Assembly (NCBI GenBank): GCA_002256345.1
Contig: NKIY01000001.1
Location: 1,008,194-1,072,193, forward strand
DNA from: Bradyrhizobiaceae bacterium PARB1
GTDB taxonomy: Bacteria; Pseudomonadota; Alphaproteobacteria; Rhizobiales; Xanthobacteraceae
Reading direction: 5' to 3'
Length of the DNA stretch: 64,000 nucleotides
Shown one piece after another: positions 1 through 64,000 of this stretch; positions within the stretch are counted from its first letter, which is position 1, and every line of letters begins with the position of its first letter. The notes below the pieces were generated by a model, which was not told the origin of the DNA, did not search any database, and was given only the letters and a program-made list of their open reading frames with translations. The translations under genes were made by a program, and so were the position numbers.

Positions 1-234
1 GGCAAAGGCAAAGGCCGAGTCGGCCAGCGTGAACATGAAGCCGCCATGGCAGATGTCATGGCCATTGGTCATATCCTTGCGGATAGGCATGGATAACACG
101 GCCTCCCCCGGCGCGATGCGGACGATGGACATACCGAGCGCTTTGCTGGCGCGGTCGTCCTGCCACATCGCATCTGCGCAAGCCTGTGCGATGTCCTGCG
201 CTGAATGGTCGGACGATGTGTTGCGCGGCTCCAT
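1..234 (-). CDS. paaI: PaaI-type hotdog-fold acyl-CoA thioesterase, 3' part outside the window
   Basis: Only the first 78 codons are present; the gene continues beyond position 1. The protein begins MEPRNTSSDH and contains NGHDICHGGFMFTLADSAFA, the characteristic NGxxxxHGG...LAD(S/T) active-site stretch of PaaI/PaaD thioesterases of the hotdog fold. PaaI releases CoA from dead-end hydroxyphenylacetyl-CoA intermediates and so protects the phenylacetate pathway. Its ATG shares one base with the paaG stop (TGATG), so the two genes are translationally coupled in one leftward operon. The identification is firm at family level; the rest of the protein cannot be judged. Confidence 0.85.
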   Translation of the reverse strand, partial: MEPRNTSSDHSAQDIAQACADAMWQDDRASKALGMSIVRIAPGEAVLSMPIRKDMTNGHDICHGGFMFTLADSAFAFA

Positions 235-1025
235 CACTGCCTCCCGACAAAGCGCGGCGCGCGCTTTTCCATGAAGGCGGTGACGCCTTCGGAATAATCG
301 GGCAGGCGGCCGGCCTCGCCCTGCAGGTCGCGTTCGAGATCGAGTTGCTGATCGAGGCTGTTTATTTCGGATAGGTCGAAAGCACGCTTCATCAGCGCGA
401 GACCGGCGGTGGGCTGCGTCGCGAAAAGTGCGGCGAGACGATGCGCTTCGGTCATCAGTTCGGCATCATCGACTGTCTTCCAGATCATGCCCCAGGCCTC
501 GGCCTGTTCGGCCGACACCGGCTCGGCGAGCAGCGCGATGGCCCGCGCACGCGCGACGCCGATTAGGCGCGGCAGAATCCAAGTGCCGCCGGCATCGGGC
601 ACAAGGCCGAGCTTGGCGAAGGACTGGATGAATTTTGCGGAGCGCCCCGCGATCACGATGTCACCAGCGAAGGCCACATTCGCGCCGGCACCGGCAGCGA
701 CGCCGTTCACGGCCGAGATCACCGGCATCGGCAGGCTGCGCAGCTTGCGGATCAGCGGATTGTAGTAAGCCTGGATGGTCACCGAGAGGTCTGGCGTTTC
801 GCCGGGCGTGTAGACGCCATCCGACAGATCCTGGCCGGCGCAGAAGCCGCGGCCGGCGCCGGTGAGGATGATGGCCCGGCAGGACTTATCGGCTTCTGCG
901 GCAATCAATGCTGCCATCAGTGCCTTGTGCATCGCTGCCGTGAACGAGTTGAGCCGATCCGGCTTGTTGAGCGTCAGGACGCGATAGCTGTCCCGCATAT
1001 CCGTGACGACGAGCTCGGACTCCAT
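234..1025 (-). CDS. paaG: PaaG-like enoyl-CoA hydratase/isomerase (ring-1,2-epoxyphenylacetyl-CoA isomerase)
   Basis: A 263-aa crotonase-superfamily protein of normal length. Oxyanion-hole segments are visible: GRGFCAGQDLSD (residues 59-70) and VNGVAAGAGANVAFAGD (106-122). KLGLVPDAGGTW (138-149) supplies an Asp at about 144, matching the single catalytic Asp of PaaG rather than the Glu pair of ordinary hydratases. PaaG isomerises the ring epoxide of phenylacetyl-CoA to the oxepin before ring cleavage. A strong ribosome binding site (GGGAGGAAACG) precedes the ATG. The gene is followed by the overlapping thioesterase paaI and diverges from an ABC importer, with a palindromic operator in between. 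Other ring-hydroxylating paa genes are not in the window, so substrate assignment relies on motif and neighbour. Confidence 0.85.
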   Translation of the reverse strand: MESELVVTDMRDSYRVLTLNKPDRLNSFTAAMHKALMAALIAAEADKSCRAIILTGAGRGFCAGQDLSDGVYTPGETPDLSVTIQAYYNPLIRKLRSLPMPVISAVNGVAAGAGANVAFAGDIVIAGRSAKFIQSFAKLGLVPDAGGTWILPRLIGVARARAIALLAEPVSAEQAEAWGMIWKTVDDAELMTEAHRLAALFATQPTAGLALMKRAFDLSEINSLDQQLDLERDLQGEAGRLPDYSEGVTAFMEKRAPRFVGRQ

Positions 1026-1084
1026 CGTTTCCTCCCATTGGTCCCGCTGTGCGGCTCTGCGCCGTTCTGACGCTTACGCTACTA

Positions 1085-1104
1085 TTGACCAACCGGTCGG
1101 TCAA
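1085..1104. promoter_or_regulatory. Palindromic operator, TetR/PaaR type
   Basis: The 20-bp sequence TTGACCAACCGGTCGGTCAA is an inverted repeat with a single mismatched base pair. It lies 60 bp upstream of paaG and 115 bp upstream of the divergent importer. ACCGACCGGTCGGT-like palindromes are typical of TetR-family regulators of aromatic acid and acyl-CoA catabolism, PaaR among them, which release DNA when they bind the CoA thioester. No regulator gene is in the window. Site recognition is from pattern only. Confidence 0.6.
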
Positions 1105-1218
1105 CCATTATGGTTTGTCCTAGGTTCGGAGGACATCGCGCGCCGCGTGGCCGTAAGATGGGCCCTCGAATGCCGGGCAAGCTCGAAAACGAGCGGCCTT
1201 CATAGGGAGGAGAGCGAG

Positions 1219-2400
1219 ATGTCGAGACAATCGCAATTCAAGAATCTTTTTCTGGCCGCAGCGATTACGTTGCCCGCATCCATCATGTCATTTGCTGGCA
1301 CGGCATCGGCGCAACAGACGGTCAAGATCGGCTCCGTGCTGTCGGTGACCGGCCCGGCGTCGTTCCTCGGCGAGCCCGAAGACAAGACGCTGCGCATGTA
1401 TGTGGACAAGATCAACGCAGCGGGCGGTGTGGCTGGCAAGAAGATCGAGCTGGTCATCTATGACGACGGCGGCGACGCCAACAAAGCGCGCACTTTTGCT
1501 ACGCGACTGGTGGAAGACGACAAGGTCGTCGCCATGGTGGGCGGCTCGACTACCGGTACGACGATGGCGATGATTCCGGTGTTCGAGGAGGCGCAGGTAC
1601 CGTTCATCTCGCTCGCCGGTGCGATCGAAGTCGTCGAGCCGGTGCGCAAATACGTGTTCAAAACGCCGCATACCGACAAGATGGCATGTGAAAAGATTTT
1701 CGAGAACTTGAAGCAGCGCAATTTCACCAAGATCGCGATGATCTCCGGTACGGACGGTTTTGGCGCATCGATGCGCGCGCAATGCGTCAAAGTGGCGCCG
1801 ACCTATGGCGTGCAAATCGCCGCCGAGGAAACCTACGGCCCACGCGACAGCGACATGACCGCGCAGCTCACCAAGATCAAGGCGGCGCCAGGCATCCAGG
1901 CGGTGGTCAATCCGGGCTTCGGCCAGGGACCGGCGATCGTGACGCGCAACTATGCGCAGCTCGGCATGTCCGCCACGCCGCTTTATCAGAGCCACGGCGT
2001 TGCGTCGAAGAGCTTCATCGAGCTGGCGGGCCCAGCGGCGGAAGGTGTTCGTCTGCCCGCGGCGGCGTTGCTGGTTGGCGATAAACTGCCCAACAACGAT
2101 CCGCAGAAGAAGGTGGTCGTCGACTACAAGCAGACCTTCGAAGCGACCGCCAAGCAGCCGGTCTCGACCTTCGGCGGTCACGCCTATGACGGGCTCTACA
2201 TTATGGTCGAGGCGATGAAGCGCGCCAATTCGACCGATGCCAAGAAGGTGCGTGACGAGATCGAGAAGACCAAGGGCTTTGTCGGCACCGGCGGCATCGT
2301 CACCATGTCGCCAACCGATCATCTCGGTCTCGATCTCAGCGCCTTCCGCATGCTGGAAGTGAAGGGTGGCGACTGGACGCTGCTGCCACCTGGCACCTGA
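1219..2400 (+). CDS. HAAT-family ABC transporter substrate-binding protein (LivK-like)
   Basis: The start at 1219 is set by a near-perfect ribosome binding site (GGGAGGAGAG) and by the signal peptide that follows it; an open frame further upstream is not needed. The 393-aa protein has a Sec signal (residues 1-31, ending TASA before QQTVKIG), then a type-1 periplasmic-binding fold beginning VKIGSVLSVTGPASFLGEPE, as in LivJ/LivK and their aromatic-acid relatives. It would capture the ligand in the periplasm for the permease and ATPase genes that follow. Divergence from paaG across a PaaR-type operator suggests an aromatic carboxylate such as phenylacetate as ligand rather than leucine. That ligand is an inference from context. 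Confidence 0.85.
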   Translation: MSRQSQFKNLFLAAAITLPASIMSFAGTASAQQTVKIGSVLSVTGPASFLGEPEDKTLRMYVDKINAAGGVAGKKIELVIYDDGGDANKARTFATRLVEDDKVVAMVGGSTTGTTMAMIPVFEEAQVPFISLAGAIEVVEPVRKYVFKTPHTDKMACEKIFENLKQRNFTKIAMISGTDGFGASMRAQCVKVAPTYGVQIAAEETYGPRDSDMTAQLTKIKAAPGIQAVVNPGFGQGPAIVTRNYAQLGMSATPLYQSHGVASKSFIELAGPAAEGVRLPAAALLVGDKLPNNDPQKKVVVDYKQTFEATAKQPVSTFGGHAYDGLYIMVEAMKRANSTDAKKVRDEIEKTKGFVGTGGIVTMSPTDHLGLDLSAFRMLEVKGGDWTLLPPGT

Positions 2401-2456
2401 GACGACCTCGCGATCCCTGCGCGCGCGATGGCGCGGAGGGACGCTATGTTCCCCGT

Positions 2457-3362
2457 ATGATTGCTCTGCAAGGAAAGCCGTTCTCAGGCATGGCCGAGTT
2501 TTTCCAATTTCTGGTCTCCGGGCTGACGGTCGGCGCCGTCTATGCGCTGGTCGCGCTGGGCTTCACGCTGATCTACAACGCGTCCGACGTGGTGAATTTC
2601 GCGCAGGGCGAGTTCGTGATGCTAGGCGGCATGGTGACGGTGTTTGCGCATGCCGCGGGCGTGCCGCTGCCGCTGGCGGCGCTGATCGCCATCGCCGTCG
2701 CAGTCGTGGTCGGTATCGGCCTGTATTGGCTGGCCATCGCGCCGGCGCGGGGCGCGTCGGCCGTTTCGCTGATCATCATCACTATCGGTGCGTCGATCTT
2801 TCTGCGCGGCGTGGCGCAGGTCATGTTCGACAAGCAGTTTCACAAGCTGCCGTCATTTTCCGGCGATACGCCGGTGCAGATGATGGGCGCGGCCGTGCAG
2901 CCGCAGAGCTTCTGGGTGATTGGCGGCGCGGCCGTGGTGGTGCTCCTGCTTTACATGTTTCTTGAGCGTACGCTGGTCGGCAAGGCCGTGCTGGCGACCT
3001 CGGCCAACCGGCTGGCGGCCAAGCTGGTCGGCATCAACACAGCGACCATCATGGCGCTCGCCTTTGGCGGCTCGGCAGCAATCGGCGGCATCGCCGGCGT
3101 GCTGATCACGCCGATCACGCTTACGAGCTATGATGTCGGCACTTTGCTGGCCTTGAAGGGCTTCGCGGCCGCGATGCTTGGCGGCATGGGCAACCCACTC
3201 GGCGCACTGGCCGGAGGCTTGCTGCTCGGACTGCTCGAAGCCTTCGGCGCCGGCTATGTCAGCTCCACCTACAAGGATGGATTCGCCTTCATCGTGATTC
3301 TCGCCGTGCTGTTCGTAGCCCCGCAGGGCCTGTTCGGCCGTCGCGCAGTCGAGAGGGTCTGA
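2457..3362 (+). CDS. ABC transporter permease, LivH type
   Basis: A 301-aa integral membrane protein with about eight hydrophobic segments. It opens with the LivH hallmark GAVYALVALGFTLIYN followed by VNFAQGEFVMLGG, and has the late GNPLGALAGGLLLGLLE segment. It forms one half of the membrane channel of the HAAT importer. Two starts are possible: ATG 2457, with GGAGGG 16 bases upstream, and ATG 2490 (MAEFFQFLVSG), which matches the usual start of the family and has AAGGAAAG about 12 bases upstream. The longer form is given here. It is followed after 3 bases by the LivM gene. Confidence 0.85.
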   Translation: MIALQGKPFSGMAEFFQFLVSGLTVGAVYALVALGFTLIYNASDVVNFAQGEFVMLGGMVTVFAHAAGVPLPLAALIAIAVAVVVGIGLYWLAIAPARGASAVSLIIITIGASIFLRGVAQVMFDKQFHKLPSFSGDTPVQMMGAAVQPQSFWVIGGAAVVVLLLYMFLERTLVGKAVLATSANRLAAKLVGINTATIMALAFGGSAAIGGIAGVLITPITLTSYDVGTLLALKGFAAAMLGGMGNPLGALAGGLLLGLLEAFGAGYVSSTYKDGFAFIVILAVLFVAPQGLFGRRAVERV

Positions 3363-3365
3363 GCG

Positions 3366-4307
3366 ATGCATGCATGGTTCCGGCGTCGTTATGTCAGTCT
3401 CGTCGTCCTTGCGGTGGTGATCGCCCTGCTACCGCTGGTGTTTCCGTCGAGCTATTATTATCGCGTCGCCGCGCTGGTCTGGGTATCGGCACTGGCCGCG
3501 ATCGGCCTCAATATCCTGATGGGCAAAGCCGGGCAGGTCAGCCTCGGCCATGCCGGCTTCTTCGGCATCGGCGCCTATGCGGTGGCGATCGGTCCCGCGC
3601 ATCTCGGTTTGCCGTCATTTGCATCGCTGCTCATTGGCGCGTTGCTGTCGGCCGTTCTTGCCTATCTCGTCGGCCGTCCGATCCTACGGCTGAAGGGCCA
3701 CTATCTCGCTATCGCCACGCTCGGCCTCGGCGTACTGGTTGCGCTCGCGATCACCACAGAGAGCCGCTGGACGGGTGGGCCGGACGGCATGCCGGTAGCA
3801 AAACTCGTCATCTTCGGCTGGCGCGCGAGCGGCTCGGACACCTGGTACTGGATCACGGCGGGTATGCTGCTGGTCGGCACATGGCTGGCGTTCAATCTCG
3901 ACGACACGCCGACCGGGCGCGCTTTCCGCGCCCTGCATGACAGCGAGATCGCGGCGCGGGTCGCGGGCATCGATGTCAATCGCTTCAAGCTGCAGGCTTT
4001 CGTCATCGCGGCGGTCTATGCGTCGCTGGCGGGGTCCGCGCTCGCGCTGATGAACGGTTTCGTCAACCCGGATCAGGCAGGCTTCCTGCATTCGGTCGAG
4101 ATGGTGACCATGGTGGTTCTCGGTGGCCTCGGTTCGGTCATCGGCAGCATCGTCGGCGCGGCGGTGCTGATCATGCTGCCGCAGGCGCTGACGATCTTCC
4201 AGGAATATGAGCATCTGCTACTCGGCTTCCTCATCATCGTGTCGATGATCTTTATGCGCGACGGCATCGTACCGATGCTGGCAAAGTTGATGGAACGACG
4301 GGCATGA
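3366..4307 (+). CDS. ABC transporter permease, LivM type
   Basis: A 313-aa membrane protein with the LivM signature GLNILMGKAGQVSLGHAGF and a second conserved stretch (GHYLAIATLGLGVL) in the first half. It pairs with the LivH-type permease to form the translocation pathway. The gene begins 3 bases after the previous stop and ends with ATGA, sharing its stop with the start of the ATPase gene. This indicates tight translational coupling in a single operon. Confidence 0.85.
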   Translation: MHAWFRRRYVSLVVLAVVIALLPLVFPSSYYYRVAALVWVSALAAIGLNILMGKAGQVSLGHAGFFGIGAYAVAIGPAHLGLPSFASLLIGALLSAVLAYLVGRPILRLKGHYLAIATLGLGVLVALAITTESRWTGGPDGMPVAKLVIFGWRASGSDTWYWITAGMLLVGTWLAFNLDDTPTGRAFRALHDSEIAARVAGIDVNRFKLQAFVIAAVYASLAGSALALMNGFVNPDQAGFLHSVEMVTMVVLGGLGSVIGSIVGAAVLIMLPQALTIFQEYEHLLLGFLIIVSMIFMRDGIVPMLAKLMERRA

Positions 4308-5086
4308 CGGTTCTCAAAACAAGGGATATCGGCATCGCCTTCGGCGGCCTCAAGGCCATCGACGGCGTCAGCTTCTCGGTCAAGGCCGGCGAAATTTTTT
4401 CCATTATCGGGCCGAACGGTGCCGGCAAAACCACGCTGTTCAACGTGATATCCGGCATCTACATCGCCGGGCAGGGACGTATCGAGCTGGATGGCCACGA
4501 CGTCACCGGATTCGAGCCGGACGCATTGGCGGCGCGCGGGTTGTCGCGCACGTTCCAGAACCTGCAAATCTTTCAGCGCATGAGTGCGGTCGAGAACGTG
4601 ATGGTTGGCCGTCATCTGCAGGAAAAATGCAACCTGTTTACGGACCTGTTCCGCTTGCCATCGGTGTCGCGCCAGAACGCGACGACGCGCGACGCCGCGT
4701 TGGCGCTGCTCGATGAGGTCGGACTGCGCGGAGACGCGGACAAGCTCGCGGGCTCGCTGTCCTATGGCGCCTGCAAGCGTCTCGAAATCGCGCGGGCGCT
4801 CGCGGCCGAACCGCGCGTGCTGCTGCTCGACGAACCCGCGGCCGGCTGCAACGCGGTGGAGACCGAAGAGATCGACGCGCTGATCTGCCGGGTCGCGACT
4901 AAGGGCGTCGCGGTGGTGCTGGTCGAGCACGACATGAAACTCGTGATGAAGATTTCGGATCGCATTCTGGTGCTCGAACGCGGACGCCCACTGGTCGAGG
5001 GAAGCCCGGAAGAGGTCCGCGCCAATCCGGCAGTGCTGGAAGCCTATCTCGGCAAGCACGGTGCGCGGGAGGCTGCCCGTGCTTGA
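4304..5086 (+). CDS. ABC transporter ATP-binding protein, LivG type
   Basis: A 260-aa ATPase. Walker A GPNGAGKTT lies at residues 36-44, the LivG-style signature LSYGACKRLEIARAL around 152-166 and Walker B VLLLDEP at 172-178. The H-loop histidine is in VEHDM. The C-terminal extension (SPEEVRANPAVLEAYLG) is typical of LivG/BraF. The signature has Ala-Cys where family members usually have Asp/Gln-Gln, a mild variation unlikely to matter. It powers the aromatic/branched-chain-type importer together with the LivF-type ATPase whose start it overlaps. Confidence 0.85.
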   Translation: MTVLKTRDIGIAFGGLKAIDGVSFSVKAGEIFSIIGPNGAGKTTLFNVISGIYIAGQGRIELDGHDVTGFEPDALAARGLSRTFQNLQIFQRMSAVENVMVGRHLQEKCNLFTDLFRLPSVSRQNATTRDAALALLDEVGLRGDADKLAGSLSYGACKRLEIARALAAEPRVLLLDEPAAGCNAVETEEIDALICRVATKGVAVVLVEHDMKLVMKISDRILVLERGRPLVEGSPEEVRANPAVLEAYLGKHGAREAARA

Positions 5087-5780
5087 AATATCGAATCTCC
5101 GTAGCGCTTATGGCCGCATTGAGGTACTAAAGGGCATCTCGCTCCAGGTGCGTGCGAACGAAATCGTTGCGCTGGTCGGCTCCAATGGCGCAGGCAAGAC
5201 CACACTGCTGCGGGCTCTGTCCGGCGTGCAGTCGGCGCGGGGGGAGATCACCTTTCTCGGCGAGCGCATCGAACGCCTGCCGCCGCATCGCCGCGTGGCG
5301 CGAGGCATCCTGCAATCGCCGGAAGGACGGCAGATTTTCAGCTCGCTTTCGGTGGAGGACAATCTCCGGCTCGGCGGCTATCTCCGCAAGGACAAGGCGA
5401 TCGAGAGCGACCGCGACCGAATCTTCGAGATGTTCCCGATTCTGAAGGAAAAGCGCCACCTGCTCGCGGGTGGCTTGTCGGGCGGCCAGCAGCAGATGCT
5501 AGCGATCGGCCGCGCACTGATGGGCAAGCCGAAACTGCTCCTGCTTGACGAGCCGTCGCTCGGCCTTTCGCCGCTGCTGGTCGATCAGATCATTTCAGCC
5601 ATCGTCTCGCTGCGTGCGGCGGGGATCACTGTGCTGCTGGTCGAACAGAACGCCGTCGCCGCGCTGGAAATTGCCGATCGCGGATATGTCATCGAGACGG
5701 GGCAGATCGTGCATGAGGGCGCCGCCTCGGCGCTGCTATCGACCCCAAAGGTAATGTCGGCTTATCTCGGCATCGGGTAG
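5079..5780 (+). CDS. ABC transporter ATP-binding protein, LivF type
   Basis: The start is placed at GTG 5079 because GGGAGG lies 6 bases upstream and the product then begins MLEISNLRSAYGRIEVLKGI, the standard LivF beginning. An in-frame GTG at 5061 lacks such a site. The 233-aa protein shows Walker A GSNGAGKTT, the LivF-specific SPEGRQIFSSLSVEDNL, signature LSGGQQQMLAIGRALM and Walker B LLLLDEPSLGLSP. It overlaps the 3' end of the LivG gene by 8 bases and completes the importer. Nothing recognisable follows for about 530 bases. Confidence 0.85.
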   Translation: MLEISNLRSAYGRIEVLKGISLQVRANEIVALVGSNGAGKTTLLRALSGVQSARGEITFLGERIERLPPHRRVARGILQSPEGRQIFSSLSVEDNLRLGGYLRKDKAIESDRDRIFEMFPILKEKRHLLAGGLSGGQQQMLAIGRALMGKPKLLLLDEPSLGLSPLLVDQIISAIVSLRAAGITVLLVEQNAVAALEIADRGYVIETGQIVHEGAASALLSTPKVMSAYLGIG

Positions 5781-6310
5781 CAGAGGTTTCAATTGAGATC
5801 GCGGAACCGTTGGCTTGTCGTGGCGATCAGGGCAACACAAATCATCATCGATGCGAACGCCTTGGCAGCGTATGCTGTAGGCCGTATGTTAGGTTTAGTT
5901 AAAGTGCTGCTGCAAACGTAATTTTTTGACTAGCACGAGTGGAGGTAACGCATAGCGAAGAGCTTGACGCTCGAGAAATCGCGTCCCGCGCAACGTATCG
6001 TCGAACCATTTTGTACCTACCAGTGATCGATCGTGAACTGCATGCCAATGGCGCGCAAATCGGATGCGGCTCCGTCAAGGTGCCGGCACTTCCGAACCGC
6101 TTCAATTCACAACGGCATAGTGCATGTGCGGAGAAGCGTCGTTGCACGAGGCGCATCGCTTCGGTCCAGATTTAGCGAGTTAGTTCACGAAGACGGACTA
6201 TTGTCTGGTTCCTGGCGGATTTTATCTGTCGTTCCGCCTGCGTTCGCACTCGCGATACCATCGGATGCCTAAAAGTCTCAGTTTAAAGGCCGGGCTTCCG
6301 CTCGCGACAT
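5781..6310. other. Intergenic region, no gene recognised
   Basis: About 530 bases between the converging importer operon and the polysaccharide gene. Short open frames exist on both strands but have low-complexity, arginine/serine-rich translations and no ribosome binding site. No clear intrinsic terminator hairpin was seen. This appears to be the left boundary of the exopolysaccharide island. Confidence 0.5.
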
Positions 6311-7765
6311 TCAGAGCGCGTTGCGTCCGCGAATGAGTTCGAGCGGCGTCTGCACCAGGATCACCAGGTCCAGTCCCAGGCTCCAGTTGTCGATATAGCG
6401 CAAATCCTCTTTCACGCGGCGTTCGATCGAGGCCGGCGTCGGAGTCGGTCCACGGAATCCCTTGATTTGCGCGAGACCGGTCAGGCCAGGCTTCACTCTG
6501 CGCCGATACGCGTAATTGCGCACCGCCTTGTCGAATTCGTTCTCGTGGGCAAGGGCATGCGGCCGCGGACCGACGATCGACATGCTTCCCTCAAGTACAT
6601 TAAGAAGCTGAGGAAGCTCGTCGATGCTGGTCCTGCGGAGCCATCCGCCGAGCCGAGTCAGCCGTGAATCGTTTGCTTTAGCCTGCACGATGGATGGCCC
6701 GTCCTCCAGCACAGACATCGTGCGGAATTTATAAATGGTGAAATGTCGCCCGTTGAAGCCGCAGCGCTGCTGCTTGAAAAGAGCAGGTCCGCGCGAATCC
6801 AGTTTGATGGCCAAGGCCACCAAGAGCAGCACGGGCGACAGTGCCGTCAGCACCGTGACCGACAGGCAGATATCGAGCGCGCGTTTGGCGAACAGCGCCA
6901 CCGGCGACAACGGTCCTCGCTGGAGCTCGACGCAGCGCGCGCTGCCGAGCTCGGTGGAGGGTCTGTGAAACAGATCGGAACTCGCACCCGTCGGCACCAA
7001 CCTCACGCGGAGCGGCAACACCCGCAGGGCGGCCACGGCCCGCTTGAGCCGCAACCAATGATCGGGACTAACGCCAAAGAATATTTCGCGGATCTCGGTC
7101 TCGCGGGTGTGGGTGATGATCTTTTCGATCAGCTGGTCTTGCCGGCGCAGGGACGACCGAGTGACCGGCAGAGTGAAGTGCTTTTCGATGAAGTAGCCGA
7201 GATCGCTCAGGGTATTGACGATGTCGCGGCCTGCTTCGTCAGTGATCAGGACAATCTTGCGGCCGGAAAAACGGCGCTCTGCCAGCCCCTTGCGCAAGGC
7301 GTCGCGCAGCAGCACGCGCTGGGCTGCGAGAAGCGTCAGGCCCGCGATGCCGAAGACGAGTGCGAAATCCCAGGGGATTTCCCCTTTCATCTGCAAGGTG
7401 AATGTGGTGGCCACGAGGAGGCAGGACACTCCGAGCCAGATCGCGCAGACGGAGCGTAGCTGATTGCGCAGTTCGAGCAGTGCTTTGGGCAGATAGAGAT
7501 TGAAAGATTTAACTACCGCAGTGAAGATTACCGATGTCGGCAGCGCCACGCCGACTAGGCGCGCGATATCTCCCGAAGCTCCGGTCAGAAACTTGCGCGC
7601 AAAGGCGGCAAAGAGGCTCGCCATAAAGATCGTGGCAATGTCAGCGAGCAGTGCCAGCAGCTCCACTGAATCGTATTGGACTGGCCATCTTCTGTCTCGC
7701 GTAGCGCTGTCGCTAAGGCCAGGAACGGGCGCCCCGTTGAACTCAAACCGTCGGATGGATTGCAT
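6311..7765 (-). CDS. Polyprenyl-phosphate sugar-1-phosphate transferase (WcaJ/WbaP/ExoY family)
   Basis: A 484-aa initiating transferase that moves a hexose-1-phosphate from a nucleotide sugar to undecaprenyl phosphate at the inner membrane. The N-terminal half has about four membrane segments (residues 36-60, 68-92, 105-125, 133-150), then a soluble CoA-binding-like domain (168-270). The C-terminal catalytic PCST domain starts with a membrane re-entrant helix near 294. It carries the conserved motifs FTIYKFRTM (342-350), RRTSIDELPQLLNVLEG (377-393), SIVGPRPHA (396-404) and VKPGLTGLAQ (424-433). It lies at the left end of the exopolysaccharide island and should start each repeat unit. The sugar, probably glucose or galactose, cannot be read from sequence. 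AT-rich DNA lies upstream of its start. Confidence 0.9.
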   Translation of the reverse strand: MQSIRRFEFNGAPVPGLSDSATRDRRWPVQYDSVELLALLADIATIFMASLFAAFARKFLTGASGDIARLVGVALPTSVIFTAVVKSFNLYLPKALLELRNQLRSVCAIWLGVSCLLVATTFTLQMKGEIPWDFALVFGIAGLTLLAAQRVLLRDALRKGLAERRFSGRKIVLITDEAGRDIVNTLSDLGYFIEKHFTLPVTRSSLRRQDQLIEKIITHTRETEIREIFFGVSPDHWLRLKRAVAALRVLPLRVRLVPTGASSDLFHRPSTELGSARCVELQRGPLSPVALFAKRALDICLSVTVLTALSPVLLLVALAIKLDSRGPALFKQQRCGFNGRHFTIYKFRTMSVLEDGPSIVQAKANDSRLTRLGGWLRRTSIDELPQLLNVLEGSMSIVGPRPHALAHENEFDKAVRNYAYRRRVKPGLTGLAQIKGFRGPTPTPASIERRVKEDLRYIDNWSLGLDLVILVQTPLELIRGRNAL

Positions 7766-7897
7766 GGTCGCCGCCAGTTATTATTTAATTTGATATAAAT
7801 ATAATTTACTCGAGGAAGATTATTTGCAAGATTTTTTTTAAATGTAAATTAAGATAATTAAATATTCCCGCAACCGCTGAGACCGAACGCCCGTAAG
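7766..7897. other. AT-rich intergenic segment
   Basis: This 132-base segment between two leftward genes is dominated by A/T tracts (AATTTGATATAAATATAATTT and similar), in strong contrast to the GC-rich genes on both sides. It probably holds the promoter of the sugar-phosphate transferase gene. It is also a plausible H-NS-type silencer target, given the H-NS-like genes further right. Confidence 0.4.
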
Positions 7898-9901
7898 CTA
7901 AGTGGTGCGGAGCATTGTCATGTAGCCGGGGTCGACGGGGGTGACGGTCTGCTCGACCAGAAGCCGTCCCGCCGGGGAGGCTGTTCGATAGGCTGAGATG
8001 AGCGCTGGACGCAGGTTTGCGGACCGCGTGAGCACGAAACGAATATCACGGCGGATCATGTCGACCAGTTCGTCATCTCCCGAAATGTCCTTGATGCGGA
8101 GGGCCTGCGCCAGTCGCAACAGCAGCAGGCGGGGCTCGTCGGGCGCAGTATAATATGACATCTTCAAGAAGGCGCCGATATTGCAGGTGGACAGCTTCAG
8201 CCGCTCGCAGGTGGAGGCCAGCATCAGCCATGCATCGCTGCGATGCGGCGCGTAATGCAAGGTCTTGAGCAGGCTCATGGAGGTCATAGCTTTGCGTGCG
8301 CCGCTGATATCGGTCTTGAAAGCCGGATCGGTCCACACCAAGGCGGCTTCGGTGAAAGCGCTCTCCGCCCAGAGGTCACCGCGTACACCGGCGATGGCAG
8401 CGGATCTATTCGCTCTCTCTTGGTCCTGCCGCGCGACCATGGCGTGGATCTGATCACTAGGGAAACTGATGGGCCCAGGGCGCAGCGCTTCCGGTAGCAC
8501 GATCCAAGCGCCTTGCGCCGTGAGAATCAGCCCGAACATTGTCAGGGCGCTGTAGAGATACCATCTGAATGAGAGCGGATTGATTGTCGTCGCGGGGGGC
8601 ATGCCCGGGATCGCAGAACCGTCCGTTATCGCCGTTTCACCTTTGCTCTGCGCAATCGCAAGGCCGATCACGGCGCTGAGGACAATAGAGGGCGCGAGCG
8701 CGAGGCCTCCGCCATTGGACAGTCCAGAGATCAACAGCACGGCGATACAGCCGGCGCCGGCGGCTGGATAGACATAGTCACGGCCTCGCTTCAGGGCTGC
8801 GTGCAGCAATAGCGCGCCCCAGGCGACAGCGAGGATGGCGATCAGCCAAAGGAACGGCCGGCCCATCTCGACAGCGACAGTCGCAACTACCGGAATGTTC
8901 GGTACAGCGACCGCCGACGCTTCGCCATATATCGGCGCCAGCGCCGGGAGCGCTCCGGCACCGATACCGAGCAGCCGTGCGTCGTCAGTCATGCGGGTGA
9001 TAGCCTCGTTCTCAACGCGACCGGGCATCAGTGCGATGAAGGTGACGAGCGAAAGCGTCAGCACCGCTGCCGTTCCGGCCTGCCCCCACTGGCCGAGGCG
9101 ACCTTTCCGGATGATGAGGATGGCGATGAGAAGGCTCGCGCCCAACAGTGCGGCGAATAGCGATGTGGGATCGTCACTGGAAGCCACGGCACCGAGATTG
9201 ATGAGGCAGGCCACGAATGCTGCGGCAATCTCAGCGGTGAACGCCGGTCGTCGTATACGGATGTTCGACTGCTGTTGCCGCGAGCGTTCATAACTACGGA
9301 TGATCATGGCCACGGCAAGCACGACGCCGAACATGCTGATCGTTTCGGCCGCGCTGTAGGCCGTGGCCGGCAGAAACCGGAAGGTCTCCGGTATCCAGAA
9401 AGTGCCGAGAATCCGCTCGAACGACACCAGCGTGGCGATTGCCGCCAGCGCCGCGAGGAGCCATTCAGCACGACGTCGAAGCTGCCCAAACATCGCTGCG
9501 AGGAGGGCAACAGCGACCATGGAGTTGAGGTGGCAGATGGCCAGCAAAGTCACGCCAGTGTCGATGGTGATGGAGCCGGTGGTCTTTTCGCCGAAGGCTG
9601 CGGCGGCGCTGTTCCAGATAGGATTCGTCAACGGGCCGCTGGGCATGGGCACGATCTGTAACAACAATACAAGATAGGTGCCGGCAAGGCCGACAAGGAG
9701 CACCGGACTGACGAGGCGCGGCAGCCGGTGTTGCTCCCAGCACAGCGATGTCGTGGCGGTGACAATCAGCGCCAAGGCAAGGGCGATGGAGACGATGCCG
9801 CCGGCAAGGATGCCCGGAAAGAGTAACGCGATCGGCACGGAAGCGAGCAGGCTGCAGTACAACAGAAAAACAATGATGGCGCCCATAGCGGCCCTCCGCA
9901 A
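7898..9901 (-). CDS. Large multi-spanning membrane protein with soluble C-terminal region, possible polymerase/ligase-like
   Basis: A 667-aa protein with about ten to twelve hydrophobic segments over residues 1-460, then a hydrophilic, mainly helical C-terminal region of about 200 residues. The layout recalls O-antigen polymerase/ligase-like proteins (Wzy/WaaL) with a C-terminal extension, but I see no unmistakable motif. A separate, better Wzy candidate lies at 37.1 kb. An internal in-frame ATG at 9886 (MGAIIVFLLYC) is an alternative start. The gene lies between the initiating transferase and the OPX/BY-kinase pair and is preceded by a terminator hairpin, so it is probably its own transcription unit. 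A role in exopolysaccharide assembly is inferred from position. Confidence 0.6.
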   Translation of the reverse strand: MRRAAMGAIIVFLLYCSLLASVPIALLFPGILAGGIVSIALALALIVTATTSLCWEQHRLPRLVSPVLLVGLAGTYLVLLLQIVPMPSGPLTNPIWNSAAAAFGEKTTGSITIDTGVTLLAICHLNSMVAVALLAAMFGQLRRRAEWLLAALAAIATLVSFERILGTFWIPETFRFLPATAYSAAETISMFGVVLAVAMIIRSYERSRQQQSNIRIRRPAFTAEIAAAFVACLINLGAVASSDDPTSLFAALLGASLLIAILIIRKGRLGQWGQAGTAAVLTLSLVTFIALMPGRVENEAITRMTDDARLLGIGAGALPALAPIYGEASAVAVPNIPVVATVAVEMGRPFLWLIAILAVAWGALLLHAALKRGRDYVYPAAGAGCIAVLLISGLSNGGGLALAPSIVLSAVIGLAIAQSKGETAITDGSAIPGMPPATTINPLSFRWYLYSALTMFGLILTAQGAWIVLPEALRPGPISFPSDQIHAMVARQDQERANRSAAIAGVRGDLWAESAFTEAALVWTDPAFKTDISGARKAMTSMSLLKTLHYAPHRSDAWLMLASTCERLKLSTCNIGAFLKMSYYTAPDEPRLLLLRLAQALRIKDISGDDELVDMIRRDIRFVLTRSANLRPALISAYRTASPAGRLLVEQTVTPVDPGYMTMLRTT

Positions 9902-9990
9902 TTTAATATCTATAGAAATGGCGCAAGGATTATTCTATCGTTTAATTTAATAATTAAATATATAATACTAAATAGCGCCTGCATGCAAAT

Positions 9991-10015
9991 CCGGGCGGAC
10001 TTTTGGTCCGCCCGG
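9991..10015 (-). terminator. Hairpin terminator after the OPX gene
   Basis: CCGGGCGGAC and GTCCGCCCGG form a perfect 10-bp stem around a 5-base TTTTG loop. It lies about 70 bases beyond the stop codon of the OPX gene on the minus strand. The T tract following it on that strand is weak (ATTTGCATGC), so termination efficiency is uncertain. Confidence 0.6.
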
Positions 10016-10085
10016 CGAGACAATTTGGTGATGGATGCGGAGGCTCGGCTTTGGAGGCCTCGTCTGATGGCATCAGGCCTCAAGC

Positions 10086-11321
10086 CTAGCGCGCGGTCGT
10101 GATCGGCGTCGGTGTCGTGATAATCGTCGACGTAGCGCCGTTGATCGCGGCCTTAAGTGCGTAGGCATTGGTCGCGTAGAGAATGGGATCGTTCGCGGTG
10201 GCCATGATCGTCCGCAGGAAAATCAGGAACTTGGTGGTTTCGACCGCTGCAGCGTTCGACGCAAAGATCACGTCCTTGTTACGCATCTCGAAGGATTGCG
10301 AGAGGAAATACCCACCGGGATCCCGCAGGTTGACCTGATAGATCACGGGGATGATGGGCCCCTCGAAACGCGAGATATTAACGCCGATCTGGCGCGCGAC
10401 TTCTCGCGTCTCGCCGCGATAGAGGAAGACGGAGCCTGGGTCGGCTTGGCCGTCGGACAGGCCGCCGGCCTTGCCTACGGCCTCGGCCAGCGAAATGCGC
10501 CAGGCATCGAATTTGTACTGCCCCTGAGTGCCGGCGGCGCCGAAAGCGACGAAGGTCTGGGCCTGATTGTAGAGATAGACGATGTCCGCCGGCAGCACGA
10601 AGATGTTGTTCGACGGCTCATATACCAGCGCCCCGAACGGCACGCTGGCGCGATGCCCCTGGCGCTCCAGGGTGACCCACATGTCATAGCCCTGGGAGGC
10701 GGGGCCGCCCGCACGGGCGATGACGTCCACGATACGCTCGCCGGACGGGCTGGCAGGGAAGCGCCCGGATGCCTTTACGTCGCCCAAGACGCTAATCAGC
10801 GATGTCCGCTGTTCGACAACGGACACCACGACTTGCGGCTCGATGGCGCGGTTTTTCAGCGCATCCACGATGGCCCGCTGCACTTCCGCGGGAGTGCGCC
10901 CACCGGCTCGAATGGCGCCGGCATAGGGGACGGTGATATTGCCGCCGTCGTCGACGGCCTGGTTCGGGATGACGACATAATTGCCGGGGCGCACCCCGGC
11001 CTCGGCTGGAATAAACAGGCCGCCTGCCGCTGCTTCGAAGATGGTGACGCTGACAATGTCGCCGATGCCGAAGCGGAACGCCTTGGGCGGCGCACGGTTG
11101 GCAAAGGCGGTAGAGAGCCGCGGCGTGAAACGCCCGAGGATCTGAACGACTTCGGGATTAAGGCGCACAAGCGCATAAGGGAGGCTGTCGGGCTCGGCGT
11201 TTTGACCGGTCCGGATATCCATGCTCTGAGGGCCACTGGCCGGCATGATCGTGCAGCCGGCACCAAGAAACGAAAGAGCCGCGATCGAAACGATCGTTAA
11301 ATGATGCCGAAAAAGTTTCAG
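10086..11321 (-). CDS. Polysaccharide export outer-membrane lipoprotein (OPX, Wza/GumB family), unusual start
   Basis: From the first ATG (11246) the frame encodes 386 aa with the Poly_export domain (FRFGIGDIVSVTIFEA onward) followed by SLBB-like domains (SVLGDVKASGRFP; FVAFGAAGTQGQY), as in Wza/GumB. However, the same frame upstream encodes a clean lipoprotein signal (KLFRHHLTIVSIAALSFLGAGC, here split over the start region) with lipobox LGAGC, so the true start must lie further upstream. No ATG, GTG or TTG is available in frame. A CTG at 11321 downstream of a GGGGGG run is the best in-frame candidate, giving 411 aa with the lipidated Cys at 23. Alternatively a one-base change in the six-G run links the frame to GTG 11340. 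The protein forms the export channel with the adjacent Wzc-like kinase. Confidence 0.8.
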   Translation of the reverse strand: MKLFRHHLTIVSIAALSFLGAGCTIMPASGPQSMDIRTGQNAEPDSLPYALVRLNPEVVQILGRFTPRLSTAFANRAPPKAFRFGIGDIVSVTIFEAAAGGLFIPAEAGVRPGNYVVIPNQAVDDGGNITVPYAGAIRAGGRTPAEVQRAIVDALKNRAIEPQVVVSVVEQRTSLISVLGDVKASGRFPASPSGERIVDVIARAGGPASQGYDMWVTLERQGHRASVPFGALVYEPSNNIFVLPADIVYLYNQAQTFVAFGAAGTQGQYKFDAWRISLAEAVGKAGGLSDGQADPGSVFLYRGETREVARQIGVNISRFEGPIIPVIYQVNLRDPGGYFLSQSFEMRNKDVIFASNAAAVETTKFLIFLRTIMATANDPILYATNAYALKAAINGATSTIITTPTPITTAR

Positions 11322-11476
11322 GAGAGCCCCCCAAACACACGACCCGCTCGAGCGCCTAAATTCGCATTACTCGTTGATTCAAGCCAGTAAGTTATTGTTC
11401 TCCTTTAAATTGAGATTTCTGGTGTGGCTCCGCTGCCACACGTATTCCGCGAGATCATCCCTCGCATACCAGCGAT

Positions 11477-13846
11477 CTAGCTGTCGTGGTCAACATAACC
11501 ATACCGGCCATAGTGCTCGGTACTATAATAGTCGCTATGATAGTTGTCGTACCGCTTCATGATGTTCATGTCGGTCTTGTTCAGTACTGCACCGAGCATC
11601 GTTTCACTCACGTTCGGCGCCAAGTGCAGTGCGTGCTGGACAACGTCGATCTTTGTTCGCCCCCATTCGACCACCAGCACGAAACAATCCACCAGCGGCG
11701 TCGTCGCGCGGACATCGACGATGGGCGCAAGCGGTGGTAGGTCGACGATGACATAATCGTAACTGGCACGAAGCTTGTCAAACAGCGCTCTGGTCGGCTC
11801 TGCCGACAAGAGTTCGCTGGTGTGAAGGAGCGGCCCCTTCTTTGCGACGGGCAGCAAAGTGAGGCCAGTGCTCTTGTCGTACCAGGTCACTTCGTCGAGT
11901 TGCCTGGCGCCGGAGACGATCTCGATCAATCCGCTGGTAGCCGAGGGCGCAAGATTCTGGGACAGCGATGGATTCCGTAGGTCGCAGTCTACCACGATGA
12001 CGCGCTTGCCAGCATGCGCGATGAGTTGGGCAAGCGACGCTGCGACGGTCGATTTGCCTTCGTTGGGTAGCGCGGAGGTGATGCCGACGATCTTGTTGGC
12101 CGCCAGACTCTGGTTGAGGTCAATGGCTAGTTTGATGGCACGGATCGACTCGGCAAAGCGGGACAGGGGCATGGCCGTTGCGGCCCAATAGGCGGTCGAG
12201 CGCCGTGAGATCATCCGGGTATCATTGCCGATCGTCGAGAGATGCGCCGATGCGGGCGGGGCGACGTCCTTGAGCAACGGCACCAGCGACAGGCAGGGCA
12301 AACGCAGTGCCGACTCGAGTTGGGCGGAGGTGCGGAACACGCGGTCCATCGCATCGCGCAGCAGACCAAGGCCAACGCCCAGCCCGATCCCGGCTGCGAG
12401 GCCAATCGCGAGGATGAGTGGCGATTTCGGCTTGCTCTTGCCGGGGGGCGGCGAGGCAGAAGCAATGATACGGGCATCGGCGCTAGGAAATGATTCCTGT
12501 TGAACCGAGCCCATATAGCGCTGCAGGAAGCTATCGTAGAGGCTGCGATAACTTTTCGCGCTGATTTCGAGTTCCCGCATCGTCAGCTCGGCGGAATTGG
12601 TGCCGCGCGACCGCGATACGGCGGATGCGAGCTGGTCCTCAATCTGCTTCTGCTTTTGCTTTGCGACCTCGTAATCGCTACGACTGGTTTCCGCGAGGCG
12701 GCGTACCTCGTCCACGATCGAGGTGCGGATATCGCGCATACGGTTGCGCAGATTGATGACGGCGAGGTGGCTCTTGCCGAAACGCGCCGACCAGTCGGCC
12801 TCGCGGCGGGAAAGGTCGAGATACTGCTGGCGGAGGCTGTTGATGATGGGGCTGGCAAGTACTTCCGAGCCCGGCGCGTCGATGCCGGTGAGGCTTGTGC
12901 CGTCAGGGGAGATGGCTTGAATGACCTCGTCGAACCTGTTCAGGCGCGCCGAGGTGTCCGACGTCAGCGCGCGAGCCGCGACGAGGCGGCTATTGAGGTC
13001 GGAGATCTGTTGATCGTCAATCAGCTTGCCGTCGTTAACGACGAGATTGTTCTCTGCCTTGAACGTGTTGACCGCGCGCTCCGCAGTGAGGGCCTGCTGG
13101 CCAAGTTCGCGCAACCGGTCTTGTAGCCATGTGGTTGCGCTCTTGTTAGCTTCGAACCTCGCATTCAGCTGATCGAGAATGTAGGTGTCTGCAATGGCAT
13201 TTGCGATTTCAGCGGCCCGAGCTGCGGTGCTGGCATTGTAGTTTAGCTCGATCACATTGCTCATGCCGACGCGCGTAGCCGTGAGACGTTCCGCGAATTC
13301 GAGGGTGAGTTCGTCGGCTGTGACCGCCGGATCTGCGCTTGCATCGAGTTGGGGCATAGAGAGCCAGCTGCGCAGTTTGCGGAAGAATGCGTGCACGCGG
13401 ACCGACGGCTTGAAGTCGGGATCGTCATACAGTTTCAGCTTTTGTATCACCGACGTCGCAACGGCCTTGGATTTCAGAACCTGAAGCTGGGTTTCGATTT
13501 GCACGGAATCGATAGGCGCTTCAGCTACCAGCGACTGTTGCTGCACAAAGGGCGCCTTCTGATTGATGAGCAAAATCTTGACCTGACCGGTATAGGTCGG
13601 CGTTGCGGTCTTCAGATAGATGCCGGCGATCGCCATCGTGAGAATGGCGGAAAATATGATGACGGCGTACTGACGCCGCAGCAGTCCGAGGACGTATTCG
13701 ACGATCTGTCCGATTCCGCCGCCGGCGTCTTCGTTGCCCGGCGGGCTGTCGAACAACGGCACCATCCGTTCGGTCTGCAAAATATTGCTCTGAAGCATCG
13801 GAAGCCCACCAGGCGCTGGAAGTGTGTCGGGGAAATTTACGTCCAC
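11477..13846 (-). CDS. Wzc-like polysaccharide co-polymerase with BY-kinase domain
   Basis: A 789-aa inner-membrane protein. The Wzz domain starts near residue 45 with a membrane helix at 61-80, followed by a long periplasmic coiled-coil region (about 240-450) and a second helix at 476-496. The cytoplasmic tyrosine kinase domain has Walker A SALPNEGKST (591-600), Walker A' VIVVDCDLRNP (616-626) and Walker B VIVDLPP (699-705). The tail carries seven tyrosines between 766 and 784 for autophosphorylation, which governs chain length and assembly of Wzy polymers. The start given is GTG 13846; ATG 13798 (MLQSNILQ), with GGTGGG 6 bases upstream, is equally credible. It precedes the OPX gene, forming a Wza/Wzc pair. 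Confidence 0.9.
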   Translation of the reverse strand: MDVNFPDTLPAPGGLPMLQSNILQTERMVPLFDSPPGNEDAGGGIGQIVEYVLGLLRRQYAVIIFSAILTMAIAGIYLKTATPTYTGQVKILLINQKAPFVQQQSLVAEAPIDSVQIETQLQVLKSKAVATSVIQKLKLYDDPDFKPSVRVHAFFRKLRSWLSMPQLDASADPAVTADELTLEFAERLTATRVGMSNVIELNYNASTAARAAEIANAIADTYILDQLNARFEANKSATTWLQDRLRELGQQALTAERAVNTFKAENNLVVNDGKLIDDQQISDLNSRLVAARALTSDTSARLNRFDEVIQAISPDGTSLTGIDAPGSEVLASPIINSLRQQYLDLSRREADWSARFGKSHLAVINLRNRMRDIRTSIVDEVRRLAETSRSDYEVAKQKQKQIEDQLASAVSRSRGTNSAELTMRELEISAKSYRSLYDSFLQRYMGSVQQESFPSADARIIASASPPPGKSKPKSPLILAIGLAAGIGLGVGLGLLRDAMDRVFRTSAQLESALRLPCLSLVPLLKDVAPPASAHLSTIGNDTRMISRRSTAYWAATAMPLSRFAESIRAIKLAIDLNQSLAANKIVGITSALPNEGKSTVAASLAQLIAHAGKRVIVVDCDLRNPSLSQNLAPSATSGLIEIVSGARQLDEVTWYDKSTGLTLLPVAKKGPLLHTSELLSAEPTRALFDKLRASYDYVIVDLPPLAPIVDVRATTPLVDCFVLVVEWGRTKIDVVQHALHLAPNVSETMLGAVLNKTDMNIMKRYDNYHSDYYSTEHYGRYGYVDHDS

Positions 13847-14076
13847 GTCGGCTTGCCGGCGCCGATGCGCGGCAGCCGGATTTCACTGCAGAAATTAAAT
13901 ATCATTATTTAAGATAAAGAAAGTGGTTGCATAAATTAAATATTCATATTTTAATTGATGCATCCCGAGTCGCTGTTCGCGGGGTGCGATTTTGCTCTAT
14001 ATCTATTTGATACTTATGGATATTTTATTTTTTTGAACTGTGATTGTGCTGCGTTAAATTTTTTCTCTGACTTAAT
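13847..14076. other. AT-rich divergent promoter region
   Basis: This 230-base segment separates the leftward wzc-like gene from the rightward rfbB gene and should hold both promoters. It is extremely AT-rich, with repeated AAATTAAATAT and TTTAATTG-type runs, unlike the flanking genes. No individual promoter could be fixed with confidence. Confidence 0.45.
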
Positions 14077-15141
14077 ATGGATCGTCGCATGCGTGTATTG
14101 GTAACGGGTGGCGCCGGATTTATCGGATCGGCCGTGTGCCGTCAGCTCGTGCTGGGGCACCGGGCCAGCGTGATAAATATCGACAAACTGACCTACGCAT
14201 CGAATCTACGGTCGCTTGATCCCGTCGCCAGCCATCCCGGCTACAGTTTCCAGCGTCTAGACATCTGCGACCGTCAGGGTCTCGATAGGGTTTTTGCTAG
14301 CTATCAGCCCGATGCGGTCATTCATCTCGCCGCCGAAAGCCATGTCGACCGCTCAATTATTGGTCCGTCAGACTTCATCACGACGAATGTGCTTGGCACC
14401 TACACTTTGCTCGAAGCTGCAAGGGAGTATTTTTCGAGCTTGAAAGGTGCTCGGCGCGCCAACTTCCGCCTCGTCCATGTGTCTACCGACGAGGTCTATG
14501 GCTCACTTGGCCAGATGGGTCACTTCACCGAAGACACGCCATATCGCCCGAGTTCACCTTATTCGGCGAGCAAGGCCGCGTCCGACCATCTCGCTCATGC
14601 TTGGCACACAACCTATGGCTTGCCAGTGGTCGTCTCGAACTGCTCGAACAATTACGGTCCGTATCAGTTTCCAGAGAAGCTGATACCGCTGATGATCCTT
14701 AATGCCATCGAAGAACGGCCTTTGCCGGTTTATGGCACCGGCGCGAACATCCGCGACTGGCTTTATGTGGGCGATCACGCGGAAGGGCTGATCCGCTTGC
14801 TCACTCACGGCCGACCCGGTGAAAGTTACAACTTCGGCGGCAACAGCGAACGCAGCAATCTCGATGTGGTCAATTGCATCAGCGAAATTTACGACGATAT
14901 CGCATCGCCGCCGGTGCCGACACGCTCACTGATCACCTTCGTGCAGGATCGTCCCGGTCACGACCTGCGCTACGCCATCGATGCCGGCAAAGCCTCGCGT
15001 GAACTCGGCTGGAAGCCGAGTCGGACCTTCGAGGAAGGGCTGCGCGCGACGGTCGAATGGTATGTCGATAACGGACCATGGTGGGCCTCGTTGCGCTCAG
15101 GCGTCTACGACGGCAAGCGGCTTGGGCTGCTCAGCGTATGA
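14077..15141 (+). CDS. rfbB: dTDP-glucose 4,6-dehydratase
   Basis: A 354-aa short-chain dehydrogenase/reductase of the expected length. The NAD-binding motif TGGAGFIG lies at residues 10-17, the catalytic Thr-Asp-Glu in STDEVYG (136-142) and YSASK (Tyr162, Lys166) completes the active site, as in RmlB. It converts dTDP-glucose to dTDP-4-keto-6-deoxyglucose, the second step of dTDP-L-rhamnose synthesis. The ATG at 14089 (MRVLVTGG) is an alternative start; no clear ribosome binding site decides between them. The partner rfbA follows after about 90 bases; rfbC and rfbD lie 40 kb away. Confidence 0.93.
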
Positions 15142-15233
15142 CTGTCATGGCCGGGATCCATCAAAAATGTCCCAGGAGCCTATGCTGACGCGGCGCCCCG
15201 CGGATGCCACGCTCGACCAAGCGGAGAGCTGAT

Positions 15234-16103
15234 ATGTTAAAGGGTATCGTGCTGGCCGGTGGAAGCGGAACGCGTCTTTATCCGCTCACGCTGGGCGTGA
15301 GCAAGCAGCTTCTGCCGGTCTATGACAAGCCGATGATCTATTACCCGCTTTCGACACTGATGTTAGCGGGGATCAAGGATATTCTTATCATCACGACACC
15401 TGCGGACCGCAATCAGTTCGAGCGGTTGCTAGGCGATGGCAGCCAATGGGGTATTAACCTGCGCTATGCAGAGCAGTCCAAGCCCGCGGGTCTCGCCGAA
15501 GCATTCATTATTGGCCGCGATTTCATCGGCAGAGATCGCGTGGCGCTGGTGCTGGGCGACAATATCTTCTTCGGTCACGGCCTGCCCGAACTTCTGGCCC
15601 GTGCTGCGAAACGCGAGACCGGTGCTACCGTCTTCGCTTATCATGTGCGCGATCCGGAGCGATACGGCGTCGTCACCTTTGACCAGAACGACCGGCCGGT
15701 GGCGGTGGAGGAAAAGCCGGCCGTGCCGAAGTCCAACTGGGCGGTCACCGGTCTCTACTTCTTCGATAACGACGTTGTGTTGCACGCCGCGGACGTCAAG
15801 CCATCCGCGCGGGGGGAGCTTGAGATCACCGATCTGCAGATGTGTTATCTGTCGGCTGGCACGTTGCAGGTCGAGCGCATGGGGCGCGGCTTCGCCTGGC
15901 TCGACACCGGCACATTCCAGTCGCTGATCGAGGCCGGCAGTTTCGTGCAAACCCTCGAGACGCGACAAGGCATGAAAGTGGCGTGTCTGGAGGAAATCGC
16001 TTTCCGGCAGGGCTTCATTCCGCGTGATCGCCTGCTCGACCTCGCCCGCGGGCTCGAAAAGAGCGGCTACGGCGCCTATCTGCGCGACCTCGCGGATGCG
16101 TAG
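15234..16103 (+). CDS. rfbA: Glucose-1-phosphate thymidylyltransferase
   Basis: The start at 15234 follows GCGGAGAG at good spacing and gives a 289-aa protein, the usual RmlA length. Seen motifs: [13 protein letters not shown] (residues 7-19), [17 protein letters not shown] (23-39), LGDNIFFG and the VEEKP segment that contacts the sugar phosphate. It joins dTTP and glucose-1-phosphate to give dTDP-glucose, the first and feedback-regulated step of the rhamnose pathway. It is transcribed with rfbB. Confidence 0.93.
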
Positions 16104-16163
16104 TCGGCAGCATCACATGATCGTCGTTCTCGTTATTTTCTCTATTTAATTTTAATTTGGTTG

Positions 16164-16193
16164 TTGACGCTTAATTTAATCTTTGATTATTTA
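16164..16193 (+). promoter_or_regulatory. Possible sigma-70 promoter upstream of the secretion operon
   Basis: TTGACG (16164-16169) and TATTTA (16188-16193) are separated by 18 bases in an AT-rich segment 48 bases before the candidate type I substrate gene. AT-rich DNA produces such pairs by chance, so this is weak evidence. Confidence 0.25.
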
Positions 16194-16240
16194 TTTTTGC
16201 TTTTCGATTTATTTTCCGTCGAATGACGAAGCCCTAGATC

Positions 16241-18586
16241 ATGTCGGATTGGACAGTAATTTCACAATCAGGGATCGTCCCTCAGCGTAGCGAGGGCGAA
16301 AATTATATCGATGTTTCAGAGACCTTTTGGGAGGCCGGCCGGTTTGTGGATTTGGGCGGAGCGCCGGCGAGGCGAGTGTCGGAACCTGCCTTCAGGCAGT
16401 GGAAGGGCGTGAACAGAATTAAATCGGAAAAACAGCGTGACGCAACCAGCCGGTCGGTCGTCGACACGACGGACCGTCCCGTACGTGGTAGCCGCCCCCG
16501 GGGCAAGAATGCGGCGACTGTGGAGTTGGACCCGCTGGCTCTCGGCCTGATGACGGCGCTCGCCGCTTCGCTGGCCACTGCATCGCCTGTGGCAGCCGCG
16601 CCCTCTCATGTGCCTGACGCTGGCGTACCGAGCGAGCAACCTGACGGACAGGTGCCGGTGGATGATACGCCGAAGGGTGATAATCCGGTTCAGTACCTGC
16701 GCGATGACGATCCGTCTATTACCGGCAGCGTGCAGCGCGACGACAGACAGGGGCAGCCGCTACCCGAAGCGTCGCGCCACCCGGTCGGATCGAGCACGCC
16801 GCCGGATGTCTGGCACAGCGGGGAGGCCCCGCTCGACAAATGGGGCCCCGCACCAATTACGCAGCGCGATACGCCGTTGAGCTCAACGGTCGTCGGCTTC
16901 AATGAAGAACATTCTTCGGCCTTCGATCCATTTGGATCTTTTGGCTTCTCACTCGCAGGCCGCGTCTCTTCGGAGACGGCAAATGGTAGTACCGCGACGC
17001 TGATCGTGACGGCGCCAGCCACTGATACGACCACCGTCATCGCGCCGCCAAGCGCTGCTCCCGTAGCCCGCAATGATGGCGACTATCTCGTCGTCGGCGG
17101 CCGACGGATTATCCAGGTTACGACACTGCTGGCTAATGACATGGCGTCGCCTGGCCTGCATCTGACCGTGGGCGATGTGTTCGATCCGCAACACGGCATC
17201 GTCACCTATGACGCAACCAGCCAAGCTGTCACCTTCACGGCAACTGCCGGTTATCGCGGCAATGCGAGCTTTGCCTATACCGTTGAGGACGACAAGGGGC
17301 GCAGCGCTCAAGCGACCGTGTCGCTGTTCGTTGTGCCCGACGAGACGCTGTTCGGCACCGTCACGCTTCCGGCGACGGACAGTGTCAATGATAACAATCC
17401 GGTCGAACTTGGTGTCCGGTTTGCCAGCGCGTCGGACGGCGTGATCACCGGCCTGCGATTCTACAAGGGGGCGGATAATACAGGCTTGCACACCGCAGAC
17501 CTGTGGGACAGCAACGGCAACCTGCTGGCGACGGCGACCTTCAGTGCCGAGACCGGCAACGGGTGGCAACAGGTGTCCTTCTCGGCTCCCGTGACAATCC
17601 AGGCCGGCGTCATCTATGTGGCCTCGTATCACACCAATGGCGTCTATTCGGCCGATGCCGGCTATTTCGCAAGCCCGGTGACGAACGGCGATCTTACTGG
17701 CATCGGTAGTGTCTATGCCTATGGCACCGGCAGCACATTCCCGACCAACAGCTACAACGCCAATAACTACTGGGTCGATGTTGTTTACAATAAGCCTCCG
17801 GCTGCGCCGGATCCGCAGGACGACGTGCTCGGTGCCATCAGCAGTGCGCATGCGGCATCCTTCGGGTCCTCACTGCTCCTCGCCAACGACCAGAATCCGG
17901 ATGGCATTCCATTCAATGTTACCGGTGCCAGCAACGCGCTGCATGGGACAGTGTCATTCGATCCGCTGACGCAGGCCGTGACATTCACACCGACGCAAGG
18001 ATATTCCGGGACCGCTGGCTTCTCATACACGGTGACCAACGACCTCGGCGTCTCGGCGACAGCGAACGCGAAACTCTGGATCGATGGCGCGCAGCCGGCC
18101 AGCTTCTATGATGCAACTGCAGTACCAGCGATCGTAAATGCCCACGACAACCAGTCCGTTGAACTCGGCTTCAAGTTCGAGAGCGCGACGGATGGCCAGG
18201 TGCTCGGTCTGCGCTTTTACAAGGGCGCTGACAATACCGGCACCCATGTCGGCAACCTTTGGAGCGCGACAGGCGACCTCCTGGCATCGGCGACTTTCAC
18301 CAATGAGACCGCCGATGGCTGGCAGAGCGTGTTGTTCTCGGCACCAGTCTCGCTTGCCGCGGGCGCCACCTATGTCGCGTCCTATCATTCCGACGGTAAC
18401 TACTCTGCCGATCCCGGTTACTTCGCCAGTGCGCACACCGATGGCGTGTTGGTCGCGCCGGCGAGCACAGCGGGCAGCGGCAACGGGCTCTACGCTTATG
18501 GCTCGTCGAGCCTGTTCCCGACCAATAGCTTCAACGCCACCGGCTACGGCGTCGATGTCTTATTCAAGGCTAATCTCACTGGCTAG
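16241..18586 (+). CDS. Candidate type I secreted protein with two cadherin-like and two DUF4082 domains
   Basis: A 781-aa protein with a modular layout. An acidic, low-complexity N-terminal region (1-270) contains a hydrophobic stretch at 98-120. A cadherin/Ig-like domain follows (about 275-364), then a DUF4082 unit (370-516), a second cadherin-like domain (527-613) and a second DUF4082 unit (620-776). The two DUF4082 units share phrases such as GLRFYKGADNTG, YVASYH and FPTNS(Y/F)NA, showing an internal duplication. DUF4082 is a beta-sandwich often attached to extracellular carbohydrate-active proteins. No Sec signal or RTX motif is evident. It begins the operon of an HlyB/HlyD-type exporter, so it is likely the exported substrate and may bind the polysaccharide. 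The substrate role is inferred. Confidence 0.75.
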   Translation: MSDWTVISQSGIVPQRSEGENYIDVSETFWEAGRFVDLGGAPARRVSEPAFRQWKGVNRIKSEKQRDATSRSVVDTTDRPVRGSRPRGKNAATVELDPLALGLMTALAASLATASPVAAAPSHVPDAGVPSEQPDGQVPVDDTPKGDNPVQYLRDDDPSITGSVQRDDRQGQPLPEASRHPVGSSTPPDVWHSGEAPLDKWGPAPITQRDTPLSSTVVGFNEEHSSAFDPFGSFGFSLAGRVSSETANGSTATLIVTAPATDTTTVIAPPSAAPVARNDGDYLVVGGRRIIQVTTLLANDMASPGLHLTVGDVFDPQHGIVTYDATSQAVTFTATAGYRGNASFAYTVEDDKGRSAQATVSLFVVPDETLFGTVTLPATDSVNDNNPVELGVRFASASDGVITGLRFYKGADNTGLHTADLWDSNGNLLATATFSAETGNGWQQVSFSAPVTIQAGVIYVASYHTNGVYSADAGYFASPVTNGDLTGIGSVYAYGTGSTFPTNSYNANNYWVDVVYNKPPAAPDPQDDVLGAISSAHAASFGSSLLLANDQNPDGIPFNVTGASNALHGTVSFDPLTQAVTFTPTQGYSGTAGFSYTVTNDLGVSATANAKLWIDGAQPASFYDATAVPAIVNAHDNQSVELGFKFESATDGQVLGLRFYKGADNTGTHVGNLWSATGDLLASATFTNETADGWQSVLFSAPVSLAAGATYVASYHSDGNYSADPGYFASAHTDGVLVAPASTAGSGNGLYAYGSSSLFPTNSFNATGYGVDVLFKANLTG

Positions 18587-18597
18587 GGAGAACCGCG

Positions 18598-18936
18598 ATG
18601 CATGCCGAAGTCTACACCGACGGCATAGATGAGATCACGGTAGGGGGCTCGATCGTTCGAGTCGACATCGTCAGTCTTTCACCGACCGAGCGGGATGCCA
18701 ATAACGCACCCAAGAAGGTCTTTTGCCAGCGCCTGATCTTTCCGATTGAGGCTTTCGCCAATTCGGTCGAGGTGATGCAGAACGCGCTGCAGGGCCTGGT
18801 CGATGCCGGCGTAGTGAAGCGTAATCAACCAAGACCGTCGTCCGATATCTCAATGCCGGTCACGAGCAACGTGGACACGACATCCTTGACCTCGAACGCG
18901 TCACGGAATCCAAATGCTTCATCAAATTTCCGCTAA
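18598..18936 (+). CDS. Small conserved-looking protein of a type I secretion operon, unknown function
   Basis: A 112-aa protein starting MHAEVYTDGIDEIT, with GGGAGAACCGCG before the ATG. Residues 1-65 look folded (alternating beta-strand pattern then an amphipathic helix, PIEAFANSVEVMQNALQGLV); the C-terminal 40 residues are Ser/Asn/Pro-rich and probably disordered. It follows the candidate substrate by 11 bases and overlaps the exporter ATPase start by 23 bases, so the three genes are co-translated. A chaperone or accessory role in export is plausible but has no direct support. I do not recognise the family with certainty. Confidence 0.65.
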   Translation: MHAEVYTDGIDEITVGGSIVRVDIVSLSPTERDANNAPKKVFCQRLIFPIEAFANSVEVMQNALQGLVDAGVVKRNQPRPSSDISMPVTSNVDTTSLTSNASRNPNASSNFR

Positions 18937-21133
18937 CGACGACGTCGAGCAGCCCCCTCAAGGGATCGCGGTGGAACCAGCGGACGACGAGCGCGACCAC
19001 GTGCAGACGGCTTTGTACTGTCTGGAATTCGTTGCCGCCCGCCACGGCATCGATCTCTCCGTGGAGCAATTGAAGCACGCTCATGCGGTCGACGGCACCG
19101 CGCTGTCGATCACGGCCGTGCAACGCATGGCCAAGGAGGCTGGACTACGCGCCAAGGCGGCCAAAATCGATTGGCTGGCCTTGCAGGAACTCGGCGAAGC
19201 GTTCCCTGCCATGGCTCAGCTTGCCAATGGCAATTGGGTCGTTGCCGCTGGTGTAAGCGGCGAGGTCGAGGATGGGCGCGTTATCGTTATCGATCCGCTC
19301 GCTGATCGGCGCGACGAGGTACTGCTCCTGAACGAAGAGCAGTTCTGCGCCAACTGGAATGGCGATGTGTTGCTTATCAAACGGGATCAGAAGCCCGTTT
19401 CAACCGAAACAGCCTTCGGTTTCCGCTGGTTCGTGCCCGAGCTGCTGCGCGAGCGGCGCCTGTTTATCGACGTGGCTGTAGCGGCCATCCTCCTCTACGG
19501 GCTTGGCCTCGTTGTTCCCATCTTCTTTCAGCTCGTCATCGACAAGGTGCTGGTGCATGAGAGCTTCACGACGCTCTATGTGCTCGCCGCCGGCGCGATA
19601 GCGGCCCTTGTCTTCGACGCAATCTTCAGCTTCCTGCGCCGTTATCTGATGCTATATGCGACCAATAAGGTCGACATTCGCGTAGCGACCAAGACCTTCG
19701 GCCATCTGCTCGGCCTGCCGGTAACCTTTTTCGAGCACATTTCCGCTGGCGTCCTGGTCAAGCACATGCAGCAAGCGGCCCGCATCCGTGAGTTCCTCAC
19801 CGGGCGGCTGTTCCTCACTTTCCTTGATGCATTATCGCTGCTCGTCTTCATCCCCGTCCTTGCGATGTACAGCATCAAGCTGACAGCAGTGGTGCTTGGC
19901 TTCACGGTCCTTAGCGGCACGATCGTCGTACTGTTGATGGGGCCATTTCGTCGCCGCCTGTTGAGTCTGTACCAGGCGGAAGCCGCACGGCAGGCACTGC
20001 TGGTCGAGACGGTGCATGGCATGCGCACGGTCAAGTCGCTGGCCATGGAACCGCTGCAGCGCAAGGTCTGGGATGATTGTTGCGCCCAGTCCGTATCGAT
20101 GCGCTTCAATGTGGAAAAGATCTCAGCTGGCGCTCAGTCGATTACTGGCTTTCTCGAAAAGGTGATGACGCTGGGCATCATCGGGCTTGGCGCGCTGGAC
20201 GTTTTCAGCGGCGAGCTCACCATCGGCGCGCTCGTGGCCTTCAACATGCTCGCTAGCCGGGTGTCAGGACCATTGGTGCAGATGGTCACCATGGTGCACG
20301 AATATCAGGAAGTCGCGCTCGCGGTCAGAATGCTCGGCGAGGTGATGAACCAGGCGCCGGAGCGCGAGGCATTGCGCAGCGGACTCCGGCCGGACATTCG
20401 CGGTGCCATCGAGTTCGAGGGCGTTTCGTTCCGCTATGGTCCCGAGGGGGCTGCGGCGCTCAACGATGTATCCTTCTCTATCGAACCGGGCCAGGTGTTT
20501 GGTATCGTCGGACGTAGCGGTTCCGGCAAAACGACATTGACGCGCCTGATATCGGGTCTCTATCCCGTGCAGCAGGGATTGGTGCGTATCGACGGCTATG
20601 ATGCGCGGGAAGTGGATCTCGTCCATCTCCGCAAGAAGCTCGGGGTCGTCCTGCAGGACAGCTTCCTGTTCCGTGGCACTATCCGGGAGAACATCGCCCG
20701 CGTGAAACGCGACGCGACCTTCGCCGAAGTCGTGCAGGCGGCGCAGCTCGCTGGTGCGGATGATTTTATACAGCGGCTTCCGCGCGGTTATGACACGTTG
20801 CTGGAGGAGGGCGCCTCCAATCTGTCAGGCGGGCAGAAACAGCGCCTCGCCATCGCCCGCGCGCTGATTGTCAATCCGCGAATTCTCATCCTCGATGAAG
20901 CCACCAGTGCGCTCGATGCCGAAAGCGAAACGATTATCCGCCGTAATCTGCGCCGTATTGCAGCCGGGCGCACGGTGATCATTGTCTCGCACCGGTTGTC
21001 GATGCTGGCTGACGCCGATTCTATCCTCGTGATCGATGGCGGCCGGATCGTCGATGTCGGCCGACACGATAAGCTCATCGCGAAGTGCAGCATCTATCGC
21101 CATCTCTGGGGCCAACAGACGAGGGCGGCCTGA
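18914..21133 (+). CDS. Type I secretion ABC transporter, HlyB type with degenerate C39-like domain
   Basis: A 739-aa exporter. Residues about 28-155 form a C39 peptidase-like domain in which the catalytic Cys position is Thr (TALYCLEFVAARHG replaces the usual ECGxACL context). This matches the non-proteolytic CLD of HlyB that docks the substrate. Membrane segments run from about 180 to 460. The ATPase domain has Walker A GRSGSGKTT near 532-540, signature LSGGQKQRLAIARAL near 637-651 and Walker B ILILDEATSALD. It energises one-step export across both membranes with the HlyD-like adaptor downstream and an outer-membrane TolC protein not encoded here. Translation overlaps the preceding small gene. 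Confidence 0.9.
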   Translation: MLHQISANDDVEQPPQGIAVEPADDERDHVQTALYCLEFVAARHGIDLSVEQLKHAHAVDGTALSITAVQRMAKEAGLRAKAAKIDWLALQELGEAFPAMAQLANGNWVVAAGVSGEVEDGRVIVIDPLADRRDEVLLLNEEQFCANWNGDVLLIKRDQKPVSTETAFGFRWFVPELLRERRLFIDVAVAAILLYGLGLVVPIFFQLVIDKVLVHESFTTLYVLAAGAIAALVFDAIFSFLRRYLMLYATNKVDIRVATKTFGHLLGLPVTFFEHISAGVLVKHMQQAARIREFLTGRLFLTFLDALSLLVFIPVLAMYSIKLTAVVLGFTVLSGTIVVLLMGPFRRRLLSLYQAEAARQALLVETVHGMRTVKSLAMEPLQRKVWDDCCAQSVSMRFNVEKISAGAQSITGFLEKVMTLGIIGLGALDVFSGELTIGALVAFNMLASRVSGPLVQMVTMVHEYQEVALAVRMLGEVMNQAPEREALRSGLRPDIRGAIEFEGVSFRYGPEGAAALNDVSFSIEPGQVFGIVGRSGSGKTTLTRLISGLYPVQQGLVRIDGYDAREVDLVHLRKKLGVVLQDSFLFRGTIRENIARVKRDATFAEVVQAAQLAGADDFIQRLPRGYDTLLEEGASNLSGGQKQRLAIARALIVNPRILILDEATSALDAESETIIRRNLRRIAAGRTVIIVSHRLSMLADADSILVIDGGRIVDVGRHDKLIAKCSIYRHLWGQQTRAA

Positions 21134-21135
21134 TC

Positions 21136-22560
21136 ATGAACCCTGACGAGCGAGAAAATTCCGCTGGCGCGAGCGACAACAGTGTCGGCAAGATTGAGCG
21201 GCGCAAGCGCCCGTTAACCGCGGCGCGGACGCGCCGGCTGGACGTCGTACGCGAATTTCAGTCTGATGCGGTAGAGATCGAAGAAAGAACACCGCCGAGC
21301 GTCGCCCGGCTGACGCTTTATTGCGTGGTTGCGCTGATCTTCGCTGCGATCCTTTGGGCCTCGTTGTCCAAGGTGGATACAATCGTTACGGCGCAGGGCA
21401 AGCTGACGACGACCCAATCCAATCTGGTGCTGCAACCGCTCGAGACTTCGGTAATCCGGCAAATGCATGCGCGGCCCGGCGATGTGGTCAAGAAAGGTGA
21501 TCCGCTGGCGACGCTCGATCCAACTTTCTCACAGGCCGATCTGGACCAGTTGCGCGTCAAAGTCGCTGCTTTCGATGCGGCCATAGAACGCCTTCGGGCG
21601 GAACTCGATAGGCGCGACTACGTGCTGTCAGATCCGAATAACCCCGATGCGATCCTACAAGGCAAGCTGTTTGCACAGCGCAAATCATTCTACTCGACAC
21701 AACTCACGACCTTCGACGCACAGATCGCGAGCGCGAAAGCCAATCTGAAAACCGGGCAGGACGAAGAGCGAGTGCTGGTGCAGCGCCTCGAAACATTGAA
21801 GTCGATCGAAGCCATGCGCACCGCACTGATGGACAAGGAGGTCGGTTCGCGGCTCAACTTCCTACTGTCGCAGGATGCGCGTCTCGAGGTCGAAAGCAAC
21901 CTTTCGCGTACGCGGGGTAACGAGGTTGATGCTACGCACAAGATCGAGAAGGCTGCTGGCGATCGTCAGGTCTTCATCGAAGACTTTCGCCGCACCACCT
22001 ATCAAGAACTGGTGGAGACCTTGGCCAAGCGGAGCGGCGCGGCCGAAGACATGAAGAAGGCAGAGTTGCGCCGCCAGCTCATCGTCCTCACCGCCCCCGC
22101 TGACGCGGTCGTTCTAGAGGTCGCCAACCGCACCGTTGGATCGGTCGTGAAGGAGGCGGAGACGCTGTTCGTCCTCGTGCCGCGCAATGTGCCGCTGCAG
22201 GCCGAGGTCAATGTCGAAGGCCGCGATATCGGCCAAATCACCGTTCAGCAATCGGTTCGTCTCAAGTTCGAGGCATTCCCGTTCCAGAAGTACGGAACAG
22301 GCTCGGGCGTCGTTCGCGTCGTTAGTGACGACGCGTTCAATCCCGAGCCCAAGACGGATACGGCACGCCGCAATCCCGCGCCATACTATCGTGTTTTGGT
22401 GGACGTGACCGACAGCAAACTGCGCATTCCGTCCGGTCACGTACAACTCATTCCAGGTATGGCAGTGACCGCAGAGCTGAAAGTCGGCCAACGTAGCGTG
22501 ATGTCCTATTTCCTTTATCCGCTTGTCCGCGGCCTCGACGAGAGCATCCGCGAGTACTGA
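21136..22560 (+). CDS. Type I secretion membrane-fusion protein, HlyD family
   Basis: The start at ATG 21136 (MNPDERENS) is preferred because an upstream in-frame start would overlap the exporter coding end and GAGGGCGG lies about 8-10 bases before it. The 474-aa protein has a basic cytoplasmic N-terminus and one membrane helix around residues 65-84. It has a barrel-sandwich half-motif (VVKKGDPLATLDPT), a long coiled-coil hairpin (about 140-310), the returning lipoyl half (LTAPADAVVLEVANRTVGSVV) and the conserved C-terminal RxSGHVQLIPGMAVTAEL-type segment. It bridges the ABC exporter to TolC. It lies 2 bases after the exporter stop, in the same operon. Confidence 0.9.
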   Translation: MNPDERENSAGASDNSVGKIERRKRPLTAARTRRLDVVREFQSDAVEIEERTPPSVARLTLYCVVALIFAAILWASLSKVDTIVTAQGKLTTTQSNLVLQPLETSVIRQMHARPGDVVKKGDPLATLDPTFSQADLDQLRVKVAAFDAAIERLRAELDRRDYVLSDPNNPDAILQGKLFAQRKSFYSTQLTTFDAQIASAKANLKTGQDEERVLVQRLETLKSIEAMRTALMDKEVGSRLNFLLSQDARLEVESNLSRTRGNEVDATHKIEKAAGDRQVFIEDFRRTTYQELVETLAKRSGAAEDMKKAELRRQLIVLTAPADAVVLEVANRTVGSVVKEAETLFVLVPRNVPLQAEVNVEGRDIGQITVQQSVRLKFEAFPFQKYGTGSGVVRVVSDDAFNPEPKTDTARRNPAPYYRVLVDVTDSKLRIPSGHVQLIPGMAVTAELKVGQRSVMSYFLYPLVRGLDESIREY

Positions 22561-22572
22561 GCGAGGGGCGCC

Positions 22573-23739
22573 ATGAGCAACGCAAGCAGCCGGGATGAAG
22601 TGTCGGGAAGGGTGGTCGGTGCAGGCCAGACTGCGGCAAATTCTCCGCTGATCAACTACGCGCTCGGTGGTTTGCAGAGATTCTGGCTCTCCGACCTCGA
22701 ACGATGGTCGCATGTCTATCACCTCGATGGGCGAGTGAATCCTAACGATTCTATCTCCCATCGCGACGTCGTTCAGACGCTGCATGTGCTGCTTGGTATG
22801 TCGCGTATCCGCACAGTGCCACGCGCGATCGATATTCCCTATGTTTTCCGGACCAATGCCGAACAGCTCACGCGGTTGCCGGTGCCCAAACACACATTCG
22901 GCCTAGCGGTGTGGGTGGCGGCGAGGCTGAAACTGGATCTCCCATTCGGCGTATCCAAGATGATCCGGCACTTGCTGGAAGGCCGAGAAAACTGGACCCG
23001 CCTCAGGGGGCAGGATATTGGCTTGCTGCTGACGGGAATCGTCGCGCAGGCCATGGAGGGGCGGACCGAGTTCATCCACCACGCTGCTCCGCTTGCCAAC
23101 TATCTGAGCGAATCCTTCGCGACGGAGACCGGACTGTTTTGCGATAGCGCAACGGGTTATCTCCGCCGTTTCGCAACTTTCACGACCCAAGTCTATCTCG
23201 CTATCGCCTGCTACAGCTATGGCGAATATGCCGGGGATCTCGAGATGATTCATCTCGGCAATGCCTGCGCGCTCAGGCTGATCGAGCTGCAGGGACCGCA
23301 GGGCGAATGGCCATGGCTATTTGATGCCGAGCGCGGTGAAGTGATCGATTTCTATGAAGTACGTTCGGCCCATCAATACGGCATGGCGCCAGCGTTGCTC
23401 GAGTTCGCCGAGCGCCACAATGTGGACGGGGCGTCTGAAGCGTTGATACGCGGTTTCATCTGGAACTTCGGCGAAAACCAGCTGCGCCGCTCGATGTTGA
23501 TACCCTCTCTGCAGATGAGTTACGGCGCGCAAACGCGGCAAAGCGATATGCGTGGAAGGATTTGGCGTTTGGGCGGGGCCCATCTCGGTCGCAAGGCACG
23601 ACTGACCTCGCCTGCGAAGCTGACCATCAGAAAGGAATGCAGGAGCCACGAACTTGGCTGGATTCTCTGGTCGTTTGGCGAGCGTCGCGACCTACCACAA
23701 ATTACTCATAACCTGTTCTTCAGCAGTGCACTACGCTGA
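22573..23739 (+). CDS. Unknown all-helical (alpha/alpha-toroid-like) protein in the type I secretion operon
   Basis: A 388-aa soluble protein without signal peptide, beginning MSNASSRDEVSG 12 bases after the HlyD stop with GCGAGGGGCGCC before the ATG. It is built of repeating amphipathic helices, and contains GPQGEWPWLFDAERGEVIDFYEVRSAHQYG (here residues about 236-265, cited in part: QGEWPWLF, FYEVRSAHQYG). Gly-Glu-Trp-Pro-Trp and aromatic/acidic turns of this kind occur in six-hairpin glycosidases and related sugar epimerases. This suggests an enzyme acting on a sugar or glycan, but the catalytic residues cannot be assigned. Co-transcription with an exporter and position in the polysaccharide island fit a glycan-related job. 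I do not recognise a named family. Confidence 0.6.
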   Translation: MSNASSRDEVSGRVVGAGQTAANSPLINYALGGLQRFWLSDLERWSHVYHLDGRVNPNDSISHRDVVQTLHVLLGMSRIRTVPRAIDIPYVFRTNAEQLTRLPVPKHTFGLAVWVAARLKLDLPFGVSKMIRHLLEGRENWTRLRGQDIGLLLTGIVAQAMEGRTEFIHHAAPLANYLSESFATETGLFCDSATGYLRRFATFTTQVYLAIACYSYGEYAGDLEMIHLGNACALRLIELQGPQGEWPWLFDAERGEVIDFYEVRSAHQYGMAPALLEFAERHNVDGASEALIRGFIWNFGENQLRRSMLIPSLQMSYGAQTRQSDMRGRIWRLGGAHLGRKARLTSPAKLTIRKECRSHELGWILWSFGERRDLPQITHNLFFSSALR

Positions 23740-23980
23740 GCGCGCGAGGCTTGGTGGTGTGACGAAGAGCGCCGTCTCCCGTAGACCTGCGAAAGGCCGA
23801 CGAGCGGTGACAGGATTGCGTTGCGGGAGTAATAGGTCGTAGTGCCCACCCCTCAGATGCAGAAAAGGCATCGCTAATTAATCGCATTTAATTAATTAAA
23901 AATATCGCGTCGAAACTTGTTTATATTATTTTAATTATATATAACGTTCATGTTAATTGGCCGAAGAAGGTATTTATCTC
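23740..23980. other. Intergenic segment, AT-rich in its right half
   Basis: About 240 bases. From about 23876 onward the DNA is nearly all A/T (TTTAATTAATTAAAAATATC and similar) and probably contains the promoter of the following sugar-modification operon. GAAGAAGG near 23963 may serve as ribosome binding site for the next gene. No terminator hairpin was seen. Confidence 0.4.
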
Positions 23981-25039
23981 ATGACACAGAGTCGCATTGG
24001 GATTGGCGTCGTTGGATACGGTTATTGGGGGCCGAATCTCGTTCGCAACTTCGTCAGCAACCCGAGCGTCCATCTGGTCGCCATCGCCGACCGCGATCCG
24101 GCAAAGCTCTTGGCGAGCAGGCATCTTTACCCCGGCGTGGCCGTGACGGATTCCTTTGAAAAGCTCCTCGATAATCCCGCCATTGATGCGATCGCGATCG
24201 CGACGCCCGTGCGCACCCATTATGAGCTGGCATTGGCGGCGCTCAAGGCCGGCAAACACGTGCTGGTGGAGAAGCCGCTGGCGCCCAGCGCCGATCAAGT
24301 TCGTCATCTCATCGATGAGGCGGATCGTCGTAACCTAACGCTAATGGTCGACCACACCTTCCTTTATACGCCTGCTGTACAGAAGATTCGCGAGCTGATC
24401 ACCAAAGGAGAACTCGGCGAGGTTTACTATTATGATAGCACGCGCTCGAGCCTCGGTCTGTTCCAGAGCGACGTCAACGTCATCTGGGATCTCGCGGTCC
24501 ACGACATTTCCATCATCCAGTACATTATGGACGAAACTCCGGTCGCGGTTTCGGCGACGGGATCGTGTCACGTGACTGGATCACCAGAGAACATGGCGCA
24601 TATCACTCTGTTCTTTGAAAGTAAGTGCGTTGCCCATGTAAGCGTTAACTGGTTGTCGCCAGTCAAGGTGCGCCAGACCTTTATCGGCGGCAACAAGAAA
24701 ATGATCGTCTATGACGATCTGGAGCCAACTGAAAAGATCAAGCTCTACGACAAGGGCATCACCCTGGATGTGCTGCCCGAAAACGCGCATCAGTTCCGCA
24801 TCGGCTATCGCGCGGGCGACATGTGGGCGCCAAATATCTCCACCAAAGAGGCGCTGCAAACCGAACTCGAACATTTCATCGATTGTGTGCGGACCGGCGC
24901 ACCCCCTGTCTCCAACGGCTTTTCGGGGCTGCGCGTGATCGAGGTGCTGGAGGCCGCGTCGCGCTCGATCGCCGATCACGGCAAGCCGGTCTCGTTAAAG
25001 GAACCAGCGCGGACGACGGAAGAGGCTCGCGTCGCCTGA
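23981..25039 (+). CDS. Gfo/Idh/MocA-family NAD(P)-dependent sugar dehydrogenase (WlbA/WbpB-like)
   Basis: Starting at ATG 23981 (a TTG at 23957 is possible but unlikely) the protein has 352 aa, beginning MTQSRIGIGVVGYGYWGPN with the Rossmann GxGxxG. The conserved EKPLAPS (Lys near residue 98) and a C-terminal substrate-binding alpha/beta domain follow. Members oxidise a sugar hydroxyl, such as the C3 of UDP-GlcNAc-uronic acid in WlbA/WbpB. An acetyltransferase and a PLP aminotransferase follow in the same direction with a flippase gene between, forming the set needed to make a 3-acetamido sugar. The exact nucleotide sugar is not readable; no UDP-sugar 6-dehydrogenase is in the window. Confidence 0.8.
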   Translation: MTQSRIGIGVVGYGYWGPNLVRNFVSNPSVHLVAIADRDPAKLLASRHLYPGVAVTDSFEKLLDNPAIDAIAIATPVRTHYELALAALKAGKHVLVEKPLAPSADQVRHLIDEADRRNLTLMVDHTFLYTPAVQKIRELITKGELGEVYYYDSTRSSLGLFQSDVNVIWDLAVHDISIIQYIMDETPVAVSATGSCHVTGSPENMAHITLFFESKCVAHVSVNWLSPVKVRQTFIGGNKKMIVYDDLEPTEKIKLYDKGITLDVLPENAHQFRIGYRAGDMWAPNISTKEALQTELEHFIDCVRTGAPPVSNGFSGLRVIEVLEAASRSIADHGKPVSLKEPARTTEEARVA

Positions 25040-25088
25040 CGCTTCGGGAGCGTAGACCTAGTCTGTTGGAAGCCGCAATGGAAGCGCA

Positions 25089-26591
25089 ATGAATTCTGTG
25101 CAACGGTCCATTTTCTTCTCGGCGTCCGAGCGTTATGCGAGCTTGGCGCTGTTTTTCGTCTCGACAGCGGTGTTGTCTAGACTGCTATCTCCGGAAGAGT
25201 TCGGCGTCTACGCTGTAGTCACGGCGGTTACGTCAGTCTTTGCAGCCTCGTCCCAGGAATTCGGCGGCGCGAATTTTCTGATCCAGAAGACCTCGTTGTC
25301 CGACGATAATGTCAGGACGGCGTTCACTATCACTTTCGGACTGTCGATGGTCATCGCGGTGGCCCTCTATGTGCTCGGTAATGTGGCAGGGAGCATGTGG
25401 GGCTTCGAGGGATTGAAGTCGGGCATCTCCGTTGCTGTGTTAAATTTCGCGATTACACCATTCTCGATGACGATCATCGCGCTGCTTCGCCGCAACATGC
25501 AGTTCGGCATAATTGCCGCGAGCAATTTCGTATGCAACGTGACGATGGTTGGCATCTCTATTGCGCTGGCGACCATGAAGTACAGCTACCTTGCGCCGAT
25601 CTGGGGAATGATCGCGGGCAGCGTAGTCCAGATGATCTATTTGATGCTGACTCGCAAGGATCTGCGAATTTTCAAGCCTTCGCTATTGGGCTATGCCGAG
25701 ATCATCCGGTTTGGCGTCTATTCGAGCGGTGTCGTCCTCATTAATGTATTCTACAGTACGGCACCGCAATTATTCCTCGCGCGTATGCTGGATTTGGCAG
25801 CGGTTGGACTCTATAGCCGCGCCGTCAACGTGACCCAGATGTTTGACAAGCTGGTTACGCAGGTCATCAGCCCGATTATCATGCCAGCAATCTATGCCCA
25901 GACGAGCAAGGGGGGTGATCTCAGACGCATTTATCTACACTCGGTCTCGCTGCTCACCGTTCTGCATTGGCCGTTCCTCACCTTCATGGCCGTGATGGCC
26001 AAGCCGATCATCCTCGTCTGGCTCGGTCAATCCTGGCTCGAGGTTGTTCCGCTCATCCAGCTCCTTTGCGTCGGCTATCTCGCCTTGTTCGCTGCTTGTC
26101 TGACCTATCCAGTGCTGGTGGCCGCCGGCAGCGTGCGCGACACGCTGCTATCTTCGCTAATCTCGCTACCTCCCTCTCTTCTGATTACCTTCTGGGCTTC
26201 ATTTTTCGGCGTCGAGGCTGTCGCGGCGTCGGCGTTGCTGGCCCTTCCGTTTCAAGCGGCGGTAGCGATCTGTTTCATCAGCCGGCGTCTCGGCTTGCGG
26301 TTCACCGACATACTTCACGCCACGCGCAAGAGCGCAGTGGTTATGATGGGCAGTGGCGCTGCTGCGGCCATCTGCGGGACGCTGGTCGAATACAGGCTGA
26401 TTGGGCCTGTGGTTGGCATCCTAATCTCCTGTATCGCCACCGGAGCTGCATGGATCGCTGCTGTGATCGCCACCCGCCATCCGATTCTGCCGGAGTTGGA
26501 AGCGCCAGCGGCCCGCGTGCTATCCGCATTCTCGCGTTTCGCTGGCATCGCTTCGGTTGCGACGGTCAAACCGAACCGCGATGTCCGTTGA
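25089..26591 (+). CDS. Wzx-type oligosaccharide flippase
   Basis: A 500-aa protein with about twelve to fourteen membrane segments of the polysaccharide transporter (PST/MOP) family. The N-terminus shows the familiar AVLSRLLSPEEFGVYAVV phrase, and LARMLDLAAVGLYSRA occurs mid-protein. It should flip undecaprenyl-linked repeat units from the cytoplasmic to the periplasmic face for polymerisation by a Wzy protein (candidate at 37.1 kb). It is followed after about 30 bases by an acyltransferase gene. Confidence 0.88.
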   Translation: MNSVQRSIFFSASERYASLALFFVSTAVLSRLLSPEEFGVYAVVTAVTSVFAASSQEFGGANFLIQKTSLSDDNVRTAFTITFGLSMVIAVALYVLGNVAGSMWGFEGLKSGISVAVLNFAITPFSMTIIALLRRNMQFGIIAASNFVCNVTMVGISIALATMKYSYLAPIWGMIAGSVVQMIYLMLTRKDLRIFKPSLLGYAEIIRFGVYSSGVVLINVFYSTAPQLFLARMLDLAAVGLYSRAVNVTQMFDKLVTQVISPIIMPAIYAQTSKGGDLRRIYLHSVSLLTVLHWPFLTFMAVMAKPIILVWLGQSWLEVVPLIQLLCVGYLALFAACLTYPVLVAAGSVRDTLLSSLISLPPSLLITFWASFFGVEAVAASALLALPFQAAVAICFISRRLGLRFTDILHATRKSAVVMMGSGAAAAICGTLVEYRLIGPVVGILISCIATGAAWIAAVIATRHPILPELEAPAARVLSAFSRFAGIASVATVKPNRDVR

Positions 26592-26620
26592 GATGTCCTT
26601 ACGATCCTCGGAGAGGAAAA

Positions 26621-27127
26621 ATGCCTATTGCAAAAGACGTTAAATTCGGACGCGACGTGCGGATTTTCCATCCGGACCTCGTCAATCTCTATGGGTGCTC
26701 AGTCGGTGACGAAACGAAGCTCGGGACTTTCGTTGAAATCCAGGGAGGTGCGCGCATCGGTGCTCGCTGCAAGATTTCGTCACACAGTTTCATCTGCGAG
26801 GGCGTCACAGTTGAGGACGAAGTTTTTATTGGACATGGTGTGATGTTCACCAACGACAAGTATCCGCGCGCAACCACGACAGACGGGCGACCCCAAGGGC
26901 CTGCCGACTGGACAGTGGAGCCGACGCGCATCGGTAAGGGTGCCTCGATCGGTTCCAACGCGACCATCTTGTGCGGCATTAATGTCGGTGCGGGCGCGAT
27001 CGTCGGTGCCGGCGCGGTGGTGACGAATGACGTGCCAGCGGGCGCCGTCGTCGCGGGCGTGCCGGCACGCATCCTGCCGGCATCCAAGGCAAAATCCGTT
27101 ATCGCGGCATCGCGTATCAGCGCTTAG
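26621..27127 (+). CDS. Left-handed beta-helix (hexapeptide) sugar N-acetyltransferase, WbpD/WlbB/QdtC-like
   Basis: The start at 26621 follows GGAGAGGAAAA; the open frame upstream within the flippase gene is coincidental. The 168-aa protein consists largely of [LIV]GxxxX hexapeptide repeats (IGARCKISSHSFICEGVTVE; IGKGASIGSNATILCGI) and ends with VPAGAVVAGVPARIL. The phrase VMFTNDKYPRA matches acetyltransferases acting on nucleotide-linked 3-amino sugars. It would use acetyl-CoA to acetylate the amine made by the aminotransferase at 27.3 kb. Confidence 0.85.
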   Translation: MPIAKDVKFGRDVRIFHPDLVNLYGCSVGDETKLGTFVEIQGGARIGARCKISSHSFICEGVTVEDEVFIGHGVMFTNDKYPRATTTDGRPQGPADWTVEPTRIGKGASIGSNATILCGINVGAGAIVGAGAVVTNDVPAGAVVAGVPARILPASKAKSVIAASRISA

Positions 27128-27258
27128 GTCGAGCGTTGGCTGCGTCTTCATAAGTCGAATATATTTTTAGAATTATATAAATTATTTATTAATTTTGTTT
27201 GTTCTGCATATTTAAATTATATTAATTTGGCCGTCCGACAAGACGCTCCTGCACAGGG

Positions 27259-28377
27259 ATGACAACATTGGTACCATTTCTGAATTTGAAAGCTCAGTAT
27301 CGTCAGATTAAGTCGGACGTCGATGCAGCAGTGCTCCGCGCCATAGAAAGCACTCAGTATGTGCTCGGACCGGAGGTGGTGGCCTTCGAGAAGCGCTTTG
27401 CCGAATACTGTACTGTTGGTCATTGCCTTGCGGTTAATAGCGGCACTTCCGCGCTTCATCTGGCATTGCTGGCGGCCGGCGTTGGCCCTGGCGATGAGGT
27501 CATCACCGTCTCTATGACCTTCGTCGCGACGACGGCTGCCGTTCTTTACAGCGGCGCCAATCCCGTCTTCGTCGATGTCGATCCCGTCACCTGGACAATG
27601 GATACTGCCCTGATTGAGGCAGCGATCACGCCGCGCACCAAGGCGATCCTGCCCGTGCACTTGCACGGGTTGATGGCCGACATGGATCCGATCATGGAGA
27701 TCGCGCGCCGTCACGGACTGGCTGTGATCGAGGATGCCGCGCAGGCTCATGGGGCTGAATACAAGGGGCGCCGTGCGGGATCGATCGGCGATTTCGGTTG
27801 CTTCAGCTTCTATCCGGGCAAGAATCTCGGCGCTTATGGTGAGGGTGGTGCGGTGGTCACCAACAATCCGGAACTTGCGCGAAAGGTTGCACTGTTGCGC
27901 GATTGGGGTCAGGAGACCAAATACAACCACGTCGTTGCAGGCTATAACTACCGGATGGACGGCGTCCAGGGCGCGGTCCTGAACGTAAAGATGAACCATA
28001 TCGAAGCTTGGACCGAGGGGCGCCGCACAGTGGCGGCAGATTATGATCGCCGTCTCGCCAGGTTCTCCATCTCACGGCCGCAGCCGCCGAGCCACAGTCG
28101 GCATGTCTATCACGTCTATGCACTGTGCCTGCCACGACGCGATGAGACGCTGAGCGCGCTCGCGGAAGCCGGCATCGGGGTGGGTATCCATTATCCCGTG
28201 CCGGTCCATCTGCAGAAAGCCTATGCCAGCCTCGGCTATCGCATGGACGACTTTCCGGTCACCGAGCGCCTGGCCACCCAATTCCTTTCCTTGCCAATTT
28301 ACTTTGAGCTGCAGCCAGAGCAGGTGGCTGAGGTCGTTTCACAACTTGAGAAGATACAACTCGCCGAGGTCGCTTAG
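27259..28377 (+). CDS. DegT/DnrJ/EryC1/StrS-family PLP sugar aminotransferase
   Basis: A 372-aa aminotransferase. It begins VPFLNLKAQYRQIK, has NSGTSALHLALLAAGVGPGDEVI and DVDPVTWTMD, and the aspartate contacting PLP sits in VIEDAAQAHGAEYKG. The Schiff-base lysine is Lys188 in FYPGKNLGAYGEGGA. These enzymes transfer an amino group from glutamate to a keto nucleotide sugar. With the Gfo/Idh dehydrogenase and the hexapeptide acetyltransferase just upstream, the likely product is a 3-amino (then 3-acetamido) sugar, as in WlbC/WbpE. An AT-rich segment precedes the gene, so it may have its own promoter. Confidence 0.88.
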   Translation: MTTLVPFLNLKAQYRQIKSDVDAAVLRAIESTQYVLGPEVVAFEKRFAEYCTVGHCLAVNSGTSALHLALLAAGVGPGDEVITVSMTFVATTAAVLYSGANPVFVDVDPVTWTMDTALIEAAITPRTKAILPVHLHGLMADMDPIMEIARRHGLAVIEDAAQAHGAEYKGRRAGSIGDFGCFSFYPGKNLGAYGEGGAVVTNNPELARKVALLRDWGQETKYNHVVAGYNYRMDGVQGAVLNVKMNHIEAWTEGRRTVAADYDRRLARFSISRPQPPSHSRHVYHVYALCLPRRDETLSALAEAGIGVGIHYPVPVHLQKAYASLGYRMDDFPVTERLATQFLSLPIYFELQPEQVAEVVSQLEKIQLAEVA

Positions 28378-28431
28378 AGCTCGGCGACAGAGCCGAATCG
28401 GAGTTAGTGCGGCCAACAACAGGAGAGCGTC

Positions 28432-29436
28432 TTGGCTGATCTGAAGGGTAAACGCATTCTGGTCACCGGCGGGGCCGGGTTCATCGGATCGCATATCGTC
28501 GATCTTTTGTGTGACGAGGGCTGCCTCGAGATCGTCGCGCTGGACAACATGATACGAGGGCGACCAGAAAATCTCCAGCGTGCCTTCACGCGCGGCCCAG
28601 TGCGCATGGTGCATGGCGATATCCGAGATTACAAACTGCTGGGTGCGCTGGTGAATGCCGCCGATATCGTCTTTCACCAGGCTGCGCTCCGCATCACTCA
28701 CTGCGCCGCGGAGCCGCGCCTCGCGAAGGAAGTCATGGTCGACGCGACCTTCGATCTTCTCGAACTCTGCGTGAAGCACGACGTCGAGAAAGTTATCGCT
28801 GCATCCACCGCATCGGTTTACGGTATGGCCGATGAGTTTCCGACAGCGGAAAAGCACAATTCCTACGGCAATCGAACCCTCTACGGCGCCGCCAAGGCCT
28901 TCAATGAAGGACTATTGCGTGCCTTCTACGACATGTACGGGCTCAACTATGTCGCCTTCCGCTATTTCAATGTTTATGGCGATCGCATGGACATTCATGG
29001 TCGCTACACCGAGGTTCTGATTCGCTGGATGGAGCGGCTTGATGCCGGACTGCCGCCGATCATATTCGGCGACGGACAGCAGACCATGGATTTCATCCAT
29101 GCCAGGGATGTTGCCCGCGCGAACATTCTGGCCGCACGGTCAAAGGTTACTGATCACGTCTTCAATGTGGCGAGCGGTACCGAAACCAGCCTTACGAAGC
29201 TCGCTGCGACGCTGGCATCTGTCATGGGTCATCGCGGCATGGCGCCAGAATTTGCCGCGGAGCGTTCGATCAATCCCGTGCCGCGCCGACTGGCATCGAC
29301 CGAAAAGGCGGAGCGAATGCTTGGCTTTTGTTCGACTGTGGCACTCGAACAGGGACTCGCCAACCTTGTTGATTGGTGGCGGGTGGAGCGCGGGGCGTTG
29401 ACCGCGGCGCGCGAGCAAGTGGCGGCGGCGTCGTAG
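28432..29436 (+). CDS. NAD-dependent nucleotide-sugar epimerase/dehydratase (extended SDR)
   Basis: The start is TTG 28432, supported by AGGAGAG five bases upstream and absence of an ATG before the Rossmann motif. The 334-aa protein has TGGAGFIG (12-19), the active-site Ser/Thr in AASTASVYG (123-131) and YGAAK (Tyr151, Lys155). It resembles UDP-glucose/UDP-GlcNAc 4-epimerases and related dehydratases, but sequence alone does not fix the substrate. It lies 54 bases after the aminotransferase gene and is likely in the same operon. Confidence 0.8.
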   Translation: MADLKGKRILVTGGAGFIGSHIVDLLCDEGCLEIVALDNMIRGRPENLQRAFTRGPVRMVHGDIRDYKLLGALVNAADIVFHQAALRITHCAAEPRLAKEVMVDATFDLLELCVKHDVEKVIAASTASVYGMADEFPTAEKHNSYGNRTLYGAAKAFNEGLLRAFYDMYGLNYVAFRYFNVYGDRMDIHGRYTEVLIRWMERLDAGLPPIIFGDGQQTMDFIHARDVARANILAARSKVTDHVFNVASGTETSLTKLAATLASVMGHRGMAPEFAAERSINPVPRRLASTEKAERMLGFCSTVALEQGLANLVDWWRVERGALTAAREQVAAAS

Positions 29437-29900
29437 TCCAGCGTCGTGGTCTAGCTGCATTTCCTGCGCTATACGCGTGGGATCCTGGGTTGGCGGTCTC
29501 AACACTGGGAGCTGGTGGTCTCACGCTCTCCGAGCGCTGCATTGCCGCAACGGGTGGGAGGGAGGCGCGCGTAGTATGCGGCAAGGCCTCTCACTGTGTT
29601 GCTGCTGAAGACGTGGTCTAGCGCGTAAGATGATCGTTCCGCCGGACGATGCAAGGCGTACGCCCAATTACGACAAGAACTCCGTGACTTACCGAAGGTG
29701 TTCAGGGATAGCGTTGCAGGGACGGGCGACAGCGCATATCACGATCACGAATTTGATATTTATTACAATTAAAAACATGTTGCATTTAAATTTATTTAAT
29801 CTAATTTATATAAATTAAACTGTGCCGCGGGCACTCGTTTGTGACTGCCTCACCGATCGACGGTGGTCGCACAAAGCGGAGCGGTTGGGAGGACCAGTCG
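29437..29900. other. Intergenic region with AT-rich core, no gene recognised
   Basis: The first 300 bases hold only incidental frames. Positions about 29750-29820 are strongly AT-rich (AATTTATTTAATCTAATTTAT) and probably carry the promoter for the PssD/PssE-like pair. A strong ribosome binding site (GGGAGG, about 29887-29892) directs the start at 29901, so the upstream in-frame codons from 29841 are regarded as leader. Confidence 0.45.
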
Positions 29901-30410
29901 ATGCTTCGAGACGCAGGTTTTCACCGAATTGCCTTGCCGGACCTTTCATCGCAGAAGGGCGTTCGCCCTAAAGTTCTTGCTGTCTCTTCTGGCGGCGGCC
30001 ACTGGGTACAGATGATGCGCATCAAGCATGCATTCGAGGGCTGCGATGTCGCATTCGTTACAGTGCATGAGTCGTATCGTGCGCAAGTGCCCGATCACAG
30101 ATTTTATCTGGTCAACGACGCCAATCGCTGGACCAAGTTCGCTTTGCTCAAGGCTGCAAGTCGGCTAGCAACGATTGTCTGGAACGAAAAGCCCGATGTG
30201 GTGATCTCGACGGGGGCTGCGCCCGGATATCTCGCGCTGCGTTTCGGTCGACTGCTGGGTGCTCGCACCATCTGGCTCGACAGTATTGCCAATGCCGAAA
30301 AGCTTTCGATGTCAGGTGATTATGTCGGCCGGTGCGCTGATCTCTGGTTGACCCAGTGGCCCCACTTGGCGCGCCCCAATGGGCCGCATTACTGGGGATC
30401 AGTACTATGA
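29901..30410 (+). CDS. Alg14/PssD-like glycosyltransferase subunit
   Basis: A 169-aa protein starting MLRDAGFHRIALP with GGGAGG eight bases upstream. It has the Alg14 hallmark VLAVSSGGGHWVQMM near the N-terminus, then DVVISTGAAPGYLALRFGRL and ARTIWLDSIANAEKLS. Alg14/PssD is the membrane-anchoring acceptor-binding half of a two-subunit GT-B enzyme. It works with the Alg13/PssE-like half encoded immediately downstream, whose ATG overlaps this stop (ATGA). The donor is probably a UDP-sugar (GlcNAc in Alg13/14, GlcA in rhizobial PssDE). Confidence 0.85.
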   Translation: MLRDAGFHRIALPDLSSQKGVRPKVLAVSSGGGHWVQMMRIKHAFEGCDVAFVTVHESYRAQVPDHRFYLVNDANRWTKFALLKAASRLATIVWNEKPDVVISTGAAPGYLALRFGRLLGARTIWLDSIANAEKLSMSGDYVGRCADLWLTQWPHLARPNGPHYWGSVL

Positions 30411-30931
30411 TTTTTGCGACGGTCGGAACACAGGGACAGTTTGACCGCTTGATCCGGACGATCGATGGATGGGCGGGCGTCAATGGCAGAACGGATGTTT
30501 TTGCGCAAACAGGTCCGTCAGACTATTGCGCTGAGCACATCCGCACGGAGCAGTTCATCGACGCGACCGAATTTCGCGAGCGTGTGGAGGCGGCAAGTCT
30601 CGTAATCGCCCATGCGGGCATGGGCTCAATTATCACCGCCCTCGAGCTTGGTAAGCGGATCATCGTGATGCCGCGTCAGGCGAGTCTTGGAGAACACCGT
30701 AACGACCATCAACTCGCGACTGCAAAGCGTTTCGCGGAACAAGGTGCCGTCGCGGTTGCCTTCACCGAGCAGGAACTGGTCGACAAGCTGGATCGGCTGC
30801 AGGGTATGCAAGAGACCGGGTGCCTCGCGGCGCGAGCCTCGCCGCATTTGATTTCCACGATCCGCTGCTTCATCGGGACCGGACGGGTCAATGCCGACGC
30901 AATCAACTTAAATTCCGGTAAAGGCGGTTGA
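30407..30931 (+). CDS. Alg13/PssE-like glycosyltransferase catalytic subunit
   Basis: Beginning at the overlapping ATG 30407 the protein has 174 aa and starts MIFATVGTQGQFDRLIRTID, the typical Alg13/PssE opening (glycosyltransferase family 28 C-terminal domain). The nucleotide-sugar-binding segment VIAHAGMGSIITALELGKRIIVMPR with GEHRNDHQLATA follows. It binds the UDP-sugar donor and needs the PssD-like partner for membrane location. The gene pair is translationally coupled. Confidence 0.87.
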   Translation: MIFATVGTQGQFDRLIRTIDGWAGVNGRTDVFAQTGPSDYCAEHIRTEQFIDATEFRERVEAASLVIAHAGMGSIITALELGKRIIVMPRQASLGEHRNDHQLATAKRFAEQGAVAVAFTEQELVDKLDRLQGMQETGCLAARASPHLISTIRCFIGTGRVNADAINLNSGKGG

Positions 30932-31044
30932 GCTGAATAGAGTCGATCTCGATTACTTTATCTCACAATCAATATTCAAGCATCGATACAGGTCATCATT
31001 GCCTCGCACGAGGTCTCCCCGAAATCCAGCGAGAAGAGCCGAAC

Positions 31045-32274
31045 ATGAATGACGCGCTGCTGCGATCAAATGTCGACAACAGGATTGTGCGCCAACGTGA
31101 TGGTTTATCGCCGACTATGATCCCGATCGCAAAGCCATTTCTCGACGTGGAGGAGGCCAATGCGGCGCGTGAAGTCGTGCTGTCGGGCTGGTTATCGCAA
31201 GGCCCGCAGGTTACCGCCTTCGAGCGCGAATTCGCGGGACTCACGGGGGCGGGGTATGCCTGTGCTGTGTCAAACTGCACGACCGCGTTACATCTGGCGT
31301 TGCTCGCAGTCGGCGTCGGCCCGGGTGATGAAGTCATCACGTCGAGCCACTCGTTCATCGCAACTGCCAACAGCATTCGCTATTGCGGAGCGACGCCGAT
31401 TTTCGTTGATATTGAAGCTGCGACTTACAATCTCGATCCGGATCGTGTAGCGGCGGCGATCACCTCGCGCACGCGAGCGATCCTGACGGTTCACCAGGTC
31501 GGCATGCCCAGTGATCTCAAGAGGCTGCTCGCTGTTGCCAACAGCCACGAAATCCCGGTCATCGAGGATGCAGCTTGCGCAATTGGCAGCCAGATCAATA
31601 TGGACGGCGCTTGGGAATATGTCGGCAAGCCGCGCGGTGCGGTGGCCTGCTTCTCGTTTCATCCGCGTAAGGTTGTCACAACGGGTGAAGGCGGAATGCT
31701 CACAACGTCGGATTCCGAGATAGACCGTAAGCTGCGTCTTTTGCGCCAACATGGCATGAATGTGCCCGATACCGTAAGGCACAGCTCGGCTCAGGTTATT
31801 TTCGAGAGCTACGATTTCGTCGGATTTAACTATCGCATGACGGACATCCAAGCCGCCGTCGGCCGTAAGCAGTTAGAGCGTCTGCCCGAGATTGTGGCGC
31901 GGCGACGTGTGATTGCGAGCCGGTATCGTGAGCTGCTGGGGGACATCGAGGGACTGATTTTGCCGTTCGAGCCGGAATGGGCGCGCTCGAACTGGCAAAG
32001 TTACTGCGTTCGCTTGCCCGACCATGTCGACCAAAAGACCGTGATGCAGAAACTGCTTGATCGAGGCATTGCGACCCGCCGCGGCATCATGTGCTCGCAC
32101 CGGGAAACGCCATACGCAAATGATGTGCGTAGACATAGTCTGCGTCAGTCTGAGCTCGCTCAAGATCATACCATCCTGCTGCCCCTCTTTGTGCAGTTAA
32201 GCGAAGATCAGCAGGTCTATATCGCGGAAATCTTGCGAAAAGAACTTCAGGCGCAAACCAGATCCGTCAGCTGA
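31045..32274 (+). CDS. DegT/DnrJ/EryC1/StrS-family aminotransferase (perosamine-synthase-like)
   Basis: A second PLP sugar aminotransferase, 409 aa, distinct from the one at 27.3 kb. Motifs: IPIAKPFLDVEEANAAREVV, SNCTTALHLALLAVGVGPGDEVI, VIEDAACAIGSQ and the Schiff-base Lys209 in CFSFHPRKVVTTGEGGM. The HPRK rather than YPGKN context resembles GDP-perosamine synthases and similar 4-aminotransferases. Its likely role is to make a 4-amino-6-deoxy sugar, but the donor substrate is not determined. About 114 bases separate it from the PssE-like gene; a GT2 gene follows after 9 bases. Confidence 0.85.
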   Translation: MNDALLRSNVDNRIVRQRDGLSPTMIPIAKPFLDVEEANAAREVVLSGWLSQGPQVTAFEREFAGLTGAGYACAVSNCTTALHLALLAVGVGPGDEVITSSHSFIATANSIRYCGATPIFVDIEAATYNLDPDRVAAAITSRTRAILTVHQVGMPSDLKRLLAVANSHEIPVIEDAACAIGSQINMDGAWEYVGKPRGAVACFSFHPRKVVTTGEGGMLTTSDSEIDRKLRLLRQHGMNVPDTVRHSSAQVIFESYDFVGFNYRMTDIQAAVGRKQLERLPEIVARRRVIASRYRELLGDIEGLILPFEPEWARSNWQSYCVRLPDHVDQKTVMQKLLDRGIATRRGIMCSHRETPYANDVRRHSLRQSELAQDHTILLPLFVQLSEDQQVYIAEILRKELQAQTRSVS

Positions 32275-32283
32275 GCGGAACCA

Positions 32284-33360
32284 ATGATAGAGACACGCCT
32301 GGATCAGAGCGAAATGAGCGCGATGGCCAAGATAGACATTATCATACCGTGCTACAATTACGGTCGGTTCCTCGAGCGCTGCGTTCAAAGCGTTCTCGAC
32401 CAGAAGGTTAGCGAGCTGCGCATCCTCATTATCGACGACGCATCGACCGACGACTCCTTGGCTGTCGCCCGGAGGATTGCGGCCACCGACGCGCGGATCG
32501 TCGTCATCGCTCACGAACAGAACAAGGGGCACATCGCGACCTACAATGAGGGTCTTCTCGACTGGGCCGACAGCGAGTATTCGTTGCTCCTATCTGCCGA
32601 TGACGTCTTGACGCCGGGGGCGCTTGATCGGGCAGTTGCAGTTCTCGATGCCCACCCGAGCGTCGGGTTGCTTTATGGTCACGCCGTCGATTGGCACGAT
32701 GATCGTCCGATGCCGTCGGTACGGTCCAGATCCGCCGGCGTAAAGATCTGGCACGGAAAGACCTGGCTGCGGATCGTTTGCCAGCGCGCACACTGCCTGG
32801 TTTCGACCCCAACGGCAGTGGTGAGAACTTCGGTACAGCAGGCCATTGGGGGGTATCGTTCGGATCTCCCTCATACAGCCGACGTGGAAATGTGGATGCG
32901 CTTCGCCGTGCATTCCGATATCGCTTACATCCGGCGGGTCGACCAAGCATATTACAGGATCCACAGCAAAAACATGACTGTGCAACGCGTCTCGATTATC
33001 GATCTTCAGCAGCGACGCGCAGCCTATCAGGCTATTTTCGAGACCTATGGTCATTTGATTCCGGATAGGCATGCGCTGCTCCGGCACGCCAACAGGAAAA
33101 TCGCCAAGGAAGCCCTGTGGCGGGCCTGTAGTGCCTATCATCGGCGGCGATTGGTACAGACGCCGCTCGCCGATTTGATTGATCTTGCGCGTTCAGCCGA
33201 TCCCGACTTTGAGACCTTGCCCGAATACCGAGGCTTTCGATGGCGCCAGCGTGTTGGTGCAACAGCCAGCTTCCTTTTGCAGCCGATTATGATTCCTGCC
33301 ATCTACCGCCGAGTACGCGGTTGGCTGTGGTGGAAAGCCTTCCCTTTGCGAGGAATCTGA
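32284..33360 (+). CDS. Glycosyltransferase family 2
   Basis: A 358-aa GT-A fold enzyme. MAKIDIIIPCYNYGRFLERC opens the donor-binding domain after a 13-residue leader, followed by IIDDASTDDS and the metal-binding SADDV. The C-terminal part is basic with helical, membrane-associating character. The start at 32284 has GAGCGGA upstream; ATGs at 32314 and 32323 are alternatives. It probably adds one sugar to the lipid-linked repeat unit. Sugar and linkage are unknown. Confidence 0.85.
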   Translation: MIETRLDQSEMSAMAKIDIIIPCYNYGRFLERCVQSVLDQKVSELRILIIDDASTDDSLAVARRIAATDARIVVIAHEQNKGHIATYNEGLLDWADSEYSLLLSADDVLTPGALDRAVAVLDAHPSVGLLYGHAVDWHDDRPMPSVRSRSAGVKIWHGKTWLRIVCQRAHCLVSTPTAVVRTSVQQAIGGYRSDLPHTADVEMWMRFAVHSDIAYIRRVDQAYYRIHSKNMTVQRVSIIDLQQRRAAYQAIFETYGHLIPDRHALLRHANRKIAKEALWRACSAYHRRRLVQTPLADLIDLARSADPDFETLPEYRGFRWRQRVGATASFLLQPIMIPAIYRRVRGWLWWKAFPLRGI

Positions 33361-33665
33361 TTCTGGTCCGATCGACCTGTGGTCGGCCGAGCCGATCCCC
33401 GCCGGGATGACGGCCAGAAAGCTCCTGTGTATCCCTTCAAGTTGCGGACCTCAGTCCACCCAAACCGGTGCTGATTTGCGATCACCAAAGGTCGAGTGCA
33501 GAGACGCGCGACTGGCATGCAAGCTAGCAAGATATCGGCGTCGGAAATTAAATAGTTAAATATCGTTGATTTTCATGGTGAGATATTTATTGTGTATTAA
33601 ATAAAGTGCGGGGATTGCTCCCGGGAGTAGCGGGGGCAGTTCGGCGAGCAAGGACGATTGCGACA
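33361..33665. other. Intergenic region, AT-rich near its end
   Basis: No convincing gene. From about 33545 to 33605 the DNA is AT-rich and likely contains a promoter. The in-frame GTG at 33606 lacks a ribosome binding site, so the following gene is started at ATG 33666. Confidence 0.4.
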
Positions 33666-35150
33666 ATGCAGGCGCCTTATCAGCTTTTGACGGTACCGGT
33701 ACCCCAAGCGGATACGCGGAAAGAGCGTCTCCGTGTGCTTGTCGCGCTGGCCAGCTACGGCACTTCTAACAATGGCCATCTGGACCGGCTGATCCGTGAA
33801 TACAGGTCGATGACTTTCGATATTGATATCGTCATTCTATCGAATATCGACAAAAAGCCAGCGCAGAACGTGGAATGCCGCGTCGGTATTCCTGGTAGGG
33901 ATCCGTGGTCGCTCCCCTTTGCACATAAGCCGTTGTTCGCCGAACGCGCCGATCGATACGATCTGTTCATATATTCTGAGGACGACATCCTGATCACCGA
34001 GCGACAGCTCTGCGCCTTTCTGGAAGCGACACAGTTTCTGAACGACGATGAGATTGCGGGTTTCGTGCGCATGGAAGAGGCTGTGAGTGGCGCAGTCAGT
34101 TATCCGGACATGCATGACGAATTTCACTGGGATGCAGGGTCGTTGCGGTCCAGATCGAACTACGTCTTCGCCAATTTTACCAACGAACATGCTGGCTGTT
34201 ATGTGCTGACGCAGAAGCAACTCAAGAAAGCAATTGGATCTGGTGGATTTCTGGTTCAGCCCTATCAGTGGAAGCACGATCTACTCTGCACGGCCGCAAC
34301 GGATCCGTATACCCGGTGCGGTTTTACGAAACTGATACCGATTTCTCGTTTAGACGATTTCACCGTCCATCATCTGTCCAATAAATACGCGGGCAGGTTC
34401 GGGGTAAGCGCAGCGGAAATGCGCTGGCAGGTGGACAAGATGCTGAAGCTTGCTGAGAGTCCAGATGCGCCTGTGCCCTTGCTAGAGCCGGAGACCAAGT
34501 TATGGCGCCGCATGTTCTCCAAGGAATATTATGAGCGCATCAATCAGGATGTGCTGAATGCTATACCGCCGGGGGCGCGTACAGTTCTTTCGATCGGCTG
34601 CGGCTCCGGCGTACTCGAATGTGCGCTGGCCGCGAAAGGTTTGCAACTGACCGCGGTTCCTCTTGATCCCGTGATATGCGGAGGCGCGGCAGCTCAAGAC
34701 ATCGAACTGGTGTACGGAAATTTTCGAGCTGCGTCCGAGAAAATCAAAGGCCGGACATTCGACTGCGTTCTCTTCTTAAACATGCTTCACCTCATTCCCG
34801 ATCCGGTCGAAACGTTGTCGCTGTTTCGCGACTGCATGCACGAGACCTCGGTGATGATCATTCAGTCGCCGAACATGTGGTCGGTTCCCGAAATATGGCG
34901 ACGAGTCCGTTATTCGTACCGCTACCGCGGCCTTGGAAACTTCGCACGGTCCGGCGTGCACACTACGGGTGTCGGAAAGGTCCGTGAATGGTGCGGGAGG
35001 TCCGGTCTGACGGTGGGCAGCAACATCGGGATTCCACACAAGCGCGCGCGCTTTATGCGCGGTCGCTTCGCGGAGCTCATCATGTCGCCGAACTTCATCA
35101 GTGTTGCGATGAAAACAGCAGCTAGGGCAGGAGTATCCGCTCGCGCCTAG
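33666..35150 (+). CDS. Two-domain protein: GT-A-like glycosyltransferase fused to SAM-dependent methyltransferase
   Basis: A 494-aa fusion. Residues 20-265 look like a glycosyltransferase: RVLVALASYGTSNNGHLDRLI at the start and FIYSEDDILIT (101-111) offering a DxD-like acidic site, then RMEE and HEAGCYVLT-type segments (seen as NEHAGCYVLT, 173-182). Residues 284-470 are a class I methyltransferase with SAM-binding VLSIGCGSGVLE (307-318), an acidic end of strand 2 (PLDP, 332-335) and DCVLFLNMLHLIPDP (366-380). Such a protein could add a sugar and methylate it, or methylate the chain end. The start ATG 33666 is preferred over GTG 33606 for lack of a site at the latter. Substrates are unknown. 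Confidence 0.75.
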   Translation: MQAPYQLLTVPVPQADTRKERLRVLVALASYGTSNNGHLDRLIREYRSMTFDIDIVILSNIDKKPAQNVECRVGIPGRDPWSLPFAHKPLFAERADRYDLFIYSEDDILITERQLCAFLEATQFLNDDEIAGFVRMEEAVSGAVSYPDMHDEFHWDAGSLRSRSNYVFANFTNEHAGCYVLTQKQLKKAIGSGGFLVQPYQWKHDLLCTAATDPYTRCGFTKLIPISRLDDFTVHHLSNKYAGRFGVSAAEMRWQVDKMLKLAESPDAPVPLLEPETKLWRRMFSKEYYERINQDVLNAIPPGARTVLSIGCGSGVLECALAAKGLQLTAVPLDPVICGGAAAQDIELVYGNFRAASEKIKGRTFDCVLFLNMLHLIPDPVETLSLFRDCMHETSVMIIQSPNMWSVPEIWRRVRYSYRYRGLGNFARSGVHTTGVGKVREWCGRSGLTVGSNIGIPHKRARFMRGRFAELIMSPNFISVAMKTAARAGVSARA

Positions 35151-35218
35151 AGTAGTAAGCCGATCGCTCGGTTGAAAATGATTTCTCAAGTTCGCAAGTT
35201 AAGGCCCGAAAGAGAATA

Positions 35219-36385
35219 ATGATTCAGTCACAACTCTCCGACAAAGAGGCGATCCGGCGGATTGCGTTCGCGACGGTCGGCGATGCGAGCCAGGTACGAT
35301 TTTGGTCGGGTACACCGTTCCACATGTCGAAGTCTCTCGCAGGGGAGGGCAACGACATCGTTCATATCGGCCCGCTGAACGCGCCGATCCTGCCCATTTA
35401 CAAGACGTACGCCCGGTTGCGCCGCATCTTTCATCGACAAGGGCTGTCGCCGGTCCATGCAGGGCCTGTCGTTGCACAGTATGCGGCCGACGCTTCGCGG
35501 AAGATCCGCGCCGTTTCGCCCGACATTGTCTTCGCGCCTGCCGGCTCCACATTCGCCTGGGGTATCCCCGATAGTGTGCCTCTTGTCTACGTATCTGACG
35601 CGACGTTCCGGCTGGTGGAGAACTATCATCCGAATTATCGCAATATGTCCCGCGCCGCCCGGGACACCGCCGAACGGCTTGAGTACGATACAATCGCGCG
35701 TGCTAATCTGTTGCTGTATCCGTCGCAATGGGCCGCCGACTCCGCGGTGCGAGATTATGGTGCTGACCCTGCCAAAGTGCATGTTGTTCCTTGGGGCGCC
35801 AATCTCGAGGAGGCGCCGGATCGCGGTGAAGCGCTCAGCGAACGTGGGTTGGGCCCATGTCGCCTGTTGTTCATTGGCAACAATTGGGAAGAGAAGGGCG
35901 CTGACATAGCCCTCGGCACGCTCGGCGAACTCAAGAATAAGGGGATCGACGCTGAGCTCGTCATCTGCGGATGTACACCATCGAGGCCTTGCGCCATGGA
36001 GGGACTCACGATTGTTCCTTTCTTGGATAAAAACGATCGCGCACAGCGTGAGCGCCTAAGCCAGCTCTATCGCGATGCGGATTTATTTCTTTTGCCTACG
36101 CGCGCGGATTGCTATGGCATCGTCTTCTGTGAAGCAGCCGCTCATGGTATTCCCAGTATCGCTCCTGCTACCGGCGGCGTGCCAGGCGCGGTTTGCGACG
36201 GCGAAACAGGGGTCCTTGTACCGCCGAATGCGACGACGGCAGACTACGCGACGGTCATCGCGGACGTTTTCGGCAATCCGGAGCGCTTGGCACGGCTAAA
36301 GCAGTCGTCCCGCGATGCTTATGAGGCGCGCTTGAACTGGCAGGCATGGGGCCGTCGTGTCTCAGACCTGATGCAGACGCTATGA
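35219..36385 (+). CDS. Glycosyltransferase family 4 (GT-B)
   Basis: A 388-aa retaining glycosyltransferase. The C-terminal Rossmann domain has RLLFIGNNWEEKGADIAL and LFLLPTRADCYGIVFCEAAAHG, the latter carrying the ExxxxG/E motif of GT4 that binds the donor phosphate. GGVPGAVCDGETGVLVPP follows. GAAAGAGAA-like purines precede the ATG. Its stop overlaps the start of the deacetylase gene (ATGA), so the two are coupled. Confidence 0.88.
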   Translation: MIQSQLSDKEAIRRIAFATVGDASQVRFWSGTPFHMSKSLAGEGNDIVHIGPLNAPILPIYKTYARLRRIFHRQGLSPVHAGPVVAQYAADASRKIRAVSPDIVFAPAGSTFAWGIPDSVPLVYVSDATFRLVENYHPNYRNMSRAARDTAERLEYDTIARANLLLYPSQWAADSAVRDYGADPAKVHVVPWGANLEEAPDRGEALSERGLGPCRLLFIGNNWEEKGADIALGTLGELKNKGIDAELVICGCTPSRPCAMEGLTIVPFLDKNDRAQRERLSQLYRDADLFLLPTRADCYGIVFCEAAAHGIPSIAPATGGVPGAVCDGETGVLVPPNATTADYATVIADVFGNPERLARLKQSSRDAYEARLNWQAWGRRVSDLMQTL

Positions 36386-37107
36386 TCATTCTCAACTATC
36401 ATGAGCTGGTGGACGGCAACCCTTCGAATCCATGGTGCCTCACCAATGAGGCATTCGAGAGCCATCTCGCGTTGTGTGGGGATAGGCTAGTTTCACCGCA
36501 GACATTCCTGAAGCGTTGCACGGATGGGAAAGCGAACGCCGTCGATGCTGTGCTGCTTACCTTCGATGACGGTTTCCTGTCGGACTATACCGGAGTTTAT
36601 GGGAGATTCGTGGAGAATGGCCGCATTCCCGGCTTCACGTCCTTTATCCCCGTCGATTTCGTAGGAATGCCGGGGCGCATGACGTGGGCGATGATCGAAG
36701 AGCTCGACAAGGCGGGTATCGCCATTGGTTCACATGGAATGGCCCATGTAGATCTCACGTCTGTTTCGGACAGTGAGCTCTACCGTGAACTCGCGCTATC
36801 GAAACTTATATTGGAAGATCGGCTCGGCAGGGCGGTTCCCTTATTTGCCTTTCCTTATGGCCGCTTTTCCAAACGTGCGTGGAATGCGGCTTTGAGGACT
36901 GGTTACACGCATCTCTTCACAATCCAACTCGGGCATCACCGCGGATTCGAGCCGTTCCTTTATTCACGTCTGTGCCTGACCAACATGATGGATGCGGATT
37001 ATCTGCGCCAGCACCTGCGCGATCCCGATTCAGGCCGCGGTTTCGCCTGGAGGGCGAGCACGAAGCTCGGTTTGTATCGTCAGATGATGCGCGTAAGATA
37101 TCGATAG
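36382..37107 (+). CDS. Polysaccharide deacetylase (NodB/CE4 domain)
   Basis: A 241-aa protein beginning MIILNYHELVDGNP at the ATG overlapping the previous stop. The CE4 motifs are present: TFDDGF (60-65, catalytic base and metal Asp), SHGMAHVD (117-124, metal ligands His118 and His122) and FAFPYGRFS. No signal peptide or membrane anchor is seen, so it may act on a lipid-linked or nucleotide-linked sugar in the cytoplasm, like NodB, rather than on the finished polymer. It would remove an N- or O-acetyl group. Confidence 0.85.
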   Translation: MIILNYHELVDGNPSNPWCLTNEAFESHLALCGDRLVSPQTFLKRCTDGKANAVDAVLLTFDDGFLSDYTGVYGRFVENGRIPGFTSFIPVDFVGMPGRMTWAMIEELDKAGIAIGSHGMAHVDLTSVSDSELYRELALSKLILEDRLGRAVPLFAFPYGRFSKRAWNAALRTGYTHLFTIQLGHHRGFEPFLYSRLCLTNMMDADYLRQHLRDPDSGRGFAWRASTKLGLYRQMMRVRYR

Positions 37108-37112
37108 GTCGG

Positions 37113-38468
37113 ATGATGAAAAGCACCGCGATTGGAATCAATCATCGGATTGGACGGCCGGCCTCGTTGAGGACGGGGAAATCCGGCACGAACCCTGCCG
37201 CTCGTACGCGTTCGAGCTCGATGCTTGTAACGGTCTTTGTTTTCTCGTTGGCCTTGCCCTTCTTTTTCTATATCGGGTCGGTCAGAATGTCGCCCTACCG
37301 GCTGCTTCTGGTCGCGACTTTCGTTCCGTGTCTGGTCGCCTGGCTATCTGGGGAGCTCGGTAAAGTCCGACCTGCTGATGTTTTGATGTTCTTGACTGCG
37401 GCATGGGGCGCGTTCGTTCTGATCGTCCTCCACGGCATCGATACGGCGCTCCAACCCGCTGGCATCTTCATGATCGAGACCTTGGGACCGTTTCTGCTTG
37501 CGCGGAAATATATCCGTGACTATGCGGCGTTCGAGAGCATGGTGAAGGCTCTTGCACTTTCCATGATCGTCATCCTTCCATTCGCTATTTTCGAGAATAT
37601 TTTCGGATCGCCCATTCTGATCGAGGCCTTCGGCAAGATTTTTCCTGTGTACCCTGTTATCGGCAGCGAACTCAGGCTCGGCCTCAGGCGCGCTCAAGGG
37701 ACGTTCGAATATTCGATCCTGTTCGGCGTAGCGTGTTCGAGCGCTTTCGCCTTAAGCTATTATATCGGCGGAAGTGCTGCACGCCGGCTTTGCCGGGCGG
37801 GTCTCGTGGCTCTGACCGTGGCCTCATCGCTGTCCTCCGGGCCCCTGCTATCGCTGGTCGTGCAGGGGCTTCTGATCGTCTGGGATAAGGTCACTTCACG
37901 CATGGCGTGGCGATGGGGGATACTCGCCGGGATGGTCGCCGCCGCTTATATTGCTGTCGATCTCACCTCAAACCGTACCCCGTTCGACGTCTTCATCTCT
38001 TATCTCACTTTCAACTCCGACACGTCCTATATGCGCGTGCATATCTGGAACTACGGAACAGAGTCTGTGATGAATCATCCGATCCTGGGGCTCGGTCAGA
38101 CCGAGTGGGATCATCCTGACTGGATGAGCGGCAGTATCGACAATTTCTGGCTGGTTGCAGCCGTTCGCTACGGCATCCCTGGATTCCTGCTCATCGCTTG
38201 CAGTTTCCTTGCGGTGTGCTTCGGCCTAGGTCGACTGAAGAATCTCTCATACGAGGCAGCGCTGTCTCGCAAAGCGCTGATCGTCACGATCTGCGGATTG
38301 ATGTTGGCCATCTGCACCGTCCATGTGTGGGATGCTCCCTATGTCCTGATCCTCTTTCTGCTTGGCAGTGGCATGTGGATCTTCGATTCTCCCAGGCAAT
38401 GTCCCATCGCTGTCACTTCGCCTAAGAACAATGCGTCATGGAGGCTCGCTTGTGCAGGCATCCGATAA
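37113..38468 (+). CDS. Wzy-like O-antigen/exopolysaccharide polymerase
   Basis: From ATG 37113 the protein has 451 aa with about ten to twelve membrane segments. A larger periplasmic loop contains the O-antigen-ligase-family pattern RVHIWNYGTESVMNHPILGLGQTEW (cited in part: NHPILGLGQTEW), and an AQGTFEYSILFG phrase lies earlier. This is the expected architecture of Wzy, which joins repeat units in the periplasm after flipping by Wzx (25.1 kb). It begins 5 bases after the deacetylase stop. Wzy proteins are poorly conserved, so the specific call is supported mostly by family pattern and context. Confidence 0.78.
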   Translation: MMKSTAIGINHRIGRPASLRTGKSGTNPAARTRSSSMLVTVFVFSLALPFFFYIGSVRMSPYRLLLVATFVPCLVAWLSGELGKVRPADVLMFLTAAWGAFVLIVLHGIDTALQPAGIFMIETLGPFLLARKYIRDYAAFESMVKALALSMIVILPFAIFENIFGSPILIEAFGKIFPVYPVIGSELRLGLRRAQGTFEYSILFGVACSSAFALSYYIGGSAARRLCRAGLVALTVASSLSSGPLLSLVVQGLLIVWDKVTSRMAWRWGILAGMVAAAYIAVDLTSNRTPFDVFISYLTFNSDTSYMRVHIWNYGTESVMNHPILGLGQTEWDHPDWMSGSIDNFWLVAAVRYGIPGFLLIACSFLAVCFGLGRLKNLSYEAALSRKALIVTICGLMLAICTVHVWDAPYVLILFLLGSGMWIFDSPRQCPIAVTSPKNNASWRLACAGIR

Positions 38469-38505
38469 TATGCGGGGCGTTATCTCCGTGAAGGAGGGTA
38501 GTACA

Positions 38506-39249
38506 ATGCGGCGGCGTGACTTCATCGCAGTCATGGCGGCGATACTCGCTCTGCCACGCGTTGCCGGGGCCGAACAACATATGTGCGAGGCTGCGTCAGA
38601 TCCGGAATGTCCCGGCGACATTCCGCTCGTTTATGACGACATCCGGTTCGATGGTAATGCCGTATCGAACGCATTGAGGCTATCGCCCGGCGGCGCGGCT
38701 AGCAAAAAGAGCATTACACAGACTGGAAGCGTCGCTTCGATCGTGACGAGTGACGGTGCGACGATCAGGAACTGCAGGATCAGTTCGCGAGAATGTGTTC
38801 GTATCGGCGGCAGTGGCTCGTTCCTGATCGACAATTGCTATCTGGAAGCACTGGGCGTCGAGCCTGATCATGCCGATGTGATCCAGGCCTATTCGCCAGG
38901 GAGCAGGGGCACACTCAAGGTATCCAACACTGGGATCGTGACACACGGAGTCGCAGCGAATGTCGGGCTGTTCATCGCCGACAACTGGACCGGAACGATC
39001 GATCTCGAAAATGTCGCCTTCGTCGGCGGCGGCGTCAACTTCGGTCTTCGTATCCATCCCGATGCCGGCGGCGATAATATCATCAAACTGAGGAACGTGT
39101 TCTTCATCCCTCCGTTTCGATATGCGCCATACCTCTTTGGCAATGTTGGCCACCGCAAAAACATTATCGAGCTCTGGGAGAACGTGCGCATGGCGACGAT
39201 CGAGAACGGAAAACTTGCTCTAGGGCCCGCTTTGCCGAAGCCTTTCTGA
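38506..39249 (+). CDS. Tat-signal parallel beta-helix protein, paralogue of the N-terminal domain of the RTX substrate at 42.9 kb
   Basis: The start at 38506 follows AAGGAGG. The 247-aa protein has a twin-arginine signal (MRRRDFIAV..., cleavage likely after AGA at 22), then a right-handed beta-helix-like domain. Segments GGAASKKSITQTGSVASIV, CVRIGGSGSFLIDNCYLE, DHADVIQAYSPGSRG, GLFIADNW and LWENVRMATIENGKL align line by line with GGTVSNKSITDTGDIASIV, GVRIGGAGDMVINNSYIE, DHADGIQAYSPGSSG, GLFIADNY and QWENVRYATIVNGQL of the protein at 42923. Beta-helix proteins in polysaccharide loci are often lyases, hydrolases or epimerases. Activity here is unproven, though the conserved DHAD and ENVR are candidate functional residues. 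Confidence 0.75.
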   Translation: MRRRDFIAVMAAILALPRVAGAEQHMCEAASDPECPGDIPLVYDDIRFDGNAVSNALRLSPGGAASKKSITQTGSVASIVTSDGATIRNCRISSRECVRIGGSGSFLIDNCYLEALGVEPDHADVIQAYSPGSRGTLKVSNTGIVTHGVAANVGLFIADNWTGTIDLENVAFVGGGVNFGLRIHPDAGGDNIIKLRNVFFIPPFRYAPYLFGNVGHRKNIIELWENVRMATIENGKLALGPALPKPF

Positions 39250-39384
39250 AGCAAGTGGACGGGATCGTTAGTATCACATTGGCAATCGGATCTCGCGACG
39301 ACAAACTGTAAGTGAATGGCGGGTTAGATTTTATCGAATTACGGCAGTGGGCTATTCGAAGATACATTTACGAAGAGATATTGA

Positions 39385-40344
39385 ATGTCTTTGGTCAATT
39401 TATCTTCTATGCAGGCGCCGCCTAGCATTCCGGCAGAAACTGTGCGGCCTCGCGTCGGGAGAATGTCCGATATGCGTCCGCAGTTCAGCGTCGTCATTCC
39501 CGCACATAACGAGGAAAATGTGTTGGCGCGCTGTCTGGATGCGCTGCAGCTCGGCGCCACGCCTGGAGATCTTCAGATCGTGGTTGCTGCCAACGGCTGC
39601 ACGGACCGCACGGTCGAAATTGCGAAGAGTTATGGCGATCGCGTGACCGTTGTAGAGGTGCGCGAAGCCTCAAAACACGCTGCCCTGAATGCAGGCGATG
39701 CTGCCGCTTCGGTATTTCCACGCGCCTATCTGGACGCAGACATCACCGTCAGCGCTGCGGCCATACGATCTGTGATTGAGGAGATGGAACGCACTGGTGC
39801 GCTGGTGGGGGCGCCGCGCGCCGTGATCGATCTGAATGGTTCCTCGGCCGTCGTCCGGTCGTTTTACAGAGTCTGGCGCGAATTGCCGTGGTTCACCGAC
39901 AATCTGGTCGGGTCCGGGATTTATGTTCTATCCGCTGCTGGGCATGCAAGACTTGGTGCGTTTCCAGCGATCACCAATGACGACCAGTATATACATGATT
40001 TGTTCGAGGTTCGCGAACGCGTGACGTCGAACACATTCCAGTTTCTTGTATGTCCCCCGCGTTCGGTTGAAGGGATGATCAAGCGCCGCACGCGCACGCT
40101 GCTCGGTCAACGCGAATTGGATAGTCGCTTCGGTCTGCTGCCCGGTCGGGCTCGGAAGATCTCTTTGATCGAGCTAATTCGGTGCCGCCGTGTCCGTATC
40201 CGGGATCTGATTGTCTATATCTTCATCACGAAACTGGCAGCATTCGCCGCGGTGCGCAAAGCGAAGCGAGGGGATCGCAGCTGGGAGCGAGATGACAGCA
40301 GCCGCTCGGTGCCTCCGACAATGAGTGAGAAGGAGCTCGGCTGA
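39385..40344 (+). CDS. Glycosyltransferase family 2
   Basis: A 319-aa GT-A enzyme with a roughly 30-residue leader before FSVVIPAHNEENVLARCLDA. It has VVAANGCTDRTVEIA, the acidic DxD in YLDADITVS and ITNDDQYIHDLF as the acceptor-side acidic motif. GAAGAGAT stands five bases before the ATG. The C-terminus is strongly basic. Its stop shares a base with the start of the acyltransferase gene (TGATG). Confidence 0.85.
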   Translation: MSLVNLSSMQAPPSIPAETVRPRVGRMSDMRPQFSVVIPAHNEENVLARCLDALQLGATPGDLQIVVAANGCTDRTVEIAKSYGDRVTVVEVREASKHAALNAGDAAASVFPRAYLDADITVSAAAIRSVIEEMERTGALVGAPRAVIDLNGSSAVVRSFYRVWRELPWFTDNLVGSGIYVLSAAGHARLGAFPAITNDDQYIHDLFEVRERVTSNTFQFLVCPPRSVEGMIKRRTRTLLGQRELDSRFGLLPGRARKISLIELIRCRRVRIRDLIVYIFITKLAAFAAVRKAKRGDRSWERDDSSRSVPPTMSEKELG

Positions 40345-40895
40345 TGCCAAGTATGATCGGAAAGATCGGCAATGGTGCGAGATCTATTATGGATCCGCTG
40401 GTCTGGCTCCATTCGCTGCGGATTCTGCATTTCTATGGCTACAAGCACGTGCGCGAGAAGCGCAAGATGACGATAGGCCGTGATCAGGTCTTCGCGCCAA
40501 ATGTATCGATCGCTAACGGGGAGAGGATTACGCTCGGCGATCGCTGCCACGTCGGAGAACATGTCTGCCTCTGGGCTGGAAATTCAACGGGTCGGATCAC
40601 GCTCGGAGATGACGTGATGATAGGACCAAACGCCGTTGTTACGGCGTCCGATTACGGTTTGGTGGAGGGGATCCCGCCCGCTTTTCAACCGAAGAATGAA
40701 CGCGACATCGTCATAAGTGAAGGGGTCTGGATCGGCGCCAATGCCGTGATTACCGCCGGCGTGACAATTGGAGCAGGCTGTATTGTCGGAGCAGGTTCGG
40801 TCGTAACGCGCGATCTGCCGGCAAACATGATTTGCGCCGGTTCGCCGGCTCGCGCAATTAAGCCGAGACCGAAACCTATAGGAGCGTCCACGTGA
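40344..40895 (+). CDS. Hexapeptide-repeat O-acyltransferase (WcaF/CapG-like)
   Basis: A 183-aa left-handed beta-helix enzyme. Repeats are visible from about residue 45 (ITLGDRCHVGEHVCLWAG, ITLGDDVMIGPNAVVTASD) and end in WIGANAVITAGVTIGAGCIV and NMICAGSPARAI. It probably acetylates a hydroxyl of the polysaccharide repeat or its lipid-linked precursor. It is coupled at both ends to glycosyltransferase genes (TGATG upstream, 4-base overlap downstream). Confidence 0.85.
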   Translation: MPSMIGKIGNGARSIMDPLVWLHSLRILHFYGYKHVREKRKMTIGRDQVFAPNVSIANGERITLGDRCHVGEHVCLWAGNSTGRITLGDDVMIGPNAVVTASDYGLVEGIPPAFQPKNERDIVISEGVWIGANAVITAGVTIGAGCIVGAGSVVTRDLPANMICAGSPARAIKPRPKPIGAST

Positions 40896-41887
40896 ACAGA
40901 TTGTCCGCTGACGTCGCTATCCTCATCGTCTCCTACAATACGAAGGATCTGCTTCGAGACAGCCTGCACTCAGTCTACCAGCAGCGCGGCAGCCTCCGAC
41001 AGCAAGTTATTGTGGTCGATAATGGTTCGGTCGATCGTTCAGTCGATATGATCCTTAGTGAATTCCCCGATGTCGAGTTGATCGACGCGAATGAAAATCT
41101 GGGATTTGCGCGCGGAGTGAATCTTGCTGCGACACGTGCGAATGCTGAATTCGTCCTGCTGCTCAATCCCGATACGGTTGTGCTCGATCGAGCCATCGAG
41201 CGCCTCGTGCAATTTGCGCGATCGAATCCCGGGCACGGTCTATACGGTGGGCGGGCGCTAAAGCGGGATGGCTCGCTTGAGCTATCGTCCTGCTGGGCGC
41301 TTCCAACTGTGTGGAGTATGTCCAGCTTTGCGCTTGGTTTGAGCACTCTATTTCGCCACTCTCGATGGTTTGATCCGGAGGCGATGGCTCACTGGCGTAG
41401 GGATACAGTTCGAGAGGTCGGTATCATCACCGGTTGTCTTCTTCTCGCGTCTCGCAATGATTGGCGTATGCTGGGCGGCTTCGACGAGCGCTACTTCATG
41501 TATGGCGAGGATGCAGACCTCGCTTTCCGCGCGAGATGCGCCGGCTTTCGCCCAATCATCTGTCCCGAAGCCACCATCATCCACGATGTCGGCAAGGCAT
41601 CAGCAACCCGGGCCGGCAAGCTTCTCCTGCTTTTCAAAGGCAAGGCCACGCTCGTTCGCGACCACTTCAAGGGGTGGCGCAAGCAACTCGTTCTTCTCGA
41701 CTTATTGATAGGCGTTGGCCTGCGCACATTGCTTGCGCGGATGAAGCTGCATCCCCGCACGGAAGCAGATCCCTGGACAACCGTCTGGCGGCAACGCCAG
41801 GATTGGATCAGGGGCTATCCAGACCTTAAGCCATCTCGGGGTCAGGGCGGTGTGAGCGCTGAACTGAAATCCCAAACGTCTCAGTAA
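40892..41887 (+). CDS. Glycosyltransferase family 2, rhamnosyltransferase-like
   Basis: The start is GTG 40892 with GGAG upstream and a 4-base overlap with the preceding stop. The 331-aa protein has VAILIVSYNTKDLLRDSLHS, VVDNGSVDRS, LLLNPDTVVLD and GGFDERYFMYGEDADLAFRA. This motif order is that of the WbbL/rhamnosyltransferase-type GT2 group, which fits the rhamnose genes of this island. The donor assignment is an inference. It is the last gene of this operon; a long non-coding stretch follows. Confidence 0.87.
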   Translation: MNRLSADVAILIVSYNTKDLLRDSLHSVYQQRGSLRQQVIVVDNGSVDRSVDMILSEFPDVELIDANENLGFARGVNLAATRANAEFVLLLNPDTVVLDRAIERLVQFARSNPGHGLYGGRALKRDGSLELSSCWALPTVWSMSSFALGLSTLFRHSRWFDPEAMAHWRRDTVREVGIITGCLLLASRNDWRMLGGFDERYFMYGEDADLAFRARCAGFRPIICPEATIIHDVGKASATRAGKLLLLFKGKATLVRDHFKGWRKQLVLLDLLIGVGLRTLLARMKLHPRTEADPWTTVWRQRQDWIRGYPDLKPSRGQGGVSAELKSQTSQ

Positions 41888-42922
41888 ATGCAACGCAGCG
41901 CCCTTGGAGTTATGCTCGCAGATTTCGTTCGGCGAACTGCAAGCCAAAGACAGTAAGCGGCTTGCAGTCTGGCACGCCGCCAGCTTCGTTTAGCTCCGGC
42001 GTTTCGCCTTCCATATGCTTGGGATTCGGAAAAACAGGTATATCCACCGCAATTGGTTGGTTCGGGTCGCCTGCAAGGAACGGCTGAGATACTCCGGCTC
42101 TTTCGATGAAAAAGAATAACATCGCGTTTTTCATAATTTAATTGTGTGAGAGAGGCGTTGTCGGCGCTTGCGGTCCGACGTGCTGTTCTCGACCGCGATG
42201 TCTATACCGATCAAATCAATTCTAGCGACAAAAATTTTGGGGAAATGTGGCCTGATTTTGGACTGCTGTACGCTGGATAGCGCACGGATAGGTGTATCGT
42301 AAGTGATGCAAATTAACGTGTTAATTAAATAATTCTAAGCGGTTAGTTCTAGTTCTGCGGCAATCAGAATATTCAGAAATATACGGTGTGCAGCCTATTT
42401 GATCTCTTAATAGGGGCGCGCGCGAGGGTGGTCTCCACGCTTTCATGTGTTTATTAGATTGTCACTCATACAGGGGCGCTCTCTGCCGATCATTGGGGTA
42501 GTCATGTTGCGAATCGCTGCTATTGTAGCGCTAAGCTCTGCGCAACAGGGTGGTTGGGCCGTGCATGCAGTTCAGTCGTTGTTGGGGGCGCTTCAACAAA
42601 CAGACATTTCTGGCCCAGGGACCTGTATTCTTGGCAGCTATTAAATTAGCCGCAGCTCCGCGCGGTTATATCTGGTTGAGTTGGCGTGCGCTAAGTTTTT
42701 TAAATGTATCGCTTGTCGTTTCTTTGATCGTGCTGAGCCTTTCTCGGGCGCGCAATAAATCACCTTTGGTGAGCCGTGATGTTGTCCCAAAAAAGCCTCT
42801 GCCGACCACGAAAGACGATTCCAGACGATGCCCCATTGGGGTGAATGTGGGGTGTCGTTGCTCGGGACTCGCAACCGGAGTCGTGAGCTTAGGGACAACT
42901 ACAGAATACCAGGAGATTTGGA
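41888..42922. other. Kilobase-long region without a recognised gene
   Basis: About 1 kb between a glycosyltransferase and the RTX-protein gene. A leftward frame at 41910-42134 (74 aa, MKNAMLFFFIERAGVSQ...) has balanced composition but no clear ribosome binding site. Rightward frames at 42447-42644 and 42550-42942 look random. The middle, near 42310-42340, is AT-rich. It may be a long 5' regulatory region or a gene remnant. The clear element is CCAGGAGATTTGGA just before the next start. Confidence 0.4.
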
Positions 42923-45319
42923 ATGGCAGGAATTCCGCTTAGCTGGAATGATCCGATGTTCAATGGCGTGACCAGTTCATCTAATATCACTGTTAAAAAT
43001 GGTGGGACGGTTTCTAACAAGAGCATCACGGATACAGGCGATATCGCTTCTATCGTCGGGCAAGGCTCTTTCACCATCGATCAGGTGCGCATTAATTCCC
43101 AAGAGGGTGTGCGCATCGGCGGCGCTGGCGATATGGTCATCAACAACTCATATATCGAGACGACGGGCATCGGGGACGATCACGCCGACGGCATTCAGGC
43201 CTATAGTCCTGGCAGCAGCGGCAATCTGACGATCAACAACACCACGATCGTATCTCACACCACGGCAGCCAACGCTGGCCTCTTCATCGCCGACAATTAC
43301 GGCGGCTCCGTCACCCTGAACAATGTGGTTTTCCAGGGCGGCCCGATTGGTCTGCGTATTGCCGCGGACAATCAGGACGTTACCGTAGCCCTGAAGGACG
43401 TCTATTTTGTCGGGCCGTTCATGTATGAGCCTCTGCTCCTTCAGAACGTCAATGCGAACGTCCACGTTACCCAGTGGGAGAACGTTCGTTATGCGACCAT
43501 CGTGAACGGTCAGCTCGTTCCGGGTGCGCTCATCCCGTCGCCTTTCCCGGTGGAGGGCGGAACCACAACGCCGCCGGTCCAGGATCTCGTCGCTCCCGAC
43601 ATTGCGTCCTGGTCGCCTGATAGTGGCAAAACCGGCGATGGCGTGACCAATGCTGACAAGATCACCCTCAAGGGCACCGCGGCAGCTAACAGCACCGTAA
43701 AGATCTATGACGGATCGACCCAGATCGGCACTGCAAAGGCAGCTGCCGATGGATCGTGGAGCTATATCACGTCGGTCTTGACCGACGCGAAGCACACTTT
43801 GACCGCGACGGCGACGAACAGCTCAGGCCAGACCAGCTCTGCGTCCTCGGCGGTGGCGATCACGGTGGATACCAAGGCACCGACCGCTCCCAGCATATCG
43901 ACAAATGCAGGGGCAAATGGCGCCGTCGCCAACGGCGCGGCAATGAACGTGAAAGGATCGGCAGAAGCCAAAAGCTCTGTTGCCATCTATGACGGCAATA
44001 CCAAGATCGGCACTGTTACGGCCGGTGCCGATGGCACATGGACCTTCGCCACGAACAGCCTGTCGACCGGCCAGCATACGTTGACTGCCAAAGCGACAGA
44101 CGCCGCCGGGAATGTCAGCGCGGCATCTTCAGCGGTGAAGGTCAGCGTCACCGAGACGACGCCGACCTCGCCGTCAGCGCCGAAGATTGCGTCGTTCTCG
44201 AATGACACTGGCAAGGTGGGCGATGGTATCACCAGCGACAATACTTTGAAGCTGGATGGCACTGCGACCGGCAACAGCACGGTCACGATCTATGACGGGG
44301 CGCAGAAGATCGGTACCGCCAAGGCGGACAGCAGCGGTGCGTGGAGCTTCACGACCGGCGCGTTGAGCGACGGCTCGCACAACCTGACTGCCAAGGCGAC
44401 CGATGCCACGGGCAAGACGGGTGATGCGTCTGCAGTGACCAAAGTGACCATCGACACGCATGCTCCGGATGCACCGTCGCTCGGCGTTTTCACAGCGGAC
44501 GGCAAGGCGCTGAACGGTCCGGTCACCGTGGCCGACGTCACATTGAAGGGAACGGCCGAGGCGAGCAGCCTCGTCAAGCTCTATGACGCGGGCAAGCTCA
44601 TCGGTGAGGCGACAACCAAGAGCGACGGCACCTGGAGCTTCGATCCAGGGCATCTGTCGAATGGTGATCACAAGTTTGCGGCGATCGCGTCTGACGTTGC
44701 CGGCAACACCAGCGCCTCTTCCGCGACCAAGGCGATCTCCGTGGCGGAGTCTCCTGCATCCTCGGCAGGTATCGACCTGACCAAGGTGTATCAGGGTTCG
44801 AACAACTCGGTGGTCATCAAGGGGACGGCTGATGCCTACAGCCAGATCAAGATCTTTGACGGGACCAAAGCGATCGGTTCGGTCAAAGCGAATGCGGATG
44901 GCGATTGGAGCTATGGCACAGGTCCGGTATCGTCGAAATACGCACATACGTTCTCGGCTCAAGAGCTCGATAAATCCGGCCAGGTCGTTTCAACTTCGGG
45001 AAGTGCAATTGTCGGCACTCGCGGGGCGGACACGCTGAAGGGCACGTCGGGCAACGATACGTTCATCGGCAACGGACATCCTGACACCTTCGTATTCGCT
45101 CCGAATTTCGGAAACGATACGATCAAGGATTTCCGCGCCAGCGGCCCGTCGCATGATGTCGTGCAATTCAGCAAGAGCGTGTTCGATAACTTCGCGGACG
45201 TCCTGTCTCATGCCACGCAAAGTGGTCATGACGTCGTGATCGCATCGGGCCACGACACGCTTACGCTGAAGAACACGAAGATCGCTGCGTTGGATAAATC
45301 GGACTTCCACTTCGCTTGA
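42923..45319 (+). CDS. Type I secreted protein: beta-helix domain, five Ig-like repeats, RTX-type C-terminus
   Basis: A 798-aa protein without N-terminal signal. Residues 1-215 form a beta-helix domain paralogous to the protein at 38506. About 219-690 hold five Ig-like repeats of 90-100 residues, each with a version of STVKIYDGSTQIGTAKA...DGSWSY...HTLTATATNSSG; repeats 2-4 match best and the fifth is the most divergent. The C-terminus has GTRGADTLKGTSGNDTF (about 695-711), TFVFAPNFGNDTIKDF and an aliphatic end, the classical uncleaved secretion signal of RTX proteins. The exporter genes follow directly, so this is very likely their substrate. The beta-helix may act on or bind the polysaccharide; activity is unproven. 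Confidence 0.85.
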   Translation: MAGIPLSWNDPMFNGVTSSSNITVKNGGTVSNKSITDTGDIASIVGQGSFTIDQVRINSQEGVRIGGAGDMVINNSYIETTGIGDDHADGIQAYSPGSSGNLTINNTTIVSHTTAANAGLFIADNYGGSVTLNNVVFQGGPIGLRIAADNQDVTVALKDVYFVGPFMYEPLLLQNVNANVHVTQWENVRYATIVNGQLVPGALIPSPFPVEGGTTTPPVQDLVAPDIASWSPDSGKTGDGVTNADKITLKGTAAANSTVKIYDGSTQIGTAKAAADGSWSYITSVLTDAKHTLTATATNSSGQTSSASSAVAITVDTKAPTAPSISTNAGANGAVANGAAMNVKGSAEAKSSVAIYDGNTKIGTVTAGADGTWTFATNSLSTGQHTLTAKATDAAGNVSAASSAVKVSVTETTPTSPSAPKIASFSNDTGKVGDGITSDNTLKLDGTATGNSTVTIYDGAQKIGTAKADSSGAWSFTTGALSDGSHNLTAKATDATGKTGDASAVTKVTIDTHAPDAPSLGVFTADGKALNGPVTVADVTLKGTAEASSLVKLYDAGKLIGEATTKSDGTWSFDPGHLSNGDHKFAAIASDVAGNTSASSATKAISVAESPASSAGIDLTKVYQGSNNSVVIKGTADAYSQIKIFDGTKAIGSVKANADGDWSYGTGPVSSKYAHTFSAQELDKSGQVVSTSGSAIVGTRGADTLKGTSGNDTFIGNGHPDTFVFAPNFGNDTIKDFRASGPSHDVVQFSKSVFDNFADVLSHATQSGHDVVIASGHDTLTLKNTKIAALDKSDFHFA

Positions 45320-45385
45320 CGACCTTGGGGCGCACACTGTGCGCGATGGACTAGCTGACGCATCGATTCATTAGATTCTGGATCG

Positions 45386-47419
45386 ATGCGTCTCATGGGG
45401 ACCATGATGATCAACTTTAGAAGGCGGGGGGAGACTCCCCCGCCAGAGCAGGTAAGTTTCAACGCGGCTGCATGCCTTGCAGCGATTTCGCGCTTTTTTG
45501 GCACTCGCAAGACGGCTCGCGCGAAGCAGGCGGCCGGCTCGTATTCGTATGAGGGAGTGCCTTCGGATGGGGCCATTCCCAAGCCGTTTTTGGGTGGCAG
45601 GTCTTCTTTGGGGGCTGGGCTGTCCTCAACACTGCGGGCATTCCGAAATTTCCTGGAGATGACTCGGCAGACGATATTCACCGGAAAGACTAGGCCGGGT
45701 GACGACTACGCTGCGCCGCGGTCCGAGCTGATGGGCTTCCTGAGCTCCTGCCGTCAGATCTTCTGGGCCATGGCCATCTTCAGTGGTGTCAGCAATATCT
45801 TGATGCTGACCGGCTCGTTCTTCATGCTGCAGGTCTATGACCGTGTGCTGCCTAGCCGGAGCGTGCCGACACTGATCGCCCTGCTGGCGCTCGCCATCCT
45901 GCTCTATCTATTCCAGAGCGGCCTCGATCTCATTCGTACCCGCATTGGCGCACGCATGGGACGCCACCTCGACGAAACGTTGGGGGGGCGTGTGTTTGAT
46001 GCCGTCCTTCGCCTGCCGCTGAAGACACGCGGCGATGGCGACGGCTTGCAGCCGGTTCGCGATCTCGACCAGGTACGGAACTTCCTGGCGAGTGGCGGGC
46101 CGTCTGCGCTGTTCGACATGCCTTGGATGCCGATCTATCTCGGCATCTGCTTCCTGTTCCATTTCTGGATCGGTGTGACCGCGCTGGTCGGCGCGCTGTT
46201 CCTGGTCGCCATCACGATGCTGACCGAAGTTCGCTCTCAGGGGCCCGCTAAAGCTTCGGCGCGTTTCGCAGTCATGCGCAATTCAGTCGCGAGCGAGGGG
46301 CGACGCAACGCCGAGGCGCTGCATGCAATGGGCATGCGCCGGCTCGCAGCGGAGCGTTGGCAAGAGGCGAACCAGAAATATCTCGCTGCAAATGAGGCTG
46401 CGAGCGACGTGGCGAGCGGTCTCGGCGGCTTGTCCAAGATGTTCCGTACGGTCCTGCAATCCGTCGTTCTTGCGGTCGGTGCCTATCTCGTCATCAATCA
46501 GGAGTCGACGGCGGGCATTATCATTGCGGGGTCAATACTGACCGCGCGTGCATTGGCTCCCGTCGAACTCGCAATCGCCAACTGGAAGGGCTTTGTGGGT
46601 GCGCGGCAATCGGGGCAGCGCCTTGAGCATCTGCTGAAGCTGTTGCCGAAGGAAGAAGAACTACTCCCACTGCCTGCTCCGGTCGAGACGATTGCCATGG
46701 ATCATGTCTATGTCAACGCGCCGGCGTCGGATCGCGTCGTGCTCCATGACGTCTCGTTCAGATTGCGGAAAGGCGATGGTCTTGGCATCATCGGGCCGAG
46801 CGGATCGGGCAAGTCGTCGCTGGTACGTGCGCTTGTCGGCGTCTGGCCGCAGATGCGCGGCAAGATCACCCTCGACAATGCTGCATTGGGGCAATGGTCC
46901 TCGGAACTGCTCGGCAAGCACGTCGGCTATCTGCCGCAGGATGTCGAGCTGTTCGACGGCAGCATCGCCGTCAATATCGCGCGCTTCGATCCCAACGCCA
47001 ATCCGAAGGCGGTGTTGGCAGCCGCGCGGGCTGCCGGTGCGCACGACTTGATTCTCTCATTTCCCGATGGCTATGGCACGAAGATCGGCGAGGGCGGTAT
47101 GGCTCTCTCCGCCGGGCAGCGGCAGCGAATTGGGCTCGCCCGGGCATTCTATGGCGATCCATTCCTGGTCGTGCTCGACGAGCCGACATCCAATCTGGAC
47201 GCGGATGGCGAGGCGGCGTTCACCGAGGCGATCCTCAATGTGCGCCGGCGCAACGGCATCGTGGTGGTGATCGCCCATCGACCGAAAGCTTTGGACGGTG
47301 TCGACCACGTGCTGGTGATCGCCGAGGGCAAGGTGCAGTCCTTCGGACGCAAGGAAGATGTTTTGACCAAGGTGCTGCGGACGGCACCTCCCCTGAAAGT
47401 GGTAGGAGATCGCGGATGA
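45386..47419 (+). CDS. Type I secretion ABC transporter, PrtD/AprD type
   Basis: A 677-aa exporter of the PrtD family, with no C39-like domain. Residues 1-110 are an unusual Ser/Arg/Gly-rich extension; homology-like sequence starts near 112 (LMGFLSSCRQIFWAMAIFSG), giving a core of the normal 570-580 residues. Six membrane segments lie between about 120 and 400. The ATPase has Walker A GPSGSGKSS near 470-478, signature LSAGQRQRIGLARAF near 573-587 and Walker B LVVLDEPTSNLD. ATG 45659 (MTRQTIFTG) is an alternative start but lies directly against its GGAG. It should export the RTX protein encoded just upstream. The stop overlaps the adaptor start. Confidence 0.9.
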   Translation: MRLMGTMMINFRRRGETPPPEQVSFNAAACLAAISRFFGTRKTARAKQAAGSYSYEGVPSDGAIPKPFLGGRSSLGAGLSSTLRAFRNFLEMTRQTIFTGKTRPGDDYAAPRSELMGFLSSCRQIFWAMAIFSGVSNILMLTGSFFMLQVYDRVLPSRSVPTLIALLALAILLYLFQSGLDLIRTRIGARMGRHLDETLGGRVFDAVLRLPLKTRGDGDGLQPVRDLDQVRNFLASGGPSALFDMPWMPIYLGICFLFHFWIGVTALVGALFLVAITMLTEVRSQGPAKASARFAVMRNSVASEGRRNAEALHAMGMRRLAAERWQEANQKYLAANEAASDVASGLGGLSKMFRTVLQSVVLAVGAYLVINQESTAGIIIAGSILTARALAPVELAIANWKGFVGARQSGQRLEHLLKLLPKEEELLPLPAPVETIAMDHVYVNAPASDRVVLHDVSFRLRKGDGLGIIGPSGSGKSSLVRALVGVWPQMRGKITLDNAALGQWSSELLGKHVGYLPQDVELFDGSIAVNIARFDPNANPKAVLAAARAAGAHDLILSFPDGYGTKIGEGGMALSAGQRQRIGLARAFYGDPFLVVLDEPTSNLDADGEAAFTEAILNVRRRNGIVVVIAHRPKALDGVDHVLVIAEGKVQSFGRKEDVLTKVLRTAPPLKVVGDRG

Positions 47420-48732
47420 GCACCGCAGCAGGCAATTCGGCGCTGCACTCGATCCAGCGTTACATCATCACTGGCGGCATCCTTGTGGCGCTGGTCACCT
47501 TCGGTATCGGCGGCTGGGCTTCCACCACCGAACTGTCGGGCGCGGTGGTCGCACAGGGCTCGATCGTCGTCGATTCCAGCGTCAAGAAGGTGCAGCACCC
47601 GACGGGCGGCGTCGTCAGCGAGCTGCGCGTAAAGGAAGGCGACCGGGTCAAGGCTGGTGACATCCTCGTGCGTCTCGACGAGACGCAAACTCTCGCCAAC
47701 GCCACCATCATCATCAAGAGCTTCGATGAACTACAGGCGCGGCAGGCACGCCTTGAAGCGGAACGCGACGGCGCGGACCAGATTGTCTTCCCGGGCGTCC
47801 TGCTCGAGCGAGCCAAGGATACGAAGTCCGAGGCGGCACGCGCGATTGCCGCGGAGCGTAGCCTATTCGACCTGCGGCGCATGGCGCGCCGCGGACAGAA
47901 GGCGCAGCTCAAGGAACGTAGTGCGCAGCTGCAGAATGAGATTTCCGGCTATACTGGTCAGCTCGATGCCAAGCAGAAGGAAGTCAGCTTCGTCACTCAG
48001 GAACTCGAAGGCGTCCGTACGCTCTGGCAGAAGAACCTGGTGCCGATCACGCGCCTGACCGCGCTCGAACGTGACACTGCGCGTATCGAGGGCGAGCGCA
48101 GCCAGTTGTCCGGCATGATCGCGCAGGCGAAGGGCAAGATCTCGGAAATCGAGTTGCAGACCATCCAGATCGACCAGGATTTGCGCACCGAGGTTGGCAA
48201 GGACCTAATCGAAACCCGCTCCAAGATCTCCGAGCTCTCCGAGCGCAGGACCGCGGCAACCGACCAGCTCAACCGCATCGACATTCGCGCCCCGCAGAAT
48301 GGTCGTGTCCACCAGTTGACGGTGCATACGGTGGGCGGCGTCATCGCACCCGGCGAGCAGATCATGCTCATCGTGCCTGACAACGACACGTTGGCGGTTG
48401 AGGTGAAGATCGCGCCGCGTGATATCGAACAGCTCTATGTCGGGCAGTCTGCGTTCCTGCGCTTTGCGGCCCTCAACCAGAGGACCACGCCGGAGATCGA
48501 GGGCGACGTCGTGCTGGTCTCGGCCGATTTGACACAGGATCAGCGCACCGGCACGAGCTACTACATGGCGCGTGTCTCGTTGAAGCCCGATCAGGTGGCA
48601 CGCCTCGGCGAGGCCAAGTTAGTGCCGGGCATGCCGGTGGATGTCTTCATCCAAACGCCCGGTCGTACCGCGCTGGCTTACTTGATCAAGCCGCTCAAGG
48701 AGCAGGCCGAGCGCGCGCTCAAGGAACGATAA
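47416..48732 (+). CDS. Type I secretion membrane-fusion protein, PrtE/HlyD family
   Basis: Starting at ATG 47416, inside the overlapping ATGA with the exporter gene, the protein has 438 aa. There is one membrane helix at about residues 16-36, a lipoyl-like half-motif (VVSELRVKEGDRVKAGDILV), long coiled coils (about 95-270), the closing half (IRAPQNGRVHQLTVHTVGGVI) and a conserved C-terminal beta domain (AKLVPGMPVDVFIQT). It links the PrtD-type exporter to an outer-membrane TolC-like channel encoded elsewhere. A strong hairpin follows the stop. Confidence 0.9.
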   Translation: MSTAAGNSALHSIQRYIITGGILVALVTFGIGGWASTTELSGAVVAQGSIVVDSSVKKVQHPTGGVVSELRVKEGDRVKAGDILVRLDETQTLANATIIIKSFDELQARQARLEAERDGADQIVFPGVLLERAKDTKSEAARAIAAERSLFDLRRMARRGQKAQLKERSAQLQNEISGYTGQLDAKQKEVSFVTQELEGVRTLWQKNLVPITRLTALERDTARIEGERSQLSGMIAQAKGKISEIELQTIQIDQDLRTEVGKDLIETRSKISELSERRTAATDQLNRIDIRAPQNGRVHQLTVHTVGGVIAPGEQIMLIVPDNDTLAVEVKIAPRDIEQLYVGQSAFLRFAALNQRTTPEIEGDVVLVSADLTQDQRTGTSYYMARVSLKPDQVARLGEAKLVPGMPVDVFIQTPGRTALAYLIKPLKEQAERALKER

Positions 48733-48736
48733 TCAC

Positions 48737-48760
48737 GAGGGCGGCCTTCGGGCCGCCCTC
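48737..48760. terminator. Bidirectional hairpin terminator with TTCG loop
   Basis: GAGGGCGGCC and GGCCGCCCTC pair perfectly over 10 bp around a TTCG tetraloop, an exceptionally stable RNA hairpin. It starts 5 bases after the adaptor stop codon and ends 9 bases before the stop of the convergent phosphatase gene, so it can serve both. T tracts are poor on either side (TCGCTTTGCT on the plus strand). Confidence 0.75.
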
Positions 48761-48768
48761 TCGCTTTG

Positions 48769-49677
48769 CTAATAGAGTGAACGCAAGCTTCCCTGATGTG
48801 GGGCGTCTGGGAGCAGGGTGGCTTGCGGAGCCTGCAAGCCACGATCCTCTCGCCGCAGCGTTCTGAAGCTGTCACCGTGTTTCACCGGTGTCTCGTCGGT
48901 TCGTGTGCTGTTGCCGGCCATCCAATCCCGGATATCGAGCAAGGGCACGATGTCCGTTCCTTCGATGACCACACAGCTCAGACGCCCGGTGGCAAAGGCT
49001 CCGGTGTCGATATTCACGCGATTGCAGCGAATGTCTGGCGCAGCAACCGGGGTGTGCCCATGGACGACGAATTTTTCGAAGGGCGAGCCGTGCAGGAGAA
49101 AATCGTCGCGGATCCAGAGCATATCGTCGTCGCTCTGTTTGGCCAGCGCGAGGCCGGGTCGAACGCCTGCGTGGACGAAAAAGAAATCGCCGCAGGTAAA
49201 GGACGTCGGCAAGGAATCGAGGAACACAAGATGCTGAGCCGGGATCGCAACGCGCAACTCTTCCGATAATTTCTCGTGGTCGCTGTGGTCACGGCTGAGG
49301 GAGGGCCGCAGTCCATATGACACCAGGGTCTCGAGGCCGCCAAGGACCCGCCAGTCGTTCAGCGAATTCGGAGTATCGAGAAATCGCCGGACGAAAGTCT
49401 CGTGATTTCCCTTCAGAAATACAGCTTCGCGCATCTGCGCGCAGGCCAGCAGCAGATCGACGGTCCCGCGAGAGTCCGGCCCGCGATCAATATAATCGCC
49501 GTGGAATACGATGATCGTGCGGGCGCAAGGATACAGCGACTCATCAACCGCGATCTGCGCAAGCTGCAGCTTCAGGAGATCGGAGCGCCCGTGGATGTCG
49601 CCGATCGCATAGACACGGATACCATCCGGCAGACTGGCTTTGCTCAACGATTTCGAGACACGGTACGGCTTCCACAC
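48769..49677 (-). CDS. PPP-family metallophosphatase (bacterial Ser/Thr protein phosphatase-like)
   Basis: The start is placed at GTG 49677 (product MWKPYRVSKSLSK) with AGGA about 8 bases upstream; a TTG at 49731 would add 18 residues. The 302-aa protein has the full PPP signature: GDIHGR, GDYIDRG, GNHE and VHGHTP, with the metal ligands intact. Bacterial members dephosphorylate proteins or hydrolyse diadenosine polyphosphates. It may counteract a kinase such as the Wzc-like enzyme, but there is no direct link beyond location. It converges on the second secretion operon and shares its terminator hairpin. Confidence 0.85.
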   Translation of the reverse strand: MWKPYRVSKSLSKASLPDGIRVYAIGDIHGRSDLLKLQLAQIAVDESLYPCARTIIVFHGDYIDRGPDSRGTVDLLLACAQMREAVFLKGNHETFVRRFLDTPNSLNDWRVLGGLETLVSYGLRPSLSRDHSDHEKLSEELRVAIPAQHLVFLDSLPTSFTCGDFFFVHAGVRPGLALAKQSDDDMLWIRDDFLLHGSPFEKFVVHGHTPVAAPDIRCNRVNIDTGAFATGRLSCVVIEGTDIVPLLDIRDWMAGNSTRTDETPVKHGDSFRTLRREDRGLQAPQATLLPDAPHQGSLRSLY

Positions 49678-50198
49678 GGCCGGTTCCTGTTGGTATCGAC
49701 ATCCAATCGCAGGGGTGCGATCAGATAGCAATAAAACATCTAACTCCAGTATATATTTAAATTCGAGGACGCCTCAATAATTTACTTTGAGCGGAGGCGC
49801 CCGACATCGCGCCGGTGAATGTCTCAGGGGCTGAGAATAGTCCCTGCGGTCGACATTGACGGCTTTCTGGTCAAGTCAAATGGCTGTGCAGATCGATTAT
49901 TTGCGAGCGTTGGATCGTTGGCGAAGTTGTCGACGAGGTCCGTACGGCGGCCGCCGTTGGCGATCTATGAATGCTGCGAATAATCAGAAAACTTCAGATA
50001 TGCGAGACAGTCAAGCACATGGATTATGAGTCGATTTAATCGATTGACTGCGCTCATTTTAAATGAATTTATATGATGCAATACTTAGGCGATCAGGAGC
50101 GTTTACGGCGCCTAGATACCGGGCCCTGCAGTGGGATCTAGGGAGCGAGACTTACTTTCGATTAGTCGAAGCCCGTATTACCGAGAGCCGATGGCCAG
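49678..50198. other. Intergenic region, AT-rich in places
   Basis: About 520 bases. AT-rich DNA at 49735-49800 lies upstream of the phosphatase gene, and AT-rich DNA near 50020-50075 lies before the uncertain frame at 50199. No RNA gene, repeat or hairpin stands out. Confidence 0.4.
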
Positions 50199-50711
50199 AT
50201 GTACGCCGAACATCAATTATGCGGAGAACCGGGATCCAATCAGGTCGAAAGCTTGGTGGTGCGGCCGGAAATCTCTGGCCGGCCCTGTGCGGCGCGGGTG
50301 CCAGAGTCGCGACGTGGTAGCCTGACCCACCAGTTGGATCTCAGCGTTACCGAGATCGCGATAATGTGGATTCTTCATTACGGGACAATGCCCCGACGGC
50401 CGCTGCGTGGGCTGACCCAGGGCATCACGGAGTTTTATCCCGTTGCTCTGGATGCGATTCAGCGTACGGAAACTATGCGCGGCGTTCGCCAATCTGACCT
50501 CCGCCTGATTTATTTCAAGGGACTGGTCATGGCCCAGACGCATCCGAAGTCCGAAATGATCGACGCCATCCGGCGAGCGGACCGGGTATTGGAGTATGGC
50601 AAGTTACAAAGCGAACAGCGTGAAATATCTGTATGGCGATCCGCGGAAAGCCAATCATCGGCAGACCAGAATACCCTTGCTCATATCGCGGATGCGCTAG
50701 GAAATTCGTAG
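50199..50711 (+). CDS. Hypothetical protein, possibly the 3' part of a decayed gene
   Basis: An open frame of 170 aa. From about residue 45 on (LDLSVTEIAIMWILHYGTMP..., QSDLRLIYFKGLVMAQ...) the codon pattern resembles real genes, with G/C enriched at first and third positions. The first 45 residues look like noise and no ribosome binding site marks the ATG. The true start may lie elsewhere or the gene may be a remnant. No family is recognised. Confidence 0.35.
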   Translation: MYAEHQLCGEPGSNQVESLVVRPEISGRPCAARVPESRRGSLTHQLDLSVTEIAIMWILHYGTMPRRPLRGLTQGITEFYPVALDAIQRTETMRGVRQSDLRLIYFKGLVMAQTHPKSEMIDAIRRADRVLEYGKLQSEQREISVWRSAESQSSADQNTLAHIADALGNS

Positions 50712-50893
50712 AAGGCGTCGCATTGAATCGCGAGCACTTGAATTGCCGGCAGCTTATTGAGCGGCAGAAGATGATGACTGGGCATCAACCGGTGTCTTCC
50801 GTCTTCGGCGGGCCCAAGTTTGAGGAGAGCCCTTCGGGGCCGATTTGACGATGCGGTGAGCCGATCGTTCAGCGAGCACGAGGGAGTTTTTAC

Positions 50894-51463
50894 ATGAATG
50901 CACCCTTCACGAACGGCAGAGAATTGGCCGAAGAAAAAGAAGCGGACGAATGGCTGATACGTGTGCGGCGGTATTTGCACGTGCTGTCGTCGCGCAAGAA
51001 GCAGCAGTTTGACCGCAGGGTATCCATCGGTGACCTACTCAGCGAACGCGCCGACAACGCGGTGGCATATGGCTTTGGCGAGGGGACCACGATGTACGAT
51101 AATGTCCTCGTCATCGGCCAAGTAGAGGTCGGGCGCCATACCTGGATCGGACCCGGATGTATTCTCGATGGCTCAGGTGGAGACCTTCGCATCGGCGACC
51201 ATTGCTCCATATCTGCTGGAGTTCAGATCTACACGCATCAGACGGTGAGACGATCAGTGTCGATGGGAGTCGCGCCTATCGACTACGCGCCTACAACTAT
51301 TGGAAACGGCGTTTATCTCGGGCCCAACGTCATCGTTCAGATGGGAGTTTCAATTGGGGATTGCGTGGTTGTCGGCGCAAACTCGTTCGTGAATCGGGAC
51401 GTTTGCGCTGGGCTGAGAGTATTCGGCAACCCAGCACGCGTATCCCAATCTAACCAGTTTTAA
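50894..51463 (+). CDS. Hexapeptide-repeat acyltransferase
   Basis: A 189-aa protein with GAGGGAG before the ATG. After a helical N-terminal 60 residues come left-handed beta-helix repeats (VIGQVEVGRHTWIGPGCILD, LRIGDHCSISAGVQIYTHQT, TIGNGVYLGPNVIVQMGVSI) and a final LRVFGNPARV. It resembles maltose/NodL/WbbJ-type acetyltransferases and probably decorates a polysaccharide sugar. It stands alone between uncertain sequence and an H-NS-like gene. Confidence 0.85.
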   Translation: MNAPFTNGRELAEEKEADEWLIRVRRYLHVLSSRKKQQFDRRVSIGDLLSERADNAVAYGFGEGTTMYDNVLVIGQVEVGRHTWIGPGCILDGSGGDLRIGDHCSISAGVQIYTHQTVRRSVSMGVAPIDYAPTTIGNGVYLGPNVIVQMGVSIGDCVVVGANSFVNRDVCAGLRVFGNPARVSQSNQF

Positions 51464-51516
51464 GAGCGGCTATTTGGAGGTGTGTCAGGAACAGCGTAGT
51501 AAAGCCGTGAGTGGCA

Positions 51517-51894
51517 TTAAGCGCGCTGATGACGCCCCTTTGCGCGCAGGTCTTCGCGAATTCGAAAGTCGTCGATCTTGCGACCGGACTTGATAGCGGC
51601 GACGAGCCACCGCGGTTGCTTGCCGCGGCCGGACCAAGTTTCGGACGGAGTGGCAGGATTGCGATATTTGGGAAAGACACGCGGATATTTGCGCCGAACT
51701 TTGTCTTGCGAACCGAAACCTTGCCCGGCGTCACCTTCAATAGCGCCACGCCCGCGATTAAGAACCGCGAGCCGCTTTTCCAGTTCCTGTTTTTCCGCCG
51801 TGATCCGGGCCGATAGAATCCGGCTAATTCGTTCGTGAAGGGACCACAGGTCGTCGACAGACATGGATTCCAGGTCAAGCTTCTTAATCGACAT
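51517..51894 (-). CDS. H-NS/HvrA-family nucleoid-associated protein
   Basis: The start at 51894 (MSIKKLDLESMSVDD) has AGGGCGAA upstream; a longer frame would add 30 unrelated residues. The 125-aa protein has an N-terminal oligomerisation helix region (11-48), a linker and the DNA-binding C-terminus RRKYPRVFPKYRNP then TWSGRGKQPRWL (86-97). This W-S-G-R-G-(K/R)-x-P-x-W core inserts into the AT-rich minor groove. H-NS-like proteins silence AT-rich foreign DNA. The gene diverges from a second copy at 52370. Confidence 0.9.
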   Translation of the reverse strand: MSIKKLDLESMSVDDLWSLHERISRILSARITAEKQELEKRLAVLNRGRGAIEGDAGQGFGSQDKVRRKYPRVFPKYRNPATPSETWSGRGKQPRWLVAAIKSGRKIDDFRIREDLRAKGRHQRA

Positions 51895-52369
51895 CCGGTT
51901 CGCCCTAATACCGTTTATAGAAAACGTCGTATTCCGTATACCGGTTCCCGAAATAAAGCTTATTGACGATTCTAACAAGACCAAATCGACAAATAATCGT
52001 CACGCGGGTGCGACATAAAATCTACGTAAAGCCAACGCCGTGTAATCACTCGTATTTTCTATTTTTAAGGCACCCTCTGACAGTGTGCATAACTGGGTGC
52101 GCGCTTATGCTTTGCTGTGTCGTTAGATCAATCGCGTGAGAGGAGGCGCACGGACCTTTTTAAGCTGGAAATCTCGCGATATTAAATATAAAATATCTAT
52201 TTAAAATGAGGCAGCGCTCCGTCTCGGCATTGAAATTATGTAGAAATTCGTATCTTTTGTGTTATTGTGGGGATTATTTATTTATATTTATGCTGGTCGC
52301 TTACCAGCGTTCTGCTCGTCGTTTTGAAAGTCCGGGCTGATAAAATTCGAAAAGTGGCGAGATTTATAT
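51895..52369. other. AT-rich divergent region between two H-NS-like genes
   Basis: About 475 bases holding the promoters of both H-NS-family genes. The right half (52060-52300) is very AT-rich with runs such as ATTAAATATAAAATATC. This is an expected site for self-regulation by the encoded proteins. No gene was recognised. Confidence 0.5.
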
Positions 52370-52771
52370 ATGCGCAAGCCAGACCTGCCAGATTTGGAGG
52401 CGATGCAATTCGATGAGCTCTGGAGCATACACGAGGAGCTCACGAAGATCTTGTCTGAGCGGATTGTCGAGGAAAAGCGTGAGTTGGAGAAGCGGCTTGC
52501 ACAGCTGAACCAGGCCGAACCTTCGAATACTCACGGTGACGGGCTTCGGAAAGAGCCCCCGCGCCGAAAATATCCGAAGGTGCTGCCGAAATACGCCAAT
52601 CCCTCCGCTCCGAACGAGACGTGGTCAGGTCGGGGAAAGCGCCCCCGTTGGCTCGTTCTTGCACTCGAGAAGGGGCACGTCCTCGATGAGTTCAAAATCA
52701 AGAAGGTTGATGACAAAATCGGCGACGACGAAAAAGATGGATTGGTGCGGGACGAGCAATCATCGTCCTGA
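52370..52771 (+). CDS. H-NS/HvrA-family nucleoid-associated protein, second copy
   Basis: A 133-aa paralogue of the divergent gene. The N-terminal helix (LEAMQFDELWSIHEELTKIL) and the DNA-binding core TWSGRGKRPRWL (84-95), preceded by RRKYPKVLPKYANP, are clearly shared. The C-terminal tail (about 113-133) is acidic and unlike the first copy. It could form mixed oligomers with its neighbour and act on the AT-rich promoters of the island. Confidence 0.9.
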   Translation: MRKPDLPDLEAMQFDELWSIHEELTKILSERIVEEKRELEKRLAQLNQAEPSNTHGDGLRKEPPRRKYPKVLPKYANPSAPNETWSGRGKRPRWLVLALEKGHVLDEFKIKKVDDKIGDDEKDGLVRDEQSSS

Positions 52772-52913
52772 TCGGCATGGAGATTGCGTTTAGCGGCACG
52801 ATAAAAGATAGGTAGCCTCGGGCAGGGACGTCTATCACATGCGGCATCAGCAACGCTATTGACCACGACATCAATGATCGCAATTCCGCTGCGGAACGGC
52901 GTTTGCGGAGTCT

Positions 52914-53198
52914 CTATCGTCGAGACGCGTTGCGCGAACTCGCGCTGTTACTCGCAACGATACACCGCCGAATATCGCCATCGCGGCGTAAGTCCGATGT
53001 AAGCTGCCTGAGATTTCGATCAATCTCACCCACTCTATTAATTAATTCGTTACAAAGATCAATGCGAGCTTTAAAAGTGAGGCTGTCGTGTGGCTGAGGC
53101 ACAGTTGCAAGTTCTGCCCTAGCATTTCGCAGGTAGACAACTGACAGTGTGATTTTTGAAACTTCAATTTCGTCGGTGAGAGTCTTGCGGGTCGGCAT
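52914..53198 (-). CDS. Hypothetical small protein
   Basis: From ATG 53198 the frame encodes 94 aa (MPTRKTLTDEIEVSKITL...), with GGGGAG eight bases upstream, a good ribosome binding site. The middle (residues 25-70) is predicted helical with an ARIDLCNELINRVGEIDRNL pattern resembling a short coiled coil. The C-terminal 20 residues are Ser/Arg-rich. A longer frame to 53360 is less likely. No family is recognised; it could be a small regulator. Confidence 0.45.
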   Translation of the reverse strand: MPTRKTLTDEIEVSKITLSVVYLRNARAELATVPQPHDSLTFKARIDLCNELINRVGEIDRNLRQLTSDLRRDGDIRRCIVASNSASSRNASRR

Positions 53199-53689
53199 CG
53201 GTGGCGCTCCCCATGTTAATCGAGACGGCCGATTGATATCAATTTGAATGGTTGGGCGACCTAAAGGTTCAAAGGCTACGCAGAAAGTTTGTAGGCTTTC
53301 GATTTGTCGAGCGTGTGACTGGAGGCGATGGCACTGAAGTATAAAATTGCTGACGACCAAGCGTCCCTCAAGCTCGAGTTGCCCTCATTCGCACGGTGCC
53401 TAGCTCAATGCTAGGCAGTGTGGCCATATACTTCGCGATCATTGGTCGTTCGTCGCCGGCTTCGCTAGATGGTATAGCTATAACATCGCAGCACATGCAT
53501 TGTGTCGTGCCTCTAAGATGCAGGGCAATCTGCACATTCTTCAGCCCGTGTTTGATCCTGCAAGCAGCCACCTTCGTCCCGATGAACTGAGGCGGCGCAG
53601 ACACCGGCATTCGCACCCAAACAAGGGGCTGCAATTTTCGCCCGCGAGGCGTTCATTGTCACCCCGCCGCAAGATACAGACGTAACCGG
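53199..53689. other. Intergenic region, no gene recognised
   Basis: About 490 bases downstream of the 87-aa peptide gene and upstream of the small leftward frame. Several short frames of 60-88 codons exist on both strands, but none has a ribosome binding site with a credible protein. No terminator hairpin was identified. Confidence 0.4.
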
Positions 53690-53953
53690 TTAGAAGAACT
53701 TACCTGTAAGTCTTTCCAGCCATTCGAGCAGATCGCGATCGCGACCGCCGTTGTCCCAGCAAGGTGGCTCATTGTGGCCGGTGCCGTTGCCGCCGGACTT
53801 TGCTACTGCCGCGGAGTTAAGTGACGTCGACAGCAGCACGGTCAGTACTGGCGGCGTCACCACAGCAAATTTTCCGCATGTCGCAAGAAACTTGCGCCGA
53901 TCCTCGTCGAGTGGCGCGTTGCCTTCCATTTTGGGGTCGATGTCGGCTGGCAT
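53690..53953 (-). CDS. 87-aa peptide with twin-arginine-like leader, candidate Tat-exported or modified (RiPP-like) peptide
   Basis: The product begins MPADIDPKMEGNAPLDEDRR. A leader-like region contains DRRKFLATCGKFAVV (18-32), matching the Tat motif RRxFL, followed by a hydrophobic stretch with two prolines (29-50) ending AVAKS. The tail is Gly/Asn/Asp-rich with one Cys and one Trp near 65-66 (NEPPCWDNGG) and ends LLEWLERLTGKFF. GGGA lies upstream of the ATG. It diverges, 123 bases apart, from a PqqD-HprK fusion gene. PqqD domains bind leader peptides in RiPP systems, so this may be the peptide substrate. Equally, it may simply be a small Tat-exported protein. Confidence 0.7.
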   Translation of the reverse strand: MPADIDPKMEGNAPLDEDRRKFLATCGKFAVVTPPVLTVLLSTSLNSAAVAKSGGNGTGHNEPPCWDNGGRDRDLLEWLERLTGKFF

Positions 53954-54076
53954 GGTTGCGTTCCCATTTAATCATTGACCGATTGCGATTTAATTTAATT
54001 CTTGTTATTAAATCAAGTCAAGCGCATCTATTAATCATGTCGTACCTGTGAACGTCTCCGCAATGATCCGGTTCCC

Positions 54077-55213
54077 ATGGAATTAATCGCGCCACATTCC
54101 GACTCGCTGGCCTGCAAACTGCGGACAGCCATGGGCACGTCGTTCGCTCTGATCGATCAGATACCGGTGCTATTCAATGACGATGAGCAAAAGCTGTTCG
54201 AACTCAACGATATCGCCGCCTTCATCTGGTGCAGCCTGTATGATGGCGCGGCGCTCGAGACGATCGGCGATAAACTCGTAAATTTAGGCTTTAGCAGCGC
54301 TGATGCGCGCGCGTGCCTGCGCGATGCGCTTGATCAATGGCTGCGGGCAGGGTTGCTGGTGCCGCATATTGAGGAGGTCAATTATGCATTCAGCGTAGCG
54401 ATTGGGCGGCATCGCATTGAGATTAGTGCGTCGGATGCTGAGGTACTTGATTTCTTGCGGTCTCTTTTTGTCGCAACGTCGGCGCTGAACGGCCTCGCAG
54501 AGGTGCGCTTCACAGTGTACAGGACAGGCACTACAGCTATTGTCATGCGTGACGGTCGCAAGGCATTTGATTGCCACGTCAATGCGCTCGCCCCGACTTT
54601 CCGCGCCTATGTCATCCAGCATCTTCTGCTCGCGGGCGATGGTCGCGATGTGATCTTCCACGCCGCTGCAGTTACGTGGGGAGGCAGAGGCATGCTGATC
54701 AGCGCGCCGCCGGGCACAGGCAAAAGCACTCTGACGATGCATCTCCTTGATGCCGGCCTTGGCTTTGCTACCGATGATGTCGTGTTGATTGCCCCCACCG
54801 GCGAGATCCGCGGCGCTTCCTTCGCACCGTCGCTCAAATCTGGGTCTTGGCCTCTTGTTGGGAAAATCCGGCCAGATATGGACAATATACCGATCCATAA
54901 TCGGTTGGATGGACAAGCAATCCGCTATCTTGATGTCGGAGCGAGTTTCCATGACAGCGCTGTCCGAGTGAACCTGATCATTTTTCTCGACCGGGCCTCT
55001 GGGTACAGCGAGCCATTGCTAGCTCCGCTGAGCGAGCTTGAGGCCCTGCAGCAAATCATTGGTGCCTCCTTCGCAAGACAGAGCCGGCTGTCGGGTGATG
55101 GTTTCCGTACTCTGAAGGACTTGGTGACCCGGACAAGAGCCTTCGTTCTACACTATACGGAAGCCGCGGAAGCGGCTGGCAAGCTGATCGAGCTAAGCAA
55201 TGACGAATTCTAG
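54077..55213 (+). CDS. PqqD-domain and HPr-kinase-like fusion protein
   Basis: A 378-aa protein of two parts. Residues about 20-97 resemble PqqD, a winged-helix peptide-binding fold (VLFNDDEQKLFELNDIAAFI, then LDQWLRAGLLVP). Residues about 105-370 resemble the C-terminal domain of HPr kinase/phosphorylase, with FHAAAV (194-199), P-loop SAPPGTGKST (209-218) and FATDDVVLI (230-238). HprK-related kinases occur in some polysaccharide loci and in lasso-peptide clusters, where they phosphorylate the peptide. Here the fusion suggests a kinase that recruits a peptide via its PqqD domain. The gene overlaps the nucleotidyltransferase-like gene by 14 bases. Substrate is unknown. Confidence 0.8.
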   Translation: MELIAPHSDSLACKLRTAMGTSFALIDQIPVLFNDDEQKLFELNDIAAFIWCSLYDGAALETIGDKLVNLGFSSADARACLRDALDQWLRAGLLVPHIEEVNYAFSVAIGRHRIEISASDAEVLDFLRSLFVATSALNGLAEVRFTVYRTGTTAIVMRDGRKAFDCHVNALAPTFRAYVIQHLLLAGDGRDVIFHAAAVTWGGRGMLISAPPGTGKSTLTMHLLDAGLGFATDDVVLIAPTGEIRGASFAPSLKSGSWPLVGKIRPDMDNIPIHNRLDGQAIRYLDVGASFHDSAVRVNLIIFLDRASGYSEPLLAPLSELEALQQIIGASFARQSRLSGDGFRTLKDLVTRTRAFVLHYTEAAEAAGKLIELSNDEF

Positions 55214-56288
55214 CCGTGCGTTGCTTCCGCTTTGTGCGTGTTTTCGGGGCGTCGTACCCCCGCGAGCCGACTGGAACGCGCTGCTTGAGCTCGCCAACCA
55301 CACATTGACAACGCCTTCTCTGATCGAGGTGGTAAGGTCTCAGCGCGCCTCTATCCCGGACGAGGTTGCCGCTTATGTGGAGGCAATCCATCAACGCAAT
55401 ATGATGCGCAATGATCGCCTCATTGCGCAGCTTGAAGAGGCGGTGCTTGCCCTTAATCGAGCGGGCATCACCCCAGTCTTGATCAAGGGCGCGGCCATGC
55501 TTGCCACTTGCCCGCCGTCCGATCGCGCGTTGCGCCTGATGTCTGATCTCGACCTCGTCGTCGGGCCCGGCGAAGTCAGTATCGCCAAGCAACGATTGAC
55601 GGCGATCGGTTACAGCGTCGATTATGAGTCGGATAGGCGACATACCAAATGGTATGTGGACTTGAGTCGCCCCCAGGACGTCGGGATGATCGACTTACAA
55701 GAGGCGTTCCCAGCAGAAGCCGTTCTTAACCAGACGGAAGGAGCGTTACGCTTCGAGCTGCGGTCGATCCAGCTCGGCGCAGCCAGCGCGCTGGTCCCAT
55801 CGCCGGAGTTGCAGGTATTGGTGCTTCTGGTGCACGACCAGTTTCAGGATCACGACTACTGGACCGGCAACATAGATTTGCGGCACCTGCTCGATCTGAA
55901 AAACTTGTTTGCGGTGCCGGGTGATATCCGTTGGGATGTCTTGATGACGATAGCGTCCAGCACGTTGCTACGGAATGCCTTGGAAGCGCAGCAGTTATTG
56001 CTCACTCGGCTGCTCGGCGTAACGTGGCCGGCCGGTCGCCCCCGGCGTGTCATGTCAAAGCTTCAGGTATGGCGACAACTTCTTCAGGCGCGACATCCCG
56101 GTCTTCGTCCTCTGCTGCTCCCAATGGGCCTGATCCATTTGCGGAGTCATCGCGAGCGATCAAATTTGGAAATGTCTGCATCGGACTTCGGATCGGCGCC
56201 CCAAGCGCGGAAGCGCTGGTTTCCAAAACTTGAAAGTCTTTTGTTTCTGTTGTCGCTAGCCCGTCGATATCGCGCCGGAAAACTCTGA
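55200..56288 (+). CDS. Nucleotidyltransferase-like protein (NTP_transf_5 family)
   Basis: A 362-aa protein with the family core LIKGAAML (94-101) and RLMSDLDLVV (112-121), whose Asp116 and Asp118 would bind metal and nucleotide. A C-terminal helical domain (VLLVHDQFQDHDYW onward) follows. This family often stands beside PqqD- and HprK-type genes in peptide-modification or polysaccharide loci; its reaction is generally unknown. Overlap with the upstream gene indicates that both proteins act together. No signal peptide; cytoplasmic. Confidence 0.8.
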   Translation: MTNSSRALLPLCACFRGVVPPRADWNALLELANHTLTTPSLIEVVRSQRASIPDEVAAYVEAIHQRNMMRNDRLIAQLEEAVLALNRAGITPVLIKGAAMLATCPPSDRALRLMSDLDLVVGPGEVSIAKQRLTAIGYSVDYESDRRHTKWYVDLSRPQDVGMIDLQEAFPAEAVLNQTEGALRFELRSIQLGAASALVPSPELQVLVLLVHDQFQDHDYWTGNIDLRHLLDLKNLFAVPGDIRWDVLMTIASSTLLRNALEAQQLLLTRLLGVTWPAGRPRRVMSKLQVWRQLLQARHPGLRPLLLPMGLIHLRSHRERSNLEMSASDFGSAPQARKRWFPKLESLLFLLSLARRYRAGKL

Positions 56289-56459
56289 TGGGTTCGCGAG
56301 CTCACGTTTACGATAAGCCACCAACTCATTACCTTCTGACGTCAACCTATTTAATGATCTTCTTTTCTTTTCGTCTTTGTAAATGAAGTTTTGAGAGCTG
56401 ACGGACATTTTCGCCGCGATTAGCAATATCATTGTACCGGAAGTGAGGCGCTGGACGCC

Positions 56460-57017
56460 ATGCAAATCATCCCAACTGAAATTCACGACGTTCTGATTAT
56501 CGAACCGAAGGTGCATGGGGATCAACGAGGCTTCTTTTTCGAAACCTTTCAAGCCGAACGATATGCTGCGGCCGGCCTTCACCGCCCCTTCGTCCAGGAT
56601 AACCTGTCCCGATCGACGCGTGGTGTCTTGCGTGGGTTACATCTGCAAAACCCGAGACCGCAGGGAAAGCTGGTGACCGTCGTACGTGGCGAGGTCCTCG
56701 ATGTCGCTGTTGACGTGCGTCTCGGTAGCCCCACCTTCGGACGTCACGTGGCAGTTTCTCTGACCGAAGACAATCGCCGGCAGCTTTGGGTTCCTCGCGG
56801 ATTTGCGCATGGCTTTTTAGTTGTGTCGGAGACCGCTGATTTTCTCTACAAGTGCGATGATCTCTATAGTCCCGAAAGTGAGAAAATCATCGCGTGGAAC
56901 GATCCGGATATTGGGATTAAATGGGGCGTCGATACGCCAAGTCTGTCCGTACGCGATGCGAAGGGCGCCCGGTTGAGTGATATCACTGCTGGACTACCCG
57001 AATATGGAACGATCTGA
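56460..57017 (+). CDS. rfbC: dTDP-4-dehydrorhamnose 3,5-epimerase
   Basis: A 185-aa cupin-fold enzyme of normal length. Seen: DQRGFFFETFQAERY (21-35), VQDNLSRSTRGVLRGLHLQ (45-63, catalytic His61), GKLVTVVRGEVLDVAVDVR and VPRGFAHGF (111-119). It epimerises C3 and C5 of dTDP-4-keto-6-deoxyglucose, the third step to dTDP-L-rhamnose. Its stop overlaps the start of rfbD (TGATG). rfbA and rfbB are about 41 kb to the left. Confidence 0.93.
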   Translation: MQIIPTEIHDVLIIEPKVHGDQRGFFFETFQAERYAAAGLHRPFVQDNLSRSTRGVLRGLHLQNPRPQGKLVTVVRGEVLDVAVDVRLGSPTFGRHVAVSLTEDNRRQLWVPRGFAHGFLVVSETADFLYKCDDLYSPESEKIIAWNDPDIGIKWGVDTPSLSVRDAKGARLSDITAGLPEYGTI

Positions 57018-57922
57018 TGCGCATTCTGCTAACCGGTGCAACCGGACAGGTCGGGAGTGCATTGTACCGACCTCTTTCGGCAGTCGGTAACGTTCTAAGC
57101 GTTGATCGTCACGTACTCGATCTTTCGCGACCCGACACCATTGCCATCGTGCTTGATCGGTTAAGGCCCGATCTGATCGTCAATCCGGCTGCCTACACGG
57201 CAGTAGATCTTGCCGAAGACGAGCGTGATATTGCATTTCGCGTTAATGGCGAGGCTCCAGGCACGATGGCACGCTGGGCGGCCGCCCATGACGTGCCTCT
57301 TGTTCATTTCTCGACCGACTATCTGTTCGATGGTTCCGGGAACGTGCCGTGGTTGGAAGAGTCTCAACCGGCTCCGCTGTCCGTTTATGGGGCGAGCAAA
57401 TTTGCTGGCGAACAAGCAATCCGTGACGCCAACGGTCGTCATCTCATCGTGCGGACGTCCTGGGTCTACGCAGCGCAGGGGCGCAACTTTCTAAGAACGA
57501 TCGCTCGACTGGCGCTTCAGCAGAGGGAATTGCGTGTCGTCACGGATCAGCGGGGCGCGCCGACATCGGCTCGCATCATCGCGGACGCGGTCGTGAGGAT
57601 CCTCCAACAGGAACTCGCCGGTGACCTCTTCCAGGACAGGGGCGGCGCGATCAATCTGACAGCATCGGGCGTGACGAGCTGGTACGGCTTCGCTATCGCA
57701 ATCATCGATGGAATGAAGCAGCGGGGGGCTTCGCTCGCCGTAGAAAACGTGAGGCCGATCGCAACTTCGGATTATCCGACAAAGGCAGTTCGGCCACTCA
57801 ATAGCCGGCTTGATCAACGCCGGCTCCGCGAGCTCTTCAAGATCCAGATGCCGTTCTGGCAGGAGGCGCTCGAAGTGGAACTGAACACCCATTTCTGGGT
57901 GTCCAGAAGTGAAACGCACTGA
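57017..57922 (+). CDS. rfbD: dTDP-4-dehydrorhamnose reductase
   Basis: A 301-aa SDR protein starting MRILLTGATGQVGSALYRPL, with the NADPH-binding GATGQVG (7-13), VNPAAYTAVDLAED, FSTDYLFDG and YGASK-type active site (YGASKFAGEQ, about 123-132). It reduces the C4 ketone to give dTDP-L-rhamnose, completing the pathway begun by rfbA, rfbB and rfbC. It is translationally coupled to rfbC. Confidence 0.93.
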   Translation: MRILLTGATGQVGSALYRPLSAVGNVLSVDRHVLDLSRPDTIAIVLDRLRPDLIVNPAAYTAVDLAEDERDIAFRVNGEAPGTMARWAAAHDVPLVHFSTDYLFDGSGNVPWLEESQPAPLSVYGASKFAGEQAIRDANGRHLIVRTSWVYAAQGRNFLRTIARLALQQRELRVVTDQRGAPTSARIIADAVVRILQQELAGDLFQDRGGAINLTASGVTSWYGFAIAIIDGMKQRGASLAVENVRPIATSDYPTKAVRPLNSRLDQRRLRELFKIQMPFWQEALEVELNTHFWVSRSETH

Positions 57923-58011
57923 ATGACTGTATCGGTCATCAAACTGGCTCGTGAAGCCCCCAATTTGAACGGGGCACCGGTCTGCCTTACGAGACAATCA
58001 AACGACTATCG

Positions 58012-58245
58012 CTAGGCCGATACGGGGGATCGTGCTGCCCCAACTTTGGTGCGAAGCACGTGATTGGTCGGCTTCGAATGCGACTTCAGATTTAGCCGAG
58101 GGCAGGTCTTCGAAGCAATCGTCCGCGATCGTTCCGCCGATTGACTTGCTACAATCTGACGAAGGGCGATCAGCTCGCGCATTTCGATCGCCAACGCCTC
58201 AGCCGTGTCTACCATCGCAGTCAGTTGTGTTAGGGACATACTCAT
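58012..58245 (-). CDS. Small helical protein, paralogue of the frameshifted gene at 58508
   Basis: A 77-aa protein with a very strong ribosome binding site (GGAGGGAGGG, five bases before the ATG). The N-terminal 44 residues form an amphipathic helix pattern: MSMSLTQLTAMVDTAEALA, then EMRELIALRQIVAS. The rest is basic and probably disordered. A second copy of the helical part lies about 430 bases upstream on the same strand. The purine-rich start and conserved helix argue for a real gene. The function is unknown; it lies just beyond rfbD, in the opposite direction. Confidence 0.6.
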   Translation of the reverse strand: MSMSLTQLTAMVDTAEALAIEMRELIALRQIVASQSAERSRTIASKTCPRLNLKSHSKPTNHVLRTKVGAARSPVSA

Positions 58246-58507
58246 CGCACCCTCCCTCCGGACATTGAAGCCCGTCTCGTGAGATGAGTATTAGCTGTTT
58301 TAATAAGGTTCAAATAATATTTGTGTCGATAAATTGCTGGACTATACAATTCTCGCCGGATGAGAACGGCAGTGACTACACTTGGTAGACTTCTTTCTCT
58401 GGCTTCTATCGTGTCTTGCTAAGGTCGTATCTATTGTTAAGTGCAACTTAAGCGTTGGTCGATTTCAAAAATGATCGAACCGCTTACTCCCGGCCACAAA
58501 TCTATAT

Positions 58508-58673
58508 TCAGAATCTAACGCGGAACCGCGGGCGCTTCCGTGCAGGGATGTGCGAGCGTTTGAACAACGATCTCGCAAGGCGTTTCCTCAATGCGACCAA
58601 TTCTTTTACTTCGCCTGCGAAGCTTTCTACAGAGTTTGCAAGCGAAGCAAGCCTATCCACCGAAACACTCATT
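58508..58673 (-). pseudogene. Frameshifted paralogue of the small helical protein at 58012
   Basis: The start ATG 58673 has a textbook ribosome binding site (AAGGAGGAGCA). The first frame reads MSVSVDRLASLANSVESF, aligned with MSMSLTQLTAMVDTAEAL of the neighbour, but then departs and ends at 58515 after 52 residues. Removing one T in the TTT at 58620-58622 restores similarity: AGEVKELVALRKRLARS against AIEMRELIALRQIVASQ. It then runs to a TGA at 58508-58510 (54 residues). This is a single-base frameshift in a young paralogue, a base-call error or, less likely, programmed frameshifting. Confidence 0.6.
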
Positions 58674-59414
58674 GCTCCTCCTTAAATGAGCTAATGAGAG
58701 TGGCACTGAAAGCTGATTGAGCGGAGGTATTAAATTTAAAAAACGACATGGGTTCTTATCCGTTGAGAAAATATCTTGGTTAAGAAAACAGGGATACCCG
58801 CTTCGTTATCTTTGACGCTGAGTATCTCTGATCTACTCGGTAAACAATTTTACTAAGAGAGGGCAACGTGCTGCCGGATCGGCGATCAATCGGTTCGTCA
58901 TAACTAGTGTATTGACAGAGTGTCTACCATCAGCGCCCTCCAGGCAAATGACGGAATTTCACAAAGCGGGGATGTCTGCTTCTAGTAGCTAGATCGAGCG
59001 GAGGTGATGCAGAAATCCGGGTCGGCAAGCGCCGCAGAGCAGTTTAGAATAAAATCCGGAGCAGAGCGCGCCCGCCGCCGCGAGGATGTTGCTCGTGGTT
59101 TTCCAGTGAGTTCCTGAAAGAGGGGACCGTATCGGCTAGCTGATGATGTGGCGCTTGCTACGATCTCTAAGGAGTTCAGGAATCTGCTTCGCGGGATAGT
59201 CTCGGTCGGAGGTTCACGGTGTCCCATCGTTCAAAAGGGGCAACTTCCAGACAAGACGCGCGAACGGCCTCCGGGCACGTAGAGGTGCGGATCGGTGAGA
59301 GTCTGCCTGCACCGTTCGCCAAGCGCAGATCAGCGTCATGCGCTGGCTTGCAGAAGCGCCGCGATCAACGCGAGCGTGTTCACAGTCGCTACAACACCTT
59401 GATGGAGAATTTCA
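58674..59414. other. Intergenic region at the right edge of the exopolysaccharide island
   Basis: About 740 bases without a convincing gene. The left part near 58730-58860 is AT-rich; a TTGACA at 58912-58917 lacks a fitting -10 box. Frames at 58982-59227 (minus) and 59219-59506 (plus) look random. TGGAGAATTTCA just before 59415 is the ribosome binding site of the next gene. Confidence 0.4.
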
Positions 59415-60059
59415 ATGTCGTTTCAGGAAATGCTGACGCCGCAGAACAGTGCCATCGCGCTGATCGACTACCAGCCGGCGATGTTCCAGGGCGTTCAGTC
59501 GCATGATCGTCTGGTGACCATGAACAATGTGCAGATCCTCGCCAAAGCTGCAAAACTGTTCAAGATCCCGACTGTACTTACTACTGTCGCCAAGGATTCA
59601 TTCTCCGGTCCGTTCATTCCGGAAGTGACAGAGCTATTTCCGGGCCACGACATCATCGATCGCACCTCGATGAACTCTTGGCTCGATCCGAACTTCCGCA
59701 AGGCCGTTGCTGCCACTGGCCGCAAGAAGTTCGTCATCGCGGGTTTGTGGACCGAAGCCTGCGTGATCTTCCCGACCCTCGACATGCTGCGCGAAGGTTT
59801 CGAGATCTATATCCCGGCCGATGCGTGCGGCGATCTCTCGCTGGAAGCGCATGAGCGTGCGATGCAGCGTGCCATTCAGGCCGGTGCGGTGCCGATTACC
59901 TCGTCGCAATATGCTTATGAGCTGCAGCAGGACTGGGCGCGCAGCGAGACCTATGACGGCATGATGGAGATCCAGAAGGCGCATTCGCCTTACGGCATCC
60001 AGATCCGCTTTTCGAAGTGGGCGCTGGGCGATCATGCCTCCGAAGGCGGCGCGAAGTAA
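59415..60059 (+). CDS. Isochorismatase-family (YcaC-like) cysteine hydrolase
   Basis: A 214-aa protein with NSAIALIDYQPAMF (catalytic Asp18) and VIAGLWTEACVIFPTLDML (nucleophile Cys116). The cis-peptide region precedes it as in nicotinamidase/isochorismatase enzymes; closest in style to YcaC-type hydrolases. Where many members have the catalytic Lys, the IDRTSMNSW segment offers Arg83. The substrate is unknown, probably an amide or carbamate. It leads an apparent operon with XapX, amidohydrolase, DoxX and MFS genes. Confidence 0.85.
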   Translation: MSFQEMLTPQNSAIALIDYQPAMFQGVQSHDRLVTMNNVQILAKAAKLFKIPTVLTTVAKDSFSGPFIPEVTELFPGHDIIDRTSMNSWLDPNFRKAVAATGRKKFVIAGLWTEACVIFPTLDMLREGFEIYIPADACGDLSLEAHERAMQRAIQAGAVPITSSQYAYELQQDWARSETYDGMMEIQKAHSPYGIQIRFSKWALGDHASEGGAK

Positions 60060-60076
60060 CGGCGGGAGATGACAGC

Positions 60077-60364
60077 ATGAGAGTGTATGTGATCTCGGCC
60101 GGCGCCGGCCTTCTGGTCGGCATCATCTATAGCCTGATCAACGTGCGTTCTCCGGCGCCGCCGATCGTTGCGCTGATCGGACTGCTGGGCATGCTGGTCG
60201 GCGAGCAACTGCCGCCCCTTGTGAAGGGGCTCTGGCAGAGCACGCCGGTCACGCATTCCTGGTTGCATCAGGTCAAGCCGCATATGTTCGGCCATTTGCC
60301 AAAGGGGCAGCAAGCGGATGTAAAGCCGGTTGCCGCTACCTCCAAGCCCTCGACTGAAGGCTAG
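60077..60364 (+). CDS. XapX-domain small membrane protein
   Basis: From ATG 60077 (GGCGGGAG upstream) a 95-aa protein starts MRVYVISAGAGLLVGIIYSL and shows the XapX pattern GLLVGxxYxLxNVRSPAPPxVALxGLLGMLxGEQ (seen as VRSPAPPIVALIGLLGML and VGEQ). Two membrane helices are followed by a hydrophilic tail. The family is found beside hydrolase and amidohydrolase genes; its function is unknown. It lies 17 bases after the isochorismatase-like gene. Confidence 0.85.
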   Translation: MRVYVISAGAGLLVGIIYSLINVRSPAPPIVALIGLLGMLVGEQLPPLVKGLWQSTPVTHSWLHQVKPHMFGHLPKGQQADVKPVAATSKPSTEG

Positions 60365-60411
60365 CGGCGACGCCGCTGGCACATTTCATTCTTGCATCAC
60401 GGAGCGTCATT

Positions 60412-62298
60412 ATGAGTGAGCCTGAGACCGCCGATCTGATTCTCCATCACGGTCTGTTCACAACGCTCGACCGGTCCAATCCGACCGCGAGTGCTGTCGC
60501 GATCAAGAATGGGCGCTTCCTGCGGGTCGGCAATGATGCCGAAGTGATGGCGCTGGCGGGCCCGAAGACGAGGCGGGTCGATCTTAAGGGCAAGCGCGTG
60601 CTACCGGGCTTGATCGACAATCATCTCCACATCATTCGTGGCGGTCTGAACTTCAATATGGAGCTACGCTGGGACGGCGTGCGCAGCATGTCGGATGCGA
60701 TGAACATGCTCAAGCGGCAGGTAGCGGTGACTCCGCCGCCACAATGGGTGCGTGTTGTCGGTGGTTTCACCGAACATCAGTTCGTCGAGAAGCGCCTGCC
60801 GACCATCGAGGAACTGAATGCGGTTGCGCCTGACACGCCAGTCTTCATCCTGCATCTCTATGACCGCGCGCTGCTGAACAGCGCTGCGCTGCGCGCTGTG
60901 GGTTATACGAAAGATACGCCGAACCCGCCGGGCGGCGAAATCCTGCGCGATGCCAACGGCAATCCGAACGGTCTGCTGCTGGCAAAGCCGAATGCCGGCA
61001 TTCTCTACGCGACCCTAGCCAAAGGCCCGAAGCTGCCTTTTGATTATCAGGTTAATTCGACCCGCCATTTTATGCGCGAGCTGAATCGTCTTGGTGTCAC
61101 CGGCGCCATCGATGCAGGCGGTGGCTTCCAGAACTATCCGGAAGACTACGAGGTCATCCAGAATTTACATGATGAGGATCAGCTCACCATCCGTCTCGCC
61201 TATAACCTGTTCACGCAGAAGCCGAAGGGCGAGAAGGACGACTTCTTGAACTGGACGAAGACGTCGAAATACAAGCAGGGCGACGACTATTTCCGCCACA
61301 ACGGTGCCGGCGAGATGCTGGTGTTCTCCGCTGCCGATTTCGAGGATTTCCGCCAGCCGCGACCGGACATGGAGCCGGAGATGGAAGGCGAGCTGGAGGA
61401 GGTTGTCCGCATTCTCGCGGAGAACCGCTGGCCGTGGCGTTTGCATTCGACTTATGACGAGACCATCAGTCGAGCGCTCGACGTCTTCGAGCGCGTCAAT
61501 CAGGACATTCCGCTCGAAGGCCTGAACTGGTTCTTCGATCACGCCGAGACGATTTCGGACCAGTCCATCGACCGTATCGCCGCGCTGGGCGGCGGCATCG
61601 CGGTTCAGCACCGCATGGCCTATCAGGGCGAGTATTTCGTCGAGCGCTATGGTCACGGCGCCGCCGAAGCTACGCCGCCGGTGGCCAAGATCCTCGCCAA
61701 GGGTGTCAAGGTCTCCGCTGGTACCGATGCGACGCGCGTGGCGTCCTATAATCCGTGGGTTTCGCTGTCCTGGCTGGTGACGGGTCGTACTGTTGGCGGC
61801 ATGCGGCTCTATCCGCAGCGCAATTGCCTGGATCGTGAAACGGCACTGCGGATGTGGACGGAGAACACCACCTGGTTCTCTAACGAAGAGGGTAAGAAGG
61901 GCCGCATCCAGGCCGGCCAGCTTGCCGATCTGATCGTGCCAGATCGTGACTTCTTTGCCTGCAGCGAGGACGAGATCTCCGATATCTCGTCGGTGCTGAC
62001 AGTAGTCGGTGGCAAGGTCGTCTTTGGTGCCGGCGACTTCGCGAAGTTCGATGACACCACGCCGCCGCCGGCGATGCCGGACTGGTCGCCGGTGCGCACC
62101 TTCGGTGGCTACGGCGCTTGGGCTGAACCCTCGGTAAACGGCAGCGTTGTCGCGCAAAAGATGGCGATGAGCTGCGGCTGCGCGAGCAATTGCGGCGTGC
62201 ATGGTCATAACCATGCGACGGCGTGGTCGAGCAAACTGCCGATCTCCGATCTCAAGAGCTTCTGGGGCGCGCTCGGCTGTGCCTGCTGGGCGGTGTGA
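60412..62298 (+). CDS. YtcJ-like metal-dependent amidohydrolase
   Basis: A 628-aa amidohydrolase-superfamily enzyme. KRVLPGLIDNHLHIIRGG holds the HxH metal ligands (His71, His73); later ligands lie in RLHSTYDET, FDHAET and SAGTDATRVASYNPW. The C-terminal beta domain closes with GQLADLIVPDRDFFA. The final 45 residues form an unusual tail rich in Cys and His (SCGCASNCGVHGHNH and ALGCACWAV), possibly a metal-binding appendix. It would hydrolyse an amide or ester bond; substrate unknown. It is followed after one base by the DoxX gene. Confidence 0.87.
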   Translation: MSEPETADLILHHGLFTTLDRSNPTASAVAIKNGRFLRVGNDAEVMALAGPKTRRVDLKGKRVLPGLIDNHLHIIRGGLNFNMELRWDGVRSMSDAMNMLKRQVAVTPPPQWVRVVGGFTEHQFVEKRLPTIEELNAVAPDTPVFILHLYDRALLNSAALRAVGYTKDTPNPPGGEILRDANGNPNGLLLAKPNAGILYATLAKGPKLPFDYQVNSTRHFMRELNRLGVTGAIDAGGGFQNYPEDYEVIQNLHDEDQLTIRLAYNLFTQKPKGEKDDFLNWTKTSKYKQGDDYFRHNGAGEMLVFSAADFEDFRQPRPDMEPEMEGELEEVVRILAENRWPWRLHSTYDETISRALDVFERVNQDIPLEGLNWFFDHAETISDQSIDRIAALGGGIAVQHRMAYQGEYFVERYGHGAAEATPPVAKILAKGVKVSAGTDATRVASYNPWVSLSWLVTGRTVGGMRLYPQRNCLDRETALRMWTENTTWFSNEEGKKGRIQAGQLADLIVPDRDFFACSEDEISDISSVLTVVGGKVVFGAGDFAKFDDTTPPPAMPDWSPVRTFGGYGAWAEPSVNGSVVAQKMAMSCGCASNCGVHGHNHATAWSSKLPISDLKSFWGALGCACWAV

Positions 62299-62299
62299 G

Positions 62300-62731
62300 T
62301 TGAACGGTATAGCTTCTATCGGATGGCGCCTGATCGGCGCTGTGCCGGTCCGGTGGTTCGCCCTGCTATGCTTGTGCGCAGCCTATCTGCAGGGCGGCCT
62401 CGTCAAGGCGTTCGACTTCCGGGGCGCGCTCGCCGAGATGACGCATTTCGGCCTGCAGCCGGCGGCGCCATTCGCGGTGATCGTGATCGTGCTGGAGCTC
62501 GGTGCGTCGGCGATGATCCTCACTGGCATCGGGCGCTGGTTCGGCGCGTTGTCACTCGGCGGCTTCACGCTGATGGCGACATTCATGGCGAACCGTTTCT
62601 GGGAAATGGCGCCGCCGGAACGCTTCGGCGCCGCGAATTCATTCTTCGAACATATCGGCCTGTGCGGCGGTTTCCTGCTGGTGGCGTGGTATGATCTTAA
62701 TATGCGTGCCGAAGGGCAGGGGCATGAGTGA
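62300..62731 (+). CDS. DoxX-family membrane protein
   Basis: The best start is TTG 62300, directly after the amidohydrolase stop, because no in-frame ATG precedes the first membrane segment; the upstream open frame overlaps the amidohydrolase. The 143-aa protein has four hydrophobic segments and the DoxX pattern (FALLCLCAAYLQGGLVKAF, FAVIVIVLELGASAMILTG, FFEHIGLCGGFLLVAWYD). DoxX proteins are small inner-membrane proteins tied to redox or quinone functions in some bacteria. Its stop lies inside the start of the MFS gene. Confidence 0.8.
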   Translation: MNGIASIGWRLIGAVPVRWFALLCLCAAYLQGGLVKAFDFRGALAEMTHFGLQPAAPFAVIVIVLELGASAMILTGIGRWFGALSLGGFTLMATFMANRFWEMAPPERFGAANSFFEHIGLCGGFLLVAWYDLNMRAEGQGHE

Positions 62732-64000
62732 CATAGCAAAGCCCGCAGCGACATCGAGCGCCTTCGCGCCATTCCAGCAGATCGTCTTCACTATCATCTG
62801 GACGGCGACGGTGCTGGGCAATACTGGCAGCTTCATGCGTGACGTCGCCAGTTCGTGGCTTGTGACGGACCTGTCCGCTTCGCCAGCTGCGGTATCGATG
62901 ATCCAGGCTGCAGGAACGCTGCCGATCTTCCTGTTCGCGATCCCGGCGGGTGTTCTTTCGGACATTCTCGATCGTCGCAAATTCCTGATTGCCGTGCAGG
63001 TGCTATTGGCCTCGGTCAGCGTGACATTGGCATTGCTTGCCTTGAACGGCTGGCTGACCGTCAATCTTCTGATTGTGCTGACCTTCATCGGCGGTGTCGG
63101 CGCGGCACTCGCCGGCCCGGCATGGCAGGCTATCGTGTCGGAGCTGGTGCCGCGGCAGGACATCAAGAGCGCGGTTGCGCTGAATTCGCTCGGCGTCAAT
63201 ATCGCGCGGTCGATCGGGCCTGCCGCGGGGGGCCTTTTGCTCGCATCGTTCGGTGCTGCCGTGACTTACGGCGCTGATGTTGCAAGCTATATTTTCGTCA
63301 TCGCAGCACTGATGTGGTGGCCGCGCGCGAAAAGTGATCAGGACGAACTGTCCGAGCGCTTCTTCGGCGCCTTTCGTGCGGGCTTGCGCTATACAAGGTC
63401 CAGTCGCGAGCTTCATGTTGTCCTGCTGCGCGCGGCGATCTTCTTTGCATTTGCAAGTTCCGTGTGGGCATTGCTTCCGTTGGTCGCGCGCAATCTGCTC
63501 GGCGGTGATGCCGGCTTTTATGGTGTGTTGCTCGGCGCTGTAGGTGCTGGCGCCATTGGCGGCGCATTGGTGCTGCCACGGTTGCGCACCGTGTTTGATT
63601 CCGATCGTCTGCTGCTGTTGTCCGCTATCTTGACGTCGGTGGTGATGGCTATCCTGGCCCTGGCGCCGCCGAAATGGATCGCGGTACCGGTTCTGTTGTT
63701 GCTCGGCGCAGCCTGGATCGCTGCGCTCACGACCTTCAGCGGGGTTGCTCAGGCCGTGCTGCCGAACTGGGTACGCGGACGTGGCCTTGCCGTCTATCTG
63801 ATGGTGTTCAACGGTGCGATGGCGGCTGGCAGCGTCGGCTGGGGCGCGATCGCACAGGCGTTCGATTTGCGGCTGGCTTTGCTTGCCAGCGCGGCTGGTC
63901 TGTTCGTCATCGCCTTCATCATGCACCGGGTGAAACTGCCGGCCGGTGAAGCCGACTTGACGCCGTCCAATCATTGGCCGGAGCCGCTGACCTCCGAAGC
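62724..64000 (+). CDS. MFS transporter (EntS/MFS_3-like), 3' end outside the window
   Basis: The frame opens at ATG 62724, overlapping the DoxX stop by 8 bases, and stays open to the window edge (425 codons). It begins MSDIAKPAATSSAFAPF and has at least ten membrane segments. MFS motif A occurs as GVLSDILDRRKFLI between helices 2 and 3, and GPAWQAIVSELVPRQDIKSA is typical of the EntS-type MFS_3 family. It is likely an exporter of a small molecule linked to the preceding hydrolase genes. The C-terminus after PEPLTSEA is not visible. Confidence 0.88.
   Translation, partial: MSDIAKPAATSSAFAPFQQIVFTIIWTATVLGNTGSFMRDVASSWLVTDLSASPAAVSMIQAAGTLPIFLFAIPAGVLSDILDRRKFLIAVQVLLASVSVTLALLALNGWLTVNLLIVLTFIGGVGAALAGPAWQAIVSELVPRQDIKSAVALNSLGVNIARSIGPAAGGLLLASFGAAVTYGADVASYIFVIAALMWWPRAKSDQDELSERFFGAFRAGLRYTRSSRELHVVLLRAAIFFAFASSVWALLPLVARNLLGGDAGFYGVLLGAVGAGAIGGALVLPRLRTVFDSDRLLLLSAILTSVVMAILALAPPKWIAVPVLLLLGAAWIAALTTFSGVAQAVLPNWVRGRGLAVYLMVFNGAMAAGSVGWGAIAQAFDLRLALLASAAGLFVIAFIMHRVKLPAGEADLTPSNHWPEPLTSE

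Follow-up and report, generated by a model that had tools for sequence, protein, structure and literature searches.

A conserved alphaproteobacterial locus of a leader-bearing peptide, a PqqD-HprK fusion protein and an NTP_transf_5 protein: a probable new form of HprK/NTP-transferase peptide modification

Introduction

Is a short peptide gene that diverges from genes for a PqqD-HprK fusion protein and an NTP_transf_5 family protein the source of a substrate for these two proteins, and if so, what would they do to it? The question is raised by a stretch of 64,000 nucleotides of contig NKIY01000001.1 of Bradyrhizobiaceae bacterium PARB1 (here, the window), in which a sequence-only reading had proposed a possible undescribed peptide-modification system tied to polysaccharide export.

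Two known systems provide a frame of reference. The linear polyphosphorylated peptide (LPP) cluster lpp of Paenibacillus alginolyticus (PMC13381572) comprises an RRE, an HprK-like kinase, an NTP transferase, an SpI-like peptidase and an MsbA-like transporter; there, LppK adds several phosphates to the core residue Ser3, the substitution S3A abolishes phosphorylation and deletion of lppN brought no change in a heterologous test. The same paper describes LPPs as restricted to Bacillota. For pseudomycoidin, a review (PMC8498205) states that a kinase plus a nucleotidyltransferase act on the peptide.

Methods

The fusion protein is referred to as K and the NTP_transf_5 protein as N. The family sample comprised 296 genomes, in which K was called at E ≤ 1e-10 and the peptide at E ≤ 1e-3 with profile A1. 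The genus sample comprised 66 genomes of genus g25, with K called intact at E < 1e-100. For the class sample, fused K was defined by near-full-length, stop-free matches (G000, G374, G382, G481, G528 and G608), while partial matches were left out of the count, as was G491 with its internal stop. As profiles A1 and A2 had been built from peptides near K or in K genomes, the family and genus tests were repeated without those genomes. Leaders were compared in a set of 69 distinct sequences from the loci drawn. A control on Ser at +2 in other Tat-like ORFs yielded just six sequences and was dropped.

Results

The three-gene locus and its setting

The peptide, PqqD-HprK fusion and NTP_transf_5 genes all lie where the sequence-only reading had placed them. 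The precursor-like peptide gene (53690..53953, minus strand) encodes 87 amino acids and is conserved in relatives; the family search gave no match above cut-off for its product. Between its start and that of the K gene lies a shared divergent intergenic region of 123 bases (53954..54076), which is AT-rich and weakly conserved. K (378 aa, 54077..55213, plus strand) matches PF05402 and TIGR04352/PF07475, and its gene overlaps by 14 bases that of N (362 aa, 55200..56288, plus strand), which matches PF14907 at 2.4e-31. The closest named relative found is a Tardiphaga MAG (L002). The locus is real, conserved and functionally coupled.

The surroundings in the window are those of a polysaccharide locus: several glycosyltransferases, a flippase, a Wzy-type ligase and a Wzz/tyrosine-kinase-like protein are encoded upstream, and RmlC and RmlD downstream. 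Twelve of 22 loci have, within ~10 kb of K-N, a gene that clusters with the L027 sugar transferase (PF02397), and two marine plasmid loci have polysaccharide or lipopolysaccharide genes nearby. The suggested tie to polysaccharide export is borne out in the window and in many of the family loci; it does not hold for the Sinorhizobium meliloti Ak57 locus (L171), where infA, a maf-like gene, yacG and rhaI are nearby, nor for the class-level locus L103, where K-N and a leader peptide lie outside polysaccharide genes.

The window encodes two ABC exporters (45386-47419 and 18914-21133) that might correspond to the MsbA-like transporter of LPP clusters, although the nearer one (45386-47419) recurs in just four further loci, of which two contain K. 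The signal-peptidase family PF10502, for which a control search gave matches in two archaea and B. subtilis, has five matches in the genome, none of them on the window's contig. The lasso B2 family PF13471 gave 0 matches in the window's own genome, and a Pfam scan of a subset of the window ORFs found no Asn-synthetase-like cyclase.

A conserved leader with variable tails

The window and L002 copies of the peptide differ at 15 synonymous and 3 nonsynonymous positions across leader codons 16-53, and this synonymous excess marks the peptide as a real conserved gene. The corresponding counts are 1 and 9 for the first 15 codons, 4 and 7 for the linker and 4 and 3 for the last 16 codons.

The conserved leader (residues 16-51, 53801..53908, minus strand) follows the pattern DEDRRKFL..CGKFA..TPP..T.LLSTSL.S.AVA, as seen in the invariant columns of A1 and in the 69 distinct leaders, a set with strong conservation of the RR pair, the CG[KR]F block, TPP and AxA. 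We infer from the Tat-like RR and the AxA site that the leader acts as an export signal with a signal-peptidase cut. Residues V32-T-P-P-V-L37 (53843..53860, minus strand) occupy the place of a YxxPx[LV]-like RRE-binding motif (PMC13381572), and the TPPx[LIVM] stretch resembles the RRE-binding motif of lasso leaders. The Tyr of YxxPx[LV] is replaced by Val32 in the window peptide and is present in L043, L045 and L177. Ser or Thr makes up 78-87% of leader columns 27-29 and 32. Ser53 (53795..53797, minus strand), the proposed phosphorylation site, stands two residues after AxA and is near-invariant, with 60 Ser and 1 Thr among 61 aligned leaders and a gap in the other 8 of 69, while the residue between it and AxA varies freely.

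The C-terminal segment DRDLLEWLERLTGKFF (53693..53740, minus strand) is common to the K-adjacent short peptides of A1, in which W78 is invariant (14/14) and D74 nearly so. The Cys-Trp pair at residues 65-66, to which the sequence-only reading had drawn attention, is not supported as a conserved feature: it is Cys-Arg in L002 and missing from the other 12 A1 relatives. Many K-adjacent peptides carry a tail of the type DLLEWLERLL.KFF and many scattered ones a tail of the type GNNG[WF]GNGG.DGSPNGK, the remaining types being Pro-rich, collagen-like or Thr-rich. One genome can carry as many as six precursors, the majority of which lie apart from K.

The PqqD-HprK fusion protein

The PqqD/RRE domain of K (residues 31-94, 54167..54358, plus strand) barely passes the cut-off of PF05402 (5.7e-5; 23.8 bits, cut-off 23.4). 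With profile A3, this N-domain matches TfuB1 (1e-5), PbaB1 (1.3e-4), TbiB1 (1.8e-4) and LppB (5e-3), a resemblance to leader-binding lasso B1/RRE proteins that makes it a putative leader-binding domain.

The HprK-like kinase domain is delimited by a TIGR04352 match over residues 152-370 (54530..55186, plus strand) and contains H195, G213xGK216xT218 and D233-D234; we take H195, K216, D233 and D234 to be the catalytic-type positions of HPr kinases. In 42 of 43 K rows H195, K216 and D233 are present, the remaining row being a gap, and position 234 holds Asp in 35 rows and Glu in 7. The C-domain of A3 matches HPr kinases (best 2e-5), and K itself matches HprK families below cut-off (PF07475, 4e-4; TIGR04352, 2e-19). 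HprK-related kinase A, TIGR04352, is the closest curated kinase family of K, and an assignment of K as its equivalog is ruled out by a score of 69.7 bits against a curated cut-off of 200 (L114, L116 and L151 score 291-412 bits); K also bears the fused PqqD domain.

Residue D70 of LppB, which holds the leader Tyr, aligns with C80 of K via the TfuB1 and PbaB1 alignments. Asp occupies this column in two of three Tyr-leader systems (L043 and L045; not L177) and in 1 of 33 others (L175), counted without L149 and the rows in which no paired leader or alignment could be used (L105, L106, L116, L150, L155); at p = 0.014, with relatedness ignored, a co-variation between this RRE residue and the leader Tyr is suggestive only. 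The Tyr-type K of L043, compared alone with solved structures, gave nothing useful, and a structure prediction of K from a two-sequence alignment (window and L002) was unusable (pLDDT 32).

The NTP_transf_5 protein

In N, residues K96, D116 and D118, presumably the catalytic-type positions of nucleotidyltransferases, are invariant in 18 of 18 sequences. N, whole or in pieces, accompanies K in all 20 family loci first drawn, in L002 and in the window; among three K-positive family loci drawn later, it lies within ~3 kb in L077 and L079. No N turned up beside K in L078 (where the contig stretch is incomplete), L110, L178 or L105 (a contig end). A single 706-aa frame in L154 matches both profiles, its kinase part at residues 111-302 and its N-like part at 355-617, which fits a joint action of K and N. 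No solved relative of N was found by sequence, and a structure prediction from the window and L002 copies was unusable (pLDDT 36).

Co-occurrence of K and the peptide

Among the 296 family genomes, K was found in 24, the peptide in 23 and both in 21, with Fisher p-values (7e-27; 1.6e-10 without the 14 genomes that gave A1 rows) that are too small because the genomes share ancestry. Two of the K-only genomes (G052, G114) have a divergent leader peptide adjoining K below threshold (E 0.16 and 0.04), and in the third (G242), which gave no leader match, K and N are both broken and in pieces. The peptide without K was found in G237 (a 77% complete genome) and in G223 (marginal, E 8e-4). By reading of the loci, a leader peptide is near K in 19 of the 24 K-positive genomes, two weak ones counted. 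Four others with intact K, of genus g25 (G024, G167, G276, G292), carry their leader peptides at other genomic sites, with none inside the 20 kb drawn around K.

In the 66 g25 genomes, intact K was found in 13, the leader in 14 and both in 13 (Fisher 7e-13; 1.6e-11 without the two genomes that gave leader rows), p-values again too small on account of shared ancestry, with presence patchy inside the genus. In all 13 genomes with intact K, between one and six leader matches were found, some of them partial. Only one of the 53 genomes without intact K (G942) has a leader; those without a leader match include G945, with a divergent fused K (1e-48), G919, with unfused kinases, and G242.

The pairing of K and the peptide exceeds chance. 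Co-occurrence had been put forward as a check on the original idea and, when run, it gave strong coupling at both genome and locus level; the refuting outcome named alongside it, homologues of the peptide usually lacking a PqqD-HprK partner, was not seen in the samples searched.

Reach beyond the family

Among 337 class genomes, fused K was found in 6, the leader in 6 and both in 4 (p = 4e-7, with the genomes that supplied the profiles retained, since the repeat covered the family and genus tests only). Weaker leader matches adjoin K in G608 and at one of two K loci in G528 (E 1e-3 and 6e-4); the second G528 locus, L109, is without a leader match, and the leaders of G374 are on contigs other than that of K. 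G409 and G417 have a leader, and their kinase-domain matches are only partial even at E ≤ 0.01.

Twelve phylum-level loci were opened, and profile alignment identified fused K in five (L146-L150). A strong leader match adjoins K in L146 and L147 and a weak one (0.009) in L148; L149 has only a candidate from leader pattern matching, which was permissive and run without a control, and L150 has none. Plasmid records matched K in 29 cases, and in 11 of the 12 opened a leader peptide adjoins K, including pSymB of S. meliloti Ak57, where K is annotated 'serine kinase', and Rhizobium tropici CIAT 899. The one without an adjacent leader is from Methylosinus, and its match spans the kinase part only.

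Discussion

The three genes, together with their conservation and coupling, are directly observed. The reading that we consider fairly likely on sequence grounds is a leader-dependent peptide-modification system in which K would bind and phosphorylate the peptide and N would extend the modification, the peptide then being exported and cleaved. The PqqD domain of K would bind the leader at its TPPx[LIVM] stretch and, being fused, may place Ser53 at the HprK-like domain, which would phosphorylate it from ATP, once or several times. N might then transfer a sugar or nucleotidyl group onto the Ser53 phosphate. The peptide would leave via its Tat-like signal, with a general signal peptidase cutting after Ala51, so that the product would be a short extracellular or periplasmic peptide beginning Lys-Ser(P-X)-Gly-Gly. 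One K-N pair would serve several precursors with a common leader and different tails, some encoded far off in the genome.

The sequence-only reading had likewise proposed that the fusion recruits the peptide and phosphorylates it, and this is now the best-supported view, in keeping with the co-occurrence, the conserved leader and kinase residues, and the parallel in Bacillota. Its suggestion that the third protein adds a nucleotide is one option only, since the pseudomycoidin precedent points to a hexose on the phosphate; the role of N is uncertain because the published heterologous test showed no effect of deleting LppN. Several observations count against the model. Most leaders do not have the Tyr of YxxP, which matters for LppB binding; leader peptides occur without a detectable fused K in G409, G417, G942, G237 and, marginally, G223; L149 and L150 are without a clear leader peptide; and N is absent near a few K.

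A competing account is that the peptides are unmodified Tat-exported small proteins, with K-N acting on a glycan or another protein and merely sharing a pathway with them. The Tat-like leader with its AxA site and the polysaccharide genes around K-N, in the window as in the loci with a PF02397-type gene within ~10 kb, fit this account, but it leaves unexplained the constrained TPP stretch, Ser53 and the match of the PqqD domain to leader-binding proteins, and it sits poorly with K-N and leader peptides outside polysaccharide loci (L103 and S. meliloti L171); we regard it as unlikely. Alternatively, K could bind and phosphorylate the leader itself, at LLSTSL[NT]S, so gating export or cleavage while the released tail stays unmodified. 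Such a role would suit the Ser/Thr-rich columns 27-29 and 32, and further divergent leaders, for example that of L078, retain part of the STS stretch; the STS of two K-adjacent peptides, that of L103 and one from L104, is changed to ADA and AAD, while both retain the Ser that follows the AxA-like site. We consider leader phosphorylation very unlikely.

A lasso-type RiPP pathway with its other enzymes elsewhere in the genome is hardly credible. Phosphorylated lasso clusters do hold PqqD, an HprK-like kinase and a nucleotidyltransferase (PMC8498205), and the likeness to the phosphorylated and phosphoglycosylated lasso peptides paeninodin and pseudomycoidin extends to a PqqD-type B1 and a precursor peptide. 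Against this stand the lack of a B2 (PF13471) match in the window's genome, the variable, repeat-rich tails, and an AxA-type site in place of the penultimate Thr of lasso leaders (abstract of PMC10368454). In the paeninodin/pseudomycoidin type, moreover, the kinase target is a C-terminal Ser, whereas the one proposed here is Ser53.

For the favoured reading, in which K phosphorylates Ser53 and N extends the modification, the closest parallel is LPP. By the features given in PMC13381572, both have an RRE, an HprK-like kinase and an NTP transferase with no cyclase (here, among the window ORFs scanned), precursors that are conserved at the N-terminus and variable at the C-terminus, a Ser directly past the cleavage site (here a predicted one) and frequent siting in polysaccharide loci. 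The kinase feature is present in K by its family matches and conserved residues, and the NTP transferase feature in N by its PF14907 match. The claim that the system is undescribed is weakened to this extent, since the LPP family of Bacillota employs the same set of enzyme types. In contrast to LPP, the RRE-type domain is fused to the kinase in K and is not discrete, no SpI-like peptidase was found with the cluster by PF10502, which has no match on the window's contig, and only the P and the hydrophobic residue align with the LPP motif YxxPxVLxHQxIxFETxxS, with Tyr in three K-paired leaders. The leader is also Tat-like with AxA, precursors are often far from the enzymes and the hosts are Pseudomonadota. 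Because the discrete RRE, an SpI-like peptidase matching PF10502 on the contig and the full leader motif are missing, and because the paper calls LPPs Bacillota-restricted, we do not file the system as an LPP, though by analogy it appears to work like one. In the openly licensed PMC literature no description of a PqqD-HprK fusion with such a leader in Alphaproteobacteria was found, and 'kinase' and 'HprK' are absent from the accessible main text of the RRE-Finder papers PMC7470986 and PMC12710340. The locus is probably a new form of HprK/NTP-transferase peptide modification.

A more specific proposal, which we consider quite unlikely, is that the Ser is a phosphate-linked carrier site that K primes and to which N adds a sugar or sugar-phosphate; the low-complexity secreted tails (Gly/Asn, Pro, Thr-rich, collagen-like) would then be a family of alphaproteobacterial secreted phosphoglycopeptides that could be joined to, or organise, exopolysaccharide.

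If the favoured reading is true, the recently described linear phosphopeptide chemistry extends from Bacillota into Pseudomonadota, in plant-associated genera that include named strains of S. meliloti and R. tropici, with a one-protein RRE-kinase and in-trans precursors recognised by a leader that doubles as an apparent export signal. Proteins now labelled 'serine kinase', 'nucleotidyltransferase family protein' and 'hypothetical protein' would gain a defined, testable substrate, and the findings suggest a little-known route by which exported peptides may be decorated with phosphate and perhaps sugar.

Precursors and neighbouring genes

PARB1 carries a second precursor about 366 kb from that of the window (G000:C22:695147-695416, corresponding to L054:4142-4423), in which the leader is the same as that of the window peptide and the tail is His-rich. 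Leader peptides near a divergent PqqD-HprK fusion protein (K) were found to bear Thr-rich, mucin-like repeat tails at L077:8711-9346, L078:718-981 and L079:4778-5362, and a tandem of three leader peptides with Cys-containing tails is located at L107:8927-9838. The one peptide of this tandem that was tested is weakly matched, below the cut-off (5e-5), by TIGR04117, a radical SAM target family. In some loci of g25, a genus represented by 66 genomes (at least L037, L038, L039 and L044), the leader peptide is replaced by an ORF directly upstream of K that is conserved and about 80 aa long.

The polysaccharide region containing the window's peptide, K and the overlapping NTP_transf_5 family gene (N) also holds a Peptidase_C39-type ABC exporter and its HlyD partner (18914-21133 and 21085-22560). 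The cluster of an H-NS-like gene (PF00816; 51517-51984, minus strand) was found again in 16 of 22 loci; a second gene (52370-52771, plus strand) was judged H-NS-like by eye from its likeness to the first.

HprK-related kinase A loci

A permissive pattern, applied without a control, placed a protein that looks secreted and bears a Tat-like RR leader near an HprK-related kinase A at six loci where a clear fused PqqD match is absent (L114:8076-8357, L116:10262-10828, L151:9985-10641, L152:2460-3104, L154:7560-8159 and L157:9957-10682). Among these six, the kinases of L114, L116 and L151 were tested and all three exceeded the TIGR04352 cut-off. At L154:8468-10588, a single open frame of 706 aa is matched by the profile of the kinase as well as by that of N, and the encoded protein is possibly a kinase-N fusion.
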